Source: Cystobacter fuscus
GTDB lineage: Bacteria; Myxococcota; Myxococcia; Myxococcales; Myxococcaceae
DNA: 64,000 bases
Reading direction: 5' to 3'
NCBI RefSeq assembly: GCF_002305875.1
Contig: NZ_CP022098.1
Location: 5,084,001 to 5,148,000 of the forward strand
Position numbers and translations under genes: made by a program. This document shows, piece after piece, positions 1-64,000 of this stretch. Positions within the stretch are counted from its first letter, which is position 1. Each line of letters starts with the position of its first letter. The notes beneath the pieces are model-generated. The model was given only the letters and a program-made list of their open reading frames with translations. It was not told the origin of the DNA and did no database searches.

Positions 1-397
1 TCCCTGGCTGCCCGCGGCCCTGCTCGTGCTGCTGTACGCGTATGCCGGGACGGCCGAGTCCCTGCTCCGCCCCCTCGTGGCCACGCCGGTGAGGGTGGCA
101 GTGCTGGCGCTCGCCCTGATGGTGGCCGCCATGCCCCACCTGGTGAGCATCTACCGCTCCAACGAGCTGCTCAACGCGCTGTTCGTCGACAAGGGGATGT
201 GCCCCGGGCCGGACTCTCCGGAAACCTTCGCGCAGTACTGGCGCTGCCTCCGGGCCGAGGCCTGGACCCACCCACCGATCCTGCTGCACGCGTACCGCAT
301 GGTCCCCACCACGGGCATGCCCAAGCGCGCGCTGTGGTATCCCGCCCTGCTGGCGCTCGGCTGCGTGTGGCTGCGGCGCTCGGCACGCGTCTCGTAG
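1..397 (+). CDS. C-terminal part of an integral membrane protein (partial)
   Basis: The reading frame is open from the first bases of the window, so the gene starts upstream. About 130 residues are visible, with three hydrophobic stretches (near the edge, around window bases 80-140, and at 330-375). Between the last two lies a soluble loop rich in Cys, Trp and Pro (around bases 170-300). It ends with a basic tail and a TAG at 395-397. The layout fits the last membrane helices and a periplasmic loop of a multi-pass protein such as a membrane glycosyltransferase, but no family motif is visible and I do not assign a function. Confidence 0.5.
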   Translation, partial: PWLPAALLVLLYAYAGTAESLLRPLVATPVRVAVLALALMVAAMPHLVSIYRSNELLNALFVDKGMCPGPDSPETFAQYWRCLRAEAWTHPPILLHAYRMVPTTGMPKRALWYPALLALGCVWLRRSARVS

Positions 398-469
398 CGG
401 AGACGGGGAGAGGACAGCAGCCGTCGTCTCCACCGGTCCCACTGGCGCGGTTGGGTTCTGCTAGAGTCG

Positions 470-2419
470 GTGACTTCGGAGGTCTACGTCCTGGTCATCT
501 GCCTGCCCGAACCCGGCGCCATGGTGGGCGCCTATCGAATCATCGAGAAGCTGGGCCGGGGAGGCTCGGGCCACGTCTACAAGGCGGAGCGGGGCGGGCG
601 CTTCTACGCCATCAAGGTGCTCGACACCCTGGAGGAGGGCGGCTGGTCCCGGCGCGAGCTCGCGGCCATGTTGCGGCTGTCCCTGGACAACGTGGTGCGC
701 TTCAAGTCGTTCGACCGGTGGCCGGACGCGGAGGTGGGCTACCCGTGCATCGTCATGGAGTTCGTCCCCGGCCTGTCGCTGGAGGACTGGGCACGGCGCC
801 TCAATCCCCCGGTGCGCGCCGTGCTGACCGTCTTCCACAAGGTGGTGATGGCGCTGGAGGACATCTTCGAGCTCGGGGTGCTGCACCGGGACATCAAGGC
901 GTCCAACATCCTCATCCGGGAGCCCGATGGCGAGCCGGTGTTGATCGACTTCGGCTTCAGCGCCGTGCGGGGAGACCTGACGCGGACGGTGCCGGGCCTG
1001 CTGCCGCCGGGAACGCCGGAGTACCGCAGCCCCGAGGCCGTGCGCTTCGCCCGGGGCGAGACCGGAGCGCTGACGTACACGTATGGCCTGTCCGACGAGC
1101 TGTGGGCGGCGGGGGTGCTGCTGTACTGGCTGCTCACGGACACGCTGCCCTTCGGCTCCCGGAACACGCCGGGGTTGAATGACCGCATCCGTCTGGAGAC
1201 GCCCCTGGCGCCTCATGTGCTCAACCCCCGGGTTCCCGAGGCGGTCGGCCGGCTGTGTCTGCGCATGTTGGAGAAGGAGCCCCGGGCACGGTTTCAAACC
1301 CACGAGGCGCTCCTCGTGGCGTTGGAGGAGCTGCTCGCGGGCTCCGAGGGGGAGGTGAGCTGGGACCAGCCGTTGATCGACCCCGGGCCGCCACGGCTGG
1401 AGGGGGAGGGCGGCTCGGACCCGGAGGGAGAGGAGAGCGGGTTTCCGGAGCGGGCGCCCGGGCGCCGGCGGGGGCGGGGGGCGTGGGAAGCGCGAGCCGG
1501 GCCAGGGGCTCTTCCGGCCGGGGAGATGGCCTCGCGGGTACGCTCGGTGGCGGAGCCCACTGGGGGGCAGGGCGTGCCGGGCGGGAAGGAGACACCTCGA
1601 TGGACGTGGAGGTGGGTGCTCCTGGGGCTCGTGCTCGCGGTCTGCGCCGTGGCGCTCTGGCATCGAGCCTTCGCCCCACCTGTCACGTCCACCCAGGGGT
1701 GGGAAACGGAACAGGCTGTGTTTGTCCATGAAATGGCGCGGGCGGGGGAGCCATCCCAAGCTCAACCGGACGCGGCGCCTGACAGGGCACAACCCCCCGC
1801 GTCATCCCAGACACCCATGTCCCATTCCGCCGATGTGCATCAGACACCCTCCTGGCAGTCCAATCCTCCCCGCGGTGGGGCGGGGCGTTCCTGCTGGAAG
1901 ACGGCCGCCCTGGGCGCCCTGGCCGGTGCGGCACTCGAAGGCTGCACGGGCGCGACGGCGCCCCAGGTGCGCCCCTCGCCTCCCCCCGTCATCGAGTGCC
2001 CTGCTGGCTGGCAAGACACCCACGAGCTGTTTGGACTGGAGCGCATGAATGTCACGGCCGTGCAGTTGGGGAGGGACGGGGTGATTGGAAAAAGTGTCGA
2101 GGTCAAGGAGGGCCCCTTCACCGTGGTGTTGGACGAGACCTGGAATGAGATGCCTCGAGGCACGGTGTTCACCGGGACATTGAAGTTTGGAGAGAACAGG
2201 TTTGGAAAGGACCGGATCTTCGCCCGCTTCGATGAGGCCCGGACGCCGCAGGGGCGGCGCCACCCGCTCTGCGCTCAAGCCTATCTCTACTCGGAAGCCG
2301 ACTTTTGTGAGCACTCGGGAGCGGGCTATTGCCCGGCGCCAGGCAGTACCCCAGGCCATTGGCGGCTCCATGAGCGTTTCTATGTGGCGCCGACGAAGAG
2401 CTTCGGGGAAGAGGAATGA
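470..2419 (+). CDS. Membrane-anchored Ser/Thr protein kinase
   Basis: Eukaryotic-type kinase, about 649 aa from the GTG at 470; an ATG at 521 just before the kinase fold is an alternative start. Visible landmarks are the glycine loop GRGGSG (about residues 29-34), the ATP lysine in YAIKVL (about 49), the catalytic HRDIKASN (about 139), DFG (about 159) and the P+1 segment GTPEYRSPE. All catalytic residues are present, so it should be active. A Pro/Glu/Arg-rich linker follows, then one transmembrane helix near residues 380-400. The roughly 250-residue tail has no family I recognise and should lie outside the cytoplasm. The stop overlaps the next start (ATGA), which implies translational coupling to the secreted DUF2381 protein. 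Confidence 0.9.
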   Translation: MTSEVYVLVICLPEPGAMVGAYRIIEKLGRGGSGHVYKAERGGRFYAIKVLDTLEEGGWSRRELAAMLRLSLDNVVRFKSFDRWPDAEVGYPCIVMEFVPGLSLEDWARRLNPPVRAVLTVFHKVVMALEDIFELGVLHRDIKASNILIREPDGEPVLIDFGFSAVRGDLTRTVPGLLPPGTPEYRSPEAVRFARGETGALTYTYGLSDELWAAGVLLYWLLTDTLPFGSRNTPGLNDRIRLETPLAPHVLNPRVPEAVGRLCLRMLEKEPRARFQTHEALLVALEELLAGSEGEVSWDQPLIDPGPPRLEGEGGSDPEGEESGFPERAPGRRRGRGAWEARAGPGALPAGEMASRVRSVAEPTGGQGVPGGKETPRWTWRWVLLGLVLAVCAVALWHRAFAPPVTSTQGWETEQAVFVHEMARAGEPSQAQPDAAPDRAQPPASSQTPMSHSADVHQTPSWQSNPPRGGAGRSCWKTAALGALAGAALEGCTGATAPQVRPSPPPVIECPAGWQDTHELFGLERMNVTAVQLGRDGVIGKSVEVKEGPFTVVLDETWNEMPRGTVFTGTLKFGENRFGKDRIFARFDEARTPQGRRHPLCAQAYLYSEADFCEHSGAGYCPAPGSTPGHWRLHERFYVAPTKSFGEEE

Positions 2420-3318
2420 CCCGCGGCGTCCTCCTGGGTCTGCTCTTGCTCTCGGATCGTGTGCGAGCCGCTGAACCGGAGCGGGTTCCCGGCTGTGTCA
2501 TGTCCTCTCGGGTGGACCTGGGGGAAGCATCCACCCGAGCCGTGCCCGAGGTGTGCGTCAGCCCGGACCAGCCGACCACGTTGGTTTTCGACTCCCCCAT
2601 CGCATGGGGCACCGTGAAAGTTGCACCGGAAGAACGATTGGCTGACTGGGCTCAGGGAAGAGAAGGCCGGAGTGTCATGGTGCTTCCCCGAGCGGATCTC
2701 CTGGTGGGTGAGCGCGTCAAGCTCACGGTGCGCTTCGTGGGGGACTCGGAGCCGGCCCGGGCGGAGTTCTGGCTGGTGGGCCATCTCGCCCAGGGGGCGC
2801 GAAGGGTGGAAGTGTTCCGTCATGAGCGCCCTCCGGAGGGAGCCTGGCGGCAGGTCGCTGAAGCGAGGGCCGAAGTGCGTCAATGCCAGCAAGACAAGGC
2901 GCGTCTTCTGGTGGAGCGAGCGGCTCCACGTGGACTCATGGGGACCGCATGGCTGGAGCGAGATAGGGACAGGCGATTGACGGATATCTCTGGAGACTTC
3001 CGCCAGGACCCCGGAAGCGCGCTCCTCATCACGAAGGCCAAGAGCTATCGCCATGCGGAGAGTGTGGCGGTCCGGGTCCATTTCTCGAGCGGCGCTTCCG
3101 CTCCCTGGCGTGCAGTGGGCGCCGTGTTGACGGATGGCTCGAGAAGCCAACTCGAACTGTTGGTGTGGCAGGAGGAGCCGCTCGCGCCGAGGGGCTCGGG
3201 TGTGGTCGTGGTCGGTGCCCAACGGGCTCCCGCGCGATTGCGCTGCCCCTGTGACCTCGAACTTTGGGAAGAGGGGAGGGCTCGCACCGTCACCTTGAGG
3301 CAGGTGACCTTCCCCTGA
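2416..3318 (+). CDS. DUF2381 family secreted protein
   Basis: About 300 aa with an N-terminal signal sequence (basic MTR, a Leu-rich core, cleavage after RVRAAE). The text around residues 45-60, with VCVSPDQPTTLVFDSPI, is typical of the myxobacterial paralogous DUF2381 family (TIGR02268 type, from memory). Members are secreted, of unknown biochemical role, and often sit directly behind a membrane Ser/Thr kinase. Here the gene overlaps the kinase by the ATGA motif, so the two are probably co-translated. My inference is that it is an extracytoplasmic partner of the kinase tail. Only two or so Cys pairs are present and no catalytic motif is seen. Confidence 0.8.
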   Translation: MTRGVLLGLLLLSDRVRAAEPERVPGCVMSSRVDLGEASTRAVPEVCVSPDQPTTLVFDSPIAWGTVKVAPEERLADWAQGREGRSVMVLPRADLLVGERVKLTVRFVGDSEPARAEFWLVGHLAQGARRVEVFRHERPPEGAWRQVAEARAEVRQCQQDKARLLVERAAPRGLMGTAWLERDRDRRLTDISGDFRQDPGSALLITKAKSYRHAESVAVRVHFSSGASAPWRAVGAVLTDGSRSQLELLVWQEEPLAPRGSGVVVVGAQRAPARLRCPCDLELWEEGRARTVTLRQVTFP

Positions 3319-3572
3319 GCGGAGTCGTTCTCTCGCGTGGCTTCTGAACACGAGCTCGATACGGCCCGGTCTATCAGCCCGTACATCGTCTCGAGGCCCA
3401 CGTAGCCCATCAGGAGGAGGGTCATGCCGGCAGCCAAGGCCTTGCTCGTTGGCTCAGGCACGACCCACATCATGCATGACTCGTAGCCGTCACTCGTCGT
3501 GAGGTGGGCCCCGGGGGCACCCGTGACGCAGGCGGACTGAAGGAAGAGCAAGAGAAGAAACCAGCCGCCCAT
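3045..3572 (-). CDS. Hypothetical small lipoprotein, tail overlaps DUF2381 gene
   Basis: A reverse frame with a convincing lipoprotein start: MGGWFLLLLFLQSAC from the ATG at 3572, with a lipobox ending in Cys about residue 15. It continues with a second hydrophobic segment (about residues 40-65). The frame runs on to 3045, so its last 90 codons are antisense to the 3' end of the DUF2381 gene. A 274-bp tail-to-tail overlap is unusual, so either the C-terminal end is spurious (the true stop lost by frameshift) or the protein has an unusual tail. The first 85 residues look coding and the rest are doubtful. Function unknown. Confidence 0.4.
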   Translation of the reverse strand: MGGWFLLLLFLQSACVTGAPGAHLTTSDGYESCMMWVVPEPTSKALAAGMTLLLMGYVGLETMYGLIDRAVSSSCSEATRENDSAQGKVTCLKVTVRALPSSQSSRSQGQRNRAGARWAPTTTTPEPLGASGSSCHTNSSSWLLEPSVNTAPTARQGAEAPLEKWTRTATLSAWR

Positions 3573-3737
3573 CACGGGGCGTGGCCGTGCGCCAGGTGGA
3601 CGCGGACCGACAGGACGGGTGGACACGACACACCTCCAGTGGCGACGAGGGGGGCGAGTCGTCGCGCTGGAATCAAACGGAGATTCGAGTGTGCCCGTCA
3701 AATCCACCGCGGATGCTCGCCGCGGCTGCCCGTGTCC

Positions 3738-4931
3738 TCAGGACACGCCGTAGTCTGGCAGGGTGATGGCCTCGGCGGGGGGCGTCAGGAGCCGGCCGAG
3801 GAGCTGGCGCACTCCGGGCGCGGTGGCGAAGCGCAGCACGGTGTGGCTCAGGGCGATGCCGGTCCGGGTCTTCGGATTGGCGATCCTCGGTGCCATCGAG
3901 GGGACATCCTGGGCCCGCGCGACGTAGGGGCGCATCACCCGCTCGTAGGCCGCGAACGCCTCGGCATGGTCCGCATGCCGGGAGAGCTCTCCCGCGAGGA
4001 CGTAGGCGCCCACCAGCGCCAGGCTCGTCCCCATGCCGCTGATGGGCGAGGCGCAATAGGCGGCATCGCCCACCAGCGCCACCCGCCCTCGCGACCAGCG
4101 GGGCATGCGCACCTGGCCAATCGCCTCGAAGTAGAAGTCCGTCGTCCCGGCGAGGCCCGCCAGGGCCCGGGGCACCTGCCACCCGGCATCGGCGAACACC
4201 CGCCGGAGCACGTCCTTCTGCTCGTCCTGTCCGAGCCGTTCATAGCCGCGGGGCGGACTGAGGAACGTCATCAAGGCCCGGGTCGTGCCGACGTTGTCCG
4301 GCCGCAGGACCAGGCTGCGGCTGCCCGGGGCGTTGTACCAGCGCGCCCAGTTGTCATCCGACGGCTCCCGGGGAATCGTGAAGTAGGCGATGTAGAGGCC
4401 CAGCGAGCGGATCCTCGCCTCGTCCCCGAACACGAGCTGCCGCGTCTTCGAGCCGATTCCATCCGCGGCGATGACGAGATCGAACTCGCGCTCGGGGCCG
4501 TGGAGGAAGCCCACCCGGACCCGATCGCCGGTCTCGGTGAGGGAGGCCACCCGATCGCCGAAAAGGTACTCGGTGTCCTCCCGTGTGGCGTCGTAGAGGA
4601 CCTGGGCGAACTCGCCGCGCAGGATCTCCAGCTCGGCTGTCGGTCCCTTGCCGTCCAGCGACTCGGAGCTGATGCGCGCCTTCACCCGCCCCTCCGAGTC
4701 CACGAAGGCGAGGCCCGCCTCATGGGTCGTCCGGGCGCGGATCGCCTGCTCGAGGTTCATCCGGCGCACGACCTCCTGCCCCGCGCCGCGCACGTCCACG
4801 GACTGACCCCCGGTGCGCAGTTCCGGGGCCCGCTCGACGATGACCGGGCGCAGACCGTGGCGTTTCAACCAGAACGCGAGCGCCGGACCGGCGATGCTGG
4901 CTCCGCAGATGAGGACGGTTCGTTCGGCCAT
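3738..4931 (-). CDS. FAD-dependent monooxygenase (aromatic hydroxylase-like)
   Basis: A class A flavoprotein monooxygenase of 397 aa, the normal length. Its three family signatures are visible: the ADP-binding start VLICGASIAGPALA (about residues 6-19), the DG-type motif AADGIGSKTR (about 155-165), and the GD motif RVALVGDAAYCASP (about 285-298). The nearest known relatives are TetX-like and PHBH-like oxidoreductases that hydroxylate small aromatic or polyketide substrates with NAD(P)H and oxygen. The substrate cannot be read from sequence. It lies 50 bp downstream of a MarR-type regulator in the same direction, so the two probably form one operon induced by an aromatic compound or drug. Confidence 0.88.
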   Translation of the reverse strand: MAERTVLICGASIAGPALAFWLKRHGLRPVIVERAPELRTGGQSVDVRGAGQEVVRRMNLEQAIRARTTHEAGLAFVDSEGRVKARISSESLDGKGPTAELEILRGEFAQVLYDATREDTEYLFGDRVASLTETGDRVRVGFLHGPEREFDLVIAADGIGSKTRQLVFGDEARIRSLGLYIAYFTIPREPSDDNWARWYNAPGSRSLVLRPDNVGTTRALMTFLSPPRGYERLGQDEQKDVLRRVFADAGWQVPRALAGLAGTTDFYFEAIGQVRMPRWSRGRVALVGDAAYCASPISGMGTSLALVGAYVLAGELSRHADHAEAFAAYERVMRPYVARAQDVPSMAPRIANPKTRTGIALSHTVLRFATAPGVRQLLGRLLTPPAEAITLPDYGVS

Positions 4932-4981
4932 GGGGTGGGTTCCTTTTCGTGCCGCGGGTGGGGAATGCGTACGGCGGGCGC

Positions 4982-5485
4982 TCAGGTGCCGGCGGGGCGC
5001 TCGAGCGCGGTGACATAGACGTCGATGATCTGGCCGAGGAACCGCTCGACCACGGCGCGGTCGGCCTCGCTCAGCCCGGCCACGACCGCGTCCAGGCTCT
5101 CGAGCATCGGCGTCAATTGCTGGATGACCCGGGCGACGGACGCCTCGACCGGGACGACGAGCACCTTGCGGCGGTCCGTGGCGTCCCGTTCGCGCGAGAC
5201 GTGTCCGGCCCGCTCCAGTCGATCGACGATGTGCGTGCTGGCCGCGGTCGTCACCTCCAGGCGCGAGGCCAGGTCGCTGGGGGTCAACGGCCCGTTGGAG
5301 ATCAGATGCTCCATGGCGGAGAGATCCGTCAGGTTGACGCCCAGGTGCTCGCCCAGGCGCTGCTCGATCCTCCGCGTGAGGAGCGAGACGAGCCGCAGGC
5401 GATCGCCGATTTCACCTCCCGCGAGCAGCAACCGCTCCAGATCAGCTCCCTCGGGCGGACCCGGGGGCAGACGACCTTTCGCCAT
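4982..5485 (-). CDS. MarR family transcriptional regulator
   Basis: 167 aa, typical MarR length. The winged-helix core is clear: a helix with LTDLSAMEHL, the recognition region LTPSDLASRLEVTTAAST, and the wing RDATDRRKVLV with the conserved D-x-R pair. The N-terminal 25 residues are less conserved, and the C-terminal helix should dimerise. It is the first gene of a two-gene unit with the flavin monooxygenase. The usual model is autorepression relieved by a phenolic ligand. A promoter and a palindrome-like site lie directly upstream (5505-5558). Confidence 0.92.
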   Translation of the reverse strand: MAKGRLPPGPPEGADLERLLLAGGEIGDRLRLVSLLTRRIEQRLGEHLGVNLTDLSAMEHLISNGPLTPSDLASRLEVTTAASTHIVDRLERAGHVSRERDATDRRKVLVVPVEASVARVIQQLTPMLESLDAVVAGLSEADRAVVERFLGQIIDVYVTALERPAGT

Positions 5486-5504
5486 GGCATCCTCAAGATT
5501 GATT

Positions 5505-5558
5505 GAATTAGTTAGCTATCAATTAGATTGAATATAATGACCATTAGCCAAGGGGCAA
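5505..5558 (-). promoter_or_regulatory. Predicted promoter and MarR operator
   Basis: An AT-rich island in otherwise very GC-rich DNA. Read on the minus strand it has a -35 TTGCCC (5553-5558), a 16-bp spacer and a -10 TATATT (5531-5536). Just downstream is an imperfect palindrome centred on TTAGCTA (about 5508-5525) with flanking AATTAG and CAATTAG arms. MarR operators are commonly TAG/CTA-rich palindromes over the transcription start, so this is the likely autoregulatory site. The box positions are read directly; their function is inferred. Confidence 0.5.
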
Positions 5559-5692
5559 GGGAATCCGAGCAGGGGCGGATTCGTCCCGAGAGCGGGGGAG
5601 ACCCACCAGGTCCGTTCCCAAGGCCTCCCGGTGTGCATCCCGCCAGGTCGTGGCGCTAACCTGGTGCGCGGACGTGCCCCGGTGAAAGGCTC

Positions 5693-6583
5693 ATGGCGAA
5701 GGCGATCTTCACGACCTCGGAGAGTTCCGCGTACGACGACCAGCCCGAGGTCCGTTACCACTTTCCGAAGATGTACCTGCGCCAGGCCGAGGCCGCCGTC
5801 GGCGACCTGATCCTCTACTACGAGCCTCGCCGCACCCAGGGGCCCCGGAGCACCACGGGTCGTCAGGCCTACTTCGCCGTGGCCCGGCTCCAGCGCGTGG
5901 AGCGGGACGAGGCCAGAGCCGACCACTACTACGCCTACGTCGAGGACTATCTCGAGTTCGATCGCCCGGTGCCCTTCCGGGAAGGAGACCTGTACTACGA
6001 GGGCGCCTTGCGCAAGCCGGACGGCAGCACCAACAAGGGCGCCTTCGGCCGCGCGGTCCGCAACCTCGACGAGGCCGAGTTCGAGGCCATCCTGCGCGCG
6101 GGCTTCACGCGGGAACTCGAACCCTGGGAGCGGCTTGCCCCGGGGGTCGCGGAGCCCGCCATCACCTACGCGGAGCGGCCGATCCTCACCCAGGTGGTGT
6201 CGCGGCCCTTCCGGGACGAGGCCTTCCGCCGCCACGTGCGCGAGGCCTATGACAACACCTGCGCCGTGTCGGGGCTGCGGCTCATCAACGGCGGGGGACG
6301 CCCCGAGGTGCAGGCCGCGCACATCCAGCCGGTGGCCCGGCACGGACCGGACTCGGTGCGCAACGGCCTCGCCCTGACCGGCACCGTGCACTGGCTCTTC
6401 GATCGCGGGCTCATCTCCTTCAGTGACGACCACCGGCTCCTGGTGGCTCGTGGCGGACTCCCCGAGGGCGTGGGCGGGTTGATCCAACCCCATCGTCCCT
6501 TGCGACTACCCCAGCGGCAGGAGTGGTGGCCTCACGCCAGCTACCTGAAATTCCACCGGGAGCACGTCTTCAAGGGTCAGTGA
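5693..6583 (+). CDS. HNH endonuclease domain protein (HNH_2 type)
   Basis: 296 aa starting at an ATG preceded by an AAAGG element. The C-terminal half carries an HNH_2-like core: CAVSG, then EVQAAHIQP with the conserved His, then DSVRNGLALTG with the Asn, and VHWLFDRGLIS with a second His. The first half (about residues 1-170) is an uncharacterised Tyr- and Arg-rich region that could bind DNA or sense a ligand. Proteins of this shape are found near restriction and other defence loci, but no methylase or helicase partner is present here. It stands alone on the plus strand, divergent from marR. A role as a solitary defence nuclease is only a guess. Confidence 0.8.
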   Translation: MAKAIFTTSESSAYDDQPEVRYHFPKMYLRQAEAAVGDLILYYEPRRTQGPRSTTGRQAYFAVARLQRVERDEARADHYYAYVEDYLEFDRPVPFREGDLYYEGALRKPDGSTNKGAFGRAVRNLDEAEFEAILRAGFTRELEPWERLAPGVAEPAITYAERPILTQVVSRPFRDEAFRRHVREAYDNTCAVSGLRLINGGGRPEVQAAHIQPVARHGPDSVRNGLALTGTVHWLFDRGLISFSDDHRLLVARGGLPEGVGGLIQPHRPLRLPQRQEWWPHASYLKFHREHVFKGQ

Positions 6584-6614
6584 GTACTGGAGCACTCACG
6601 GTCACGAGTGGGGT

Positions 6615-7205
6615 TCACAGCGTCGTGGGGTCGAGGTCCTGACCCTCGAATTTGCCGATGGCCCACAGCGCCTCCTGCCGCAGCGTCCACATGCCCGGGC
6701 ATCTGGCGGTGTCGGTGGCCGCGATGAGCCGAAGCCTGGGCAGCACCTGGGCTTCCTCCATGCAGGTCAATGCGTAGATGCTCCAGAAGCGCACCTCGGG
6801 CGCCGGGTCCTCGAGTCCGCGCTCCAGCGCCTCCACGAGGCGTCGGTAGCGGCGCTGCCAGCGGTACCTGTATCCGGCGTAATGGCAGCCCAGCGCCTCG
6901 GCGGCCTGGGCCCGGATGTCGGGAGCCTCGTGCGGGTTGGCGAACACGCGGCGCAGGAGCACGAGGTGCCACGAAGCGAGGTTCGTGAACGAGAACTCAT
7001 ACAGCGCGGCCTGGCGTGGTTCGGGCGCACCCGGCGAGGAGCCCACCTGGGCCAGCAGCCGCAGTCCTTCGCGGGTCCGTGCGAGCGCTTTTGCGGCCTG
7101 CTGTGGATTCAGTTTGGGGTCACCGCCCCGGAGGGCTCGTTCGAGCATCGCCAGGCGTGCCGGATGAATCTCGCGTTTTCGCCATCGGTGTCGTGCCATC
7201 TTCAT
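6615..7205 (-). CDS. Hypothetical HEAT-like repeat protein
   Basis: 196 aa from the ATG at 7205, which has GGGAG five bases upstream. The sequence is helical and rich in Ala, Leu and Arg. Two or three segments (about residues 88-110, 120-150, 160-190) follow the HEAT/PBS-lyase pattern of D-x-x-x-x-x-R-x-x-A-x-x-A-L-G. Such repeats normally form a protein-binding solenoid. There is no signal peptide, so it should be cytoplasmic. It heads a run of minus-strand hypothetical genes, but gaps over 40 bp argue against tight coupling. No specific function is claimed. Confidence 0.65.
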   Translation of the reverse strand: MKMARHRWRKREIHPARLAMLERALRGGDPKLNPQQAAKALARTREGLRLLAQVGSSPGAPEPRQAALYEFSFTNLASWHLVLLRRVFANPHEAPDIRAQAAEALGCHYAGYRYRWQRRYRRLVEALERGLEDPAPEVRFWSIYALTCMEEAQVLPRLRLIAATDTARCPGMWTLRQEALWAIGKFEGQDLDPTTL

Positions 7206-7245
7206 GGACTCCCTGGGCCGTTGATGTTTACCGCGTCAACCATGC

Positions 7246-7722
7246 CTACCGGGCACGTACCTTCTGGAGCACGGAGCGGCGCGGCCAGTGATCGGACCCC
7301 TCGCGGTGGTTCTCCGAGAGGCTCCGCTCCCGCTTCCACCGCAGGGGGGCTGCCTCACGCGCCAGGGTGCGTCGCAGCAGGGCCTCGCCCTCGGAGCGCG
7401 GCGGTCGACGGGCGAGAAACGCGGGTACTTCGCTCAAGGTTTTCGGCCGGTAGCCGGGCCCATCGCATCCGCATGCGTGGTACGCGTAGCCGTGTTGGAA
7501 GAGCACTTCCACCTTGCGCCATTGGCGCGTGTCGCCCTGCTTCGGCGCCTGGAAGTCCCTCCCCATGCACGCCATGGGCTCGCCACACTGGGGGCACGTC
7601 ACCTCGTCAGGTGTACCCGAGGGTGGGGGCCGATGCGCGTCCCGAGGCCACTTGAAGCTCTTGTGGCATGAGAAGCAGGCGTAGTGCTGCTTGTAGGGTC
7701 CGTACATCCCGTATCGGCACAT
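7246..7722 (-). CDS. Hypothetical zinc-ribbon-like protein
   Basis: 158 aa. I place the start at the ATG at 7722 because an AGGAGG lies 8 bases upstream; a longer frame to 7929 has no such signal. The N-terminal half has Cys pairs: an ACFSCHK motif near residue 15, then VTCPQCGEPM near residue 41 and further Cys near residue 83 in HACGCDG. This suggests one four-Cys zinc site plus an extra pair. The C-terminal half is basic and Arg-rich. It could bind nucleic acid or a protein partner. I do not recognise the family. Confidence 0.6.
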   Translation of the reverse strand: MCRYGMYGPYKQHYACFSCHKSFKWPRDAHRPPPSGTPDEVTCPQCGEPMACMGRDFQAPKQGDTRQWRKVEVLFQHGYAYHACGCDGPGYRPKTLSEVPAFLARRPPRSEGEALLRRTLAREAAPLRWKRERSLSENHREGSDHWPRRSVLQKVRAR

Positions 7723-7831
7723 GGCGCGCTCCTCCTGGTGGCATTCTGAACGCGCGCCCCGGACGTTTCGGACTCCGCCTGCCTGACAAGACCCGGGGGG
7801 CTCGGAGGATGCACGGGCCAACCACCGAGGG

Positions 7832-8410
7832 TCACGGAGCGCGTCTCCGCCGGGGAGTTGTCGCTCTTGGGGGGTGAGCCACCTGAGGGTCATCAAGCCC
7901 CGCCAGTTGCCGGGCTCGCGCGAGAACACCCTCGATCTGCTCCCGTAGCTCGGGGGGTATTTTCCGAGAACGTGTTCGCCGCTCGATGCTGGCGAGAAGT
8001 TCCGCGGTCTTGCGTTTTCCCGCCAAGGAGTCCTTGCTGGCCCGCGCCGACCAACCGCAGACCAGCAGGCGGCAGTCCATCGAGGAATAACCGAGTTTCT
8101 CCATCCGCCGGAGGTACGGCGAGAACCCTCTCCATGGTCCCGAGCAGGTGATCATGAGCAAGTCCTCGGTGATTCGCCTCCGCATCTCCAATGTCTCGGA
8201 GGCAGTCTGTGCTTCGGCGATGATCCGCTTCTCGAGCTGCTTGTAGGCCCGGACTTTCTCCACGATGGGAGCGTCGCCTAGAGCGCGAAAGAGGTTTCCA
8301 CGTTCCTGTCCCCAGCGAAGGAATCGCTCCTGGGTTTCTCGCGTCAGAAGCCGGGGCATGGCAGGCGTGCTCCGTTCCATGTTGGCCGCTCGAAGATGAG
8401 GGAGATTCAT
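7832..8410 (-). CDS. Hypothetical helical protein
   Basis: Up to 192 aa. The ATG at 8359 (residue 18) has a better-placed GGAG upstream than the ATG at 8410, so the protein may be 175 aa. It is charged and predicted all-helical, with Arg/Glu-rich stretches (about residues 22-85) and a strongly basic C-terminus rich in Arg. No signal peptide or membrane segment. The 5' end lies 16 bp from the duplicated RND-tail repeat (8426-8603), so this gene probably marks the original neighbour of the efflux operon before the toxin-like module was inserted. Function unknown. Confidence 0.5.
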   Translation of the reverse strand: MNLPHLRAANMERSTPAMPRLLTRETQERFLRWGQERGNLFRALGDAPIVEKVRAYKQLEKRIIAEAQTASETLEMRRRITEDLLMITCSGPWRGFSPYLRRMEKLGYSSMDCRLLVCGWSARASKDSLAGKRKTAELLASIERRTRSRKIPPELREQIEGVLARARQLAGLDDPQVAHPPRATTPRRRRAP

Positions 8411-8425
8411 GGAGAAGTCGCCACC

Positions 8426-8603
8426 AAGGGCCCGTGCTGGCCTCCAAAAACAAACCGCGCCCCCTCCGTGAGGAGAGGACGCGGCGGGGAAACTCCAACC
8501 GTCGGCCGTGCTTCAGGGCGACGGAGCGGGGAGGGCGGGCTCCCCGTGGTGCGGCTGGGGCTCGGGCTTCGTCTCCCCCCGCAGCCGCTGCATCAACACA
8601 TAC
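8426..8603. repeat. 178-bp direct repeat, copy A (RND 3' end plus terminator)
   Basis: Matches 10628-10805 without gaps, with 5 mismatches by my count (about 97% identity). It contains the last 30 or so codons of the RND pump gene and its terminator, but the rest of the pump gene is absent, so this copy is non-functional as coding DNA. It sits 10 bp behind the stop of the gene at 8614-9084 and may now serve as that gene's transcription terminator. Confidence 0.95.
8455..8484 (-). terminator. Rho-independent terminator (duplicated copy)
   Basis: A GC-rich hairpin with arms CCGCG...CGCGG around a short GTGA loop. On the minus strand it is followed by a T-rich run (TTTGTTTTTGG). It is the duplicate of the pump operon terminator at 10657-10686 and lies downstream of the toxin-like/partner pair. 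Confidence 0.75.
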
Positions 8604-8613
8604 GAGCTCGAGG

Positions 8614-9084
8614 CTAGACTTCCTCGTCGGGCAGGAGCGTGCACAGTAGCTCGTCGTCGGGTCCGAGCGGGCGCCAGCCGGGGGGCGGTGGCGTGGCGAG
8701 GAGCGCTGCGCTGATCTGCCTTGCTCTGTCCTGGTGCGTATCCGGGGTGTAGGCAATCCACGAACTGAGCGCCTTGGCGACTGCGAAACGGTTGGCGTCA
8801 TCCAGTACGGCCGGCCAGCCGTTGGGGAGACCTTCGGACAGCTCGCGCACCAACTGTCCGCGCGCCAACCGCGTGAGCCGATGGCTCCGTTCCGCCTCGG
8901 CCACCAGTCCGCTGAACACCTGCACGGCATTGATGTCATCCTCGCCGAGTTCCTGGGCCAGTGCCACCAACGATGCGCTGGGACGGGCGTCGGCGAAGGC
9001 GGTGAGGGAGTCGTAACCCCGCTCGCGGATTCGCTTATACAAGCGGACCTTCCAGTTGCCCTGCCAGGATCGTCCGTTGGTCAT
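8614..9084 (-). CDS. Putative immunity partner of the DUF2380-like lipoprotein
   Basis: 156 aa from the ATG at 9084, which overlaps the stop of the upstream lipoprotein gene by ATGA. The start is fixed by that overlap and the MTNGRSWQGNWK opening. It is cytoplasmic, acidic to neutral, mainly helical, with no catalytic motif. I recall similar proteins only as downstream partners of DUF2380-type lipoproteins in myxobacteria, but cannot check this. The tight coupling, small size and lack of export signal fit an immunity protein. The function is inferred from position alone. Confidence 0.6.
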   Translation of the reverse strand: MTNGRSWQGNWKVRLYKRIRERGYDSLTAFADARPSASLVALAQELGEDDINAVQVFSGLVAEAERSHRLTRLARGQLVRELSEGLPNGWPAVLDDANRFAVAKALSSWIAYTPDTHQDRARQISAALLATPPPPGWRPLGPDDELLCTLLPDEEV

Positions 9085-10610
9085 CGGCCCCTCCAGGGGG
9101 TGAAGTTCATCGGAAGATCGTAGCGCTTCATGTGAAACGCGACTCTTTCCAGGATCTCGCTTCGCGTCAACATCCGTCCGGCCAACATCTCGGCGTCGCG
9201 CAACTCGCTCATGATCATCCGATTCCATTCACCGGGCCACATGCGACCCAGGCGCCAGTTGCCACCGCCGTGTATTGCCTGATGGCTTGCCTGCTCCAGC
9301 TTGACGCAGAACTGGTCGATGCTCATTTCACCGGTGAAGCCGCGCTTCTCGAACCATTCGCGCTGCTCTCGCGGCAGGACGTGGTGCTCCGGTGGCTCGG
9401 CCATGCCGGCTCCCGCTCTGTCCGTCACTCGCATGCCTTGCACTTCGGGCCCATCGCCGAGTGCGTCGCGCACGCCCTTGGGCAGCTCGCCGTGAGACTG
9501 CGCCAGCATCACCTGGCCGGCTTGTATCCGCACGGCCGCGCTGACGGCGGGAAGTGAAATGACGCCCGCGCGCACTAACTGGCGCATCATCTCCACCCAC
9601 TCGGCGGACACGACCAGGCGCGTGCTCATCATCACGCCGTTGCCGCCCACCGAAAGGCCCATGTCGAGCAGCGCGGGAGCGGACGGAGGCACCGACGGCA
9701 GCGAGAACTTCAACGCCGAGAGCAGGGTGAGCGCTTCGATGGCCTCCTTGAGCACCATCATTTTCGCGACGTTCTCTGCCCCCTCGCGCATGGTCTCGAG
9801 GGTCGCGGTGAACTCGCCCGTGAGATGGCCTACCAGCGCGGGGACATCTTGCGCCGCGGCCTCCACTTGCCCGGGCTCCTGGGATGAGAGCGCCGTCATG
9901 GCGGGCTCGAGCATCTCCTGCCAACGCCACATGTCCGCGAACATCCTCTCCACGCTGTAGAGGTGTTGGGTGAGCGCGGTGTTGCTGAGGTGGATGAAGT
10001 CGAGCCAGACGGCGAGCAGGAGCGAGCCCATCATGGCGGCCTCGAGCCGTGGGCCAGCGAGGCGCAACAGGGCGAGCTGCATGTTCGGGTCATCCACCTG
10101 CGAGGCGGCGTTGGCGAGCCTCGTGGCGGCGGCGAGCTGGGCGTCAATCCACCGCAGCTGCTCGGCACCGTAATTGACATAGCGGACGAAGACGCCATTT
10201 CCGCCACCAATGTTTCGTTCATGGGCCTTGAGTTTGGAGAATTCGCCGGAGATGCGGTGGGTGGAGCCCGACACGTCGAGAAGGGCATGGCGAAAGGCCA
10301 GCTGGGCCGCGAGGGTTTCCTGCCGTGCGTCCCGCTCCGCGCTGTTGGGGCCCATCGCCGTTACCTCATCCCGGGAGGCGCGGCGTCGGTGCAGCCGCTC
10401 CGGTGCGTCGGACTCAGTTGTTGCGGCGAGGGCGTGCGGAACCTCGACGCCCGGCCCCTCGGCCAATGAGGACGCGGCGGCCTCGCGCGGCGTGTAGCGC
10501 AGGTTCATCCCCCGGCCGGGTGGTGACGTTAGCGGTATGCAGCCGGTGGACAGTAGGGCCAGGGCGAGTGGTAGGCCCACCCACCGGGTTCTGGGCGAGT
10601 CAGCGCGCAT
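9081..10610 (-). CDS. DUF2380-like lipoprotein, candidate polymorphic toxin
   Basis: 509 aa. The N-terminus is a lipoprotein signal with lipobox LSTGC (Cys about residue 23). The middle is a long helical, Ala/Leu-rich region (about residues 80-380). The last 100 residues have the DUF2380-type signature: HHVLP, a WFEKRGF segment, then HQAIHGGGNW and a WPGEWNRMI stretch. The His/Gly/Trp-rich tail resembles an HNH/WHH-type nuclease fold. Myxobacterial SitA toxins are lipoproteins with variable C-terminal toxin domains, exchanged between kin by outer-membrane exchange. This protein has the same overall layout and a tightly coupled partner. Toxicity is inferred. No good ribosome site precedes the ATG. 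Confidence 0.7.
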   Translation of the reverse strand: MRADSPRTRWVGLPLALALLSTGCIPLTSPPGRGMNLRYTPREAAASSLAEGPGVEVPHALAATTESDAPERLHRRRASRDEVTAMGPNSAERDARQETLAAQLAFRHALLDVSGSTHRISGEFSKLKAHERNIGGGNGVFVRYVNYGAEQLRWIDAQLAAATRLANAASQVDDPNMQLALLRLAGPRLEAAMMGSLLLAVWLDFIHLSNTALTQHLYSVERMFADMWRWQEMLEPAMTALSSQEPGQVEAAAQDVPALVGHLTGEFTATLETMREGAENVAKMMVLKEAIEALTLLSALKFSLPSVPPSAPALLDMGLSVGGNGVMMSTRLVVSAEWVEMMRQLVRAGVISLPAVSAAVRIQAGQVMLAQSHGELPKGVRDALGDGPEVQGMRVTDRAGAGMAEPPEHHVLPREQREWFEKRGFTGEMSIDQFCVKLEQASHQAIHGGGNWRLGRMWPGEWNRMIMSELRDAEMLAGRMLTRSEILERVAFHMKRYDLPMNFTPWRGR

Positions 10611-10627
10611 TCCCGAACATCATCACG

Positions 10628-10805
10628 AAGGGCCCGTGCTGGCCTCCAAAAACAAACCGCGTCCCCTCCATGAGGAGAGGACGCGGCGGGGAAACTCCAA
10701 CCGTCGGCCGTGCTTCAGGGCGACGGCGCAGGGAGGGCGGGCTCCCCGTGGTGCGGCTGGGACTCGGGCTTCGTCTCCCCCCGCAGCCGCTGCATCAACA
10801 CATAC
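10628..10805. repeat. 178-bp direct repeat, copy B (native RND 3' end plus terminator)
   Basis: The original copy of the repeat described at 8426-8603. It holds the true 3' end of the RND pump gene and its terminator. The two copies bracket exactly the lipoprotein/partner pair, which is the arrangement left when a module enters the 3' flank of a gene and duplicates it. Confidence 0.95.
10657..10686 (-). terminator. Rho-independent terminator of the RND efflux operon
   Basis: Perfectly placed 29 bp after the pump stop codon. The hairpin has arms CCGCGTCC and GGACGCGG extended by CTCC/GGAG with one mismatch and an ATGA loop. On the minus strand a T-rich tract TTTGTTTTTGG follows. It separates the pump operon from the lipoprotein gene at 9081-10610. 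Confidence 0.8.
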
Positions 10806-13800
10806 AGGCCGGGGATGAAGAGGAAGTTGACCACCGTGGACACCAGCATTCCGCCGAACACCGCCGTGCCCAGCGAGTTGCGCGAGGCGGCGCCCGCGCC
10901 CGTGGCCGTCATCAGCGGCACCACGCCCAACAGGAACGCGATGGACGTCATCAGGATGGGCCGCAAGCGCACCGCCGCCGCCTCTACCACCGCCTCCGCC
11001 GCGCTCTTGCCACTCGCACGCAGCTGCTCGGCGAACTCCACGATGAGGATGGCGTTCTTGCTCGCCAGACCCACCAGCATCACCAGTCCCACCTGGCAGA
11101 ACACGTCGTTGGCGTAGCCCCGCGACAGCTGCAACCCGATGGCGCCCATGATCGCCAGTGGCACCGACAGGATGATGACGAAGGGCAGGGTGAAGCTCTC
11201 GTACTGCGCCGCGAGCACCAGGAACACGAACAGGATGCCCAGGCCGAAGATGATGGCCGTCTGGCCTCCACTCTCCTTCTGCTCGAGGCTGATGCCCGTC
11301 CACTCCGCGCTCATGCCCTGCGGCAGCCGCTCCAGGGCCAGCCCCTCCATCGCCTCGAGCGCCTGGCCAGAGGAGACGCCCGGCGCGCCCTGGCCGTTGA
11401 TCTCCGCCGAGCGGAACAGGTTGTAGTGCCGGATGACCTGCGCGGACACCGTGGGCTCCACCTTCACCAGCGACTCCAGGGGAATCATCGCGCCGCTGTC
11501 ACTGCGCACGTAGAACGAGCCGATGTCCTCGGGCGTGTCGCGGAACTGCTGCTCGGCCTGCATGTACACGCGGTAGGTGCGGTTGGCGTAGTTGAAGTCG
11601 TTGACGTACTGGCTGCCCATGTAGATCTGCATCGTGCTGAAGATCTGCTCCACGGGCACGCCGAGCGCCTTGGCCTTCTGCCGGTCCACCTCCACGTCGA
11701 GCAGCGGCGTGTCGGCGTTGAAGGAGCTGAAGACGCCGCGCAGCCGGCCTTCCTCGTTGCCACTCATCACGAGCTCCTGCGTGGCCGCCGCGATATCGTC
11801 CAGCGTGCGCGTGCCCGCGTTGTCCTGGACGATGTACTGGAAGCCGCCCACGCTGCCCACGCCGCGGATGGCCGGAGGCTGGAAGGGCAGCACACGCGCC
11901 CCGCCGATGCGGCTGAACGGCCCGCGCAGCCGCTCGACGATGGCCGCCACGGACTGCTCCTTGCCCAGCCGATCCTCCCACGGCTTGAGCAGGGTGAAGA
12001 CGGTGGCGTAGTTGGAGCCGTTGCCCTGCATGGAGAAGCCACCGATGGCGAACATGGTGATCACCTCGGGCTGATCCTTGAGCACCTTCTCCACGTCCAT
12101 GAGCACCTTCTCCGTCTGGGCGAGCGACATGCCCTCGGGGCCCTGGATGGAGACGATGAGATAGCCCTGGTCCTCGTCCGGGATGAAGCCGGTGGGCGCC
12201 GAGCGGAAGAGCAGCCCCGTGGCCGCGATGCACAGGAGGAAGGCGACGAGGATGAGCAGGGGGTAGCGCAGCACGGCGTGCAGGCCGCGGCTGTACGTGT
12301 CACGCGTCCAGTCGAGCGCCTTGTCCACCATGCGGAAGAAGATCCACTTCTCTCCGTGGTGGTGGCGCAGCAGGCGCGCGCTCAGGGCGGGCGTCAGGGT
12401 GAGGGCGCAGAAGGTGGACAGCGCCACGGACGCGGCGATGGTGAGCGCGAACTGACGGTAGATGGCGCCCGTGGTGCCCGGGAACAAGGCCACCGGGACG
12501 AACACCGCCACCAGCACGATGGAGATGGCCACCACCGCGCCCGCCACTTCCTTCATGCCCTCGCGCGCCGCCTCGAAGGGCGACAGGCCCCGCTCGGCCA
12601 TGAGCCGCTCGATGTTCTCGATCACCACGATGGCGTCGTCCACCACGAGACCCGTGGCCAGCGTCAGGCCGAACAGGGTGAGCGTGTTGATGGAGAAGCC
12701 CATCAGGTAGACGAAGGCGAAGGTGCCCACCAGCGACACCGGCAGGGTGATGGCGGTGATGAGCACGCTGCGCCAGCCGTGCAGGAACAGGAAGATGACG
12801 AGGATGACGAGCCCGATGGCCTCGATGAGCGTGTGGATCACCTCGTTGATGGAGGCGCGCACCGCGAGCGTGGTGTCCGTGCCCGTCTTGAACTCGAGCC
12901 CCGGGGGGAACTGCTTGCTCAGCCGCTCCAGCTCCCGGTACACGCCGTCGCGCACGTCGAGCGCGTTGGCGGTGGGCAACTGGAAGATGGCCAGGCCCAC
13001 GCCCGGCTTGCTGTTGAAGCGCAACAGCGTGCCGTAGTTCTCCGCGCCCATCTCCACGCGGCCGAGATCCTTCACCCGCACGAGCTTGCCGTCCGCGCTG
13101 CGCTGGACGACGACCTCACCGAACTCCTCGGGCTCCACGAGCCGGCCATGGGCGCGCACGGCCATCTGATAGGGCTGCTCGGTGGTGGAGGGGGGCTGGC
13201 CCACCTGGCCCGCGGCCACCTGGAGGTTCTGCTCCTGGAGGGCGCGCGTCACGTCCTGCGGCGTGAGGCCGCGGCTGGCGAGCTTGGTGGGATCCAACCA
13301 CAGGCGCATGGAGAACTTGCGCTCGCCGAAGATACGCACCTCGCCCACGCCCCGCACCCGCTTGATGGCGTCCTTGAGGTTCACGTCCGCGTAGTTGCTC
13401 ATGAACTTCGCGTCGTAGCGGTTGTCGGGGCTGGACAGGCCCACCGTCAGGAGCATCTGGCTGGAGGCCTTGTTCACGACGATGCCCGTCTGGTTCACCA
13501 GCGAGGGCAGACGCGCGGAGGCGCGGCTCACGCGGTTCTGCACGTCGACGGCCGCCACCTCGATGTTGCGCGTGGGCTCGAAGGTGACGGTGATGACGCT
13601 GGTGCCGTCATTGCTGCTCGTGGAGGACATGTAGCGCATGCCCTCCACGCCGTTGATCTCCTGCTCGAGCGGAATGGTGACGGCGCTCTCCACCACCTCG
13701 GCGCTCGCGCCCACGTAGGTGCTCGTGACGGTCACCTGGGGCGGTGCCAGGTCCGGGTACTGGGAGATGGGCAGGGTGGGAATGGCGACCGCCCCCGCCA

Positions 13801-13864
13801 GCGTCAGCAGGATGGAACAGACGGCGGCGAAGACGGGTCTGCGGATGAAGAAGTCGACGAACAC
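10715..13864 (-). CDS. RND efflux pump permease, HAE1 (AcrB/MexB-like)
   Basis: Inner-membrane proton/drug antiporter, about 1049 aa. I prefer the GTG at 13864 because it gives the standard VFVDFFIRRPVF start with GAGGG just upstream; a TTG at 13894 would add ten residues. The proton-relay Asp pair is in LVVDDAIVVIENI (TM4), and the Lys partner is in GLASKNAILIVEF (TM10). Porter-domain segments and the loop before TM7 (FIPDEDQGYLIV) are intact. It is the last gene of a TolC-adaptor-pump operon, ends at a strong terminator, and should export hydrophobic compounds from membrane or periplasm. Confidence 0.95.
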   Translation of the reverse strand: MFVDFFIRRPVFAAVCSILLTLAGAVAIPTLPISQYPDLAPPQVTVTSTYVGASAEVVESAVTIPLEQEINGVEGMRYMSSTSSNDGTSVITVTFEPTRNIEVAAVDVQNRVSRASARLPSLVNQTGIVVNKASSQMLLTVGLSSPDNRYDAKFMSNYADVNLKDAIKRVRGVGEVRIFGERKFSMRLWLDPTKLASRGLTPQDVTRALQEQNLQVAAGQVGQPPSTTEQPYQMAVRAHGRLVEPEEFGEVVVQRSADGKLVRVKDLGRVEMGAENYGTLLRFNSKPGVGLAIFQLPTANALDVRDGVYRELERLSKQFPPGLEFKTGTDTTLAVRASINEVIHTLIEAIGLVILVIFLFLHGWRSVLITAITLPVSLVGTFAFVYLMGFSINTLTLFGLTLATGLVVDDAIVVIENIERLMAERGLSPFEAAREGMKEVAGAVVAISIVLVAVFVPVALFPGTTGAIYRQFALTIAASVALSTFCALTLTPALSARLLRHHHGEKWIFFRMVDKALDWTRDTYSRGLHAVLRYPLLILVAFLLCIAATGLLFRSAPTGFIPDEDQGYLIVSIQGPEGMSLAQTEKVLMDVEKVLKDQPEVITMFAIGGFSMQGNGSNYATVFTLLKPWEDRLGKEQSVAAIVERLRGPFSRIGGARVLPFQPPAIRGVGSVGGFQYIVQDNAGTRTLDDIAAATQELVMSGNEEGRLRGVFSSFNADTPLLDVEVDRQKAKALGVPVEQIFSTMQIYMGSQYVNDFNYANRTYRVYMQAEQQFRDTPEDIGSFYVRSDSGAMIPLESLVKVEPTVSAQVIRHYNLFRSAEINGQGAPGVSSGQALEAMEGLALERLPQGMSAEWTGISLEQKESGGQTAIIFGLGILFVFLVLAAQYESFTLPFVIILSVPLAIMGAIGLQLSRGYANDVFCQVGLVMLVGLASKNAILIVEFAEQLRASGKSAAEAVVEAAAVRLRPILMTSIAFLLGVVPLMTATGAGAASRNSLGTAVFGGMLVSTVVNFLFIPGLYVLMQRLRGETKPESQPHHGEPALPAPSP

Positions 13865-13942
13865 GGCGGTGAGGCCCTCATTCTCTCGGCGCAAGCCGGG
13901 CGCGGCGTCCCTGGGGGGCGCGCCCGGCTTCCACGGGTGTGA

Positions 13943-15118
13943 CTAGCGGCTGCCCCCAGCGGCACCACCGCCGCCGTTGGCTTGCTTCTCGGCCTGGGCG
14001 GGCGGCGCCGCGGGCGCCGGCTCCTTGACCTTCACCGGGGAGCCGTCGCGCAGCGCCTGCAGCGAGCTGACGGCCACACGATCTCCCGGCTTGAGGCCTT
14101 CCTCCACGACATAGGCCATGGCGCCGAGCGCGCCGAGCTGGATGGGCCGGCGGTTGACCACCGTCTGCCCCTCCTTCTCCGACACCACGAGCGCGAAGGG
14201 CTGGCCGCTCTGGCGCAGCACGGCGAGCGCGGGCAGCTGCAGCGCGCTGCGCGTGGAGTAGATGACACGCGCGCGCACCAGCTCGCTCGGGCGCAGGCCC
14301 ACGGTGTTGCGGAAGGCGGCCTTCACCTCCACCAGCTGCGTGCGCGGGTCCGCCTGGGGCGCCACGAAGAAGAGGGGGCTGGAGATGAGCACCTGCCCGT
14401 TGGAGTCGAGCACCTCGAGCGGCGTCTCGGGCCGCAGCGAGCGCGCGCGCTCGGAGGGGATCGCCACGCTCACCTCCAGCACGTCCGCCTGGGCCACGCT
14501 GGTGAGCGGGGTGGTGGTGCCCACGAAGTCACCCAGGCGCACGAGCACGTCGCCCACCGTGCCGGCGAAGGGCGCGCGCACGGTGTTGTACTGCAGCTGC
14601 ACCGCGCGCTGCGCCTCCTGGGCCGCCGCGGCGCGCGTGCTGGCCTCCAGCGCGTCCACCTGCGCCCGCGCCTGCTCCAGCTCCTGGGCGCTGGCGAGGC
14701 CCTCCTTGTAGAGCGACTCGATGCGGGCGCGCGTGCGGCGGGCCTGCTCGAGGTTCACCTCCGTGGAGGCGCGCTGGGCCCGGGCGCTGTCGAGCGCGGC
14801 CGTCGCCTCGCGCGAGTCCACGTCCAGCAGCGCGTCTCCCTGCTCCACCTTCTGGCCGGGACGCACGTGGATCTTGCGCACGTAGCCGGGCACCTGCGAC
14901 AGCACGTTGACGCTCTGCCGCGACAGGAGCGTGCCCAGGTACTCCCCGGTGTCACGCACCTCGCCCGGTGCCAGCCTCACCACCTCCACCTCGCGCGGCG
15001 GCGGAGGCGGCTTGGCGGGTGGCTTGCCACCACATCCCACGGTCCCCGCCAACATCGCGGCTCCCCAGACTCCCATCATCATCGCCTTCAGGGGGCGTCC
15101 CTTCTTCACCAGTCGCAC
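13943..15118 (-). CDS. RND efflux periplasmic adaptor lipoprotein (MFP)
   Basis: 391 aa. The N-terminus is a lipoprotein signal with the Cys in GTVGCGGK (about residue 29), followed by a Pro-rich linker. Next come the lipoyl half-motif VPGYVRKIHVRPGQKVEQG, an Ala/Arg/Glu-rich coiled-coil hairpin (about residues 100-160), the second lipoyl half YNTVRAPFAGTVG, then beta-barrel and membrane-proximal domains. The tail is Pro/Ala/Gly-rich. It bridges the pump and the TolC-like channel. Its start lies 13 bp inside the 3' end of the TolC-like gene, and the pump follows about 80 bp later, so all three are co-transcribed. Confidence 0.93.
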   Translation of the reverse strand: MRLVKKGRPLKAMMMGVWGAAMLAGTVGCGGKPPAKPPPPPREVEVVRLAPGEVRDTGEYLGTLLSRQSVNVLSQVPGYVRKIHVRPGQKVEQGDALLDVDSREATAALDSARAQRASTEVNLEQARRTRARIESLYKEGLASAQELEQARAQVDALEASTRAAAAQEAQRAVQLQYNTVRAPFAGTVGDVLVRLGDFVGTTTPLTSVAQADVLEVSVAIPSERARSLRPETPLEVLDSNGQVLISSPLFFVAPQADPRTQLVEVKAAFRNTVGLRPSELVRARVIYSTRSALQLPALAVLRQSGQPFALVVSEKEGQTVVNRRPIQLGALGAMAYVVEEGLKPGDRVAVSSLQALRDGSPVKVKEPAPAAPPAQAEKQANGGGGAAGGSR

Positions 15119-16494
15119 CGGGCCTCCGTCAAGAATGCGTCCAGGCGCGCCTGGACGAGCTCGAACTCACGCAGAGCCAGCGACAGCTCCGCCTGCCGCA
15201 ACGCCGCTCCGCTCTGCACCAATTCCAAACTGCTCCCGCGGCCCACCTCGTAGGCGCGGCGGGTGAGTTGATCCGTCTTCGCGGCCAGCTCCCGCGACGC
15301 GGCCGAGGTCTTCACCAACGACTCCGAGACACCCACGTTGCGCTTGGCCCGCGCCACCTCCACCTCCACGGTGCGCCGCGTGTTCTCCAGCGTCTCGGCC
15401 GACTGCTGCTCCACGCTCCGACGCTCGCGCACGAGCCCACCCCGCAGGCCGCCCTCCCAGATGGGCACGGACAGCACGGCGACGAGGCTCCAGGTGGTCA
15501 GCGTCGCCGGTGCCGGGTCGGATGTCGTGTAGCCGTTGAGGTTGCTGTTGAGCGCCAGGGTGGGGAGGTAGCCCGCGGTTGCCTGCTGCCTGCTGTCCCG
15601 GGCCGAGTGCAGCTGGGCGCGCGCCGCCTCCACGTCCGAGCGCTTGTCCGCGCTCTCCAGGGCGACGCACTCACTGACCGCCTGCTCGATCAGTCCCTGG
15701 AGCTGGAAGGTGGGCTCCACACCCACCTCCTGGGGCAGGCCGAGCGCGAGGCCGAGCGCCTCGCGGGTGCGGCGCAGTTGCTCGTCTCCGGAGATGAGGG
15801 CCTGCCGGGCGATCTCCACGTCCTGCTGCACGCGCACCACGTCGAGCTGCGTGCCCACGCCGAGCTGGAAGGAGCGCTCGGTGAGCGCCGCCCGCTCGAG
15901 GGCCCTCAGCAGGCCGACCCGATTGAGCTCGGCCGAGCGCTCGGCGGCCACCGTGGCCACGAGCGCGCGGGCGAGCCCCAGGGTGAGGCGCCGCTGCACG
16001 TCCTTCAGGCTCTCCCGGGCGCTCTTCTCGGCGGCCTCGGCGGAGTGCAGCCCGCGCCAGGCGCTCACGTCCACCAGGGACTGGGTGAGAGACGCCGTGG
16101 CGCTCGCCAGCGGCACCGTGGGGATGGGCTGACCCCCCTGGGGGATGACGGGCGCGCCGGTGAGGCCCACGGCGACGCCCGGGTGGAGCAGGTCCGTCGA
16201 GACGCCCGCGCTCAGGCGCGCATTGGGCAGGAGCAGCGACAGCGACTGACGCCAGCGGCCCTCGGCGCGCTGCACGTTGGCCTCGGCGGTCCTCAGGTCC
16301 GTGGAGCGCTCGCGCACCAGCGCCAGGGCCTCCTGCCACGTCGACACCCTCCGGTCGGCGGGCTCCACCGGAGCCAGCATCGGGTCATTCACCTGGGGTT
16401 GGAACGGCGGGGGCGCGGCCGTCGGCTCCTGCGCCGCCGCCAGGGGCGGGGCCGCGGTGAGCGCGAGGACGAGAAGGGCGAGACGGGAGGTCAT
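15106..16494 (-). CDS. TolC family outer-membrane efflux channel
   Basis: About 462 aa. I chose the ATG at 16494 because it begins a normal Sec signal peptide (MTSRLALLVLALTAAPPLAAAQ); the frame opens 30 codons earlier, but that part overlaps the regulatory region. Two tandem helical repeats of the outer-membrane efflux protein family are present, with the paired patterns LRTAEANVQRAEG and ALRQAELSLALRE. The C-terminus ends in a Cys-containing tail, CDW. It forms the exit duct for the RND pump encoded downstream and is the first gene of the operon. Confidence 0.92.
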   Translation of the reverse strand: MTSRLALLVLALTAAPPLAAAQEPTAAPPPFQPQVNDPMLAPVEPADRRVSTWQEALALVRERSTDLRTAEANVQRAEGRWRQSLSLLLPNARLSAGVSTDLLHPGVAVGLTGAPVIPQGGQPIPTVPLASATASLTQSLVDVSAWRGLHSAEAAEKSARESLKDVQRRLTLGLARALVATVAAERSAELNRVGLLRALERAALTERSFQLGVGTQLDVVRVQQDVEIARQALISGDEQLRRTREALGLALGLPQEVGVEPTFQLQGLIEQAVSECVALESADKRSDVEAARAQLHSARDSRQQATAGYLPTLALNSNLNGYTTSDPAPATLTTWSLVAVLSVPIWEGGLRGGLVRERRSVEQQSAETLENTRRTVEVEVARAKRNVGVSESLVKTSAASRELAAKTDQLTRRAYEVGRGSSLELVQSGAALRQAELSLALREFELVQARLDAFLTEARCDW

Positions 16495-16577
16495 ACAGGG
16501 GAGGACACCCGGAAAGATGTGGACGCGGTGCGTGCGGCCCGGGTGTGACTCCCGGAAGAACCGGCGCGTTGCGGCGG

Positions 16578-16616
16578 TTGACAACTATTGTCCACCACAA
16601 GCATTGTCTACGTCAA
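16578..16616. promoter_or_regulatory. Divergent promoter and palindromic operator of the efflux operon
   Basis: A perfect inverted repeat GACAA-CTA-TTGTC occupies 16580-16592, and a further ATTGTC half-site lies at 16603-16608. On the plus strand TTGACA (16578-16583) could be the -35 of the regulator gene. On the minus strand CGTCAA at 16611-16616 reads TTGACG as a -35 and ATTGTC at 16587-16592 reads GACAAT as a -10, with an 18-bp spacer, for the tolC-like gene. One regulator dimer on the palindrome would block both promoters. The sequence elements are direct observations; the control model is inferred. Confidence 0.55.
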
Positions 16617-17060
16617 ATGAGTCTCTGCGAGCAACTTGCTTCTGTGCGCCGGGGTACGCACCGGCTGTTGGTCCGCCGATTGGGTTCGCGGACGCGTCGG
16701 TCGTTGCACCAACTGGTGGCCCTGAAGGTCATCGCCCTGCGGGGTGTGCACACCCAGGCGCAGCTGGCGGAGCAACTGCTCATCGACGCTCCCGCCGCGA
16801 GCCGGCTGGTGGATCGACTCCAGGAGGACGGGCTGGTGACGCGCGAGGCGGGCTCGGATCGCCGCTGTGTGCGGCTCCAGGTGACCAACGCGTGCTGGCC
16901 GGAGGTGGAGGTGTTGGAGGACGAGGTGCAGCGCGTGGACGAGGAGGTGGCGAAGCACCTGTCGCCCGAGGAGATGAGCGAGCTGAAGCGCCTGCTGGAC
17001 AAGGTGCAGGTGGCGCTCGGGACGAACACGGTCGTCGCCGAGAAGCAGCTGGCGGAGTGA
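16617..17060 (+). CDS. MarR-like transcriptional regulator of the efflux operon
   Basis: 147 aa from the ATG at 16617; a longer frame starts inside the operator region and is less likely. The winged-helix core is visible: LKVIALRGVHTQAQLAEQL, then a recognition helix with DAPAASRLVDRLQEDG, then the wing REAGSDRRCVRLQ with the usual D-R-R triad. The last 45 residues form a helix for dimer contact. It is divergent from the RND efflux operon with 122 bp between start codons, a classic layout for a local drug-responsive repressor. Confidence 0.88.
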   Translation: MSLCEQLASVRRGTHRLLVRRLGSRTRRSLHQLVALKVIALRGVHTQAQLAEQLLIDAPAASRLVDRLQEDGLVTREAGSDRRCVRLQVTNACWPEVEVLEDEVQRVDEEVAKHLSPEEMSELKRLLDKVQVALGTNTVVAEKQLAE

Positions 17061-17082
17061 GCGGCGGACGAGGTGTCGCCCG

Positions 17083-18051
17083 TCAGTAGCCCGCCACCTT
17101 GTCGACGATGTTCAGCAGCGGCTCTCCCTTCTCGAAGCGCTCGAGGTTCTTCAGGAAGAGCGCCACGGCGTCCTCGCGCCAGGTGGGCGTTTGATCGGCG
17201 CAGTGCGGTGAGAGCAGCACGTTGTCGAGCCGCCAGAAGGCATGTCCCGGTGGCAGCGGCTCGGTCTCGAAGACATCCAGCGCGGCTCCGCGCAGGCGTC
17301 CTTCTTCCAGGGCCTTCACCAGCGCCTGTTCGTCCACGGTGCCGCCGCGGCCGATGTTGATGAGCACGGCACCCGGCTTCATGGCGCCGAGCTCCGACTC
17401 ACCCATCAGCCGATTCGTTCCGGACGTGTGGGGCAGGGCGAGCAGCAGGTAGTCCGAGGCGGCGATCATCTCGTGCCTGCGCTCGAGGGGAAACAGCTCG
17501 TCCACGAGCGTGTCCCCCGCGCTGCGCGACGGCTGGCGCCGACAGGCCAGGATGCGCATACCGAAGGGCCTGGCCCGTTCCGCCACCGCGCGGCCGATGT
17601 CCCCATACCCGAGGATGCCCAGGGTCTTTCCGCGCAGCTCCACGGGTGAGAACTGTTCCCAGCGCGCCTCGTGCTGCTGGCGCACCAGGCGGCGCAGATC
17701 CTTGGCGAAGAACAACATCGCGGCCAGGGCGAACTCGCCGAGCGAACCGCTGTAGACGCCCTTGGAGTTGGTGAGGGGGAGGGGACTCTGGATGAGCTCC
17801 TCGAAGAGGAGGTTCTCCACCCCGGCGGAGAGCGCGTGGATCCACCGCAGGGAGCGGGCCCGTGGCAGCAGCGCGCGCAGCACTTCCTTCTTCTGCGCGC
17901 CCAGCAGCAACACCTGGGCCTGCTCGATGGCCGGGGCCAGCTGCTCCTCGGAGAGGCCGATGGTGAGGCGCAGGCCCGGCGCCAGCCGCCGCAGAGAGGA
18001 CACGGCGGAGGACGAGGGCTCCGCGAGGACCAGCAGGTGTTCGACGTTCAT
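17083..18051 (-). CDS. D-isomer-specific 2-hydroxyacid dehydrogenase
   Basis: 322 aa, normal family length. The NAD-binding motif is GILGYGDIGRAVAE (about residues 145-158). The catalytic set is present: Arg in NIGRGGTVDE, Glu in LDVFETEPLP, and His in SPHCADQTP. The N-terminal substrate domain is more divergent, so the substrate (glyoxylate, hydroxypyruvate or another 2-oxoacid) cannot be told. It converges with the MarR gene (22 bp between stops) and is divergent from the large kinase at 18209. The start ATG at 18051 is unambiguous. Confidence 0.9.
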   Translation of the reverse strand: MNVEHLLVLAEPSSSAVSSLRRLAPGLRLTIGLSEEQLAPAIEQAQVLLLGAQKKEVLRALLPRARSLRWIHALSAGVENLLFEELIQSPLPLTNSKGVYSGSLGEFALAAMLFFAKDLRRLVRQQHEARWEQFSPVELRGKTLGILGYGDIGRAVAERARPFGMRILACRRQPSRSAGDTLVDELFPLERRHEMIAASDYLLLALPHTSGTNRLMGESELGAMKPGAVLINIGRGGTVDEQALVKALEEGRLRGAALDVFETEPLPPGHAFWRLDNVLLSPHCADQTPTWREDAVALFLKNLERFEKGEPLLNIVDKVAGY

Positions 18052-18159
18052 GGGGTCGCCGACCCTATCAGTCCCATGCCGACTCGCCTGGGTTCCCGTG
18101 GACCTGCCTTCGCCCGGGCATGCTGGCCCGTGGGCCGGTGGACCCCTACCTTTTCCTCA

Positions 18160-18176
18160 TCGGCACTCCGTGCCGA
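18160..18176. promoter_or_regulatory. Perfect palindrome upstream of the kinase gene
   Basis: TCGGCAC-TCC-GTGCCGA, a 7-3-7 perfect inverted repeat 32 bp before the ATG at 18209. The intergenic region holds divergent genes, so it could be an operator for either. There is no T-run on either side, which argues against a terminator. It could also be a hairpin near the ribosome-binding region. Confidence 0.35.
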
Positions 18177-18208
18177 CAGGAGGGGGCACACCCGATTGGG
18201 GGTAGGGC

Positions 18209-21200
18209 ATGGCTGATGGGACCCCGGACAGCACCGACAATCCAGCCTCGAACCAGGCGCCACGAAGTCAGGGCGCCGGACTGGAGGATTCCGATTTCGA
18301 TGATTCCCTCCTGCGGGCCGTGGCCGAGGGGCCCGCCTTGTTCCGCAAGCCGGCTGTCGGGGAACGGCTGGGTGGCTCGGATGGGCGGCGCTTCGAGATC
18401 CTCGGAGAGCTGGGGCAGGGGGGCATGGGTCAGGTGTTCCGCGCGCGCGACGCGGAGCTGCAGCGCGTGGTGGCCCTCAAGTTCTTCCGGCCCCGGGAGG
18501 ATGCCGGGGCCGCTGGTTCCCTGGAGCTGTTGCGGCAGGAGTCGCGGGCCATCGCGCGGTTGGATCACGAGAACATCATCCGGGTCTTCGATGTGGCCGA
18601 ATGGGTGGGCGCTTCGTGGGAGCCCCGGATTCCCTTCCTCATCATGGAGTGCTTGGAGGGCGAATCGCTCACATCCCTGTTGCGGCGGGAGCGGCGGCCA
18701 GGCGTGCGGCGTGCCCTGGAGGTGATGGAGGGGGTGGCGGCCGGTCTGGCGCACGCGCACGAGCGCCACATCCTCCACCGCGACCTCAAGCCGAGCAATG
18801 TCTTCATCAGTCCCCAGGGACGCGTGAAGCTGTTCGACTTCGGGCTCGCCTGGTCTCGTCTGGCCGGCGATTCCGCCTCGGCCTTCCTGCCCATCGCCGG
18901 GACGCCCGCCTATATGTCCCCCGAGCAGTGGCGGGGCGGCGCGCAGGACGCGCGCAGCGATCTCTGGTCCGCGGGCGTCCTGCTGTACGAGCTGTTGTGT
19001 GGGGATCCGCCCTATCCGTGCGCCTCGTTGGATGAGCTGCGCGAGCGCGTCACCTCGACCGAGCCGGTGCCCTCGGTGCGCACCTGCTGTCCGGATGTGC
19101 CCGAGGAGCTGGAGGCCCTGGTGGCCTCGCTCCTGGCGAAGGCGCCCGAGGCGCGCCTGCCCTCCGCCCAGCAGCTCCTGGATCGGCTGCGCCAACTACA
19201 GGAGGGCCTGGGTCCCTGGCGCGAGGAACCCCGGGGGGTGGTGCCCCAGCGCCGGGCGGTGACGCTGATGTCCTGCCTCCTGGTGGGCGCGCAGGGTGTT
19301 TCCGAGACGTCCGATCCCGAGGACCTGAGCGAGCTGGAGGCCAACTTCCACAAGCGCTGCTCGGAGATCACCCAGGCACATGGGGGCTCCATCACCAGCT
19401 GCATGGGGGATGAAGTGCTGGCCTGCTTCGGCTACCCGGTGGCTCACGAGGAGGATGCCGAGCACGCCGTGGCGACGGCGCTCGAACTCTCCGCGAACGG
19501 GTTCGTCCTCCAGGTGGGCCTGCATACGGAGACGGTGGTGTTGGATGACAGTCTTCCTCAGCTTCATGGCCGCGCGCCCACCATCCAGGGCGAGGCGCCG
19601 CGCATCGCCGCGTGGCTCGCCCGGCAGGCTCGTCCCGGCACCGTCGTCCTCAGCCAGACCACGCATACCCTGGTGCGACAGGCGTTCGACGCCGTCCCCC
19701 TGGGGGAACACTCCTTCGAGGGGTTGTCGAAGGCGCGCCCGATGCCTCTCTGGCGGGCGGTGCGCGCGCGCGAGACGGTGTTCCGCTTCGATCGCACGCT
19801 GGCCGCCGGGGCGCTCACCCCCATGGTGGGCCGCGAGGAGGAGCTGCGGCGGCTGCTCGGCTTCTGGAAGGAGGCCCAGGAAGGCCGAGGCTCCTTCGTG
19901 TTGCTCTCGGGTGAGGCGGGTCTCGGCAAGTCCCGGCTCCTCCTGGAACTGCGCCAGCGAATACCGCCATCCTCGTGCACCCTCCTGCGCTGCCAATGCT
20001 GGAGCCAGTTCTCCCAGAGCGCCTTCCACCCCATCATCGAGATGATGCAGGGGATGCTCAGGCTGGCGCCGGAGGGCTCGCCCCAGGACAACCGCCGCGT
20101 GCTGGACGCGCGCCTGACGCAGTGGGGCCTGGACGAGGAGCAGCGCGAGCTCCTCGCCGCCTTCCTCTCGCTCCCCTCGGAGGGGGCCGCCCCGCGCTTT
20201 CCCCTGTCGCCGGAGCAGCGAAAGGAGCGCACCCGCGAGGCGCTCACGGAACTGCTGCTCCACCTGACCCACGCGCGGCCCGTGCTCGGCGTGGTGGAGG
20301 ACCTGCACTGGGCGGATCCCTCCACCCGGGAACTGCTCAACACGGTGCTGAGCCGGGTGGGGCACGCGCGGATGCTCTTCGTCGCGAGCACCCGGGAGGC
20401 GGACGGCCGGAGCGAGGGGCCGTCCTATCACCACGTGACGCTGGAGCGATTGTCGGCGCCGCTCACGGCCCGCTTGGCGCGCGAGGCGGCCAATACGGAG
20501 CTGCCGGAGGAGATGCTCCGCCTGTTGGTGGAGAAGACGGAGGGGGTGCCTCTCTTCGTGGAGGAGCTGTCTCGTCAGGTGGCCGCCGGCGGCAGCGTGC
20601 CCGCCCTGCCCCTCACCCTGCACGGGTTGCTGCTGGCGCGGCTGGATGCGCTGCCGGTGCGGCTCAAGACGCTGGTGCAACTGTGTGCCGTGGTGGGCCG
20701 CGGCTTCACCCGGAAGTTGATGGCGTCGCTGACCCGGCGTGAGCCGTCCTCGTTGCGCGAGGATCTGGAGGCCCTGGTGGCCGCGGGCCTGCTCCAGCGG
20801 AGTGAAGACGTGGAGGAGGGCATTGCCTACCAGTTCCGCCATGCCCTCTTCCAGGAGGCCGCCTACCAGTCCCTTCCCCGGGGCCCCCGGCGTCACCACC
20901 ACCGGAGGATCGCCCAGGCACTGGAAGAGCAGTTCCCCAAGGTGGTGCAGACCCAGCCGGAGCTGCTCGCCCACCACTACACCGAGGCCGGAGTCCCCAC
21001 GCGCGCTATCGTGCATTGGCGGACCGCCGGGATGCGCGCCCTCATGCGTTCGGCGAACCAGGAGGCCGTGAACCACCTGAACCAGGCGCTCACGCTGCTC
21101 GGCACCCAACCCGATACCCCCCAACGCACCCAGCAGGAATTGCAGCTGCTCTCCTTCCTGGGCATTCCACTGACCCAGGTGCGCGGCTTGAGAGCCCCCG

Positions 21201-22252
21201 AGGTGAAGCGCACCTACGCCCGGGTGCGCGAACTGTTTCCCCTCGTGGGCGACGCGCTGCCAGCCCTGGAGGTGTCCTACTGGGGGCCGTTCTCCTATTC
21301 CTACAGCCGCGCCGAGTTCCCCGAAGCCCACGCCCTGGGCAAACAGCTCGTGGAGGTGGGCTCCCGCCAGCGGCACCAGGATCTGCTCGCCCAGGGCTAC
21401 CGCATGATGGCCACCATCTTCTTCGCCTGGGGGCGGGTGCACGAGTCGCTCGACAACGTGGAGCGCGCCGTGGCGTGCTCGGATTCCTCCCTGGAAGAGC
21501 ACATGCGGCTGGCCGTGCAGCAGTGGGTGGATCCCACGGCGGTGGCACTCGCCCACGGCGCCGTCATCCACTCGGTGAGCGGCCAGCACGAGAAGGCCCT
21601 GCGCTGGGGCCAGGAGGCACTCACGCTCTCCGAGCGCATCGGTCATCCCCAGACGCGCGCCTACGTGCTCCTCTACGCCGCGATGGCCTGTCAGGTTCGC
21701 GGCGATGCGCGCGGGACACTCTCGCGGGCCGAGGCTCATCTCGAGCTCGCGCACCAGGTGCGCCTGCTGACGGAATGGGTGTGGGTCGGCATGCTGCGTG
21801 CCTGGGCGCTCTCCGAACTGGGCCTCCCCGAGGCGGGCCTGGTGCAGATGCGCCAGGGGTTGAGCCGGTGGCGCCTCGTGGGTATGCACGCGTCAATGAC
21901 CTACTTCGTGGGCATGCTGGCGCAGGTGCACCTGCGGCGCAGGCGGCCCCAGGAAGCCCTGCGCGCGGTGAACGAGGCCCTGCGATGGGCGGAGTCGACG
22001 GGCGAGCGCTTCTACGAGTCGGAGGTGTACCGTGTCGGCGCCCAGGCGTGGCGGGAGCTGGGCGATGAGGAGCGGGCACGTGAGTTCTTCCAGCGGGCCG
22101 TGCACATCGCGCGGGAACAGGGCGCCGGGCTGTTCGAGCAGCGCGCCCTGCGGCTCCTGGAGCCACACGAGGCGCGGCCCGAGGACGCCGAGCACCCATC
22201 GCGCTCCGAGCAACCCTCCCCCGAGGAGGCGGCGCGGCACGCACACGAATGA
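18209..22252 (+). CDS. Multidomain Ser/Thr kinase - degenerate cyclase - AAA ATPase - TPR protein
   Basis: 1347 aa. Order: kinase domain (about 55-330) with glycine loop GQGGMGQVF, ATP Lys in VALKFF, HRDLKPSN, DFG and GTPAYMSPEQW; a class III nucleotide-cyclase-like domain (about 345-520); an AAA/STAND ATPase with Walker A GEAGLGKS (about 570) and Walker B-type VVEDLHWAD (about 692); then a long TPR-rich helical tail. In the cyclase-like part the usual F-x-D-x-x-G metal site reads CLLVG, so the first metal Asp is missing, while GDEVLACFG keeps the second. It is probably inactive as a cyclase and may act as a sensor. Such proteins integrate signals and phosphorylate unknown targets. Confidence 0.9.
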   Translation: MADGTPDSTDNPASNQAPRSQGAGLEDSDFDDSLLRAVAEGPALFRKPAVGERLGGSDGRRFEILGELGQGGMGQVFRARDAELQRVVALKFFRPREDAGAAGSLELLRQESRAIARLDHENIIRVFDVAEWVGASWEPRIPFLIMECLEGESLTSLLRRERRPGVRRALEVMEGVAAGLAHAHERHILHRDLKPSNVFISPQGRVKLFDFGLAWSRLAGDSASAFLPIAGTPAYMSPEQWRGGAQDARSDLWSAGVLLYELLCGDPPYPCASLDELRERVTSTEPVPSVRTCCPDVPEELEALVASLLAKAPEARLPSAQQLLDRLRQLQEGLGPWREEPRGVVPQRRAVTLMSCLLVGAQGVSETSDPEDLSELEANFHKRCSEITQAHGGSITSCMGDEVLACFGYPVAHEEDAEHAVATALELSANGFVLQVGLHTETVVLDDSLPQLHGRAPTIQGEAPRIAAWLARQARPGTVVLSQTTHTLVRQAFDAVPLGEHSFEGLSKARPMPLWRAVRARETVFRFDRTLAAGALTPMVGREEELRRLLGFWKEAQEGRGSFVLLSGEAGLGKSRLLLELRQRIPPSSCTLLRCQCWSQFSQSAFHPIIEMMQGMLRLAPEGSPQDNRRVLDARLTQWGLDEEQRELLAAFLSLPSEGAAPRFPLSPEQRKERTREALTELLLHLTHARPVLGVVEDLHWADPSTRELLNTVLSRVGHARMLFVASTREADGRSEGPSYHHVTLERLSAPLTARLAREAANTELPEEMLRLLVEKTEGVPLFVEELSRQVAAGGSVPALPLTLHGLLLARLDALPVRLKTLVQLCAVVGRGFTRKLMASLTRREPSSLREDLEALVAAGLLQRSEDVEEGIAYQFRHALFQEAAYQSLPRGPRRHHHRRIAQALEEQFPKVVQTQPELLAHHYTEAGVPTRAIVHWRTAGMRALMRSANQEAVNHLNQALTLLGTQPDTPQRTQQELQLLSFLGIPLTQVRGLRAPEVKRTYARVRELFPLVGDALPALEVSYWGPFSYSYSRAEFPEAHALGKQLVEVGSRQRHQDLLAQGYRMMATIFFAWGRVHESLDNVERAVACSDSSLEEHMRLAVQQWVDPTAVALAHGAVIHSVSGQHEKALRWGQEALTLSERIGHPQTRAYVLLYAAMACQVRGDARGTLSRAEAHLELAHQVRLLTEWVWVGMLRAWALSELGLPEAGLVQMRQGLSRWRLVGMHASMTYFVGMLAQVHLRRRRPQEALRAVNEALRWAESTGERFYESEVYRVGAQAWRELGDEERAREFFQRAVHIAREQGAGLFEQRALRLLEPHEARPEDAEHPSRSEQPSPEEAARHAHE

Positions 22253-22284
22253 GCCGCGGCCCCCGCGCGGGGCGCCGCCTCCCT

Positions 22285-24051
22285 TCAGTGGAGGGCCACC
22301 GGCTGCTCGCGCCCGGAGACGCGGGAGCGGGTGGGGTGGCGCGAGTGCTCGATGAGGTGCTCGGCGAAACGATCGGCGAGCGCCGCGATGGTGAGGCTCG
22401 GGTTGACGCCCGTGGGGCCCGGCAGCACCGAGCCATCCGCCACGTAGAGGCCGGGGTGGTTGAAGACCTCGCCATGGGAGTCCACCACGCCGTCGGCCAC
22501 GGAGCGGCCCATGGGGCAGCCCCCGAGCGGATGCGCGACGATGATGCGGCTGAGCATGCCGAGCGGGTACTGGATGAACTTCCCCCCGAGCACGCGGGCC
22601 ACCCGGGCCATGGTGCGCCGCACGCGCTGGAAGTAGTCAGACGAGTCGCGCATCTTCCAGTCGACCGTCAGCATGCCCGCCTCGTTGAGGGACATGTGCC
22701 CGGTGGGCATATCCCGGCCCATGGCGAGCAGCGGCAGCGAGCTGGAGGAGCCCACGCAGTCGCCGATCGCATCGCCGATCTCCGCGCTCACGTCGGTGTC
22801 CTTGTTCAACCCCAGCCAGCCCTGGGCGAGCCGGATCCCCAGCCGGGCGAGGCGGCGTGTGAGGGCGACCTGGTTGAGTCCCTCGTGGAGCCAGTTGACG
22901 AACTCCGGGTAGCCGGCGTCCTGGATGTAGAAGCCACGGCCGGTGCCCCCCTGGGCCGCGTCGCGAATGTACAGGCTGCTGGTGATGACCGGGCCATGGC
23001 CCCCATCGAGCAGGCGGGGCTCGTAGCCACGGTTGCCCCGCTGGACGCACTTGGAGACGAAGGACACCAGGTCGCCATTGCCGCTGAACTGCGTGCCGAG
23101 CCGGGTGCTGAGCCCCGGCAGCGACGCCTGGCTCTTGAGCAGCAGATACGTGGTGCCGAAGGTGCCCGCCGACAGCACGAGCTTGTCCGCCGTGATGACC
23201 CTGCCCGGCTGGTTGGACAGGGGCTCCTGGGGAGGCTCGCCCTCCTGGGCCTGGGAATGGTCCAGGTACTCGACGCCATAGCCGTCGCGCTCATGCCAGA
23301 AGGAGCGCACCTCGCAGCGCGTGCGCAGCTCCGCCCCGGCCCGCCTGGCGGCCGACAGGTACGTGTAGTCGAGCGTGTTCTTGCTGCCGTAGTTGCAGCC
23401 GATGTCGCACTCGCCGCACAGCCGGCACGTCAGGCGCGTGCGTCCGTGCAGGTTCCCATGCGGCTCGTGGATGGGCTCGCCCGGGATGGAGGGCTGTCCG
23501 GGGTTGCCGAACGTCACCGCGAGCGGGGGCAGCTCCCAGTCGGCCTTCAGCCCCATGCGCTCGGCGGCGAGCTTCATCGCGATCGTCTTGGCGGTGTGGC
23601 GGTAGGGCTCCTGATCGAACGGGTAGCGCTGGGCGCCGAGCATCTTCTCCACGGCGTCGTAGTGCGACTCCAGCTCCTCGCGGTTGACGGGCCAGTACTC
23701 GTAGCCCCCGTGGCGGGGAGACTCGCGCACGAAGGTCTTCTCGTCCTTGCGCAGCAGCACGTTGGCGTAGATGAGCGAGCCCCCGCCGAGTCCGCTCGAC
23801 ACCACGCCCGCGAGCCCGGGGAAGGACCAGATGTTGAAGAGCCCATGGAGCCCCTGGTGGGGGTCCCAGAAGTTGCGGCGCATGCCATAGGGGCTGCGCG
23901 GGAACGAGCCGGGGGGATAGGCCTTGCCCCGCTCCAGGACGCAGACGCGCAGGCCCGCCTCGGCCAGGCGCCAGGCCATCACCGAGCCGCCAAAGCCAGA
24001 CCCCACGATGATGACATCGAAATGTTCTCGTCGTTGTTGTCTTGGATTCAT
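22285..24051 (-). CDS. GMC-family flavoprotein oxidoreductase (cholesterol-oxidase-like)
   Basis: 588 aa from the ATG at 24051. The FAD-binding fold opens with VIIVGSGFGGSVMA (about residues 12-25) and LERGKAYPPGS. The GMC signature region SSGLGGGSLIYANV is present. A Cys-rich patch with spacing C-x2-C-x2-C-x3-C (RLCGECDIGC region, about 215-225) is typical of a cholesterol-oxidase-like GMC subgroup. The C-terminal catalytic region has HPLGGCPMG and DGSVLPGPTGVNPSLT. It should oxidise a sterol or other lipid alcohol. It is the last of three genes joined by ATGA overlaps with the middle-domain protein and an alpha/beta-hydrolase. Confidence 0.88.
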   Translation of the reverse strand: MNPRQQRREHFDVIIVGSGFGGSVMAWRLAEAGLRVCVLERGKAYPPGSFPRSPYGMRRNFWDPHQGLHGLFNIWSFPGLAGVVSSGLGGGSLIYANVLLRKDEKTFVRESPRHGGYEYWPVNREELESHYDAVEKMLGAQRYPFDQEPYRHTAKTIAMKLAAERMGLKADWELPPLAVTFGNPGQPSIPGEPIHEPHGNLHGRTRLTCRLCGECDIGCNYGSKNTLDYTYLSAARRAGAELRTRCEVRSFWHERDGYGVEYLDHSQAQEGEPPQEPLSNQPGRVITADKLVLSAGTFGTTYLLLKSQASLPGLSTRLGTQFSGNGDLVSFVSKCVQRGNRGYEPRLLDGGHGPVITSSLYIRDAAQGGTGRGFYIQDAGYPEFVNWLHEGLNQVALTRRLARLGIRLAQGWLGLNKDTDVSAEIGDAIGDCVGSSSSLPLLAMGRDMPTGHMSLNEAGMLTVDWKMRDSSDYFQRVRRTMARVARVLGGKFIQYPLGMLSRIIVAHPLGGCPMGRSVADGVVDSHGEVFNHPGLYVADGSVLPGPTGVNPSLTIAALADRFAEHLIEHSRHPTRSRVSGREQPVALH

Positions 24052-24725
24052 GGGGATTCCATTCGCGGGGGTGGAGGGGTGGAAGGGGCGCCTTCGTTCC
24101 AGAGGGCCAGCACCTTGGGGGCGTAGAGCCGCCAGAGGGAGCCGAGGAAGAACTCGCCAAAGCGCAGCCGGGCCTGGAGGCCCATGGGCTCCGGGAGGCG
24201 GGAACCCATGGAGGCCACGAGCGCGAGCACGTCCCGGAGCCCCAGCGAGAGCACTCCCGCGCCCACGATCCGGCCGCGCTCGTCCTCGCCCTCGTGGAGC
24301 TGGCAGGAGAGCCGGGTGGTGTCGCGCCACAGGTCCCAGCCATGGTCGTCATGGACGGTCTTGGTGCCCGACAGGTAATACGCGCGCTCTCCGCTCACGA
24401 AGGGCAGGCCATAGGTCATCAACCGGATCCCCGGTGCGTCTCCGGGCCGGAACAGGTTGAAGCGCCCCCGCTTCACGAGCAGTTCCTGGCCCAAGGGCGA
24501 ATAGGAGGCATGGGCCAGGAGCCGGGCCGAGTGCTCCGGTTTCTCGATGAAGGCCTCCACGTCGTCCACGAGGATGGTGGCGTGGAAGGTGAAGGGCGTG
24601 CGCCGGCCCCGGGCGGCGCCCTGGCGGGGGTTCGTGGCTCCCAGTGACAGCCCTCCCGACATGGTCTCGCGGAAGAAGAGCTCGGGGGCGGAGTCCTGGA
24701 TTTCCCGATGTTCGTCCAGCATCAT
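24048..24725 (-). CDS. Partner protein of the GMC oxidoreductase/hydrolase operon
   Basis: 225 aa from one of two adjacent ATGs (24725 or 24722); its first codon overlaps the stop of the hydrolase gene and its stop overlaps the GMC start. It has no signal peptide or membrane segment. Beta-strand-rich text such as FTFHATILVDDVEAF and LMTYGLPF with GTKTVHDDHGWDLWRDTT suggests a lipocalin-like or hydroxysteroid-binding fold. I recall one-polypeptide GMC-hydrolase fusions in other bacteria with a middle domain of this size; this gene seems to be that domain as a free protein. The role (substrate carrier or subunit) is inferred. Confidence 0.65.
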   Translation of the reverse strand: MMLDEHREIQDSAPELFFRETMSGGLSLGATNPRQGAARGRRTPFTFHATILVDDVEAFIEKPEHSARLLAHASYSPLGQELLVKRGRFNLFRPGDAPGIRLMTYGLPFVSGERAYYLSGTKTVHDDHGWDLWRDTTRLSCQLHEGEDERGRIVGAGVLSLGLRDVLALVASMGSRLPEPMGLQARLRFGEFFLGSLWRLYAPKVLALWNEGAPSTPPPPRMESP

Positions 24726-25786
24726 GAGTGCTCCCGGACAGGCCGGTTCAGCTCGGCCTGGATGAGGGGGAAGACGTCCCTGGGCGCGTGCTTGCCCATG
24801 AAGACATCGAGGTGGCCGTAGCCCGGCACCACGTGCAGCGAGTGGTAGCCACGCCGGTAGCGGGACATGATCTCGTAGGAGCGCTGCTGGCTCTCGGCGA
24901 GGAAGCACCGGTTGTTCCGGCCGGTCATGAAGACGAACCGGGCCTCCGTCTGGGGGCGGCGCAGGGCCACGTCGTGGGGCAGCTCCCGGTAGCCCTCGAC
25001 GGGAATGGTGTAGCCCGCGCGCAGGCTCTCGAGCATCTGCCGGAAGAAGGAGAGGGGCACCTGGGCGAACTCCTGCTTCACCCATTCATGGGTTTGCGGA
25101 TTGAGGTTCTCGTGACTCCAGAGCGTGGGATGGCCCAGGCCGTAGATGACGCTCACCATCTTGCACACGGTGTTGTCGCACTCGTGATGGGTGGCTCGCG
25201 CCATGAGGGTGAGGGTCTGGGGGAGCAGGCCCCTGGAGCCAAGGCCCCACTGGGGATTGAGGTAGGACGTCCACCGTGAGAGCAGGGGGACGAGTTGGCT
25301 CAGCTTGAGGCACGTGGCGCGCGACATCACCGGGTGCAGGGAGACGGCGTTGCTGATGATCAGCTTCACCTGGGGCAGCAGCCCGGCGACCGCCGAGAGG
25401 ATGAAGCTCGTCGCGCCCTGGCAATGGACGATGGCCTTGACCTCGTTCCAGCCCGTCTTCTGGACGATCGTCTCGATGGCCTTGGGGTGGTCATGGACGG
25501 CCGCCTGATCGAACGTCCACTCGTTGGGCGCGACGTCGATGCTGGCCCGCCAGTTCTCCAGCCAGACATCGTAGCCATCGGCGACGAGGGTATCGACGAG
25601 CGTCCGCGGAATGGGGGCACGGAAGATGTTGGCGCGCACGCCGGCGCCATGCACGAGGATCACGGGCCCCTTGACTGGAGCGCGAGAGCCTCGGACCCGG
25701 ATGAGATTCAATGGCTTGCCATCGCCCGCACGGAAGTTCACGACCTCCTCACGCGGGTGGGAATAGGTCACGGTATTGGCACGCAT
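24722..25786 (-). CDS. Alpha/beta-hydrolase with Cys nucleophile elbow
   Basis: 354 aa. The oxyanion motif VHGAGVRANIF (about residues 45-55), the nucleophile elbow VHCQGAT (about 122-128) and the terminal GYGHLD (His about 325) are all visible. The elbow normally reads G-x-S-x-G; here the nucleophile is Cys and the first Gly is His-preceded, as in PHA synthases and dienelactone hydrolases. An acid residue probably sits in FMTGRNNRCF or nearby. No signal peptide. It is the first gene of the three-gene ATGA-coupled operon, with GGGGAG before its ATG. A lipid or sterol ester or thioester is a likely substrate. Confidence 0.85.
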   Translation of the reverse strand: MRANTVTYSHPREEVVNFRAGDGKPLNLIRVRGSRAPVKGPVILVHGAGVRANIFRAPIPRTLVDTLVADGYDVWLENWRASIDVAPNEWTFDQAAVHDHPKAIETIVQKTGWNEVKAIVHCQGATSFILSAVAGLLPQVKLIISNAVSLHPVMSRATCLKLSQLVPLLSRWTSYLNPQWGLGSRGLLPQTLTLMARATHHECDNTVCKMVSVIYGLGHPTLWSHENLNPQTHEWVKQEFAQVPLSFFRQMLESLRAGYTIPVEGYRELPHDVALRRPQTEARFVFMTGRNNRCFLAESQQRSYEIMSRYRRGYHSLHVVPGYGHLDVFMGKHAPRDVFPLIQAELNRPVREHS

Positions 25787-26211
25787 TACGGAGAACTCCC
25801 CCTACATCTGGATGATTGGTGATGCACATGCCTGATGACACGGCATTTGCATGGCCTGTCCCCCTGACCGCCTTCGCCGGGCCAGGGCTTTCTCCCGATG
25901 GAAGGCCGTCCCGGCGGATGTGACGAAGGGTCCTATGCGACGCGGACCGAGGGCGAAGAGCCCTCGAGGAGCCGATCGTTCGTGGTCACGCTACGTGGCT
26001 GGCCCCCCGGGCACCTCGATCTCTCCGGGCTGGTGGGTTGTCGCTCGTCTATTTCCGCTGTACCCAGTATCATTTCTCGATAATACGAGAGCAGCACCCC
26101 TGGGAGCCCCGGTGAAGCGTGCTGGCACCAAGCGCCCCCGGCCGTGAGTTGCGAAAGGTCGCCCTCCGGCTCGTGGGGAGCGTGGGCTCAACCAAGGTGG
26201 ACACTCTTCCT
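25787..26211. other. Intergenic region between divergent operons
   Basis: 425 bp separating the hydrolase operon from the large kinase/histidine kinase gene. I see no convincing gene. Two palindrome-like elements stand out: ATGCC-N9-GGCAT at 25830-25848 and TCTCG-ATAATA-CGAGA near 26076. The second lies in a locally AT-rich stretch that could hold the promoter of the plus-strand gene. Both are weak candidates for operators. Confidence 0.4.
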
Positions 26212-29200
26212 ATGGTCGGCATTCCTGGCTACACGCTGATCGACAAACTCAAGTCGACGGGCACGAATATCCTGTATCGCGCGGTGCGCGATTCCGACCG
26301 CCTGCCCGTCATCGTCAAGATGCCCATGTCCGCGCACCCCGGCGTGCGCGAGCGCGACGACTACCGCCGCGAGTACGCCGTCCTGCAGCGGCTGAGCGAG
26401 GTGCGCGGCGTCCCCCGGGTCCTGGGCTTCGAGCTGAGCGGCGAGCGGCCGGTGCTCCTGATGGAAGGTGAAGGCGGAGCCGCCCTGTCCGACACGGCGG
26501 GGACTCCGCTCGGCGTGGAGCGCTTCCTCGAGCTGGCCATCTCCCTGGCGTCAACGCTCACGGACATCCACCGCCGCGGCGTCATCCACAAGGATCTCAA
26601 GCCCTCCAACATCATCCGCCTGCCCTCGGGCGAGACGCGCATCGTCGACTTCGGGAGCGCCACCGTCCAGAGCGTGGAGCACGTGGAGGCGGTCTCCGCC
26701 GGGCTCATCGAGGGGACCCTCGCCTATATGTCCCCGGAGCAGACCGGGCGGATGAACCGCTCGGTGGACTACCGCACCGACCTCTACTCCCTGGGAGTGA
26801 CCTTCTACGAGCTGCTCACCGGCACTCTGCCCTTCCATGGGCGCGATGCGCTCGAGTGGTTCCACGCCCACATGGCGCAGACCCCGAGAGCGCCGCACGA
26901 GCGCATCCCGGCCATTGCCCCCTGCTTGTCCGCCATCGTGATGAAGCTGCTGGCCAAGGTGGCCGAGGAGCGCTACCAGGGCGCCGACGGGTTGAAGGCG
27001 GACCTGCTGCGCTGCCAGGAGGCGCTCGGCCGGGGCGAGCTCGAGCCGTTTCCCCTGGGCGAGCACGACATCCCCACCCACTTCCAGATGCCCCAGCGGC
27101 TCTATGGGCGCGAAGCGCAGGTGGACACGCTGCTCCAGGCCTTCGAGCGGATTGGCCGGGGCGGGCATCCGGAGCTGGTGCTGATCAGCGGCTATTCCGG
27201 CATCGGCAAGTCCGCGGTGGTGCACGAGCTGTACCGGCCCGTCGTGCAGCGGCGAGGCCTCTTCCTCGACGGCAAGTTCGACCAGTTCCAGCGGGACATC
27301 CCCTACGCCACCCTGGCCCAGGCCATCCGGGGCCTGGTGCGCCAGTTGCTGGCCGGCACCGACGCGGAGCTCGAGGCCTGGCGCCAACAGCTCTGTGAGG
27401 CGTGGGAGGGAAGCGGGCAGCTCCTCGTGGATCTGGTCCCCCAGCTCGAGCTCATCGTGGGCAAGCAGCCGGCGCTCCCAGCGTTCACCCCCGCCGAGTC
27501 ACAACATCGCTTCGACTGGGTCTTCCAGCGCTTTCTCGGGGTGCTCTCCACCCCCGCGCATCCGCTCGTCATCTTCCTGGATGACCTGCAGTGGGCCGAC
27601 GGGGCCAGCCTCCGGCTCATCCAGCACCTCTTCACCCACCCGGACACCCCGCCGCTGTTGATGATCGGCGCCTACCGCGACAACGAGGTCAGCCCCTCCC
27701 ACCCGCTGATGCTGACACGGACGGAGCTGCGCAAGGGCGGCGCGTGGGTGGCCGAGCTCCGGCTCGAGCCGCTGAGCCAGGAACAACTGCGGCAGATCAT
27801 CACCGATGCGCTCCCGGGCGCGGAGCAGGAGGTCATCGAGCCGCTCTCGGCCCTGGTGCACCAGAAGACCGGAGGCAACCCCTTCTTCTTCCTCCAGCTC
27901 ATGCGGACGCTCAATCAGGACGGGCTGCTGACCCGCACGCCCGAGGGCCGCTGGCACTGGGATGAGCAGGGCATCCGGGCCCGGGCCTACTCCGACAACG
28001 TCGTCGACTTCCTGGTGGGCCGGCTGCGACAGCTCCCCGAGCAGACCCAACACCTGCTGCGCCTGGCGGCGTGCGCGGGCAATGCCTTCCCGAAGCGCAC
28101 CCTGGCCATCATCTCCGACAGAGCGGAGGACGAGGTGGAGCGGGAGCTCGAGCCCGCGCTCCAGGAAGGCCTGTTGATGCGGACGGGCCAGGAGCAATAC
28201 CGATTCCTCCACGATCGCATCCAGCAGGCGGCCCACGCCCTCATTCCCGAGGAGGAGCGCAAGGCCATCCACCTGCGCATCGGCCGCCTGCTGCTGGCGA
28301 GCCTGCCCCCGGAGGAAGTGCGCGAGAAGATCTTCGACGTGGTGAACCAGCTCAACGCCGGGGCCGAGCTGCTCGTGCTCCCCGGGGAGCGCCACCAGGT
28401 CGCGCTGCTCAACGCCGAGGCGGGCAGGAAGGCGCAGGCCTCGACCGCGCACCGCTCGGCCATCACCTACTTCACCGCGGCCCTCTCGCTGCTGCCGGAC
28501 CCCTGGGAGCGCGAGCACGCGCTGGCCTTCCAGCTGAGCTTCCAGCGGGCGATGAGCGAGTTCATGAGCGGCAACACGGACGGGGCGCGCCAACTCGTGG
28601 AGGCGCTCCGCCCCCGGGCGCGCACCCCCGCGCAGCTGGCGTCGGTGTCCGTGTTGCTGAGCGACATCCACATGGCCGCCAGCGAAACCCAGCCCGCCGT
28701 GGACTGTCTGCTGGAGTGCCTGACCTCGCTGGGCATGCCCATGCCCCCCCATCCCTCCCGGGAGGAAGTGGAGGCCGCCAACGCGGAGGTGTGGACCCTG
28801 TTGGGGGAGCGCCCCATCGCGAGCCTCCTCGAGCTGCCGCTCATGACGGACCCGGACATCCAGGCGATGATGAGTGCCCTCTCCGCCCTGTTCACGCCCG
28901 CGCTCGCCACGGATGTCAACCTGCTCGTCCTGTACCTGTGCAGGATGCTCTCCCTCTCCCTGCGCCACGGCAACAGCGAGGCCATCACGACTGGGTATGC
29001 GTGGTACGGCATCACGCTGGGCAGCCTGTTCGGGCGGTACCGGGAGGGCTATGCCTTCGGCGAGCTGGCCCTCGCCCTCGTCGAGCGCCACGGCTACACC
29101 ACCTCCCGGGCGAGGATCCTCTACTCGATGGAGCTCCTCAGCGTCTGGACCCAGCCGCTCACCCTCTCGCTGGAGTACATCCGCAATGCCTTTCAGCAGG

Positions 29201-31578
29201 CCGTTCCGGCGGGTGATTTCCAGACCGCCGGATACTGCTGCAACCACATCGTCACGGATCGCCTCGCCCTCGGGCACCCCCTGGACGAGATCCACCAGGA
29301 GTCGGTCGCGCGCATGGACTTCGTGCGCAAGGCCAACTTCCATGGCGTCCAGCAAATCATCCAGTGCACCCAGCGCTACATACAGCAGCTGCGCGGCCTG
29401 TCAGCGTCCTTCGAGTCGCTGAACGGAGAGGACTTCGACGAGGAGTCCTTCGAGGCGGGGCTGTCGTCGACACCGCACATGAGCACCGTGGTGTGCTGGT
29501 ACTGGACCCTCAAGATGCAGTCGCGCGTCATGTGCGGCCGGTACGAGGAGGCATGTCAAGCATCGGCCAGGGCCCAGGAGCTCCTCTGGTCCTCGCTCGG
29601 CCACATCCAGCTGGCGGACTTCCACCTCTACAGCGCGTTGGCCCTGTCCGGCCGCTGCGAGGACGCGGCGCCCGAAGCACGGCGGGACTACCTCGAGGCC
29701 ATGCGGCGGCACCAGCGACAGCTCGGGGAGTGGGCGGAGCACAGCCCCGGCAACTTCCGCGCGGCCGAGCGGATGGCCGCCGCCGAGCTCGCCCAGCGCC
29801 AGGACCAGTGGGACGAGGCGATGCACGCCTACGATGCGGCGATCCACTCGGCGCGCGAGCACGGCTTCCTCCAGAACGCCGCGCTCGCCAACGAGCTCGC
29901 GGCGCGCTTCTGGCGCAAGCGGGGGGTCAAGACCATCGCCCTGGGCTACGCCCGCGAGGCGCGGGATGCGTACCGGACGTGGGGGGCCCACGGCAAGGTC
30001 CAGCACCTGGAGGACCAGTGGCCCACGCTCTCGGGTACGGCGAGCGCCCAGGACCGCGCGGCCTCCGATACGACCTCGACTCATCTCGATGCGCTCACCG
30101 TGGTGAAGGCCCAACAGGCCATCTCCGGGGAGATAGACCTGGAGCAGCTGGTGTCCACGCTGCTGCGGGTGGCCATGGAGAACGCCGGCGCCCAGCGCGG
30201 CGCCCTGCTGCGCCCGCACGGCAACAAGCTGCGGCTGGTGGCCCTCTCCAACGTGGCGGAGGGCGGCGCCGTGGTGCTTCCGGAAGACAACTCCACCCAC
30301 GAGCTGCCCTGGTCGCTCCTCACCTACGTCAAGCGCACGCGCGAGCACGTGCTCATCGGGGATGCCTCCCGGCCCCATCCCTACGCCTCCGACGGCTACT
30401 TCGAGCACGGCCGGGCCAAGGCGGTGCTCTGCCTGCCGCTGCTGCGCCAGGAGGAGCTCGTCGGCGTGCTCTATCTGGAGAACAGCCTCACCGCGGATGC
30501 CTTCACCCCGGCCCGCCTCACGCTGCTCGTGCACATCGCCTCCCAGGCCGCCATCTCCATCGAGAACGCGCGGCTCTACGCCGACATCAAGCAGGCCCAG
30601 GCCGCCCTGCGCGACGCCAACGACGAGCTGGAGCGGCGCGTGGACGAGCGCACGCACGAGCTCAAGGAGGCCCAGGCCCGGCTGGTGGGAATGGCACGCG
30701 CGGCGGGCATGTCCGAGATCGCCTCCAACGTGCTGCACAACGTGGGCAACGTGCTCACCAGCGCCGTCGTCAACCTCGAGACGACGCGTCACGCGGTGGG
30801 CGCGTCGCGGGTCGTCCGGGTGCGGCAGGTGGCCGCGCTGCTCGAGGAGCACCGCGAAACGCTGATGGACTTCCTCACGAAGGATCCCCGGGGGAGCCGC
30901 CTGCCCGACTACCTGTCCGCGCTCGCCGCCGAACTCATCCATGAGCAGACGAACCTGCAGGAGAACCTGGACGCCATGAACCGGCACCTGGAGCACATCC
31001 GGGCCATCGTCCAGGTGCAGCAGACCTACGCGAAGACGCCGCTGCTCACCGAGGAGTGCGATCTGGCGCAGCTCGTCGACGACACCCTGCGCATCCAGTA
31101 CACCTCGCTCCAGCGCCACGGCATCACCCTCACCCGCGAGTTCGCCCGCCTGCCCCGGATGTGGCATGACAAGCACAAGGTGATGCAGATCCTCGTCAAC
31201 CTCGTCGCCAACGCCAAGTACGCCATGGACGCCATGCCCGAGCAGCAGCGGCACCTGCTCGTGCGGCTCACCACGGACGATGGGTGGGCACGCATCCAGG
31301 TGACGGACAGTGGCGTGGGCCTCGCGCCGGAGATCCTCGGCAAGCTCTTCACGCATGGTTTCACCACGCGCAAGGACGGCCACGGCTTCGGCCTGCACTC
31401 GAGCTCGCTGGCGGCGAAGATGCTGGGAGGGCGTCTGACGCTGGAGAGCGAGGGGCCCGGCAAGGGGACCACGGCCACCCTGGAGATTCCGCTCATGCCC
31501 GAGCCCAGGACGTTCCCCCCCGAGACCAGGCGGAAGGAGCCCCGCGTGGGCCCCCTTTCTCCCGAGAAGGATCCTTGA
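26212..31578 (+). CDS. Trifunctional Ser/Thr kinase - AAA ATPase - GAF - sensor histidine kinase
   Basis: 1788 aa from the ATG at 26212 (MVGIPGYTLID); an upstream TTG would add a poor extension. Order: kinase (about 1-270) with HKDLKPSN (Lys in place of the usual Arg) and DFG; AAA/STAND ATPase with Walker A SGYSGIGKS (about 326); a long helical region; GAF (about 1300-1470); coiled coil; DHp with VLHNVGN (about 1507) carrying the phospho-His; HATPase with NLVANAKYAMDAM (N box, about 1663) and GHGFGLHSS. It is a large cytoplasmic signalling hub coupling Ser/Thr and His/Asp phosphorylation. No receiver gene is adjacent. Confidence 0.92.
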   Translation: MVGIPGYTLIDKLKSTGTNILYRAVRDSDRLPVIVKMPMSAHPGVRERDDYRREYAVLQRLSEVRGVPRVLGFELSGERPVLLMEGEGGAALSDTAGTPLGVERFLELAISLASTLTDIHRRGVIHKDLKPSNIIRLPSGETRIVDFGSATVQSVEHVEAVSAGLIEGTLAYMSPEQTGRMNRSVDYRTDLYSLGVTFYELLTGTLPFHGRDALEWFHAHMAQTPRAPHERIPAIAPCLSAIVMKLLAKVAEERYQGADGLKADLLRCQEALGRGELEPFPLGEHDIPTHFQMPQRLYGREAQVDTLLQAFERIGRGGHPELVLISGYSGIGKSAVVHELYRPVVQRRGLFLDGKFDQFQRDIPYATLAQAIRGLVRQLLAGTDAELEAWRQQLCEAWEGSGQLLVDLVPQLELIVGKQPALPAFTPAESQHRFDWVFQRFLGVLSTPAHPLVIFLDDLQWADGASLRLIQHLFTHPDTPPLLMIGAYRDNEVSPSHPLMLTRTELRKGGAWVAELRLEPLSQEQLRQIITDALPGAEQEVIEPLSALVHQKTGGNPFFFLQLMRTLNQDGLLTRTPEGRWHWDEQGIRARAYSDNVVDFLVGRLRQLPEQTQHLLRLAACAGNAFPKRTLAIISDRAEDEVERELEPALQEGLLMRTGQEQYRFLHDRIQQAAHALIPEEERKAIHLRIGRLLLASLPPEEVREKIFDVVNQLNAGAELLVLPGERHQVALLNAEAGRKAQASTAHRSAITYFTAALSLLPDPWEREHALAFQLSFQRAMSEFMSGNTDGARQLVEALRPRARTPAQLASVSVLLSDIHMAASETQPAVDCLLECLTSLGMPMPPHPSREEVEAANAEVWTLLGERPIASLLELPLMTDPDIQAMMSALSALFTPALATDVNLLVLYLCRMLSLSLRHGNSEAITTGYAWYGITLGSLFGRYREGYAFGELALALVERHGYTTSRARILYSMELLSVWTQPLTLSLEYIRNAFQQAVPAGDFQTAGYCCNHIVTDRLALGHPLDEIHQESVARMDFVRKANFHGVQQIIQCTQRYIQQLRGLSASFESLNGEDFDEESFEAGLSSTPHMSTVVCWYWTLKMQSRVMCGRYEEACQASARAQELLWSSLGHIQLADFHLYSALALSGRCEDAAPEARRDYLEAMRRHQRQLGEWAEHSPGNFRAAERMAAAELAQRQDQWDEAMHAYDAAIHSAREHGFLQNAALANELAARFWRKRGVKTIALGYAREARDAYRTWGAHGKVQHLEDQWPTLSGTASAQDRAASDTTSTHLDALTVVKAQQAISGEIDLEQLVSTLLRVAMENAGAQRGALLRPHGNKLRLVALSNVAEGGAVVLPEDNSTHELPWSLLTYVKRTREHVLIGDASRPHPYASDGYFEHGRAKAVLCLPLLRQEELVGVLYLENSLTADAFTPARLTLLVHIASQAAISIENARLYADIKQAQAALRDANDELERRVDERTHELKEAQARLVGMARAAGMSEIASNVLHNVGNVLTSAVVNLETTRHAVGASRVVRVRQVAALLEEHRETLMDFLTKDPRGSRLPDYLSALAAELIHEQTNLQENLDAMNRHLEHIRAIVQVQQTYAKTPLLTEECDLAQLVDDTLRIQYTSLQRHGITLTREFARLPRMWHDKHKVMQILVNLVANAKYAMDAMPEQQRHLLVRLTTDDGWARIQVTDSGVGLAPEILGKLFTHGFTTRKDGHGFGLHSSSLAAKMLGGRLTLESEGPGKGTTATLEIPLMPEPRTFPPETRRKEPRVGPLSPEKDP

Positions 31579-31608
31579 CTGGAGTGGCGGGGAAGGCGGC
31601 CCTCGCGG

Positions 31609-31819
31609 TCACTGGGGCACGCGGAGCCCCACGAGCCCATCGTTCGCCACGCGCGAGACCTCGTTCGGAAGCGCGGGCAGGAGGGCGCGGGCCGCGCCGG
31701 GGAGGTTGCCCGGGTGGAGGATCATCACCTGCACGACCCTCGTTGCCCCCGGCGAGTGCGCACCTGGCCCCTGCGCGAGGGCCGCCCCAGAGCGCGTGGT
31801 GTTGAAGCTCAAGCCGCCC
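31609..31819 (-). pseudogene. Possible C-terminal remnant of an unknown gene
   Basis: On the minus strand, about 65 codons downstream of the histidine kinase remnant read as plausible protein (VVQVMILHPGN, then LPALPNEVSRVANDGLVGL) and end at a TGA at 31609. The text looks like a natural C-terminus, but there is no start or matching upstream half, and its frame is not that of the neighbouring kinase remnant. It may be the end of a lost gene fused at about 31,830. I do not recognise the family. Confidence 0.3.
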
Positions 31820-32808
31820 TCAAGTCGCCTGTGGAGGCGCCGCGAGGTAGGGCAGTTCCAGGGTGAAGGTGGCCCCGTGTCCAGGTCCCTCGCTGTGGAC
31901 GGTGAGCGTTCCCCCCATATCCTGGGCCGCCAGGGCGCTGGAGTGCAGGCCGAAGCCATGCCCCTCCTGCCGGGTGGTGAAGCCGTACTGGAAGATGCGG
32001 GTGAGCATCTCCGGGGCGATGCCCATGCCGTTGTCATGCATCTGGATGCGCACCTGCTCGTTCCCGGTACGCTCCAGCTTCACGGTGAGCACCCGCTCGG
32101 TGGGAGGCACCGCGTCCATGGCGTACTTGGCGTTGCTCACCAGGTTGACCAGGATCATCAGCGTCTTGTGCTTGTCGGTGAGCACCGGAGGCAGGTCGGC
32201 CAGCTGGCGCACCACCTTCACCTGATGGCGGGTGAGACCGGCGGCGTTGATGCGCAGCGCGTCCTCCACCAGCCCTACCATGTGCACGGGCTCCTGCAAC
32301 CGGGGCGTGCGGGCGTAGTTCTGCTGCACCTTCACGATGTCGCCGATGTGCTCGGTGTAGCGGCCCACGTCGTCCAGCAGCGTGGTGATCGCCGTGCGGT
32401 CCTCGAGCAGGTTCTGTCCCAGCTTGCCGTTGTTTTGGGGCGTGCTGGTGGTGAAGTACTCCAGCTCGGTGACCATGAGGCCGGGTTCGGCGTCGTGGAC
32501 CCAGGTGGGGCGCTCGGGCCAGTAGAGGATGATGGGCCCCTCGGGCAGCGTGACGAAGGTGTCCGTGACGCGGACGTGGAAGGCGGGCCCGTACCAGGAG
32601 AGCACGTCATAGGAGGCCAGCAACCGGCGGCGCATGTCCTCGTCGAGGGTGACGCCCCGGGGGACGAAGACGCCTGGCGCCTTCGTGCCATCGAAGCTCT
32701 CGGGGCGGCTGCGGACCGTGCCGTCGGGCAGCCGCACGAACAGACTGTCGAAGCGCGCGCCAACGTCCTCGGGGCCCAGGGTCCGGATGCGCTCCGCCAG
32801 GGCCTTCT
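31820..32808 (-). pseudogene. 5'-truncated sensor histidine kinase
   Basis: About 330 codons from just after an in-frame TAG near 32808. A GTG at 32737 could give a 305-aa product. The DHp region with VGRYTEHIGDIVKVQQNYA is present but lacks the canonical phospho-His motif. The ATP-binding domain is complete: NLVSNAKYAMDA N box, DNGMGI and GHGFGLHSSALAA. The last 150 residues resemble the end of the large kinase at 26212-31578 (same N and G boxes), so they are paralogues. The N-terminal sensor region is missing and joined to unrelated sequence. It may still bind ATP but is unlikely to be a working sensor. Confidence 0.7.
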
Positions 32809-33298
32809 ATCTTGATGAGTGTCGAGCGGGCCAGCGGAGCACGGGAGCGGGACGGGGGGAGAAGCGAGTGCATTGCAGTCCGAGTACACGCACTCGAGAT
32901 AGGGGTCCTCGGCGGTGTTCTTCGTGGGAGTCAGGCAGATCGTGTGGACTGCCTGAGATCAATACTCCTGCACCACCGCAATGAGCAGATATATCTCCCA
33001 ATCGATACGCAGTGCAGGAACTGGATCGGCCCATCCCCCAGCCACGCGCCGCTCTGGGCTAGAGACGCCAGAGGGGCACACTGAGGGCACATGATGAAAA
33101 CGAGGACAAAGCTGTCCGCCGCTGTCCCGGAGCGGCAGCGTTCCTGTTCCGCGGGGCTGCGTGGTCGAACCGGACCACGTCGGTTGAAGGCCGATGGTAT
33201 GGCCTGCACAGGTTCTGCACGGGTTTTCCTCCGAAGCATCGCTTCCATCCGCGGCATGGGGCGGATTAGCTTTTGCCAGTATTCACGGAGGCACGGAC
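32809..33298. other. Gene-poor junction region
   Basis: 490 bp between the truncated kinase and the membrane protein. On the minus strand, bases of about 32815-32962 read as LTPTKNTAEDPYLECVYSDC in one open frame, which looks like part of another lost protein running into the kinase remnant. No start codon with a ribosome site is seen. The remaining 300 bp hold no gene I can support. Confidence 0.35.
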
Positions 33299-33889
33299 AT
33301 GGCAGACGTCTATGAACATGGTCGCGGGCAGCGCACGCCTCGCCTGCGGATCTTCGCTTGGGCCTGCGCCGGGGCGCTGCTGCTGCTGCCGCTGGTCGCG
33401 ATGCAGTTCACCGATGAGGTGAAGTGGGACGGGGCCGACTTCGCGTTCTTCGGCGCGCTCCTGCTCGGCGTCGGTGGCACCTATGAGCTGCTGGCGAGGA
33501 AGACTGGCAGCGCCGCCTACCGCGCCGCCGTTGGCATTGCGCTCGCGGGCATGTTTCTCCTCGTCTGGATGAACGCCGCCGTCGGGATCATCGGGAGCGA
33601 GGACAATGACGCCAACCTGATGTTTGGCGGAGTGCTCGCCGTTGGCGTCATCGGTGCCATCATCGCGCGCTTCCAGCCGGCTGGCATGGCGCGCGATTTG
33701 TTCGCAATGGCGCTCGCCCAGGTGGTGGTGGCCCTCATCGCACTGATCGGCGGCGCTGGCGCCGGTGCTCCGAGCTGGCCGATCGATCTGCTGCTGCTGA
33801 CGGGCTTCTTCGCCACGCTGTGGCTCGCATCCGCCATGCTGTTCCGGCGAGCGGCGCGAGAGCAGACGCCGACAAACGCAGCGGTCTAG
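33299..33889 (+). CDS. Hypothetical multi-pass membrane protein
   Basis: 196 aa; the ATG at 33299 has GGAGG seven bases upstream. A short basic N-terminus is followed by about six hydrophobic segments, the first ending LLLLPLVAMQF and the others rich in Gly and Ala. Acidic and Asp/Asn residues (SEDNDAN) lie in the middle loop. The family is not recognised; the gene looks free-standing. The composition recalls small membrane proteins common in alphaproteobacteria, so acquisition by transfer is possible but not shown. Confidence 0.7.
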   Translation: MADVYEHGRGQRTPRLRIFAWACAGALLLLPLVAMQFTDEVKWDGADFAFFGALLLGVGGTYELLARKTGSAAYRAAVGIALAGMFLLVWMNAAVGIIGSEDNDANLMFGGVLAVGVIGAIIARFQPAGMARDLFAMALAQVVVALIALIGGAGAGAPSWPIDLLLLTGFFATLWLASAMLFRRAAREQTPTNAAV

Positions 33890-33988
33890 CCCACCCATGA
33901 CGTCCGCTCTCCACCCAGAGTGGTGCCAGACACTGCCCCAGTCGACTGGACATGTCGGGCCGGTGCCGAAGGCGGGGCGTCGACCGCG

Positions 33989-35203
33989 TTACTGCGCGAC
34001 GATGTCGAGCATCGTCTCCTTGTTGCCCTGGATGATTTTTCTGGCGAGCGGGCCCGTCAGACGATTGTTCATGAGGCGCATGGTCGCCCCGCGAAGGAAT
34101 CGCTGAGCCTCGTTGGACGGAGTGAAGAACTGTCTCATCTTCATCCCGTGGAGCTGCATGTTCGAGATGAACGGGCGCAGCTTCGCCTCCCACTGGGACA
34201 ATGCGAGCTCCACGTCGTCTGGATATTTCTCCAGCATGTTGCCCAGAAGCTCACCCCCGGCCATCCCGGACGAGGCGCCCATGCCCGAGTACAGGGTCAA
34301 GCACCACGCGGAATCGCCCACCAGCACGACCCGCCCCTTGTGCCAGCTCTTCATGTGCACCTGATTGGTCGAGTCGAACAGATACTCGTCCGCGGCCTCG
34401 AACTCGTCGAGCAGATAACCCAGCACGGGCCCCGTCTTTTCCGGTCCATACGCCTCGCGCAGTGACTCGATGGGGGGGCGGCGGAACTGCGCGGCCACGT
34501 CCTCGACGCGGTAGGAGAAGAGCACGGTGGGGTTGTGATTCGCGAAGGGAAACACCCACGCCGACCGTCCCGCCTCGGCCAGGACCAGTCCTTCGTGCGT
34601 GGCGTAGCCCGGCACGGGGTTGCGCAGGACGCAGGCACCAATCATGTAGTTGAGCGGGTAGAAGAAGTCCTCATGCGGACCAAAGACGAGCTGACGGACG
34701 GTCGAGCGCATGCCGTCAGCGCCCACCACGAGGTCGAAGCGTTCGGTCGTGGTCGTGCCGCTCTTCGTGTGAGCCAGTGTGACGTCGACCCCGCGCCCGT
34801 CCTGCTCGAACCGGGTGGGGACCGTCGAGAAGCGGAGCTCCACTTCCTCGGGCAACGCGGAGAACAAGGAGTTCTCCATGTCGCCGCGCAGCAACGGGCG
34901 AGGCTCGCCGGGCACGTCCACGAAGGACATGCCCTTGTACCGATGATTGGCCCGGTCGACCTCGTAGGACTGCATCCGCGGGGACCTTCGATCGACCAGG
35001 GTCTTCATCGCGCCGAGCCGCTCGGCCGAGGCCTTGCCGGTACCGAACAGGCCAATGAAGTAGCCGCCTTTGCGGCGCTCGGGAGCCCGTTCGATGAGCA
35101 CGGGCTCCCAGCCGAGCTTGTGAAGCCGGATGGCCGTGGCGATACCGCTGATGCCGAGTCCAACCACCAGAACGCGGCGACGAGGTGTCGTTGAGTTCGT
35201 CAT
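33989..35203 (-). CDS. FAD-dependent monooxygenase (UbiH/PHBH-like)
   Basis: 404 aa from the ATG at 35203. Signatures: VLVVGLGISGIATAIRL (about residues 11-27), the GADGMRSTVRQLV region (about 178), and VVLVGDSAWCLTLYSGMG (about 290-307). The last 100 residues, with NNRLTGPLARKI, are a helical C-terminal domain. It is a second flavin monooxygenase in this window but differs from the one at 3738-4931 (different loops, no adjacent marR). It probably hydroxylates a small aromatic or polyketide-like molecule. The histidine kinase gene lies 115 bp upstream in the same direction. Confidence 0.85.
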   Translation of the reverse strand: MTNSTTPRRRVLVVGLGISGIATAIRLHKLGWEPVLIERAPERRKGGYFIGLFGTGKASAERLGAMKTLVDRRSPRMQSYEVDRANHRYKGMSFVDVPGEPRPLLRGDMENSLFSALPEEVELRFSTVPTRFEQDGRGVDVTLAHTKSGTTTTERFDLVVGADGMRSTVRQLVFGPHEDFFYPLNYMIGACVLRNPVPGYATHEGLVLAEAGRSAWVFPFANHNPTVLFSYRVEDVAAQFRRPPIESLREAYGPEKTGPVLGYLLDEFEAADEYLFDSTNQVHMKSWHKGRVVLVGDSAWCLTLYSGMGASSGMAGGELLGNMLEKYPDDVELALSQWEAKLRPFISNMQLHGMKMRQFFTPSNEAQRFLRGATMRLMNNRLTGPLARKIIQGNKETMLDIVAQ

Positions 35204-35318
35204 GATGTCCAGACAGTAAAGAGCGGCGGAATCCGTCACCAGAGCGTGGCTTGTGACGGAAATCGGCCTGGATTGGGGTTGGAGAACAAACCCCGCCGTC
35301 GGATTCACGGATGCATCA

Positions 35319-37628
35319 TCAGTGGAATCCTCCATATCCACTTTCGACGGGAGGACGCACGGGAGTCTCACCCGAGGTCCTCCCCGGCGTGGGCCGTCGC
35401 TCGAGCAGACGTGGCAGACGCAAACGTACGCGGGTTCCCTCTCCCTCGCGGCTCTCCAGTTCCAGGCGGCCACCGTGTTGCAGCACGATGCCCCGGGCCA
35501 GGAACAACCCCAACCCCAGTCCCCCGCGATCATGGGGCGAGCCCGCATGGGCCCGGTAGAAGCGTTCGAAGACCCGCTCCCGCTGTTCCGCCGGGATGCC
35601 AATGCCCTGGTCGTGAATGCAGATCTCCACCACGTCCCCGTCGGGAGTGACGGCCACCTCCACGTCCTGGCCCATGGGTGAGTAGCGTGCGGCATTGTCG
35701 AGCAACTCGGCGAGCACCTGCGCCAACCGCGCGCGATCCCCGAACACCCACGTGTCGGGAACCGTCCGGAGGTGGATGGGATTGTTCGGGTGATTGGCGA
35801 TGGTTCGGACGATGGCTGCCTCCACCAGCGCCCGCAACTCCACCTCCTCCTTCTCGAAGCGCAACTGGCCGCTCTGGAGCTGCGAGGCATCGAGCAGCGT
35901 CCGCACCAACCGATCCATGCGATCCACGCCGCGGCAGATGCCCTCGAGCAACCGGCCCAGGGCGGAGGAGGAGTTTTCCGCACGCCGGGCGAGCTGCGCG
36001 AAGGACTTCATCACCGTCAGGGGCGTCTTCAGCTCGTGCGCGGCCATCCTCACGAAGTCGCCCTGGAGGCGCTCCAGCTCGATGGCCTGGGTGATGTCGC
36101 GCGCCACCGACACCGCGGCGATGACGCGACCCGACTCGTCGCGGATGGGCGCGGAGTTCAGTCGGAGGACGAGCTGCTGGGGCGCTTGGGGCCCGGTGAT
36201 GATGAACTCCGTGTCGCCCACCTGCTCGCCTCGCAGGGCGCGGTTCATGGGCACCTCATCGAAAGGAAGTGCCCGCCCGTCCAACCCCCGGGGGCGATGG
36301 TGCGGATACACGGAGTCCAGCCGGGACCCTTCGTGCATCGCCTGCCCGAAGAGCTTCAGCGCGGCCCGGTTGGCGAGGGTGATCACCCCCAGGGCATCGG
36401 TCACGACGACGGCATCGACCATGCCTTCGAGGATGGCGTGGAGCTCCGCCGAGCGCTGCCGTACCTGGGCGAGCAGCCGTTGCCGCTCTTTCTCCTGACG
36501 CTGGCGCTCGGCGAGCGTGCGCATCAGGGCGCGTGTCCGTTCCGAGCGGGCCATGGCCAGGCCGCTCGCCCCCAGTCCTCCCCAGAGCATCACACACAGG
36601 GCCACCACCAACCCCGCCTGCCGGTGAACGGCCTTGAAAAGCACACCTTCGTCCGTCGAAGCGAAGACCCTCCAGCCCACCTGGGGGACTCTCACCTCGG
36701 TGCGGTGCCGTCCCCGATCCAACCCCTGTTCGTGTTCCCACGTCCGCAACTCCACGAGGGTGAGTTCACACAGGGACCGCACGGGTCTGCCTCGTGCTCG
36801 TGCCCAGGCGAGCAGTTGCTCCTCCCGCGGGTGGGCGAGGAGCGCGCCAGCGGGGCTCGCGACATAGAGGAACTCCGAGGGAGACAGGTTGGCATGGCGG
36901 ACCATGTCCGTGACCTGGGGGAGGAAGAGGTCCACGCTCACCACCCCGCGCAGCCGTCCCTGGTCGTCGAAGAAGGCCCTCGAGAGTGTCTCGTACGGCT
37001 GGTCCTCTTCGACGTAGGGCTCGGAGATGACGAGGCGGCCCCCGCGCGCGCGCGCCTGCTGGTACCAGGGTTGTCGGAAGTAGTCGTAGGCGGGCGTGGA
37101 CCACTCATAGGTGAGGAGCGGAAGCGCTCCATGTCTCGCCACCTCCCGGTGGATGTAGGGCCCCATGTGGCGTGTGCCTGGCAGGAACCGACCGGGCTCG
37201 AACCACACACCGAGCCCGTAGATGGTGCTCTCGGGTGCGGAGGCCAGTACGCGGCGCATCAACTCCTCGAGCACGTGCTTCTCTTCGGGCGGGCCCGCGA
37301 GCACGGCCAGGGTATCCATGAGCTGCTCGGCGCCGCGCAACGTGGTGCTCAGTTGCGAGGCCAGCTCCTGGATGCGGGCCAGCTGTTGGGCCAGGGCCTC
37401 TTGCTCCTGGCCATGGCGGGCCCTCCTGTCGAAATCGAGCAGTCCGATCGTGAGCAGCACCCCCACCAGCACCGTCAGCAGCAGGGCGAGCGAGAGCGAC
37501 CGGCGCGCGGTTGCCTTCTCGCGGCTCGAGGAGGAGCGGTCGTGGGTGCGCAACAGGTCGATGATTTCCTCCGGTCCAACCCTGATAGGTGGGGGTGGAA
37601 GCGCGGTCCGCCAAGACCGGTGCCCCAC
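35319..37628 (-). CDS. Cache/PAS sensor histidine kinase
   Basis: About 769 aa from a GTG at 37628. A cytoplasmic N-terminal tail is followed by TM1 (LALLLTVLVGVLLTIGLLDF), a periplasmic Cache-like domain (about 75-330, with WYQQARARGGRLVISEPYV), TM2 (about 345-365), a PAS domain (about 405-520), DHp MAAHELKTPLTVM (phospho-His about residue 545) and HATPase with ELLDNAARYSP, DQGIGIP and GGLGLGLFLARGI. All catalytic boxes are intact. No response regulator is next to it, so it is an orphan kinase that should sense an extracytoplasmic small ligand. Confidence 0.93.
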   Translation of the reverse strand: MGHRSWRTALPPPPIRVGPEEIIDLLRTHDRSSSSREKATARRSLSLALLLTVLVGVLLTIGLLDFDRRARHGQEQEALAQQLARIQELASQLSTTLRGAEQLMDTLAVLAGPPEEKHVLEELMRRVLASAPESTIYGLGVWFEPGRFLPGTRHMGPYIHREVARHGALPLLTYEWSTPAYDYFRQPWYQQARARGGRLVISEPYVEEDQPYETLSRAFFDDQGRLRGVVSVDLFLPQVTDMVRHANLSPSEFLYVASPAGALLAHPREEQLLAWARARGRPVRSLCELTLVELRTWEHEQGLDRGRHRTEVRVPQVGWRVFASTDEGVLFKAVHRQAGLVVALCVMLWGGLGASGLAMARSERTRALMRTLAERQRQEKERQRLLAQVRQRSAELHAILEGMVDAVVVTDALGVITLANRAALKLFGQAMHEGSRLDSVYPHHRPRGLDGRALPFDEVPMNRALRGEQVGDTEFIITGPQAPQQLVLRLNSAPIRDESGRVIAAVSVARDITQAIELERLQGDFVRMAAHELKTPLTVMKSFAQLARRAENSSSALGRLLEGICRGVDRMDRLVRTLLDASQLQSGQLRFEKEEVELRALVEAAIVRTIANHPNNPIHLRTVPDTWVFGDRARLAQVLAELLDNAARYSPMGQDVEVAVTPDGDVVEICIHDQGIGIPAEQRERVFERFYRAHAGSPHDRGGLGLGLFLARGIVLQHGGRLELESREGEGTRVRLRLPRLLERRPTPGRTSGETPVRPPVESGYGGFH

Positions 37629-37682
37629 AAGCCCAAGCCCCCCTCCTGGGAGGACCCTCAGCGAGGCAAGCCCATGCGCCGT

Positions 37683-38480
37683 TCAGCGGCGCAGGAGACC
37701 TGCCTCGACGCCGCGGACGAGGTCCACCAGACGAGGGCCGAGGTCATTCATGAGGCGTTCGCGAGACAGCTGGAACGAGGGGCCGCCGCAGTTGAACGCC
37801 AGGATTTGACTGCCATCGGGCGGGATGAGGGCGACGCCCACTGCATTCACATCCGAAGTCCATTCACCGACGGAGAGCGTGAACCCATGGGTCCGGTACT
37901 CCTCGAGGGCCTGCTCGATGCCGGCGCGGATGTGCGGCCACTGGTCCGGCTCCTGCCTGGCGATGCGCTCCATCATCACACGTTGTTCCAGCTCGGGCAG
38001 GGCGGCGAGCAGCGCCCGCCCCATGGCCGTGGTCGCCAGCGGGATGCGTGAGCCAACGTCGAGGCGCACGGTCACCGCGGAGTGGGAGCGGCAGTGCTCC
38101 ACGTACACCATGCTGAGCCGATCCCGGGTACCCAGGGAGACCATGGCGTTGACCTGGTCGGCCATTTCCTGCATCAGGGGCCTGGCCATCTGACGGGCGT
38201 TCATACTGGAGAGCGCCGCATAGCCCAGCGACAGCACCCCCGTGCCGAGCTGGTACTTTCCCGAGCGCTCCGAATATTTGAGATAGCCGAGCCGGGTCAG
38301 GGTGTGGGTCAGTCGGGAAATGGTCGGCTTGGGCAGGCCGGTGCTGGCCGCGAGCTCCCGGTTGCCGAGCAGCGGGGTGTGAGGCGTGAACGCACGGAGC
38401 ACCTCGAGCCCGCGCGCCAGCGCCGTCACGAACTGGCGGTCCTTGGCCTCTTCCTCGTCTGGATCGTGCAAGAGTCCCAC
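37683..38480 (-). CDS. IclR family transcriptional regulator
   Basis: 265 aa. The N-terminal winged helix is clear: ALARGLEVLRAF, then LAASTGLPKPTISRLTHTL as the recognition helix, then GYLKYSERSGKYQLG. The C-terminal IclR effector domain has GTRDRLSMVYVEHC, IPLATTAMGRALLA and GVALIPPDG. The effector is unknown. A TTTCGC-N3-GCGAAC palindrome lies about 54 bp upstream of the start, and two near-identical sites lie upstream of the hydrolase at 38651-39535, so it probably autoregulates and controls that gene. Confidence 0.93.
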   Translation of the reverse strand: MGLLHDPDEEEAKDRQFVTALARGLEVLRAFTPHTPLLGNRELAASTGLPKPTISRLTHTLTRLGYLKYSERSGKYQLGTGVLSLGYAALSSMNARQMARPLMQEMADQVNAMVSLGTRDRLSMVYVEHCRSHSAVTVRLDVGSRIPLATTAMGRALLAALPELEQRVMMERIARQEPDQWPHIRAGIEQALEEYRTHGFTLSVGEWTSDVNAVGVALIPPDGSQILAFNCGGPSFQLSRERLMNDLGPRLVDLVRGVEAGLLRR

Positions 38481-38533
38481 CGTCGGGACGATAGGCCCTC
38501 CAAAGACTTCGGGTCAATGCGAGTGCAAGCTGG

Positions 38534-38548
38534 TTTCGCCTGGCGAAC
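38534..38548. promoter_or_regulatory. Putative IclR operator (autoregulatory)
   Basis: TTTCGC-CTG-GCGAAC, a 6-3-6 inverted repeat with one mismatch, 54 bp upstream of the iclR start. It has the same core and flanks (TGG before, AAGG-like after) as the sites at 39656 and 39688. Confidence 0.5.
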
Positions 38549-38650
38549 AAGGAGTGGGGGAGTGCTGAGCGTCAACCTCCCGGGCTCGTCCAGGGGCTCG
38601 TGGGCCGCTCCAGGCACGTGAACACCGGAGAGCCCACGCCGTCCCCTTCG

Positions 38651-39535
38651 CTAGGGCTGGGTGAACTGTGTCAGCCAATCCAGGTTGGTCCTCAATGACC
38701 AGTCGTAGGTGCCCGTACGCCACTTCTGGTCCAGCGTGAGGCCAATGCAGCTTCCCTGACGCATGTAGCAGTGGTCGGCGGATCCATCCGAGGCCTCGGA
38801 ATTCTCCACGATGTACCAACCGCTGGCGTTGTCGCGGAAGCAGGAGGTCGCCAACGGGCAGGACAGCCCTGTCATCGCCTGGATCTGGCTGCGCACGGTG
38901 AGCTCGGTCGCACCCATGAACGCGTCGTTTTCTCCATTCACGACCCGGAGCCGGTCTCCCGGCAATGCGCGATTGCCATTGGCGACGCAGGAGCGGAGAT
39001 CGTAGACGGAATACTCGACGCCCGCTCCCAGCCCGTAGGCGGCTCGCACCCGGTCGTCATGGTTCCTGGCCAGGATGGCCATGATGGACCCCTGGCTGAA
39101 GCCGGCCACGACAACGCCCTTGGAGCAATCCGCCCTGGCGCGCGAACAGATCGTGTTGATGGCGCTGGTCGAGCGGGTCGAATCGAAGATGCACCTGGCG
39201 CGGCTCTCGAGCGTGGAGCAGGTGCCAAAGGTGGCGTTGTCATACTCGACGGTGGCCGCGACATAGCCACGGCTCGCCATCTCCTCGACGGCGGCCATCG
39301 CCGAGGAATGATCGAACCCCTCCGTGGTGCCCACCGTGTAGATGAACACCGGGTATCTGCTTTGCGAGGACAAAGGCTCCTTGCCGATGATGCTGTACGC
39401 CGTGCCACAGATGGCGCCACTGCCGCCCCTGTACGTCGCCGTGAAGCTGGTCAGACTCTGGGCCGGGGCGGAGGCACTCCACGCCATGGACACGAGCAGC
39501 GCAACGAGGATCCTGGAACCTGCCGTCGCTTTCAT
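38651..39535 (-). CDS. Secreted alpha/beta-hydrolase
   Basis: 294 aa from the ATG at 39535, which has AGGGAG a few bases upstream; the longer frame to 39688 runs through the operator region. A Sec signal peptide (KATAGSRILVALLVSMAWSASAPAQS) is followed by a hydrolase with elbow AGFSQGS (Ser about residue 155). Several Cys pairs suggest disulphides in a secreted enzyme. The general shape resembles secreted carboxylesterases of the PET-hydrolase or feruloyl-esterase kind, but the substrate cannot be told. Upstream are two IclR-type operators. The stop at 38651 is 170 bp from the iclR start. Confidence 0.8.
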   Translation of the reverse strand: MKATAGSRILVALLVSMAWSASAPAQSLTSFTATYRGGSGAICGTAYSIIGKEPLSSQSRYPVFIYTVGTTEGFDHSSAMAAVEEMASRGYVAATVEYDNATFGTCSTLESRARCIFDSTRSTSAINTICSRARADCSKGVVVAGFSQGSIMAILARNHDDRVRAAYGLGAGVEYSVYDLRSCVANGNRALPGDRLRVVNGENDAFMGATELTVRSQIQAMTGLSCPLATSCFRDNASGWYIVENSEASDGSADHCYMRQGSCIGLTLDQKWRTGTYDWSLRTNLDWLTQFTQP

Positions 39536-39655
39536 GATTTCTCCCTGTGTCTGGGGGAGGGGCAGACCGCGCATCCCCAGACAATAAAATACACTACATG
39601 GGAAGCGCGGAAAATCAAGCCAGGGCGGTCGGATCGGCCATTGGGATATGGCTGG

Positions 39656-39670
39656 TTTCGCCATGCGAAA
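39656..39670. promoter_or_regulatory. Putative IclR operator 1 upstream of the hydrolase gene
   Basis: TTTCGC-CAT-GCGAAA, a perfect 6-3-6 palindrome, centre 39663. It sits about 125 bp upstream of the hydrolase ATG and shares flanks TGG and CAAG with the site upstream of iclR. Confidence 0.6.
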
Positions 39671-39687
39671 CAAGACCATGCGGTTCA

Positions 39688-39702
39688 TTTCGCTATGCGA
39701 AA
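39688..39702. promoter_or_regulatory. Putative IclR operator 2 upstream of the hydrolase gene
   Basis: TTTCGC-TAT-GCGAAA, a perfect 6-3-6 palindrome, centre 39695. The centres of operators 1 and 2 are 32 bp apart, three helical turns, which fits two IclR dimers on one face of the DNA. Confidence 0.6.
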
Positions 39703-39792
39703 TGAGGCCATGGTGGCTGAAGGCGTGGCATCAGTATCTTGGCAATATTTGCATGGCAGTGATTGTCGGGTTGCGTCATGCCTGCACTTGCC

Positions 39793-39903
39793 ATGTTCAC
39801 GGTGCTCTCCCTCCTCGGCACGCGCACCTACCGCGTCCAGGGCGGCGCCCGCTTCGTCCTGCTGCTGCCCGTGGCCCGGGAGTGCACCTCGGCGGTGGCT
39901 TGA
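39793..39903 (+). CDS. Short open frame (36 aa), possibly a gene remnant
   Basis: MFTVLSLLGTRTYRVQGGAR opening followed by a hydrophobic run and PVARECTSAVA before TGA. It may be the C-terminal end of a lost gene rather than a true small gene. Its last part lies in the direct repeat that starts at 39864. In the second copy of the repeat the frame is not kept. Stretch 39536-40011 otherwise holds only the operators. Confidence 0.25.
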   Translation: MFTVLSLLGTRTYRVQGGARFVLLLPVARECTSAVA

Positions 39904-40843
39904 ACCATACCGTGTTACCCAACAGGACGCATTATTTGACTTGACTCGAGTGGTTGAATCCGCTTCTTTGTGCGGCTGGCGCATCGGCGCGCCTTCACGA
40001 GGGGACAGCAGGTGGCGGACGAGAAGGACCCGAGACACGAGCGGGTGGGGCCGTTCCGGCTCGGCAGGAAGTTCGACGAGGTGGGGCCCGAACTGGGCCA
40101 CTTCTACGAGTCGCGGCACGTGGCCACGGGCCAGCCGGCCGTCACGCTACGGCCGAGCGACCGGGTGCACTGGTTGCACGAGGGACCCTGGCGGCTCGGC
40201 CTGTCCTGTGAGCACGGCTCCCCCGACGTGTCGCTGACGGTCGAACAGGGTCCGCCCTTCGCTCCACCCACCGAGGTGGCCGACCTGCTCGTGTTGATGA
40301 GTGCCGCGTTCCGGCGCGTGGAAGACAGTCCCCGGCTCCACGCCCATTTCGCGGCCGGGCCCGTGAAGCTCCGCCGGGCGGGTTGGGGCTCTCGCGCCCT
40401 CGTGGGCGCCGCCGTGCTCGTGCTGGGACTCGGTGTCTGGTTCCACGTCACCGCGGGCGCCCCTCCGCCCGCGCGCTCTCTTCCCACGGGGGAGGTGCCC
40501 CTGGAAGCCCCGTCCTTGATCAACACCGGGGACGCTTCTGGGCAGACCATCGCCTATCCCCCACCCAGACAGCCCTTTCGCAATCAGAAGAAGGCACCCT
40601 GCAACACCCGGAATCAACTCGAGGTCGAGATCAACGGCGGGTGCTGGGTGGCGCTGGAGCAGCGGCCCCCGTGCGCCGAGGACCGGGCCGAGTACGGGGG
40701 CAAGTGCTATCTGCCCGTGGCGAAGGAGCAGGGCCGTCCGCCACAATCCGCCGGCCCCTGAGCGCGCCGGGCGTTGGTTCGCACCCCGAGAGAAGAGCGG
40801 CTGCGTCCCTTCCTTGCCGTGGAAGCGGCGGGAATCGAAGCCG
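39864..40843. repeat. Direct repeat R1, copy 1 (about 980 bp)
   Basis: Matches 45933-46910. The copies start at GCTGCCCGTGGCCCGGGAG and end at GGGAATCGAAGCCG, with a fixed offset of 6069 bp through the gene at 40012-40761 and only small indels after it. The repeat carries the whole gene and its upstream region. It is the left arm of a larger decayed duplication. Confidence 0.95.
40012..40761 (+). CDS. Hypothetical myxobacterial membrane protein, copy 1
   Basis: 249 aa from the GTG at 40012, with GGGGACAGCAG in front. The N-terminal 120 residues open with DEKDPRHERVGPFRLG, a short kinase-lobe-like pattern I associate with myxobacterial kinase-linked proteins. One transmembrane helix (about residues 128-148) follows, then a Pro-rich linker and a small Cys-containing tail (INGGCWV, RPPCAEDRAEY, KCYLPVA). 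It is probably a single-pass protein with a periplasmic tail. A nearly identical gene lies at 46081-46830. The remnant of a Ser/Thr kinase gene follows at 41054, so the two may once have acted together. Function unknown. Confidence 0.75.
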   Translation: MADEKDPRHERVGPFRLGRKFDEVGPELGHFYESRHVATGQPAVTLRPSDRVHWLHEGPWRLGLSCEHGSPDVSLTVEQGPPFAPPTEVADLLVLMSAAFRRVEDSPRLHAHFAAGPVKLRRAGWGSRALVGAAVLVLGLGVWFHVTAGAPPPARSLPTGEVPLEAPSLINTGDASGQTIAYPPPRQPFRNQKKAPCNTRNQLEVEINGGCWVALEQRPPCAEDRAEYGGKCYLPVAKEQGRPPQSAGP

Positions 40844-41053
40844 CCGCTTGTCGTTCCTTGCGCGCGGTGTTCGCCCTGCAGCGCGGGAGGGCGAGGAGCT
40901 GAGCGCGCGCGGCCTGTTCCACCTCGACATCACCCGGCAGAACACGGGTCCAGTTCGTCCGTGAACAGCTCCTCTTCAGCGAAGCCTTCGCCTCATGAAG
41001 TGAGGGGATGATTCAGGGGCTCCGAGCCAGCAGCGAACAGAGGATGCGTGCGC

Positions 41054-41620
41054 ATGAGCGAAGCCGAGCAAGAGAAGAAACCCGCCCCGGAGCCTGACTT
41101 CAATGCGCAGACGTTCACCATGGTGCGGCCCCCGGCTCCGCCAGCGCTCGAATTGGAGGGGGTTGCCGAGAAGAGCGTGACACCGGGCGTAGACGCGCCA
41201 CGGCAGCCCGGGAGCACACTGGCCGCGCGCTACACGGTGCTGGACGTACTGGGGGTGTACGATGCTGGCACGTTGGAGGACGGCTCCGTCTTCATCGCCA
41301 TGGAGTACGTCGAGGGCCAGACGCTCAGGCGCTGGCGCCATGAGCGGGAGCACTCGTGGCGGGAGGTGCTGGAGGCGTACGTGGCAGCGGGGCGAGGGCT
41401 GGCCGCGGCCCATGCGGCCGGCATCGTCCACCGGGACTTCAAGCCAGATGCGTATGGACGTGCAGTGGGAGCTGGCCCAAGCGCTCTGGAGCGCGAACCA
41501 GGACCGCCCGCGTGCCGTGCAACTGGCGACCGAGGCGCGAGAGCACTGGAAGCGCCTGGGCAATCAGCCCAGGCTCACCCGGGCCTCCCAGTGGTTGGCC
41601 ATACATGCCAGCCCGTGAGC
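41054..41620 (+). pseudogene. Remnant of a Ser/Thr protein kinase with TPR tail
   Basis: The start (ATG at 41054) and the first 55 residues look intact, up to RYTVLDVLG. The kinase then jumps to VYDAGTLEDGSVFIAMEYVEG, so the glycine loop and the ATP lysine are gone. The catalytic GIVHRDFKPD follows, but at about 41449 the frame changes and the text becomes the end of a TPR tail (MDVQWELAQALWSANQDRPR). Two internal deletions thus leave a dead kinase. The same TPR tail occurs again at 48638-48949. Confidence 0.75.
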
Positions 41621-41760
41621 CGCGGTCTGCAACATGACTCCCCTGAACCCCCAGGCGCCCGGCTGGGGCTCCGCGCGCCTGCTGCTCACGCCCGATGCCG
41701 TTGCCAACCGCTGAGGGACCTGAATCTACAACGCACGGCAACCTGCGCACCCACGCAAGA
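41449..41760. repeat. Direct repeat R2, copy 1 (312 bp)
   Basis: Matches 48638-48949 without gaps and with about 12 mismatches by my count. It carries the end of the kinase TPR tail and a further 140 bp. Copy 2 is fused at its right end directly to repeat R3. Confidence 0.93.
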
Positions 41761-42164
41761 GGTTGGGTGCGTCATCGATACGGGCCAGTGCCGCTCCACC
41801 TACAGGCCCCCATGTATCCCCGGGACCTCAAGGTCATCAAAAAAAGCCTGTAATCTCGAACGTTTGAGCGGAACTCGCGCAGCACACCTCTTCACCACCA
41901 CTCGGTCAACAACACGACCTGGAGCGTCAGGCATGCCGCATACTACGGACGCAGCAGGTAGGAAATTAATGCCAAGTGTGGTTGACCACCCGGTTACCTG
42001 TCAGGCATAGTTTCCTAGAAATTACCGCAGTACGGGACTTGGTCGCTTTCGCGTTTATACCTGTTCAGTCCGGCGAGTTCGCTTTTTGATTGTGCTCAAA
42101 TCATTGACCCACGGGGCATCGTTGGCACAGCCACCTCGGATGGTTGCGCCGAAGAGGACGAAAA
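41761..42164. other. Gene-poor, lower-GC region
   Basis: 404 bp after R2. GC content falls clearly below that of the surrounding DNA. I see no gene, terminator or strong promoter. The region leads into the frameshifted lipoprotein gene. The base composition suggests DNA acquired from elsewhere. Confidence 0.4.
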
Positions 42165-42750
42165 ATGGCTTTGCTTCTCCCAGCAGAAGGGGTCAAGGCT
42201 GATGCATTAGCTGCATTGAAGCCCATTCGTTGCACTACTGCTGCCTCGCGTTCTCGACTGAGCGGCGCAGTTGTGACGCAACTCTTCACAATCTTCCTGG
42301 TTGTCATGCCACAAACGGGATGCGTGCGCCAACCTGTAAATGGACTGATCAAGCCAACGCATTTTGCATTTGTCACGATCACTCCACAGAGAAAACGTGG
42401 GCCCGGAGGATGGCGCGCCGCATGCATTCATGCGCAAATCAATCATGGAAATTCAGATGAATCGTACATCTGCCAATTCGGTGTCGAAATGCCAATTGAA
42501 AACGAAAAAAAATGGCCCCATCTCAGATGCAGATGCACGGGCAATTGCAGCCGAGTGCGCCAACAATGCCGCATATACCGTGCTCGTAGGCATGACGGAG
42601 CCAACTCCGCCGCCGCTATATACGTTGTGCTCAGACATCAGGAACAAATACCGAGAGCTGCTGAATGATGCCATCGAGGGTTCGCGAGTCCGGCCGATGT
42701 GCGATCCCAAGACAAAGCCAGTCGTCTTTGGTGTTGACGCTCCTTTCTAG
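42165..42750 (+). pseudogene. Frameshifted lipoprotein, candidate toxin-like protein
   Basis: The ATG at 42165 has GAGG about 9 bases upstream. A hydrophobic stretch (TQLFTIFLVVMPQTGC) ends in a lipobox-like Cys about residue 52; the real start may be later. At the run of eight A (42505-42512) the frame shifts: before it the text is IENEK, after it the next frame reads NGPISDADARAIAAECANNA and runs to TAG at 42750. Seven A would restore one 194-residue protein. The shift may be a sequencing error, a real mutation or phase variation. It is followed after 18 bp by a partner gene, as in toxin-immunity pairs. No catalytic motif is recognised. Confidence 0.55.
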
Positions 42751-42768
42751 GATTTGAGCGGACAGACG

Positions 42769-43344
42769 ATGAAAACCCCATCTAAAGACGACCTGAGTGG
42801 CATCGTGCGGAATTACTACGATTCAAGCAGTGAATTCCTTTACACGTCAGAAACGAGTCCAGCGACACAGCGCCTTCACGCACTATGGACGCAATGGCTT
42901 GGAAACGTGGGACCCTGGAACGCTTTCCTGGATGAACTGGAGAGCGAACTTTCAACCTTTGTCGTTGGCGACACACTCTCATCCGGAGATGGGGGGCCCC
43001 GCTGTTTGGTTTATCCCCCGAAGATGGCTGGAGCGCCAACTGTAGATTGGGTTGTCGTTGGCTGCATAAGCCTATTGGCGCCAGTCTACATGGTGTATGG
43101 TGTGGAGCGTGGTCATGCTGACGGTGGCTTGCGAACCAAAAAGGCCAGCTTCGCGCAACCGCCCCCCAGCATGGCACTCCCAGCTCAAATTGTCGCCAGG
43201 AGGATTGAAGTAGCATTCGGAGCCAGCGCGATTTCTCGTGAGATTGCGGAAACACCTGTGCCGCTCTTTGTTGGGGGCCTGGAGCCTTCGGAAGCTACGC
43301 TCTTCCATGCGTTGTTTACAAGCGACCCAAGCATCATCCCGTAG
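42769..43344 (+). CDS. Putative immunity-type partner protein
   Basis: 191 aa from the ATG at 42769, with a GAGCGGA element upstream. No signal peptide. It opens MKTPSKDDLSGIVRNYYDSS and has VDWVVVGCISLLAPVYMVYGVE in the middle; its last 50 residues include EIAETPVPLF. From memory this pattern recurs in myxobacterial proteins downstream of lipoprotein genes, but I cannot verify it. The gene is 18 bp behind the frameshifted lipoprotein, so an immunity role is plausible. Its 3' third is duplicated at 48950-49109. Confidence 0.65.
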   Translation: MKTPSKDDLSGIVRNYYDSSSEFLYTSETSPATQRLHALWTQWLGNVGPWNAFLDELESELSTFVVGDTLSSGDGGPRCLVYPPKMAGAPTVDWVVVGCISLLAPVYMVYGVERGHADGGLRTKKASFAQPPPSMALPAQIVARRIEVAFGASAISREIAETPVPLFVGGLEPSEATLFHALFTSDPSIIP

Positions 43345-43446
43345 CCTGACGTTGCTTGGTCTTCTGGGGCGTGGATGTTGTGGCTGAATACCCAGAAGGA
43401 GGCACAACATTCTGGAGGGCAGGGGCGAGGTCCCACTGTAGTACTA
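43185..43446. repeat. Direct repeat R3, copy 1 (262 bp)
   Basis: Matches 48950-49199 with one 12-bp net deletion in copy 2. It covers the 3' third of the partner gene and runs exactly to the LysR stop codon region. In copy 2 it is fused to R2 on the left and to a fragment of the VOC gene on the right. Confidence 0.93.
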
Positions 43447-44328
43447 GGCCCGCATGGCCTCGATCACCGCCCGCAGGCCGGCGGAGATGTATTTCCGGGC
43501 CGGGTAGTACAGATACAGCCAGTCTTCCGGGGCGCACCACGGGTCGAGGCAGCGGATCAGTGCGCCGTCGCGGATCAGCGTCTCCGCCCGGTTCTCCCAG
43601 ACATAGGCCAGGCCTCCGCCCGCCAAGGCCGCCCGGATCAGCAGGTCATGGTCGTCGGAAGAAAAGGGGCCGGTGGGCTGGAACTCCACGGTCCGGCCGT
43701 CCTTCTTGAACTCCCAGGCGTAGCGCATGCCCGAGGGATAGAGGTTCTGAAAGCAGATGTGAGCCTTCAGTTCGGTGGGGGTGCGCGGGACCGGCCGAGC
43801 CGCAAAATAGGCTGGTGAGCCGACGACCGCGAAGCGCAGGCGGGGCTTGATCCGCACAGCCGTCATGCCGTCGCGCAGGCTTTCCCCCAGCCGGATGCCG
43901 GCGTCGAAACCTTCCTCGACGATATCCACCAGGCGATCGGTGGTGACGATCTCAAGCTCCAGGTTGGGATGGGAGGCGATCAGGGGTCCAAGCACGGGAC
44001 CCAGGATGAAGGGCGCGATCGAGCTGGGCGCATTGAGCCGCACCTTGCCGAACGGCGAGTCCCGGAACTGATTCAACCCGTCCATGGCCGAGCCGATGTC
44101 CCCGAACGCTGGTGCCAGCCGCGACAGCAGCATGGCCCCCGCGTCGGTGAGCGATACGCTGCGGGTCGTGCGGTTCAGCAGCCGGATGCCGACACGGGAT
44201 TCCAGATTGCTGACCGCGTGGCTGATGGCCGAGGCCGTGACGCCGCGCTCCTCGCCCGCCCGCTTGAAACTCTTGTGGCGGGCGACCGCGTCGAAGGCGG
44301 CCAGTTCCGAAAGATCCGTCGTGCGCAT
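43444..44328 (-). CDS. LysR family transcriptional regulator
   Basis: 294 aa, complete. The N-terminal winged helix has LAAFDAVARHKSFKRAGEERG and VTASAISHAVSNLESRVGIRLLNRTTRSV, the standard LysR pattern. The C-terminal two-lobe effector domain is intact. It is divergent from the VOC gene at 44452, and the 123-bp gap is the expected control region. The codon style is closer to an alphaproteobacterium than to the neighbours, and the frame ends abruptly at the border of repeat R3. It probably arrived with the VOC gene by transfer. Confidence 0.9.
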   Translation of the reverse strand: MRTTDLSELAAFDAVARHKSFKRAGEERGVTASAISHAVSNLESRVGIRLLNRTTRSVSLTDAGAMLLSRLAPAFGDIGSAMDGLNQFRDSPFGKVRLNAPSSIAPFILGPVLGPLIASHPNLELEIVTTDRLVDIVEEGFDAGIRLGESLRDGMTAVRIKPRLRFAVVGSPAYFAARPVPRTPTELKAHICFQNLYPSGMRYAWEFKKDGRTVEFQPTGPFSSDDHDLLIRAALAGGGLAYVWENRAETLIRDGALIRCLDPWCAPEDWLYLYYPARKYISAGLRAVIEAMRA

Positions 44329-44451
44329 TGCTGAATTATACTCAGGATTGAGCGGAAGATTTCCAATCTAATCATCGTGGTCGTGAAGGTGCACTTTTCT
44401 CCTCGAAGCCGGGCGGCACTGACGCCGCCGGCCAGAACAGGAGCGTTTCAA

Positions 44452-44913
44452 ATGGCTGATTTCATCCCGCCCGCCCAGAACCCCGGCTCGATCTTCGCCG
44501 ACATGCGCGGCCATCACGTCGCCGTCCGCACCCCCAGCCTGGAAGAGGCCAAGGCCTTCTACGTCGGCAAGCTGGATTTCCGCGTCGTGGCCGAATGGGC
44601 CTATGGCGACGAGAACCTGGCCTATCTGGCTCCGCCGACCGACGATCATTTCTACGTCGAGGTGCTGGGCGGCGGTGAGCCGGCGCCGGCCGAAGTCCGC
44701 CCCTATACCGACCTGGCCGACAGCCTGAAGTACCGCGGCTATCATCACTTCTGCCTCAACGTCTCGAATGTCGAGGAGACGGTCGAGAAGCTGCGCGGAC
44801 GTGGCGTCACCATCGTCACCGAGCCGTTCGTGCTGGAGGCCATCAGCCGCAAGCTGGCCTTCTTCCGCGACCCGTTCGGCAACCTGATCGAGCTGGCGCA
44901 GGTGCTGTCGTGA
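44452..44913 (+). CDS. VOC (glyoxalase/dioxygenase-like) metalloenzyme
   Basis: 153 aa from the ATG at 44452. Two beta-alpha-beta-beta-beta modules of the vicinal oxygen chelate family are visible, with the start MRGHHVAVRTPSLEEAKAFY, the metal-site His in HHVAV and in YHHFCLNVS, and a Glu at PFGNLIELAQV. Likely a small metal-dependent enzyme or binding protein for a hydrophobic ligand. It is under the divergent LysR gene. Its centre (44703-44746) is duplicated at 49197-49240. Confidence 0.88.
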   Translation: MADFIPPAQNPGSIFADMRGHHVAVRTPSLEEAKAFYVGKLDFRVVAEWAYGDENLAYLAPPTDDHFYVEVLGGGEPAPAEVRPYTDLADSLKYRGYHHFCLNVSNVEETVEKLRGRGVTIVTEPFVLEAISRKLAFFRDPFGNLIELAQVLS

Positions 44914-44920
44914 GCGGCGC

Positions 44921-45013
44921 CTGCTGAGCGTCGGCGCCGGCCCGGGCATCGGGCTGGCTACGGCGGAGCGCTTCGGCCGCGAGGGTTGGACCCTCGTGCG
45001 CCATCGGGACTGA
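44921..45013 (+). pseudogene. Remnant of a short-chain dehydrogenase (SDR) gene
   Basis: Just behind the VOC stop a 30-codon open piece reads SVGAGPGIGLATAERFGREG, the Rossmann glycine motif (G-x-G-x-G-x-A) of an SDR, followed by a TGA. The rest of the enzyme is missing. It shows that the transferred LysR-VOC-SDR unit was cut off here and joined to native DNA. Confidence 0.6.
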
Positions 45014-45168
45014 CAAAGCCAGCAGGGGGCTGGGGGACTTGCGCCGTGTGCCCACTGGCGCCGCGCGCGGCCTTGCTGGCCCCTGCCTTCTATACTTTTG
45101 GCCACCACACGGGGGACGCCCGCCCTGGACCCATGAACGGGAGGAGTCGGATAGGCTTCCCCTCTGCC

Positions 45169-45822
45169 ATGTCCTCCAAGAACAAGTACGTCCCCGAGCC
45201 CCTTCCCGCCCACTCCGAGTTCACCGTGCGGCCCGACGTGCTCCAGGTCTCCCTCACCGTGTCGCTCGAGACCGAGGAGCTCGCGCAGGCCCTGCCCACG
45301 TTGCAGCGCGCGTGTGAGCAGTTTCAACGGCGGCTGCGCGACACCCTGGGCACCGACGTCACCCTCGTGCTCCGCGGCGCCCGCTTCAGTCGGCCCTCGC
45401 GCAACAAGCTCGCGCTCTCGGAGGATGACAGCACCTTCGTCGCCGTGGACGGCCTGCTGGAGGTTCCCCTCCCGGCGGAACTGGACTTCTGGGCCCGAGG
45501 CTCGCGTCTGGGCACGCTCTCGCGCCTTTGCCACGACACCGAGCGCGACAGTCAGCTCATGAAGAAGAGCCCCCACTTCAGCTTCACCGCCGTCGAGGCG
45601 CGGCTGCTGCGGCCCGAGGCCCACCGCGCCGAGCTCCTGCGCCGCTTCGTCACCCGGGCGCGTGAACTCGCCGAGGCCGCCGGCTCCCCCGCGGCGCCTC
45701 TGCATCTGATGGACTGCTCGGTCCCCGGGCCCGTGGAGCAGAGTCCGCTCTCGCTGGAGGAGGTGGGCTTGTCCCTCGCCATCCGCTCCCGGCTGGACGT
45801 GGTGCGCGCCCGGGAGGAGTGA
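45169..45822 (+). CDS. Hypothetical protein, SIMPL-like
   Basis: 217 aa from the ATG at 45169; longer frames start in unlikely sequence. The first part (VRPDVLQVSLTVSLETEELAQ) resembles the periplasmic SIMPL domain pattern, but no signal peptide is seen and the match is weak. The rest is charged and mixed. It is flanked by the LysR-VOC unit and the second copy of repeat R1 and looks like native myxobacterial DNA. Function unknown. Confidence 0.6.
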   Translation: MSSKNKYVPEPLPAHSEFTVRPDVLQVSLTVSLETEELAQALPTLQRACEQFQRRLRDTLGTDVTLVLRGARFSRPSRNKLALSEDDSTFVAVDGLLEVPLPAELDFWARGSRLGTLSRLCHDTERDSQLMKKSPHFSFTAVEARLLRPEAHRAELLRRFVTRARELAEAAGSPAAPLHLMDCSVPGPVEQSPLSLEEVGLSLAIRSRLDVVRAREE

Positions 45823-45932
45823 GTCCGCGAGCCCCACCGCGAGGACCGGGGCGGCCGGAGGAGACCGGCACCAGTGGCGACAAGGGCTTCTTCTTTCATC
45901 TGCTGGACCTGACGCGGGGACATCGCTTCGCG

Positions 45933-46910
45933 GCTGCCCGTGGCCCGGGAGTGCCCCTCGGCGGTGGCCTGAGCCGTGCCGTGTCACCCAACAGGATGCG
46001 CCCTTCGCCTTGACTCGAGTGGTTGAATCCGCTCCCCTGTGCGGCTGGCGCATCGGTGCGCTTTCGCGAGGGGACAGCAGGTGGCGGACGAGAAGGACCC
46101 GAGGCACGAGCGGGTGGGGCCGTTCCGGCTCGGCAGGAAGTTCGACGAGGTGGGGCCCGAGTTGGGGCACCTCTATGCGTCGTGGCATGTGGCCACGGGC
46201 CAGCCAGCCGTGACGTTGCGGCCGAGCGACCGGGTGTACTGGCTGCACCAGGGGCCCTGGCGACTCGGTCTGTCCTGCGAGCACGGCTCCCCCGACGTGT
46301 CGCTGACGGTCGAGCAGGCTCCGCCCTTCGCTCCACCCACCGAGGTGGCCGACCTGCTCGTGTTGATGAGTGCCGCGTTCCGGCGCGTGGAAGACAGTCC
46401 CCGGCTCCATGCCCACTTCGCGGCCGGGCCCGTGAAGCCCCGCCGGGCGGGTTGGGGCTCCCGCGCTCTCGTAGGCACTGCCGTGCTCGTGCTGGGACTC
46501 GGTGTCTGGTTCCACGTCACCGCGGGCGCCCCTCCGCCCGCGCGCTCCCTTCCCACGGGGGAGGTGCCCCTGGAAGCCCCGTCCTTGATCAACACCGGGG
46601 ACGCTTCTGGGCAGACCATCGCCTATCCCCCGCCCAGACAGCCCTTTCGCAATCAGAAGAAGGCACCCTGCAACACCCGGAATCAACTCGAGGTCGAGAT
46701 CAACGGCGGGTGCTGGGTAGAACTCGCGCAGCGGCCCCCATGCGCCGACGACCGGGCCGAGTACGAGGGCAAGTGCTATCTGCCCGTGGCGAAGGAGCAG
46801 GGTCGTCCGCCGCAATCCGCCGGGCCCTGAGCGCGCGCCGGGCGTTGGTTCGCACCCTGGGAGAGGAGCGCGTCCTGTCCTTGCCGTGGAGGCGGCGGGA
46901 ATCGAAGCCG
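45933..46910. repeat. Direct repeat R1, copy 2
   Basis: Second copy of R1 (see 39864-40843). It holds the second copy of the 249-aa protein gene. Just inside its end is a tRNA-T-arm-like sequence (GGCGGGAATCGAAGCCGC), present in both copies. Confidence 0.95.
46081..46830 (+). CDS. Hypothetical myxobacterial membrane protein, copy 2
   Basis: 249 aa from the GTG at 46081, same start context as copy 1 at 40012-40761. The two proteins differ by only about 15 substitutions, scattered and in frame, with the transmembrane helix and Cys tail kept. Both copies therefore look functional. Its downstream neighbour is the arsenic operon on the other strand rather than a kinase remnant. Function unknown. 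Confidence 0.75.
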   Translation: MADEKDPRHERVGPFRLGRKFDEVGPELGHLYASWHVATGQPAVTLRPSDRVYWLHQGPWRLGLSCEHGSPDVSLTVEQAPPFAPPTEVADLLVLMSAAFRRVEDSPRLHAHFAAGPVKPRRAGWGSRALVGTAVLVLGLGVWFHVTAGAPPPARSLPTGEVPLEAPSLINTGDASGQTIAYPPPRQPFRNQKKAPCNTRNQLEVEINGGCWVELAQRPPCADDRAEYEGKCYLPVAKEQGRPPQSAGP

Positions 46911-46923
46911 CGCCGGGTGGGCT

Positions 46924-47325
46924 CTAGGAAGCCCAGCCTTCACGCTCCAGTAGCATCGCAACGCGGGTGCGCACCTCATCGCGAATCTTGCGAACACGCT
47001 CCACCGGCTTCCCCTTCGGGTCCTCCAGGGGCCAGTCGTCGCGCTTCAAGCCCGGCACATGTGGGCAGGCGTCCCCGCAACCCATGGTGACGAGCAGGAA
47101 CGCGCCCTGCGCCAGCTCATCCGTCAGCCGCTGGGGCTTCGCGCCAGACAAGTCGATCCCCACCTCCGACATAGCGGCCTGAACCTCGGGGTGGACGCGC
47201 TCACCCGGTTGCGTTCCGGCCGAAAAGGCTCGTGCTTTTTCCGGTGCCGCTAGCGCGTTGAAATAGGCGGCTGCCATCTGCGAGCGCCCCGCGTTGTGGA
47301 CACAGGCAAAAATCACCGTCTTCAT
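46924..47325 (-). CDS. arsC: Arsenate reductase, low-MW phosphatase type
   Basis: 133 aa from the ATG at 47325, which overlaps the stop of the upstream transporter frame by ATGA. The catalytic P-loop CVHNAGRS (C-x5-R-S) is at the N-terminus, and the second and third redox Cys are in TMGCGDACPHVPG. The Asp acid sits in DDWPLEDPKG. This is the thioredoxin-coupled family that reduces arsenate to arsenite for export. The operon order arsR - ACR3 - arsC is complete in name, but the ACR3 gene is truncated, so reduced arsenite may lack its exporter. Confidence 0.93.
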   Translation of the reverse strand: MKTVIFACVHNAGRSQMAAAYFNALAAPEKARAFSAGTQPGERVHPEVQAAMSEVGIDLSGAKPQRLTDELAQGAFLLVTMGCGDACPHVPGLKRDDWPLEDPKGKPVERVRKIRDEVRTRVAMLLEREGWAS

Positions 47326-48014
47326 CGGGCTCCCTCGGGAGTGGGGGGCGCGGAATGCCCCTTGACAATGTTGTTGTCGCTGAATCGATGCGGCAGCACG
47401 GGTGAGCCTGACTCTGGGAACAAGCGCCGCTTGAGCCACAGAGACAGGTAGACGAGCGCAATAAGGGCGGGCACCTCGATCAGTGGTCCCACGACACCCG
47501 CCAGTGTCTCACCCGAAGCCATGCCGAAAACGCCCACTGCGACCGCGATAGCTAGCTCGAAATTGTTACCGGCTGCCGTGAAGGACAGGGACGTGGTTTC
47601 CTCGTCGCTGAACCCCAACCTACGCGAGAGGAAGAAAGCGCTCGTAAACATGATGCCGAAGTAGATCAGAAGCGGAATGCTGATGCGCACTACGTCCAAT
47701 GGGAGGCGGGTGAGCTTCTCGCCCTGCATCGCGAACATCAGGACGATTGTGTAGAGCAGTCCGAGCAACGCCGTAGGTCCCAAGCGAGGGAGGAACTTCT
47801 TTTCGTACCAGTCTTCGCCTTTGAACCGCGTAAGGCTCAGGCGAGTGAGTGCCCCAGCCGCCAGAGGGACGCCCAGGAAGATCAACACGCTCTTCCCGAT
47901 GCTCCACATGGACACGTCAAATGCAGTGCCCTCCGCGCCGAGCCAACCCGGCACCACGCTCAAGAAGAACCAGCCGAGCACCGAATAGAGGAACCGGGGA
48001 GGGGCAAGGCTCAC
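47322..48014 (-). pseudogene. 5'-truncated ACR3-type arsenite efflux transporter
   Basis: The frame opens at a GTG at 48014 whose first bases overlap the arsR stop (GTGA). From FLYSVLGWFFLSVVPGWLG onward it matches the second half of an ACR3 permease, with about 6 transmembrane helices and the FTAAGNNFELAIAVAVGVFG motif. A full ACR3 has about 350 residues and 10 helices; here only about 230 residues remain. The N-terminal helices, including the conserved Cys of the arsenite site, are missing. The reading frame is not otherwise damaged. It is most likely not a working pump unless a partial form still acts. Confidence 0.75.
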
Positions 48015-48373
48015 TGGCAGGAGTTGGGCCCACGGGATTTGAGGAGCTGTTCGACGTCCTTGCGAAGCGTCTCTTGCTTGCCGAAGGAACTGACGAGCGC
48101 CTTGAGCTGCTGCTTGCACACCTCGTCGAGCTGGGGCGCGAGCCGGTAGTAAACCCAGCTCCCATTCCGTCGGGGCTCCACCACACCGGCCGCGCGCAGC
48201 ACACTGAGCTGGCGGGAGGTGTTGGATTGCGTCAGCTCGAGAGCGGACTCCAGGTGACAGACGCACAGCTCCCCGTGGGCTAGCAGCGCCACGATGCGTA
48301 GTCGGGTTTCATCCCCCAGCGCTTTGAAGAGCCGGGATGGCTGTTGGACGTCGAGCGATGCGGCAGCGGACAT
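48011..48373 (-). CDS. arsR: ArsR family metalloregulator
   Basis: 120 aa. Winged helix with LFKALGDETRLRIVALL and a recognition helix LTQSNTSRQLSVLRAAGVV. The metal-sensing Cys pair is in ELCVCHLE (C-V-C, alpha3-type arsenic site). Long basic/acidic C-terminal helix. It should repress the ars operon until As(III) binds. A perfect palindrome lies directly upstream of the ATG at 48373. No good ribosome site is seen, so the mRNA may be nearly leaderless. Confidence 0.93.
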   Translation of the reverse strand: MSAAASLDVQQPSRLFKALGDETRLRIVALLAHGELCVCHLESALELTQSNTSRQLSVLRAAGVVEPRRNGSWVYYRLAPQLDEVCKQQLKALVSSFGKQETLRKDVEQLLKSRGPNSCQ

Positions 48374-48376
48374 GAC

Positions 48377-48390
48377 GATATTTCAATATC
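48377..48390. promoter_or_regulatory. Putative ArsR operator
   Basis: GATATT-TC-AATATC, a perfect 6-2-6 palindrome 3 bp before the arsR start, followed by an A/T-rich half-site (GCATTT). ArsR-family operators are often ATA-rich palindromes of this size near the start codon. Confidence 0.5.
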
Positions 48391-48543
48391 CGCATTTCCC
48401 GATGCCGGCAATCCCCCTGTCCGTGGCGGTTGTGTGCCAGATGAGGCTCTGAGTGAGTCAACACCGACCCATGGGCTTTCAGCCACCGCCCTATGGCGCA
48501 ACCCTCCTGCAAAGGTGTCAAAGGACTCGTACCGACACCTCGC

Positions 48544-48903
48544 CCTCTGCCCACCTACGAGTTGTCTGACACCCTGCTTGGGCCGGCCGAGGCCGTGCCA
48601 CTCCTGGAGCGTGCTCTGTCACTCGACATGGGGCGTTTGCGTATGGACGTGCAGTGGGAACTGGCCCAAGTGCGCTGGAGCGCGAACCAGGACCGCCCGC
48701 GTGCCGTACAACTGGCGACTGAGGCGCGAGAGCACTGGAAGCGCCTGGGCAATCAGCTCAGGCTCACCCGGGCCTCCCAGTGGTTGGCCATACATGTCAG
48801 CCCGTGCGCGGCGGCCTGCAACATGACTCCCCTGAACCCCCAGGCGCCCGGCTGGGGCTCCGCGCGCCTGCTGCTCACGCCCGATGCCGTTGCCAACCGC
48901 TGA
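48544..48903 (+). pseudogene. Fragment of a Ser/Thr kinase TPR tail
   Basis: An open frame that reads as TPR-rich protein (AEAVPLLERALSLD, then MDVQWELAQVRWSANQDRPR) and ends at 48903. It contains repeat R2 copy 2 and retains about 30 residues upstream of R2 that are missing from copy 1. No kinase domain or start is present. It is a second, independent remnant of the same kinase family as 41054-41620. Confidence 0.7.
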
Positions 48904-49240
48904 GGGACCTGAAGCTACAAAGCACGGCAACCTGCGCACCCACGCAAGATCAAATTGTCGCCAGAAGGATTGAAGTAGCATTCGGGGCCAGCGCGATTTC
49001 TCGTGAGATTGCGGAAACACCTGTGCCGCTCTTTGTTGGGGGCCTGGAGCCTTCGGAAGCTACGCTCTTCCATGCGTTGTTTACAAGCGACCCAAGCATC
49101 ATCCCGTAGCGTGACGTTGCCTGGTCTTCTGGGGCGTGGATACCCAGCAAGGAGGCACAACATCCTGGAGGGCAGGGGCGAGGTCCCACTGTAGTACTAT
49201 ACCGACCTGACCGACAGCCTGAAGTACCGCAGCTGTCATC
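48638..49240. repeat. Collapsed copy of 41449-44746 (R2 + R3 + R4)
   Basis: Reading left to right: 48638-48949 equals 41449-41760; 48950-49199 equals 43185-43446; 49197-49240 equals 44703-44746. The order is the same as in the source, but 1424 bp and 1256 bp are missing between the parts. At the second joint both source ends share CTA, consistent with a microhomology deletion. It is therefore a decayed duplicate of the left region. Confidence 0.9.
48950..49109 (+). pseudogene. 3' fragment of the putative immunity-type partner gene
   Basis: The last 52 codons of the gene at 42769-43344 with few changes, fused at 48949/48950 to the kinase tail. No start codon of its own. Part of the collapsed duplicate. 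Confidence 0.75.
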
Positions 49241-49431
49241 GCTGATCGTCGGCGGCCGGCCCTGCGTGTCGTGTCTCTCCGCCGGCCAACAACAGCCACA
49301 TTGACACAGGCTTCGCCGGGCGATGGCCCGAGGGTGTCGGCTGATGGACGGGAACGCTCCCGCCTCACTTGTCAGGCTGCGCTCCTTGGCCCAGGGTCAT
49401 CTGGATTCAGCGGTCCAGGGGGAACTCGTCA

Positions 49432-50508
49432 ATGGGAAACATTCGCGAAGTGTTCGCTGTGGTCGCAGTGGTGTCCTCACTCTGGATCGCCTGCGGGGGC
49501 GAACGGACAAGTGTCCCTCGGTGGGAGGAGGACCCCGGCGAGCGCCCTTCGACGCTCTCTCCCAGCCTCTCGGTGTGTGTTTTTCAGCGGACCTATCTTC
49601 AGGATGGCTTGCTTCACGAGGAGAAGCTGCTGGATGCACATGGGCGGATGCTCCATTGGCGCTCCCTCGGGCCCAGTGGCGGCACCGAGTTCGAGATCTT
49701 CTCCGTCTACGATGCCGCGGGTCGTGAGGTGATCAGGGAAGAGCACGGACCCGAGTCCGACCAGCTCTCCACATGGGAATACGCGTCTGACGGGCTCTTG
49801 CTCGCCCATCATTCCGACTACCCCGTGACGGGAGACCTCTATCATTACGATGCCAGGGGACGTCTGCTCTATGTCGAGAAGATTCGCGATGGGGAGCTGT
49901 CCTCCACCGAGTCCTTCGTCTATGACGAGGCGGGCCTCAGGGTAGAGGCCCGCGACACGGGGGCTGACGGAAGCCTGTACGGGATGACCCGCTTCGACTA
50001 CCACGAGAACGGTGTCTTGAAGCACTCCATCCATTACGTGACCCCGCACGGTGGGTCACGGGAGGAGACCTTCGATTCGGCGGGGCGGTTGCTGAGCGAG
50101 CGTCTCTCCTCCTCCGCTCACCACGCCACCGTCAGCTCAACCGATTACAACTATGATGAGCAGGGTCGCCTGACGGCGCGCGAGTCCTATTACAAAGAAT
50201 TTCCCTATAGAGAAGAGAGTCGGCTCACCACGCGCTTCACCTTCGACGCTCAGGGCCGGTTGGCGCTCCAGGACGAGGTGCGCATCGAGGGCGACATACA
50301 GCAGCCGGTTCGCCAACACCATACGCTCGTCTTCACCTACGCGCCGCAACTGGTGCGCGTGGAGCGGTACGATGACCATGGCGTGTTGGAGGGGTCGCGA
50401 GAGCTGAGCTACGACGCCTCCGGACGCTTGTCCCGGGAGCTGTTCTCCGGGGCCATGGCTTTGCAACAGCGCTCCATTGACTATCTCTATCTGCCGTGTG
50501 GCTGGTAG
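49432..50508 (+). CDS. Lipoprotein with YD/RHS-like repeats
   Basis: 358 aa from the ATG at 49432 (AGGGGGAA about 9 bases upstream). Lipoprotein signal with the Cys in LWIACGGE (about residue 22). The mature part is built from about eight repeats of the YD/RHS kind: YDAAGREV, YDARGRLLYV, YDEAGLRV, YDEQGRLTA, FDAQGRLAL, YDASGRLS. Such repeats form beta-rich shells and usually occur in large toxins, but here there is no toxin tip. It is likely an outer-membrane-anchored surface or periplasmic protein. The partner and function are unknown. Confidence 0.7.
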   Translation: MGNIREVFAVVAVVSSLWIACGGERTSVPRWEEDPGERPSTLSPSLSVCVFQRTYLQDGLLHEEKLLDAHGRMLHWRSLGPSGGTEFEIFSVYDAAGREVIREEHGPESDQLSTWEYASDGLLLAHHSDYPVTGDLYHYDARGRLLYVEKIRDGELSSTESFVYDEAGLRVEARDTGADGSLYGMTRFDYHENGVLKHSIHYVTPHGGSREETFDSAGRLLSERLSSSAHHATVSSTDYNYDEQGRLTARESYYKEFPYREESRLTTRFTFDAQGRLALQDEVRIEGDIQQPVRQHHTLVFTYAPQLVRVERYDDHGVLEGSRELSYDASGRLSRELFSGAMALQQRSIDYLYLPCGW

Positions 50509-50697
50509 TGATTCACGAGGGTGGGCGCCGATGACCGCGAAGGCCCGGATGTCCATCGGCTCCACCACAATCCGCCGAGTCCTGAGCCAAGGGCGGCGGC
50601 CCTCCTACACCCGGAGGGCCGCCGTGCTTCCAGCCGGAGAAATGGCTGGCTGCCCCACTCCCAGATCCGCGAGGGTTGGCCATTCAGGAGGTCGCAC

Positions 50698-51891
50698 ATG
50701 GCCAGAGGCGCTTTCTTCAACATCCCCTTTCACGGGCACACCAACGCCACCTTTCCCGTGGTGCGCGAGCTGGTGGAGCGGGGCGAGGACATCACCTACT
50801 ACCTCACCGACTCGTTCCGTCCCCAGGTGGAGCGGGCGGGTGCGCGCTTCCATCGCTACGAGAGCACGGTGGAGGAGGGCCTGAAGTCCGGCACCGTGGG
50901 GTTCCTCCCGGCCCGTATGCCCGCGGAGAGCCGCGCGGTGATTCCCCAGCTCATCGAGGCCGTGCGCGCCCAGCGCCCCGACTACGTGGTCTACGATCCG
51001 CTCTGCCTGTGGGGGCAGCTGCTCGCCAACCACCTGCGCATCCCCGCGGTCCTCTTCCGCCCCACCATGGTCGTGACGCCGCGCGGCGGCGCGAGCCTGG
51101 ACTTCATGAAGAGCCGGGTCGCGATGTTTCCGGGCCTGTTCGAGCAGGCGGGAAAGGACATCGCCGTCCTGAGGCAGGAGTACGGTCTGCCTCCTACGGA
51201 CCTCTGGGGCATGTTGCGCCACGAGGAGCCGCTGAACCTGGTCTGTGTGCCGCGCGCGTTCCAGCCCGGGGGCGAGACCTTCGATGAGCGCTACGTCTTC
51301 GTGGGGCCGTCCATCCGGGCGCGCGGAGACACCGGGGACTTCCCCCTGGCGCACCTCGAGGGCGGTCCGGTGCTCTACATCTCGCTGGGAACGGTCTTCA
51401 ACAACTGGCCGGAGTTCTACCGGATGTGCTTCGAGGCGTTCGGCGGGATGCCCTGGCGCGTGGTGCTCTCCACCGGGCACACGGTGAACGTGGCGGAGCT
51501 GGGGGAGGTGCCCGGCAACTTCCTCGTGCGCCCCTCGGTGCCCCAGCTCGAGGTGCTCGAGCGCACGTCCGTCTTCGTCACCCACGGCGGGGCCAACAGC
51601 CTGATGGAGTCCTTCGCCCACAGGGTGCCCGTGGTCGTCATTCCCCAGATGGCCGAGCAGCCGCTCAACGCCGCGCGGGTCGCCGAGCTGGAACTGGGAC
51701 TGGCCCTGCAGCGGGAGACCGTCACGGTGGAGCAGTTGCGGCGGGCGGTGGAGCGGGTCTCGCGCGAGCCCACGTTCCGGGAGAAGGCGCGCACCCTGCA
51801 GCAGGAGGTCCTCGCCTCGGGAGGCTACCGCCGCGCGGCCGAGGCCATCCTCGCGTACAGGGAGAAGTGGGCCGGTGCCAGCGCTTCCTGA
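50698..51891 (+). CDS. MGT/UGT-family glycosyltransferase (GT1, macrolide type)
   Basis: 397 aa from the ATG at 50698, with AGGAGGT just upstream. The N-terminal acceptor domain starts with FFNIPFHGHTNATFPVVREL and the conserved HGH. The C-terminal donor domain has VLYISLGTVFNN, the signature region VPQLEVLERTSVFVTHGGANSLMES with the donor-site HGG, and VPQMAEQPLNA. The pattern is of the macrolide-inactivating/natural product glycosyltransferase group, which uses UDP- or TDP-sugars. Function may be antibiotic modification or self-resistance. It is not in a recognisable biosynthetic cluster. Confidence 0.9.
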   Translation: MARGAFFNIPFHGHTNATFPVVRELVERGEDITYYLTDSFRPQVERAGARFHRYESTVEEGLKSGTVGFLPARMPAESRAVIPQLIEAVRAQRPDYVVYDPLCLWGQLLANHLRIPAVLFRPTMVVTPRGGASLDFMKSRVAMFPGLFEQAGKDIAVLRQEYGLPPTDLWGMLRHEEPLNLVCVPRAFQPGGETFDERYVFVGPSIRARGDTGDFPLAHLEGGPVLYISLGTVFNNWPEFYRMCFEAFGGMPWRVVLSTGHTVNVAELGEVPGNFLVRPSVPQLEVLERTSVFVTHGGANSLMESFAHRVPVVVIPQMAEQPLNAARVAELELGLALQRETVTVEQLRRAVERVSREPTFREKARTLQQEVLASGGYRRAAEAILAYREKWAGASAS

Positions 51892-53124
51892 TCAGTTCGG
51901 CCGCAGCTTCGTGGTCGACTGGGGCAGCTCCAGCGACTCGAAGACGTCCACCGGGGCGAAGGCCGTCACGCGCAGCAACTGGTCGCCCGTCTTGTAGACG
52001 GAGAGCTCGAACTGGAAGGGCTTGCCGCCGCGCGTGCCGCGCCCGCTCACGGTGGCGATGCGCGACTTGTTGCCCGGGGTGGTGCCCTCGGAGGTGCCCG
52101 TCACCTGGAAGTCGGGATGGCGCGTGCGCAGGTCTCGCAGCGCCACGTCCCGCGCCTGGAGCAGATCCGCGGCTTCCGCCGGATTCCACTCGCGCACGGC
52201 CACCATCAGGTTGCCGTTGACGTCCGGGTGCGACAGCCACATGTCCAGGTGGGGTTCCGGCGCCGACAGGTTGGTCTTGTGGCGGTACCACCCGTCCGAG
52301 GGGATGGGCAGCTTGTAGCCGAACCGGTGGCTCACCAGGGTACTGTCGCGCAGCAGCCGGTTGCCCTCGAGGTCCGGCCGCAGCGCGATGCGCGCGCGAT
52401 CCTCCAGGGACTGGGTGGAGGACAGCCGCACGAAGCCGACGATCTCCACCGTCATGCCGAGCAGCGCGGCGGTGAGCGCCACGCCCCCGAGGAAGGCCGA
52501 GGGCTTGCTCCAGACGAGCGCGAGCACGCCGCAGGAGAAGGCGCACACGACGAGCGTGAAGAGGTACTGCGCCTGGTAGAGGCTCATGCCTCCGAAGACG
52601 AACAGGCCCACCACCAGCCGGAGCAGGGTCGGCACGCGCAGCTGTTCCTTGCCCCGCAGCAGCCCGATGCCGAGCAGCGTGTCCACGCCCACGCCCAAGA
52701 GCGTCCCGGCGAGCTGCACGGCCCGGAGTGACTCATTCGTGGACATGGTGGGAAGGAAGAGGAACTCGAAGAGGTGGAGCACGGCGTTGAGCAGCAGCAG
52801 GCCACCGCCCAGGGGGAGCGTGGAGGTCGCCGGCCTGGCGGGAGCGGCCGTGGCGGGGGCCGGCGCTCCCCGGGAGAGCTTCGCGGACGAGGCGGGCTCC
52901 ATCTCCGGGAGGTACTCCACGCTTGGTACGTACTCGGACGCGGCGGCCGCGGGGGTGGACATGGCCGGGGCCCGGCGCACGGGGGCGGGAGTGGGGGCAA
53001 CGGTGGGTACGGCCATGGACGCGCGGGCCACCGTCGAGGTGCGTCCACAGCGGGGACACAGGGCCTGGGCCCGGGGCCGGTGCTTGAGCGCGCAGTGTGG
53101 GCAGGTGATCCAGTCAGCGTCCAC
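51892..53124 (-). CDS. Zinc-ribbon membrane protein of unknown function
   Basis: 410 aa. Starts with a CPHC...CPRC zinc ribbon (about residues 8-26, ITCPHCALKH and LCPRCGRT), followed by a Pro/Ala-rich linker. Five or so transmembrane helices lie at about residues 100-240, then a C-terminal 160-residue soluble domain (rich in charged residues, opening near RIALRPDLEGNRLL). The layout suggests a cytoplasmic ribbon, membrane core and an outer domain. It converges with the glycosyltransferase (stops adjoin). The family is not recognised. Confidence 0.65.
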   Translation of the reverse strand: MDADWITCPHCALKHRPRAQALCPRCGRTSTVARASMAVPTVAPTPAPVRRAPAMSTPAAAASEYVPSVEYLPEMEPASSAKLSRGAPAPATAAPARPATSTLPLGGGLLLLNAVLHLFEFLFLPTMSTNESLRAVQLAGTLLGVGVDTLLGIGLLRGKEQLRVPTLLRLVVGLFVFGGMSLYQAQYLFTLVVCAFSCGVLALVWSKPSAFLGGVALTAALLGMTVEIVGFVRLSSTQSLEDRARIALRPDLEGNRLLRDSTLVSHRFGYKLPIPSDGWYRHKTNLSAPEPHLDMWLSHPDVNGNLMVAVREWNPAEAADLLQARDVALRDLRTRHPDFQVTGTSEGTTPGNKSRIATVSGRGTRGGKPFQFELSVYKTGDQLLRVTAFAPVDVFESLELPQSTTKLRPN

Positions 53125-53236
53125 GGTAGGCCTTCCTGCTCATCCCCGGGTTCCACGCGAGCGCGGGAGGAGACATCCCAGGTTGTAGCAGAGAGGTGGC
53201 CCCGGGCGGTAGCCGGGCCCGGGGAGGCGAGCGGGC

Positions 53237-53632
53237 TCAGGGGGTGGGAGGTCGCACCATCCGTTGCATCAGGTGCTCGATCGCCTGGGCGGGGTCCTCG
53301 CACAGGCCCGAGTGCACGGGTCCCGTCTGGATCATCGTGCTGCGCGGGGCCACCAGCCAGTGGAAGCGCTCCTTCTGGGGGAGCTGTCCCACGGGGCCCG
53401 CCGCGCGGCCTCCGGCGCACACCCGGGGAATGGAGGCCAGATGGTGCAGGATCAGCTCGGGGTCGGTGCCCGGCGCGAGCGCCTCGAGCCGGCTCGTGTC
53501 CAGCTCCACCCGCGCGCCCAGGAAGCGATGGGTGAGGCAATAGAGGATGACGCCCGCGTTGATGAACTCCTCGCGCTCCACGCGGGGCACGACGCGGATG
53601 ATGGCGTAGTCAAACGAGCTGCGCGCGGGCAC
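53237..53632 (-). CDS. DUF3037 family protein
   Basis: 131 aa. Typical DUF3037 opening FDYAIIRVVPRVEREEFINAGVILYC and a second block FHWLVAPRSTMIQTGPVHSG. Small cytoplasmic protein of unknown role. From memory it is a common partner next to a HipA-like kinase, and here it overlaps that gene by 23 bp, so co-translation is likely. Confidence 0.85.
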   Translation of the reverse strand: MPARSSFDYAIIRVVPRVEREEFINAGVILYCLTHRFLGARVELDTSRLEALAPGTDPELILHHLASIPRVCAGGRAAGPVGQLPQKERFHWLVAPRSTMIQTGPVHSGLCEDPAQAIEHLMQRMVRPPTP

Positions 53633-54395
53633 GGATGGCCTCCTCGATGAACGCGGGTGCTGCGTTCAGGCGCTCGAGCAGGAAGGAGGCATAGGCCTCG
53701 CGGTGCTCGGTGACGGTGGAGAAGCGTGGCTCCTGGGTGGGACCGAGCCAGGCCTCGGGCACGCGGGCGACGATGCCGTGGATGACGTCCGCCGTCACGC
53801 GCTCGCGCAGGGTGGCCAGCGCCTCGGGCAGCGCCGAGGCCCAGGGCAGCAGCACATGGTCGCGCACCGCGGGGAACCGGCTCCGGCTGCGCTCGAGGTA
53901 GTCGTCCCACGAGTGGTGGAAGTAGAGCGACGCGCCATGGTCGATGAGCCACAGCGCCGAGTGCCAGCACAGCAGGTTGGGGTTCTTGGGCGTGCGGTCC
54001 ACGTTCGTCACGTAGGCGTCCAGGCACACGATGGCCGAGGCCTCGGTGGGCTCGGGGGTGGGGCGCACGGTGGGATCGAACGTGATGGAGCCGGGCAGGT
54101 AGTCCATGCCGAGGTTGAGCCCGGCGCTCGCCTTGATGAGGTCGCGGATCTCGCCATCCGGCTCGGCGCGGCCGAGCGCGGGATCCAGCTCCAGGAGCAC
54201 GAGCTCGGGCACGCGCAGGCCGAGCGCGCGCGCGAGCTCTCCGGAGAGGATCTCCGCCACGAGCGCCTTGATGCCCTGGCCGGCGCCGCGGAACTTGAGG
54301 ACATACATGCCCGAGTCCTCCGCCTCGACGATGGCGGGGCACGAGCCGCCCTCGCGCAGGGGCGTGACGTAACGGGTCGCGGAAAGGGTTCTCAC
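53610..54395 (-). CDS. HipA-like kinase domain protein
   Basis: 261 aa. The central region has NVDRTPKNPN (catalytic Asp and metal-binding Asn) and LIDHGASL (Mg-binding Asp), the HipA-type kinase core. The N-terminal part KFRGAGQGIKALVAEILSGELAR resembles a stand-alone HipA-like lobe. No HipB antitoxin gene is visible, so it is unlikely to be a standard HipBA toxin-antitoxin system. The partner is the DUF3037 gene downstream. The target is unknown. The CPBP protease gene lies immediately upstream (4-bp overlap). Confidence 0.8.
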   Translation of the reverse strand: MRTLSATRYVTPLREGGSCPAIVEAEDSGMYVLKFRGAGQGIKALVAEILSGELARALGLRVPELVLLELDPALGRAEPDGEIRDLIKASAGLNLGMDYLPGSITFDPTVRPTPEPTEASAIVCLDAYVTNVDRTPKNPNLLCWHSALWLIDHGASLYFHHSWDDYLERSRSRFPAVRDHVLLPWASALPEALATLRERVTADVIHGIVARVPEAWLGPTQEPRFSTVTEHREAYASFLLERLNAAPAFIEEAIRARAQLV

Positions 54396-55597
54396 GGGGT
54401 TTCCTTCGATGCGGGGAGGTTCGGGGTGGGAAGGACGGGGGGTCGTCCTCCTCCTGACTGCCGGGACTGCCGGCGGCGCTCCTGGGTGTACTCGCCCACG
54501 GGCGTCTCGCCCCGGCGGGCGCGCACCCGGAGTTCATAGAGGGCATTGCGCTCGGCGTGCAGGGCATCCGGCGCGTCCTCGGGAACGGGGGCGAGCGGGT
54601 AGCGCAGATCGACCTGGCTCAACTCGATGCCCACGGGGTCCAGGACGACGTAGGCGCCCAGCACCAGCGTCGCGGCCGTCATCCAGGGGAAGGCGCGGCG
54701 CAGCAGCCGCGTCGGGGGCTCCAGGTGGACGGGCGGCTCGGGAGCCTCCCGCTCCTCGAGTGGACGGAGAGGACCCCCCAGCAGGCCCGGGAAGCGGCGC
54801 GCGGCGGACAGCAGTCCGAGCAGCACCGCGCAGCCCCCGAGCGCGAGCAGCACCACCATCCGGCCCTCGTCGCCGGGGGAGGGCGTCCGCGCGGACTCGA
54901 GGTGCCGGGCGCCGAAGAAGAGCGCGGTGGACACGAGGTTGTTGGCCGCGTGCGCGAGGATGCCGGGCCACAGCGAGCCCGTGCGCCACAGCAGCCAGCC
55001 GAACACCAGGCCCAGCTCCAGGCGCGACACGAAGCCCATCCGGTCCAGGTGGAACGCGCTGAAGAGGGCCGCGGAGAAGAACAGGGCGCGCCATGGTGGG
55101 CCGCCCCGCGCCAGCAGCCCCCGGAAGAAGACGCCCCGGAAGAAGAACTCCTCGCACAGGGGCGCGCCGATACCCAGGCCCGCCACGATGAAGGCCAGCT
55201 CCACGGGCGACTGTCCCAGGAAGATGCCCGACACGTCGTAGTCGTTCCAGGACCCGGGCAGGACGAGCTGGGCCAGGTACTGCACGGGGGCGATGATGCC
55301 GAAGAAGTTGGCCACTCCGAGGACGAAGCCGAACGCCGCTGGCCCCGCGCTCCAGGCGGACAGGCCGGTGTAGCGCGCCGGGGCCCGTCCGGTGGCGCTC
55401 AGCACGAGCCAGCCTCCGCCGAGGAAGACGAAGAGCTGGGTGAACCAGACGCCCAGGGCGAGGTTGAGCACCTGCACGGGCGAGACGAGCAGGAAGGCGA
55501 GGAACACCGCCAGGGTGGCGGCCACCGCGACACCCAGCGGATCCAACGGCCTGGATCCAGAAGGGGGCGCGGGGTTGGGGTTGACGTCTTCCACCAC
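54392..55597 (-). CDS. CPBP family intramembrane metalloprotease
   Basis: About 401 aa from a GTG at 55597 (a second GTG three bases on); the frame is open further up, but GGAG precedes these codons. About eight hydrophobic helices. The protease signatures are present: the E-E-x-x-x-R motif in APLCEEFFFRGVFF, the F-x-x-x-H region in FSAFHLDRMG and the H-x-x-x-N/D pattern in ILAHAANN. Family members cleave lipoproteins or prenylated peptides in the membrane and are linked to immunity to peptide toxins. Here it heads a three-gene unit with the HipA-like kinase and DUF3037. Confidence 0.85.
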   Translation of the reverse strand: MVEDVNPNPAPPSGSRPLDPLGVAVAATLAVFLAFLLVSPVQVLNLALGVWFTQLFVFLGGGWLVLSATGRAPARYTGLSAWSAGPAAFGFVLGVANFFGIIAPVQYLAQLVLPGSWNDYDVSGIFLGQSPVELAFIVAGLGIGAPLCEEFFFRGVFFRGLLARGGPPWRALFFSAALFSAFHLDRMGFVSRLELGLVFGWLLWRTGSLWPGILAHAANNLVSTALFFGARHLESARTPSPGDEGRMVVLLALGGCAVLLGLLSAARRFPGLLGGPLRPLEEREAPEPPVHLEPPTRLLRRAFPWMTAATLVLGAYVVLDPVGIELSQVDLRYPLAPVPEDAPDALHAERNALYELRVRARRGETPVGEYTQERRRQSRQSGGGRPPVLPTPNLPASKETP

Positions 55598-55623
55598 GGG
55601 ACTCCGGCTGCGAGAGAAAGAGG

Positions 55624-57120
55624 ATGTGTAAAACACGACATCCTGGCGCGAAGCACTCCTATAATGCCCGGACCTTGACGCCCCCATTCGAAGAACGAAC
55701 ACGGCGACGGACGAGCGGAGGGGAGCGGGTCGGGCTCCAGCGCGCGGGGTTGCTGACGGTGCTGCTCGGCTCGTCGCTGGCCTCGGCCTCGGCGTTCCAG
55801 GTGGAGGCGCGCACCGAGGCCCAGGTGTATCAGATCCGCTCCTGGCGCGACGCCTCGCCGAGCGAGCCCGTGCTGCTGCCGCGCCGGCGGATCGTCCAGT
55901 ACCTGGGAGTCGCCGGGTACGAGCTCGTCACCGGGCAGGACCTGGGCTTCGAGTCCAGCCTGCGCGTCTTCGCGGACTTCGGTCTGCCGCGCGGAGAGGC
56001 GGCGAAGATCGACGGCGTGCGCTCGGAGGACGCGGACCTGCTCCACGCCTTCGTGCGCTATGGGGTGGGTGGCATCGAGGGGCGGCTCGGCCGGCAGCTC
56101 TACGGCGACGTGTCGGACATCCTGGCCTTCGACGGATTGAGCCTGCGCTACGTGAGCCCGGTGGGGCTGGGCGCCGAGGTGTACGGCGGGCTGTGGGTGA
56201 AGGGGGCGGGGTTCCTGTCGTCCTCGGTGTACCAGCCCGATGGCGTGCGCGAGAGCGACACCCGGCGTCTGGAGCAGGGCGTGGCCGGCGCGGATCCGAC
56301 GCTCACGGCGCTCGAGCCCGTGTACGGCGCGAAGCTGCTGCTGGAGAACGTCCAGGGCGTGTCGGCGTCCGTGGGCTACCGCCGGGCGCTGCTGGCGGGC
56401 AAGACGGACCTCGAGCGCGCGACGGTGGAGGCCCGGTATGGACGGGGCCTCGGGTTGAACGCGGTGGCGGGCGTGGACGTGGACCTGTTGCAGCTCAAGC
56501 CCGCGCAGGCCCGGCTCCAGGTGCGCTGGGACGCGGAGGACCTGGCCGTGAGTGGCGAGGCGATGCGCCTCTCGCCCGTCTTCTCCGCGGACTCCATCTG
56601 GTACTGGTTCGCCTACGCGCCCCGCGACGAGGCGCGCGTGCGCGTGGACTTCTTCCCGCGCGGCACCCTGCGCTACTACGTCCAGGCGGTGGGCAGCCTC
56701 TACCACACCGTCCTCAACAGCTCGCTGCAACTGGCCGGGGCGGCGAAGGCCGCGGGCGGGCAGCCCTCCTTCACCGTGGGCGGCTCGGCGGGCGCGGCGC
56801 TGCGCCGGGAGCGCTTCCGCTCCGCGCTGGATGTGTCCGTGCGCGGGGGGTATGGCGGCACGCAGCTCTGGGCGGATCTCACCGCGGGCTACGGCTTCGG
56901 CGAGGGCCGCACCACCCTGGATGGGCGGCTGAGCGCGGCGTACATCCATGATGGCTTCAACCCCCTGCTCGCGGGCGGCTTCCTGGGCGCGCAGCTCTGG
57001 GCGAGCCAGGCGCTCACCCGGGCTGCGCGCGTGTCGCTGGTGTTCGAGCAGAACGTGAACCCCTACACCCGCTGGGACACCAAGGTGTTCTTCCTCTTCG
57101 ATCTGAAGGCGAGCCTGTAG
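55624..57120 (+). CDS. Outer-membrane beta-barrel partner of the multiheme cytochrome
   Basis: Up to 498 aa. The ATG at 55624 has a poorly spaced ribosome site; a TTG at 55675 or 55750 may be used. A signal sequence ending near LASASA is followed by alternating beta-strands with aromatic caps (LGFESSLRVFADF, VGLGAEVYGGLWVKG, YYVQAVGSLYHTV) to the very end (FFLFDLKASL), consistent with a porin-like barrel of roughly 18-22 strands. It lies directly before the 13-heme cytochrome gene, with the stop touching its ATG. By analogy with MtrAB-type and Geobacter porin-cytochrome complexes it could be the outer-membrane sheath for electron transfer. Confidence 0.75.
   Translation: MCKTRHPGAKHSYNARTLTPPFEERTRRRTSGGERVGLQRAGLLTVLLGSSLASASAFQVEARTEAQVYQIRSWRDASPSEPVLLPRRRIVQYLGVAGYELVTGQDLGFESSLRVFADFGLPRGEAAKIDGVRSEDADLLHAFVRYGVGGIEGRLGRQLYGDVSDILAFDGLSLRYVSPVGLGAEVYGGLWVKGAGFLSSSVYQPDGVRESDTRRLEQGVAGADPTLTALEPVYGAKLLLENVQGVSASVGYRRALLAGKTDLERATVEARYGRGLGLNAVAGVDVDLLQLKPAQARLQVRWDAEDLAVSGEAMRLSPVFSADSIWYWFAYAPRDEARVRVDFFPRGTLRYYVQAVGSLYHTVLNSSLQLAGAAKAAGGQPSFTVGGSAGAALRRERFRSALDVSVRGGYGGTQLWADLTAGYGFGEGRTTLDGRLSAAYIHDGFNPLLAGGFLGAQLWASQALTRAARVSLVFEQNVNPYTRWDTKVFFLFDLKASL
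55660..55665 (+). promoter_or_regulatory. Possible -10 box of the porin-cytochrome unit
   Basis: TATAAT, exact consensus in GC-rich DNA, 50 bp upstream of the most likely translation region. No good -35 (nearest GACATC, 17 bp away) is seen, so this is tentative. Confidence 0.3.
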
Positions 57121-58293
57121 ATGGAGCGCCAGTCCCGAATCGTCCTGGGCCTCGTCGCCCTGTCCCTGGTGGTGGCCGGCCTCGCCTGGGCGGCCACCGC
57201 GAACGAGCGCAGCCTCGCCATCTACCCGGCGCAGCGCATCCCCGTGCGCTTCGATCACAAGCAGCACCTGGAGGCGGGGGCCGAGTGCACCACGTGTCAT
57301 GACAGCGCCCGGACGAGTGCCTCGGTGAAGGACCGCAACCTGCCGGGCCACGAGGAGTGCGAGACGTGCCACGACCTCGACGCGGCGAGGAAGGGCGCGA
57401 AGACGGATCCTCCGTCCGCCTGCAACGTGTGCCACCCGGGCTTCGACGCCACGGTGCACCTGGCGCCGCCGAAGCTGGACGCGCCCCCGGCCAACCTGAA
57501 CTTCAACCACCAGCTCCACGTGCAGAAGAAGGTGGATTGCGCGACGTGCCATGGCTCCATGACGGACGTGCAGCTCGCCACCCGGCAGCAGCTGCCGAAG
57601 ATGGTCACGTGCCTCAAGTGCCATGACGGCCACCAGGCGCCCAAGGAGTGCGGCGCCTGCCACCTGAAGCAGCCCTCGGGGCGACTGCAGCTCACGTTCC
57701 CCTCGGGCATCCTGCGCCCCATGCAGGGGGATCCCCTCGGCCTGGACCACGGCCCGCGCTACGAGTTCAACCACGGCAACCGCGCGTCGATGGACCGGGG
57801 CACGTGCCTGTCGTGCCACACCGAGTCCTATTGCCAGACGTGCCACGACGCGCTCCAGAAGCCGCTGTCGGTGCACCCCAACGACTTCATCACCCTGCAC
57901 CCGGTGCAGGCGCGCCAGGACTCCACGCGCTGCACGAGCTGCCACCGCGCGCAGTCCTTCTGCGTCGCGTGCCACGAGCGCTCGGGGGTGGGGCAGAACT
58001 CGGACCGCTCGCTGCGCGCGCGCAACGTGAAGGTGCACCCGGACTACAACGCCTGGGTGGAAGTGCCCGGGCCCCAGCACCACGGCGTCGCGGCGTCGCG
58101 GGACATGCAGTCGTGTGTGTCCTGCCACCGCGAGGAGTCGTGCCTCACGTGCCACTCGGGGATGACGGGGCGGCAGGTGAACCCGCACCCGGATGGGTTC
58201 TCCGCGGCGTGCAAGCGCGTGGCGGCGAGCAATGATCGGGCCTGTCTCAAGTGCCACACCGAGTCGAGCCTCGCCCAGAAGGGGTGCCGCTGA
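57121..58293 (+). CDS. 13-heme c-type cytochrome
   Basis: 390 aa. N-terminal signal or anchor (IVLGLVALSLVVAGLAWA) with an AxA-type cleavage site. I count 13 C-x-x-C-H heme motifs: CTTCH, CETCH, CNVCH, CATCH, CLKCH, CGACH, CLSCH, CQTCH, CTSCH, CVACH, CVSCH, CLTCH and CLKCH. One heme per about 25 residues matches the MtrA/DmsE-like packing of electron wires. Additional His residues (FDHKQH, FNHQLH, FNHGN) probably give the distal ligands. It should sit in the periplasm or inside the barrel and pass electrons across the outer membrane. The third gene starts inside its stop codon (TGATG). Confidence 0.9.
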   Translation: MERQSRIVLGLVALSLVVAGLAWAATANERSLAIYPAQRIPVRFDHKQHLEAGAECTTCHDSARTSASVKDRNLPGHEECETCHDLDAARKGAKTDPPSACNVCHPGFDATVHLAPPKLDAPPANLNFNHQLHVQKKVDCATCHGSMTDVQLATRQQLPKMVTCLKCHDGHQAPKECGACHLKQPSGRLQLTFPSGILRPMQGDPLGLDHGPRYEFNHGNRASMDRGTCLSCHTESYCQTCHDALQKPLSVHPNDFITLHPVQARQDSTRCTSCHRAQSFCVACHERSGVGQNSDRSLRARNVKVHPDYNAWVEVPGPQHHGVAASRDMQSCVSCHREESCLTCHSGMTGRQVNPHPDGFSAACKRVAASNDRACLKCHTESSLAQKGCR

Positions 58294-58727
58294 TGCGCCG
58301 GTTCTTGTGGTTGGGCCTCCTGGGGTGTGCGGCGTGCCTGGAGCCCGGCGAGCCCTTCCTCGCCGCGGCCGACGCGGATCCGCCGGACGTGGTGTCCACC
58401 GAGCCGGGCGCCGGAGGCACGGTGGAGGCGGGCGGCACGCTGCAGATCCTCTTCTCCGAGCGGATGGACACGCGCACGCTGCGCCCGGGCATCGCCGTCT
58501 TCGAGGGCCGGGCGGAGGTGCCGCTGGAGGTGTTGGTGCCCGCGGAGCCGGAGGGTCAGGACGACCTCGAGCGGGGGGACGTGCCCTCGACCGTCACGGT
58601 GCGCGCCAGCGCGGGAGCCTTCACGCCGGGCACGGCCTACACGCTGGTGCTGCGCACGCTGCTCACGGACACCCAGGGCAATCCGCTCACGCAAGAGGTG
58701 CGGGTGCCCTTCCGCACGGAGCCGTGA
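58293..58727 (+). CDS. Lipoprotein with Ig-like (Big_5) domain
   Basis: 144 aa. The ATG overlaps the cytochrome stop. A lipoprotein signal (MRRFLWLGLLGCAAC) ends in a Cys about residue 12 or 15. The rest, with VVSTEPGAGGTVEAGGTLQILFSERMD and GTAYTLVLRTLLTD, is the SbsA/Big_5 Ig-like pattern. It has no heme motif. As the last gene of the unit it is probably an outer-membrane surface component that holds or decorates the conduit. Confidence 0.75.
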   Translation: MRRFLWLGLLGCAACLEPGEPFLAAADADPPDVVSTEPGAGGTVEAGGTLQILFSERMDTRTLRPGIAVFEGRAEVPLEVLVPAEPEGQDDLERGDVPSTVTVRASAGAFTPGTAYTLVLRTLLTDTQGNPLTQEVRVPFRTEP

Positions 58728-58755
58728 GGGCCTCCGTGCGAGGCGGGGCCGCGGC

Positions 58756-61308
58756 TCAGCGCTGGTGACGCAGGTAGCGGCGGATCTCCTCGGCGAACTG
58801 CTTGCACGCCGCCACGTCGGGCGCGGCGGGGCCGAGCTTGAGCTTCTTGTCCTCCTCCACGAGGTAGCGCTGGTCGAGCATGTAGGCCACCGCGTTCTCC
58901 AGCGTCACCTTGGCCAGTGACTCGGCGGCGGTGATGCGGCCGGAGTGGTATTCGGCCCGGCCGAGGTCCAGCGCCTGGCGCACGAAGGACTTGCGATCCT
59001 GCACCGCGCCCGTGGACACCTCGGGCAGCGTGAGGGCGGCGATGAGGTAGGCCTCCAGGTAGTCGCGCAGCTGATCCGCGAGGAACTCCAGCTCCGGCCG
59101 GGCATGGGGCTCGGGGGCCACGCTCAGCGTGGTGTCCTGGTGGAGGATGAGGCCCATGCGCACCAGCCGCTCGACGACCTCGGCGAAGATGGTGTCGAAG
59201 CTGGCGCCCACCCGGTAGATGAACTCCACCTTGAAGAGGCGCGAGAGCCACAGCGCGCGGGCCTTCACCTCGTCGAAGGGCGCCGGGGAGCCCACGAGCA
59301 GCGCGTTGGCCACGAGGCTGCGCGCCGCCACCAGGTTCATCAGCGTGTTCTTGTAGAAGGCCATCTCCCCGCGGCGCTCGTCCTCGGCCTGGTAGATGAC
59401 CTCGCCGTGCGCCTTCTGGGTGCGCACCAGGCCGTCGGAGCAGAAGGTGCGCATGGCGTCCTGGATGGGGCCCATGGCGTCGGGGTTGCTCGGCGAGTCC
59501 TTGAGCAGCATGGCCAGGGGGGCCTGCTCCTCGCTGGCGACGCGGCGCAGGAGGTGGATGCGCTCGGACAGCTCGCGGCTGGTCATGCCGCGCCGGCGGT
59601 GGGAGAGCAGGGCGGAGCTCACCAGGGCGTGGGGCGTCACGGTGGACACCTTGCTGATGCCGTACATGACGCGGTTGCCCAGGGCGCGCACCAGGCCCTT
59701 CTTCTGCTCGTCCGTCAGCGGTTGGCCAGGCTCGAGCCCGCGGCTCTTCATCAACTCCACGAGCGACAGGGGCTCGTCGAAGGTGAGGTGGATGCGGCCG
59801 TAGCGCGCGGCGAGCACCTTGGGTGTGCTGAGCAGGGCCTTCAGGTCCTCGGGCTTCTTCTCCCCGCCGGCCAGCTCCTTCGAGTAGCTGTCCGACTCCA
59901 CGACCTTCTCGTAGTCGATGGAGACGGGGACGAAGATGAGATCGTTGCGCGCGCCCTCGAGCACGGCCTCCACCTGCCAGGTGAACATGCCGAGCTTGGG
60001 GAGAAGCAGCTTGCCGGTGCGCGAGCGTCCGCCCTCGGGGAAGAACTCCTGGTGCACGCCGTCGTGGACGAGCTTCTTCACGTACGCCTTGAAGGTGGCG
60101 GCGTAGATCTTGTCGTCCTTGAAGGAGCGGCGCAGGAAGAAGGCGCCGCAGCGGCGCAGGAAGGGGCCGAGCGGCCAGAAGGACAGGTTGGCGCCCGCGG
60201 CGACGAGCGGCACGGCGTAGCCGCGGTTCCAGAGGATCCAGCTCATCACCAGGTAGTCCACGTGGCTCTTGTGCGAGGGGCAGAGCACGAGCGGGGCCTT
60301 GCTGGCGGCCTTGAGGGCGCGGTTGAGCCCGGCCTCGTCCACCTCGATGCCGTCGTAGATGCGGTTGAAGACCCAGGCGAGCAGGGGCGAGGCGAACGCC
60401 AGCATGGTGGGGCTGGCTCGGGCGGCGATGGCCTCCAGGTTGCGCCGGGACTGGCGCAGCACGCTCTCCGGGCTGCGGTTGGTCTCGGTGGCCACGGTGT
60501 CGAGCGCCCTGCGCAGGGTGCGGTCGCGCAGCGTCTCGTCGAGGATGCGATCGGCGGATTTCTCCGGGGGACCGAAGACGGCGCGCGTCTCACGCGACAG
60601 GTGGTGGTTCAGCATGCCGCGCACCTTGCGGGCGATCACCTCGTCGGAGTCCTGGGGGTTTTCCGCGATGAAGCGCTTGAGATCGATGGGCTCGCCCACG
60701 CGGAACTGGGCGCGGCGGTAGTTGCGGAAGAAGGCCACCATCGAGTGCAGGAAGCCGGGCGCCTCGGGGCTGCCGAACACCCTGTCCCACACGTTGGGAT
60801 TGAGGCGCGCGGTGCGCTTCTCCCAGACGAAGAGCTCGGGCACGAGGAAGACGGAGCGCTCTTCCCGGCGCGCCATGGCGACCAGGGTGGGGAAGGGGTT
60901 CTCCTCGATGTCCTTGCCCGAGGCGCTGAACAGGGCCGTCTTCTTCAGGAAGATGAGGCCGCTGTTGCCCGAGTCGCGCGCGTGGGCGAAGCGCTCCTCG
61001 AAGGGGCCGCGCTGCCGGGCGTTGCGGAAGGGGCGGGTGAACCAGGGGCGCAGGTTGACCACCGCCCGGATGAGCGGCAGCCCCCGGCGCACGCTCGCCC
61101 AGGAGAGATAGAGGAAGTTGATCCACGCCGTGGTGCGCATGACGTGCACCACGAAGCCCTTGGCGTGCAGCGCGCGCAGCTCCGCCTCGGCCTCCGCGGG
61201 AAAGCGGACGCCGTCGAAGTAGCGCTGCCCCAATACCCTCGAGATGGGGCCGAACTCCTTGCTCAACGCCTCATGATGATCGACAGCCGGTCCCAGGACG
61301 GTGTCCAC
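58756..61308 (-). CDS. plsB: Glycerol-3-phosphate acyltransferase
   Basis: 850 aa, close to PlsB length. The acyltransferase blocks are visible: HKSHVDYL (H-x4-D, block I) in LCPSHKSHVDYL, GAFFLRRSF (block II), FPEGGRSRTGK (block III) and VPVSIDYEKV (block IV). It acylates sn-glycerol-3-phosphate at position 1 in the first step of phospholipid synthesis, at the inner membrane. It converges with the porin-cytochrome unit and is followed upstream by argS in the same direction (34 bp gap). Confidence 0.9.
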   Translation of the reverse strand: MDTVLGPAVDHHEALSKEFGPISRVLGQRYFDGVRFPAEAEAELRALHAKGFVVHVMRTTAWINFLYLSWASVRRGLPLIRAVVNLRPWFTRPFRNARQRGPFEERFAHARDSGNSGLIFLKKTALFSASGKDIEENPFPTLVAMARREERSVFLVPELFVWEKRTARLNPNVWDRVFGSPEAPGFLHSMVAFFRNYRRAQFRVGEPIDLKRFIAENPQDSDEVIARKVRGMLNHHLSRETRAVFGPPEKSADRILDETLRDRTLRRALDTVATETNRSPESVLRQSRRNLEAIAARASPTMLAFASPLLAWVFNRIYDGIEVDEAGLNRALKAASKAPLVLCPSHKSHVDYLVMSWILWNRGYAVPLVAAGANLSFWPLGPFLRRCGAFFLRRSFKDDKIYAATFKAYVKKLVHDGVHQEFFPEGGRSRTGKLLLPKLGMFTWQVEAVLEGARNDLIFVPVSIDYEKVVESDSYSKELAGGEKKPEDLKALLSTPKVLAARYGRIHLTFDEPLSLVELMKSRGLEPGQPLTDEQKKGLVRALGNRVMYGISKVSTVTPHALVSSALLSHRRRGMTSRELSERIHLLRRVASEEQAPLAMLLKDSPSNPDAMGPIQDAMRTFCSDGLVRTQKAHGEVIYQAEDERRGEMAFYKNTLMNLVAARSLVANALLVGSPAPFDEVKARALWLSRLFKVEFIYRVGASFDTIFAEVVERLVRMGLILHQDTTLSVAPEPHARPELEFLADQLRDYLEAYLIAALTLPEVSTGAVQDRKSFVRQALDLGRAEYHSGRITAAESLAKVTLENAVAYMLDQRYLVEEDKKLKLGPAAPDVAACKQFAEEIRRYLRHQR

Positions 61309-61342
61309 GTGCGAGCCCCCTTAGTTGCACGAGTGAGTGGCG

Positions 61343-63061
61343 TTACATGTTCTCGGGAGTGGCGATACCCAGCAGGGTGAGCCCCGCGGCGAGTGCCGCG
61401 CGCGTGGCATCCGTGAGCGCCAGCCGCGCCTGCTTGAGTGGCTCGTCCCCCTCGAGGAGGACGCGCTTGGCCCGATCCTGGTTGCCCAGGGTGTAGTAGC
61501 GGCTGAACTCCGCGGCCAGGTCCAACAGCCACCGGGCGACAAAGCTCGGCTCCTGTTGATCCGCCGCCTCCTGCACCACCACGGGCAGCCGGGCGATGGC
61601 GCGCAGCACCGCCTGTTCCTCCGGCAGCGTGAGCCGGCTGGCGTCGTAGGTGGTGGGCGCGCCGCCGCCCTTGCGCAGGATGTTGCAGGCACGCGCGTGG
61701 GCGTACTGGAGGTAGGCGCCCGTGTGCCCGGTGAAGTTGAGGATCTCGTCCCAGTCGAAGGTGTAGTCGGTGGCGCGGCGGTTCTTCAGGTCGCCGAAGA
61801 AGATGGCGCCCAGGCCGATCTGCTCCGCCAGCGCCTCGGGGTCGTCCGTCTGGATCTTCCCCTCCTCGATGTTGTTCTTCACCAGGGCGAGGGCGCGTGA
61901 GCGGGCCTCGTCGAGCACGTCGGTGAGCAGCACCACGTTGCCCTGGCGCGTGCTCATGCCGTGCACGCGGCCGAAGTTGACGTGCACCATGCGCTCCACG
62001 AAGTCGCGGCCCATCGCCTTGAGCACGCGGAAGAGCTGCCGGAAGTGCAGCGACTGATCCGTGGCCACCACGTAGAGCGACTTGTCGAAGTGGAAGCGCT
62101 CGTGGCGGTCGATGGCCGCCGCCAGGTCGCGCGTGGCGTAGAGCGTGCTGCCGTCGTTCTTCTTGAGGAGCACCGGCGGCTCGTTCTCCTCGTAGGGCAG
62201 GCCCACGATGAGGGCGCCCTCGGACTGCTTGACGCCCACCGTGCGGGAGATCTCCTCGATCACCGGCTCCATCTTGTCCTGGTAGAAGCTCTCGCCCTCG
62301 ATGTGCTCGAAGCGGATGCCCAGCCGGGCGTAGATGCGCAGGAAGTCGCGGATGGACGTCTCGCGGAACTCCTTCCACAGCGCGAGCGCCTCGGCGTCAT
62401 TGGCCTCCATGCGCCGGAAGAAGTCACGGGCGCGCTCGTCGAACGCGGGCTCCTTCTCCGCGCGCTGGTTGGCCTGGACGTACACCTTGACCAGGTGCGC
62501 CATGTCCTGGCGCTTGGCCGGGTCGCCGTACTCCTGGAAGCCCACGGCGACGAGGCCGAACTGCTTGCCCCAGTCGCCCAGGTAGTTGATGCCCTCCACG
62601 CGGTAGCCGAGCGCCCGGTGCAGGTTGGCCACGGCGTGGCCGATGACGGTGGAGCGGATGTGGTGGAAGGCGATGGGCTTGGCGATGTTGGGCGAGGAGT
62701 AGTCCATCACCACCGTCTTGCCCGCGCCCGAGTCCCCGCCGCCATAGCGCGTGCCCTGGGCGCGCGCCGCGTCGATGACCTCGGCGGTGAAGGGCAGGAG
62801 CGAGAAGCGCGCGTTGACGTAGGGACCGGCGGCCACGATCTCCAGGCCGGGCACCTTCAGGTTCTGCGCGAGCCCGGCGGCGATCGCCGGAGGAGCCTTC
62901 TTCTGCGCCTTGGCCAGGGGAAAGGTGGGAAACGACAGGTCCCCGTGCGTGGGGTCGGCCGGCTTGACCTGGGCGTCGATCTCGGAAGCGGGCACGCCCA
63001 GCGACTGGGCGAGCGCCTCGACGAATGCTGCCCGGTAATGCGAGTAGGCGGAAGTGCTCAT
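61343..63061 (-). CDS. argS: Arginyl-tRNA synthetase
   Basis: 572 aa, normal length. The class I HIGH-type region reads SPNIAKPIAFHHIRST (the second His and Gly of the usual HVGHLRST replaced by HHIRST), and the KMSK-type loop is GMSTRQGN. The N-terminal additional domain and the C-terminal anticodon-binding domain are present. It charges tRNA-Arg. Essential housekeeping gene; the altered HIGH box may be a lineage feature rather than damage. Confidence 0.93.
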   Translation of the reverse strand: MSTSAYSHYRAAFVEALAQSLGVPASEIDAQVKPADPTHGDLSFPTFPLAKAQKKAPPAIAAGLAQNLKVPGLEIVAAGPYVNARFSLLPFTAEVIDAARAQGTRYGGGDSGAGKTVVMDYSSPNIAKPIAFHHIRSTVIGHAVANLHRALGYRVEGINYLGDWGKQFGLVAVGFQEYGDPAKRQDMAHLVKVYVQANQRAEKEPAFDERARDFFRRMEANDAEALALWKEFRETSIRDFLRIYARLGIRFEHIEGESFYQDKMEPVIEEISRTVGVKQSEGALIVGLPYEENEPPVLLKKNDGSTLYATRDLAAAIDRHERFHFDKSLYVVATDQSLHFRQLFRVLKAMGRDFVERMVHVNFGRVHGMSTRQGNVVLLTDVLDEARSRALALVKNNIEEGKIQTDDPEALAEQIGLGAIFFGDLKNRRATDYTFDWDEILNFTGHTGAYLQYAHARACNILRKGGGAPTTYDASRLTLPEEQAVLRAIARLPVVVQEAADQQEPSFVARWLLDLAAEFSRYYTLGNQDRAKRVLLEGDEPLKQARLALTDATRAALAAGLTLLGIATPENM

Positions 63062-63149
63062 GGGACGCGCGGCATACTAAGCGAAGGAGTCAGGGATTCC
63101 GCGCATCTTCTGTTGACGCAGCGTGTCGTGCGTCCTTGGAATGACTGCT

Positions 63150-64000
63150 TCAGGTCACCGCGCCCCGGCGGCTCGGGCGCACCACGGCGGCCACGGTGTC
63201 GAGCAGTCGCGGCAGTTGGAGGGGCTTCTCGAAGAAGCCATCGATGCGATCCAGGCCCTGGCCGGCGCCGAGGGTGGACACGTCGCTGGCGCCCGAGATG
63301 ATGTAGACGGCCACGTCGGCGAGCGACTCGGTGCCACGGATGAAGCGCAGCACCGAGCGGCCGTCTTCCTCGCTCAGGCGCAGATCCAACAGCACCATGG
63401 CCGGGCGGATGTGCGAGAGGATGGAGCGCGCCTCGGAGGCGCCCGAGGTGGACATCACCCGGTAGCCCTCCTGTTCGAGGACCTGTTGGAGCACCTCGCG
63501 GCAGTCCACGTCGTCCTCGACGAGGAGGATGCCGCCGGCGCGGGGACCGGTCTGGGCGAGGTCGGGCGAGCTGACGGCGCCGGCGAACAGGGGCATGACC
63601 ATCTGCAGGGCGGTGCCCTCGCCCAGGGTGCTCGAGGCCTCCACGCGGCCGCCGTGCAGCGCCATGATCTTGGCGACCAGGGGCAGGCCGAGGCTGTGGC
63701 CCTGGCCGCGCGTGCCATCGGGGCGGTGGAAGGGATCGAAGACGTGCTCCAGGTCCTCGGTGCCCAGACCCGGGCCGCTGTCCTTGACGGTGAGCAGGGC
63801 GAGTCCGTCCTCGCTGCCCACGCGCAGCTCCACGGTGTCCTCGGGCTCGCAGCGGTTGATGCCGCTCTCCACGAGGTTCTGGATGGCCTCGGCGATGCGC
63901 TCGCGGTCGCCGCGCACGAAGACCTCGCCCGTGGGGGGCAGCACGAGCTGGACCTTGGACTGCTCGGCGGCGGGGGCGAGGGTGCGCACCACCTCCTCGG
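63150..64000 (-). CDS. Hybrid histidine kinase, C-terminal part (partial)
   Basis: The gene continues past the right edge of the window. The visible 280 residues hold most of an HATPase domain (EAIQNLVESGIN N box, DSGPGLG, GHSLGLPLVAKI) followed by a receiver domain with the acidic pair in LVEDDVDC, the phospho-Asp in VLLDLRL, the Thr/Ser switch in IISGA and the Lys in FFEKPLQL. It is thus a kinase with an attached C-terminal receiver. The sensor domain is not visible. Confidence 0.88.
   Translation of the reverse strand, partial: EEVVRTLAPAAEQSKVQLVLPPTGEVFVRGDRERIAEAIQNLVESGINRCEPEDTVELRVGSEDGLALLTVKDSGPGLGTEDLEHVFDPFHRPDGTRGQGHSLGLPLVAKIMALHGGRVEASSTLGEGTALQMVMPLFAGAVSSPDLAQTGPRAGGILLVEDDVDCREVLQQVLEQEGYRVMSTSGASEARSILSHIRPAMVLLDLRLSEEDGRSVLRFIRGTESLADVAVYIISGASDVSTLGAGQGLDRIDGFFEKPLQLPRLLDTVAAVVRPSRRGAVT

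Follow-up and report, generated by a model that had tools for sequence, protein, structure and literature searches.

A three-gene hydrolase, barrel protein and GMC flavoprotein locus in Cystobacter fuscus and its relation to a wider bacterial gene cluster

The three genes of the locus

Three genes on the minus strand, in the order HYD, MID and GMC, form the locus studied here in a 64,000-nucleotide stretch of the Cystobacter fuscus genome, the window. From its translation and profile searches, HYD (24722..25786) encodes a Cys-nucleophile alpha/beta hydrolase of 354 residues, MID (24048..24725) encodes a 225-residue protein with a predicted beta-barrel and C-terminal helical hairpin, and GMC (22285..24051) encodes an FAD-dependent oxidoreductase of 588 residues. 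The original prediction of three overlapping genes is confirmed: HYD and MID share an ATGA at 24722..24725, and MID and GMC another at 24048..24051, both on the minus strand. Order and adjacency are retained in all three same-genus genomes examined (L035, L036 and L037), where protein identity is 65-93% and a simple NG86 count gives dN/dS of 0.31-0.62. The closest of the three, L035, is the only one with both exact overlaps; the neighbouring genes of L036 and L037 have other junctions and lengths than those of the window, so the overlaps are not a deep feature. Large plus-strand ORFs also span this stretch, e.g., 22249-24126; given the many homologues of the minus-strand proteins, we take these to be shadow ORFs of GC-rich DNA.

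In HYD, the nucleophile Cys122 (codon 25421..25423, minus strand) aligns with the nucleophile Ser of gastric lipase. Of 103 aligned rows, counting that of the window, 102 have Cys here, and the Cys nucleophile proposed originally is genuine. Asn292 (24911..24913, minus strand) occupies the position of the triad acid, aligned with the Asp of the gastric lipase GGKD, and His325 (24812..24814, minus strand) is the triad histidine; both are present in 103/103 rows. These counts leave out 2 of 104 matches, whose span was no more than 250 profile positions. Positions 11-343 of the HYD profile match gastric lipase 1hlg with an E-value of 2.2e-15, i.e., over the whole domain, and the best solved relatives are the gastric lipases and lysosomal acid lipase/cholesteryl ester hydrolase. 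As read from these alignments, HYD combines the scaffold of an acid lipase with a Cys-His-Asn triad. A second HYD match in the same genome carries GHSKGG and GSKD.

The flavoprotein has a catalytic-type pair, His507 and Asn550, which corresponds to the His/Asn pair of class I cholesterol oxidase and is present in 100 and 96 of 101 GMC rows, respectively (matches of 400 residues or fewer were dropped). It also contains a putative [3Fe-4S] site, Cys209-x5-Cys215-x3-Cys219 (23395..23427, minus strand), all three cysteines of which are found in 101/101 rows. A fourth, Cys212, is Cys in 87 of the 101.

MID was modelled as a beta-barrel with a C-terminal helical hairpin (pLDDT 87.7, pTM 0.83), and its conserved residues are Glu20, Tyr105 and Lys122. 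The model gave no Foldseek match at E-values up to 0.001. The eight-stranded up-and-down barrels of the calycin/lipocalin-like kind were considered as a candidate class, and VIA-align comparison of the predicted model reached Z of up to 10.7 with various barrels. The two methods together point to no clear single family, which does not make MID a new fold.

The larger cluster and its reduction

The three genes correspond to parts of a larger cluster, which in its full form consists of HYD, an acetoacetate-decarboxylase-like protein (ADC), a membrane protein, a patatin-MID protein, GMC and a metallophosphoesterase (MPE). Among the best 80 of 523 confirmed HYD relatives, cluster parts lie beside HYD in 78 loci from 11 phyla. 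HYD, as the query, is present in all 80, MID in 74, ADC in 71, GMC in 69, patatin in 57 and MPE in 30; HYD, MID and GMC occur together in 67/80. Within the same set, HYD and ADC share a strand in 70 of the 71 loci that have both, at a median gap of 34 bases. The Lys of the GMPK motif is invariant in the ADC-like enzyme (75/75). The spread of the cluster is known from these 80 loci, which were picked by similarity to the HYD of the window and represent fewer genomes, since one assembly contributed two similar stretches, L117 and L119. Their architectures come from our own crude ORF caller and HMMs, one pass of which overlooked MID in L035 and L036, where other searches located it, and several loci are truncated by contig edges, e.g., L067, L070, L073, L079, L081, L095 and L110.

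By sequence identity to the GMC of the window, those of the clusters form two classes, one at roughly 29-35% and the other at 49-73%, so GMC may have been exchanged. Among the literature matches listed, as judged by title or the start of the abstract, this bacterial gene combination is not described. A Leptospira transcriptome study names both cholesterol oxidase and GMC oxidoreductase (PMC13066512). A role in defence was also considered and rejected: PADLOC gave no match for the three genes, and among five cluster proteins from relatives it hit one, a CHAT protein of Azotobacter, weakly as SAVED_CHAT.

In the MID tree, the MID of the window falls inside a myxobacterial clade together with patatin-MID proteins (100/99), and the patatin side is separated from the GMC side (99/94). 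This tree kept 96 of 114 rows, with near-duplicate and short rows dropped along with a single divergent one, L031. A rebuilt tree with 13 further rows (96+13 cut to 93 by omitting some long-branched or near-duplicate rows, and made by a quick method) left the placing unchanged. In the HYD tree, the HYD of the window lies among the cluster HYDs.

ADC gave no match in the genome of the window or in three genus mates, nor any above the Pfam cut-off in the genome of the window. The cluster patatin gave only partial matches in three of these four genomes (33-36% over 67-68 residues) and none in the fourth. The control genomes G016 and G032, known holders of the cluster, gave strong matches to both.

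The trees and these searches show, at the level of sequence, that the three genes are a reduced form of the larger cluster, which has lost ADC, the adjacent MPE and all of the patatin-MID protein but its MID, now a free protein. By the same comparisons MID descends from the C-terminal domain of such a patatin-MID chain, and this barrel domain would have been joined in evolution to patatins, GMC enzymes and hydrolases in turn. Similar combinations are found elsewhere. The three parts occur without nearby ADC, patatin or MPE in Symploca (L085), in Methylobacillus (L108), as one chain in L099 and, in the order MID, GMC, HYD, in L141, L143 and L155, from another genus. MID is kept without patatin also in L039, L040, L059 and L150.

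Proposed function and alternative readings

The cluster probably processes lipid. We suggest that a lipid-processing operon is widespread and has these three genes as its minimal core, their products acting on a lipid as a complex; we give this reading an even chance. MID would hold the hydrophobic substrate and/or dock the enzymes. GMC would oxidise an alcohol group of the molecule held by MID, with electrons passing from FAD to the [3Fe-4S] cluster and on to an external acceptor rather than O2. HYD could act on the same molecule through an acyl-Cys intermediate and then transfer or release the acyl group, i.e., act as an acyltransferase or thioesterase rather than as a Ser-type lipase. That the three work as a complex is suggested by natural fusions, described below. 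If this is right, myxobacteria, cyanobacteria, methanotrophs, nitrifiers and actinobacteria have in common a multi-enzyme lipid cluster for which we found no assigned function, its smallest natural version, with just three genes, is suited to co-expression, and it provides an alpha/beta hydrolase whose Cys-His-Asn triad is conserved.

HYD lacks both the Ser and the Asp found in the triad of acid lipases, and it could instead be a dead pseudo-hydrolase, a scaffold that binds lipid or assembles the complex while GMC does the chemistry. We regard this as unlikely. The conservation of Cys, His and Asn across many phyla is more than a dead site predicts, and active enzymes with Cys-His-Asn triads occur in other folds, such as the papain type. 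Asn is named as a possible third triad residue in PMC9825947.

A bolder extension makes the full cluster a new lipid pathway that has moved between phyla. The patatin would free a hydroxyacyl chain, HYD would hold it as a thioester in the manner of a PHA synthase, the [3Fe-4S] GMC would turn the hydroxyl into a ketone by oxidation, and the product would be decarboxylated or condensed by the ADC-like enzyme. The MID barrel would be a portable substrate carrier added to one enzyme after another, and the window would keep the oxidise-and-transfer core. We hold this to be a long shot.

A sterol complex was proposed originally. We find such a sterol or steryl-ester processing complex, in which HYD would hydrolyse steryl esters and GMC would oxidise the freed sterol, highly improbable. 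The case for it consists of the resemblance of the two enzymes to acid lipases and cholesterol oxidases and of a weak co-occurrence with triterpene cyclases. The genome of the window has one triterpene-cyclase match, and in its phylum 38/69 MID-positive genomes match this family (PF13249) vs 42/126 of the others (odds ratio 2.45, Fisher p 0.004, kinship ignored), in a survey that scored at most 15 candidates per genome and may have missed MID in some. However, at E 1e-10 SQHop_cyclase_N is without a match in 31 of the 69 and in G002, a genome of the same genus in which the three genes are present. Furthermore, the lipase Ser and Asp are replaced in HYD, GMC falls far below the curated cut-off for class I cholesterol oxidase (NF058674; 219.8 vs 850 bits), and its Cys motif is absent from the six cholesterol oxidase sequences aligned. 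The cluster is also found in Nitrosomonas, Nitrospira, Arthrobacter and Nostoc, which to our knowledge are not generally known as makers or users of sterols. The sterol link is thus not supported.

The original prediction also held that the locus is a split fusion. Single-protein homologues covering all three domains were searched for and found, in the order GMC-MID-HYD, in Azospirillum, Leptospira, Bernardetia, Rhizobium and Persicobacter, in the Gemmatimonadota MAG L099, in Paraburkholderia (L117/L119) and in L142 and L144, two myxobacteria from a different genus within the family. Their existence makes a working link between HYD, MID and GMC well founded. A whole-chain model of one fusion (pTM 0.69) has a disordered MID-HYD linker, and a fixed arrangement is not evident. 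The HYD domains of the fusions are about 25-34% identical to that of the window, 57% in L099. A single clade of the window's MID with the triple fusions was rejected (p-AU 5e-66), as was one of its HYD with the fusions (p-AU 6e-22, on a quick tree including L099, whose HYD sits apart from the other fusions). In spite of the fused homologues and the overlapping genes, a genuine split is scarcely credible, being contradicted by both trees and the AU tests, by a gene order the reverse of that in the fusions, and by the larger myxobacterial clusters, which share the order HYD, MID, GMC with ADC and patatin in between.

Comparison with known enzymes

The fusions, annotated as "alpha/beta fold hydrolase" or "GMC oxidoreductase", contain the same three domains as the locus but differ from it in being one chain, in reverse order and from other MID and HYD branches. 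The acid lipases (1hlg, 6v7n) resemble HYD in the nucleophile elbow and in the HLD motif around the triad His, over the whole length for 1hlg. They differ in the triad, which is Ser-His-Asp in these lipases and Cys122, His325 and Asn292 in HYD. The PHA synthases (PhaC) have a Cys nucleophile, as HYD does, and Asp as the third triad residue, where HYD has Asn. The match of HYD to them is weak and local, 20.7 bits vs a cut-off of 622.65 (TIGR01838/TIGR01836).

For GMC, class I cholesterol oxidase is the nearest relative by profile and by fold and the best solved one. It has the GMC fold and the His/Asn pair; the three invariant cysteines are missing in those compared. The best whole-profile match to another solved enzyme is FAD-glucose dehydrogenase (FAD-GDH; profile 8-305 vs chain 6-303). 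With the Cys-motif stretch alone, a profile search matched cholesterol oxidases and cellobiose dehydrogenase, with FAD-GDH absent from its 22 matches at E-values up to 1, and a single-sequence search did not find GMC enzymes. Neither the gamma (hitchhiker) subunit of FAD-GDH nor its electron-transfer cytochrome subunit was recognised among the shared neighbours scanned.

The alpha subunit of the Burkholderia cepacia enzyme, BcGDH (6a2u, 8grj), ranks below cholesterol oxidase by profile and by fold, and its fourth cysteine, Cys213, is in a disulfide, while the GMC of the window has Cys212 instead. It has the GMC fold and C-x5-C-x3-C, as the GMC of the window does, and according to PMC6719666 its Cys212, Cys218 and Cys222 bind a [3Fe-4S] cluster. 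The identical spacing and similar residue numbers are the basis of the putative Fe-S site in GMC, and three invariant cysteines with the ligand spacing of FAD-GDH suggest that the protein is likelier to be a dehydrogenase than a cholesterol oxidase.

Three adjacent genes and their one-chain relatives

As the original prediction stated, three overlapping genes joined by two ATGA overlaps are found in the window, all on the minus strand: a Cys-nucleophile alpha/beta hydrolase (HYD, 25786-24722, 354 aa), a middle protein (MID, 24725-24048, 225 aa) and an FAD-dependent oxidoreductase (GMC, 24051-22285, 588 aa), with ATGA common to each adjacent pair, i.e., HYD/MID and MID/GMC. In Pfam, GMC matches GMC_oxred N and C, the hydrolase matches of HYD are all sub-threshold, and MID matches no family. 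The genome contains a single MID and a single full HYD, plus a further, weak HYD match. The gene order is conserved in 3/3 same-genus genomes, among which L035 alone retains the exact overlaps at both junctions. By a simple NG86 count, dN/dS of the trio is 0.31-0.62 among these genomes and, judged from the sequences, the trio is under purifying selection. The genes on either side, P0004 and P0005 (18209-22252 and 26119-31578, both on the plus strand, opposite to the trio), read as large kinase-ATPase proteins.

The original prediction mentioned similar activities on one long polypeptide elsewhere, and such single-chain homologues do exist. Searching plasmids by tblastn with MID and HYD as queries pointed to annotated genes that encode one chain of 1120-1169 aa with the domain order GMC, MID, HYD in Azospirillum, Leptospira, Bernardetia and Rhizobium. 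The same chain is present in Persicobacter, a Gemmatimonadota MAG (L099), one Paraburkholderia assembly (loci L117 and L119) and two myxobacterial genomes that belong to the window's family but to a different genus (L142, L144). These natural fusions are Rosetta-stone evidence that the three proteins work together. The model of the L099 fusion has confident domains (pLDDT 88), a pTM of 0.69 and a disordered linker ahead of HYD; thus, HYD appears to be flexibly tethered. At L118:7198-10023, a single 941-aa frame joins GMC and HYD, while MID is on its own gene.

A larger cluster and its reduction

Related myxobacterial genera carry a longer row of genes: HYD comes first, followed by an acetoacetate-decarboxylase-like protein (ADC, PF06314), frequently a small membrane protein, a patatin whose C-terminus carries MID, then GMC and, again frequently, a metallophosphoesterase (MPE). 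Of the 523 HYD relatives confirmed in a scan of named genomes, the 80 best were retained; they cover 11 phyla and one unassigned record. At these 80 loci, MID is found at 74, ADC at 71, GMC at 69, patatin at 57, and MPE and the membrane protein at 30 each. HYD, MID and GMC occur together at 67/80, with both ADC and patatin at 51/80, and HYD stands alone at 2/80 (L110, L134). MID is fused as patatin-MID (47), GMC-MID (18), MID-HYD (3), GMC-MID-HYD (3), MID-GMC (2) and patatin-MID-GMC (1), and on this evidence it is a mobile domain.

Some loci differ in detail. In Azotobacter chroococcum (L089:14435-17907), GMC is followed by a second, different MPE and a CHAT-domain protein, whose protein clusters occur at 7/80 loci each. 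At L040:7097-8671, ADC is joined directly to MID, and what seems to be the patatin-MID linker remains at the junction, an apparent deletion scar.

The three genes also occur with no ADC, patatin or MPE nearby in Methylobacillus (L108, gene order as in the window), in Symploca (L085), as one chain in L099, and, arranged as MID, GMC, HYD, in three genomes of a different genus in the family (L141, L143, L155). At L039, L040, L059 and L150, patatin is absent and MID retained. We infer a core of HYD, MID and GMC, to which patatin, ADC and MPE would be accessory.

Since the ADC of the cluster is unmatched, and its patatin has at most short partial matches, in the window's own genome and its genus mates, the window holds a reduced cluster. 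No ADC-family match in the own genome is over the cut-off and one is sub-threshold. An MPE paralogue, about 50% identical to the Hyalangium cluster MPE, lies distant from the trio at ~608 kb (L154); however, it need not derive from the cluster, as such paralogues are also present in both comparison genomes that retain the cluster.

In the MID tree (96 rows), GMC-MID and the triple fusions fall on one side and patatin-MID on the other (support 99/94); three MID-GMC rows lie with patatin-MID, and free MIDs occur on either side. The MIDs of the window and its three genus mates are monophyletic (100/100), within a myxobacterial clade whose other members are patatin-MID and free MID (100/99), and a second tree that includes 13 additional rows leaves this placement unchanged. 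Constraining the trio MIDs to group with the triple fusions lowers the log-likelihood by 138 units (p-AU 5e-66). In the HYD tree (72 rows, quick method), the window's HYD falls in a nine-row set of trio and separate HYDs (support 99), the triple-fusion HYDs except L099 fall in another starred set, and trio and fusions together have a p-AU of 6e-22. The split GMC-MID-HYD fusion proposed originally is thus rejected by both trees and both tests, and descent by reduction of the cluster is well supported.

Possible chemistry and known relatives

The proposed sterol link does not hold as a requirement. The window's genome has one triterpene-cyclase match, and the genus mate G002, which carries the trio, has none at E 1e-10. 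Across the phylum, a cyclase is present in 38/69 MID-positive vs 42/126 MID-negative genomes (no kinship correction), a weak association.

We suggest, as a reasoned inference, that GMC would be an Fe-S alcohol dehydrogenase and HYD a Cys acyl-transfer enzyme acting on the same hydrophobic substrate, held by MID. In the AlphaFold model of MID (pLDDT 87.7, pTM 0.83), about eight strands form a barrel and a helical hairpin lies at the C-terminus. Its top Foldseek matches are ADC-family enzymes and lipocalin prostaglandin D synthase, none reaching E 0.001, and VIA-align gives assorted barrels (Z up to 10.7). Glu20, Tyr105, Lys122 and Trp133 are each shared by 110-112 of 114 rows, and the window has all four.

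HYD aligns end to end with gastric lipase in a profile search (E 2.2e-15), the Ser, Asp and His of the lipase, the latter two being triad members, falling on Cys122, Asn292 and His325. Thus, Ser/Asp/His in the lipase stands against Cys/Asn/His in HYD, conserved in 102/103, 103/103 and 103/103 rows; the other HYD match of the genome has GHSKGG and GSKD. The lipase nucleophile is Ser153 (PMC7034887). The literal term 'Cys-His-Asn' is absent among the literature matches listed. PHA synthase matches HYD weakly, which may fit a Cys acyl-transfer chemistry. On a Rhodococcus plasmid, a solitary HYD that is likewise of the Cys/Asn type (L031:5998-7071) has a one-base overlap with the gene of a thioester-reductase protein, hinting at thioester chemistry.

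As to the description of GMC as cholesterol-oxidase-like, cholesterol oxidases are its nearest solved relatives by sequence, and those of the homologous L099 chain by fold, but GMC is far below the cut-off of the curated cholesterol-oxidase model. Cys209, Cys215 and Cys219 are invariant in 101/101 GMC rows, while cholesterol oxidases with printed alignments have no Cys at these positions. As a profile, the motif stretch matches cholesterol oxidases, with no FAD-glucose dehydrogenase among its matches up to E 1; as a single sequence it matches no GMC enzyme. The top non-cholesterol-oxidase match of the whole GMC profile (residues 8-305) is the Burkholderia cepacia FAD-glucose dehydrogenase. The motif is graded a likely, putative Fe-S site because, although the stretch alone does not match such dehydrogenases, its spacing is identical to that of Cys212, Cys218 and Cys222, the [3Fe-4S] ligands of the Burkholderia enzyme (PMC6719666).
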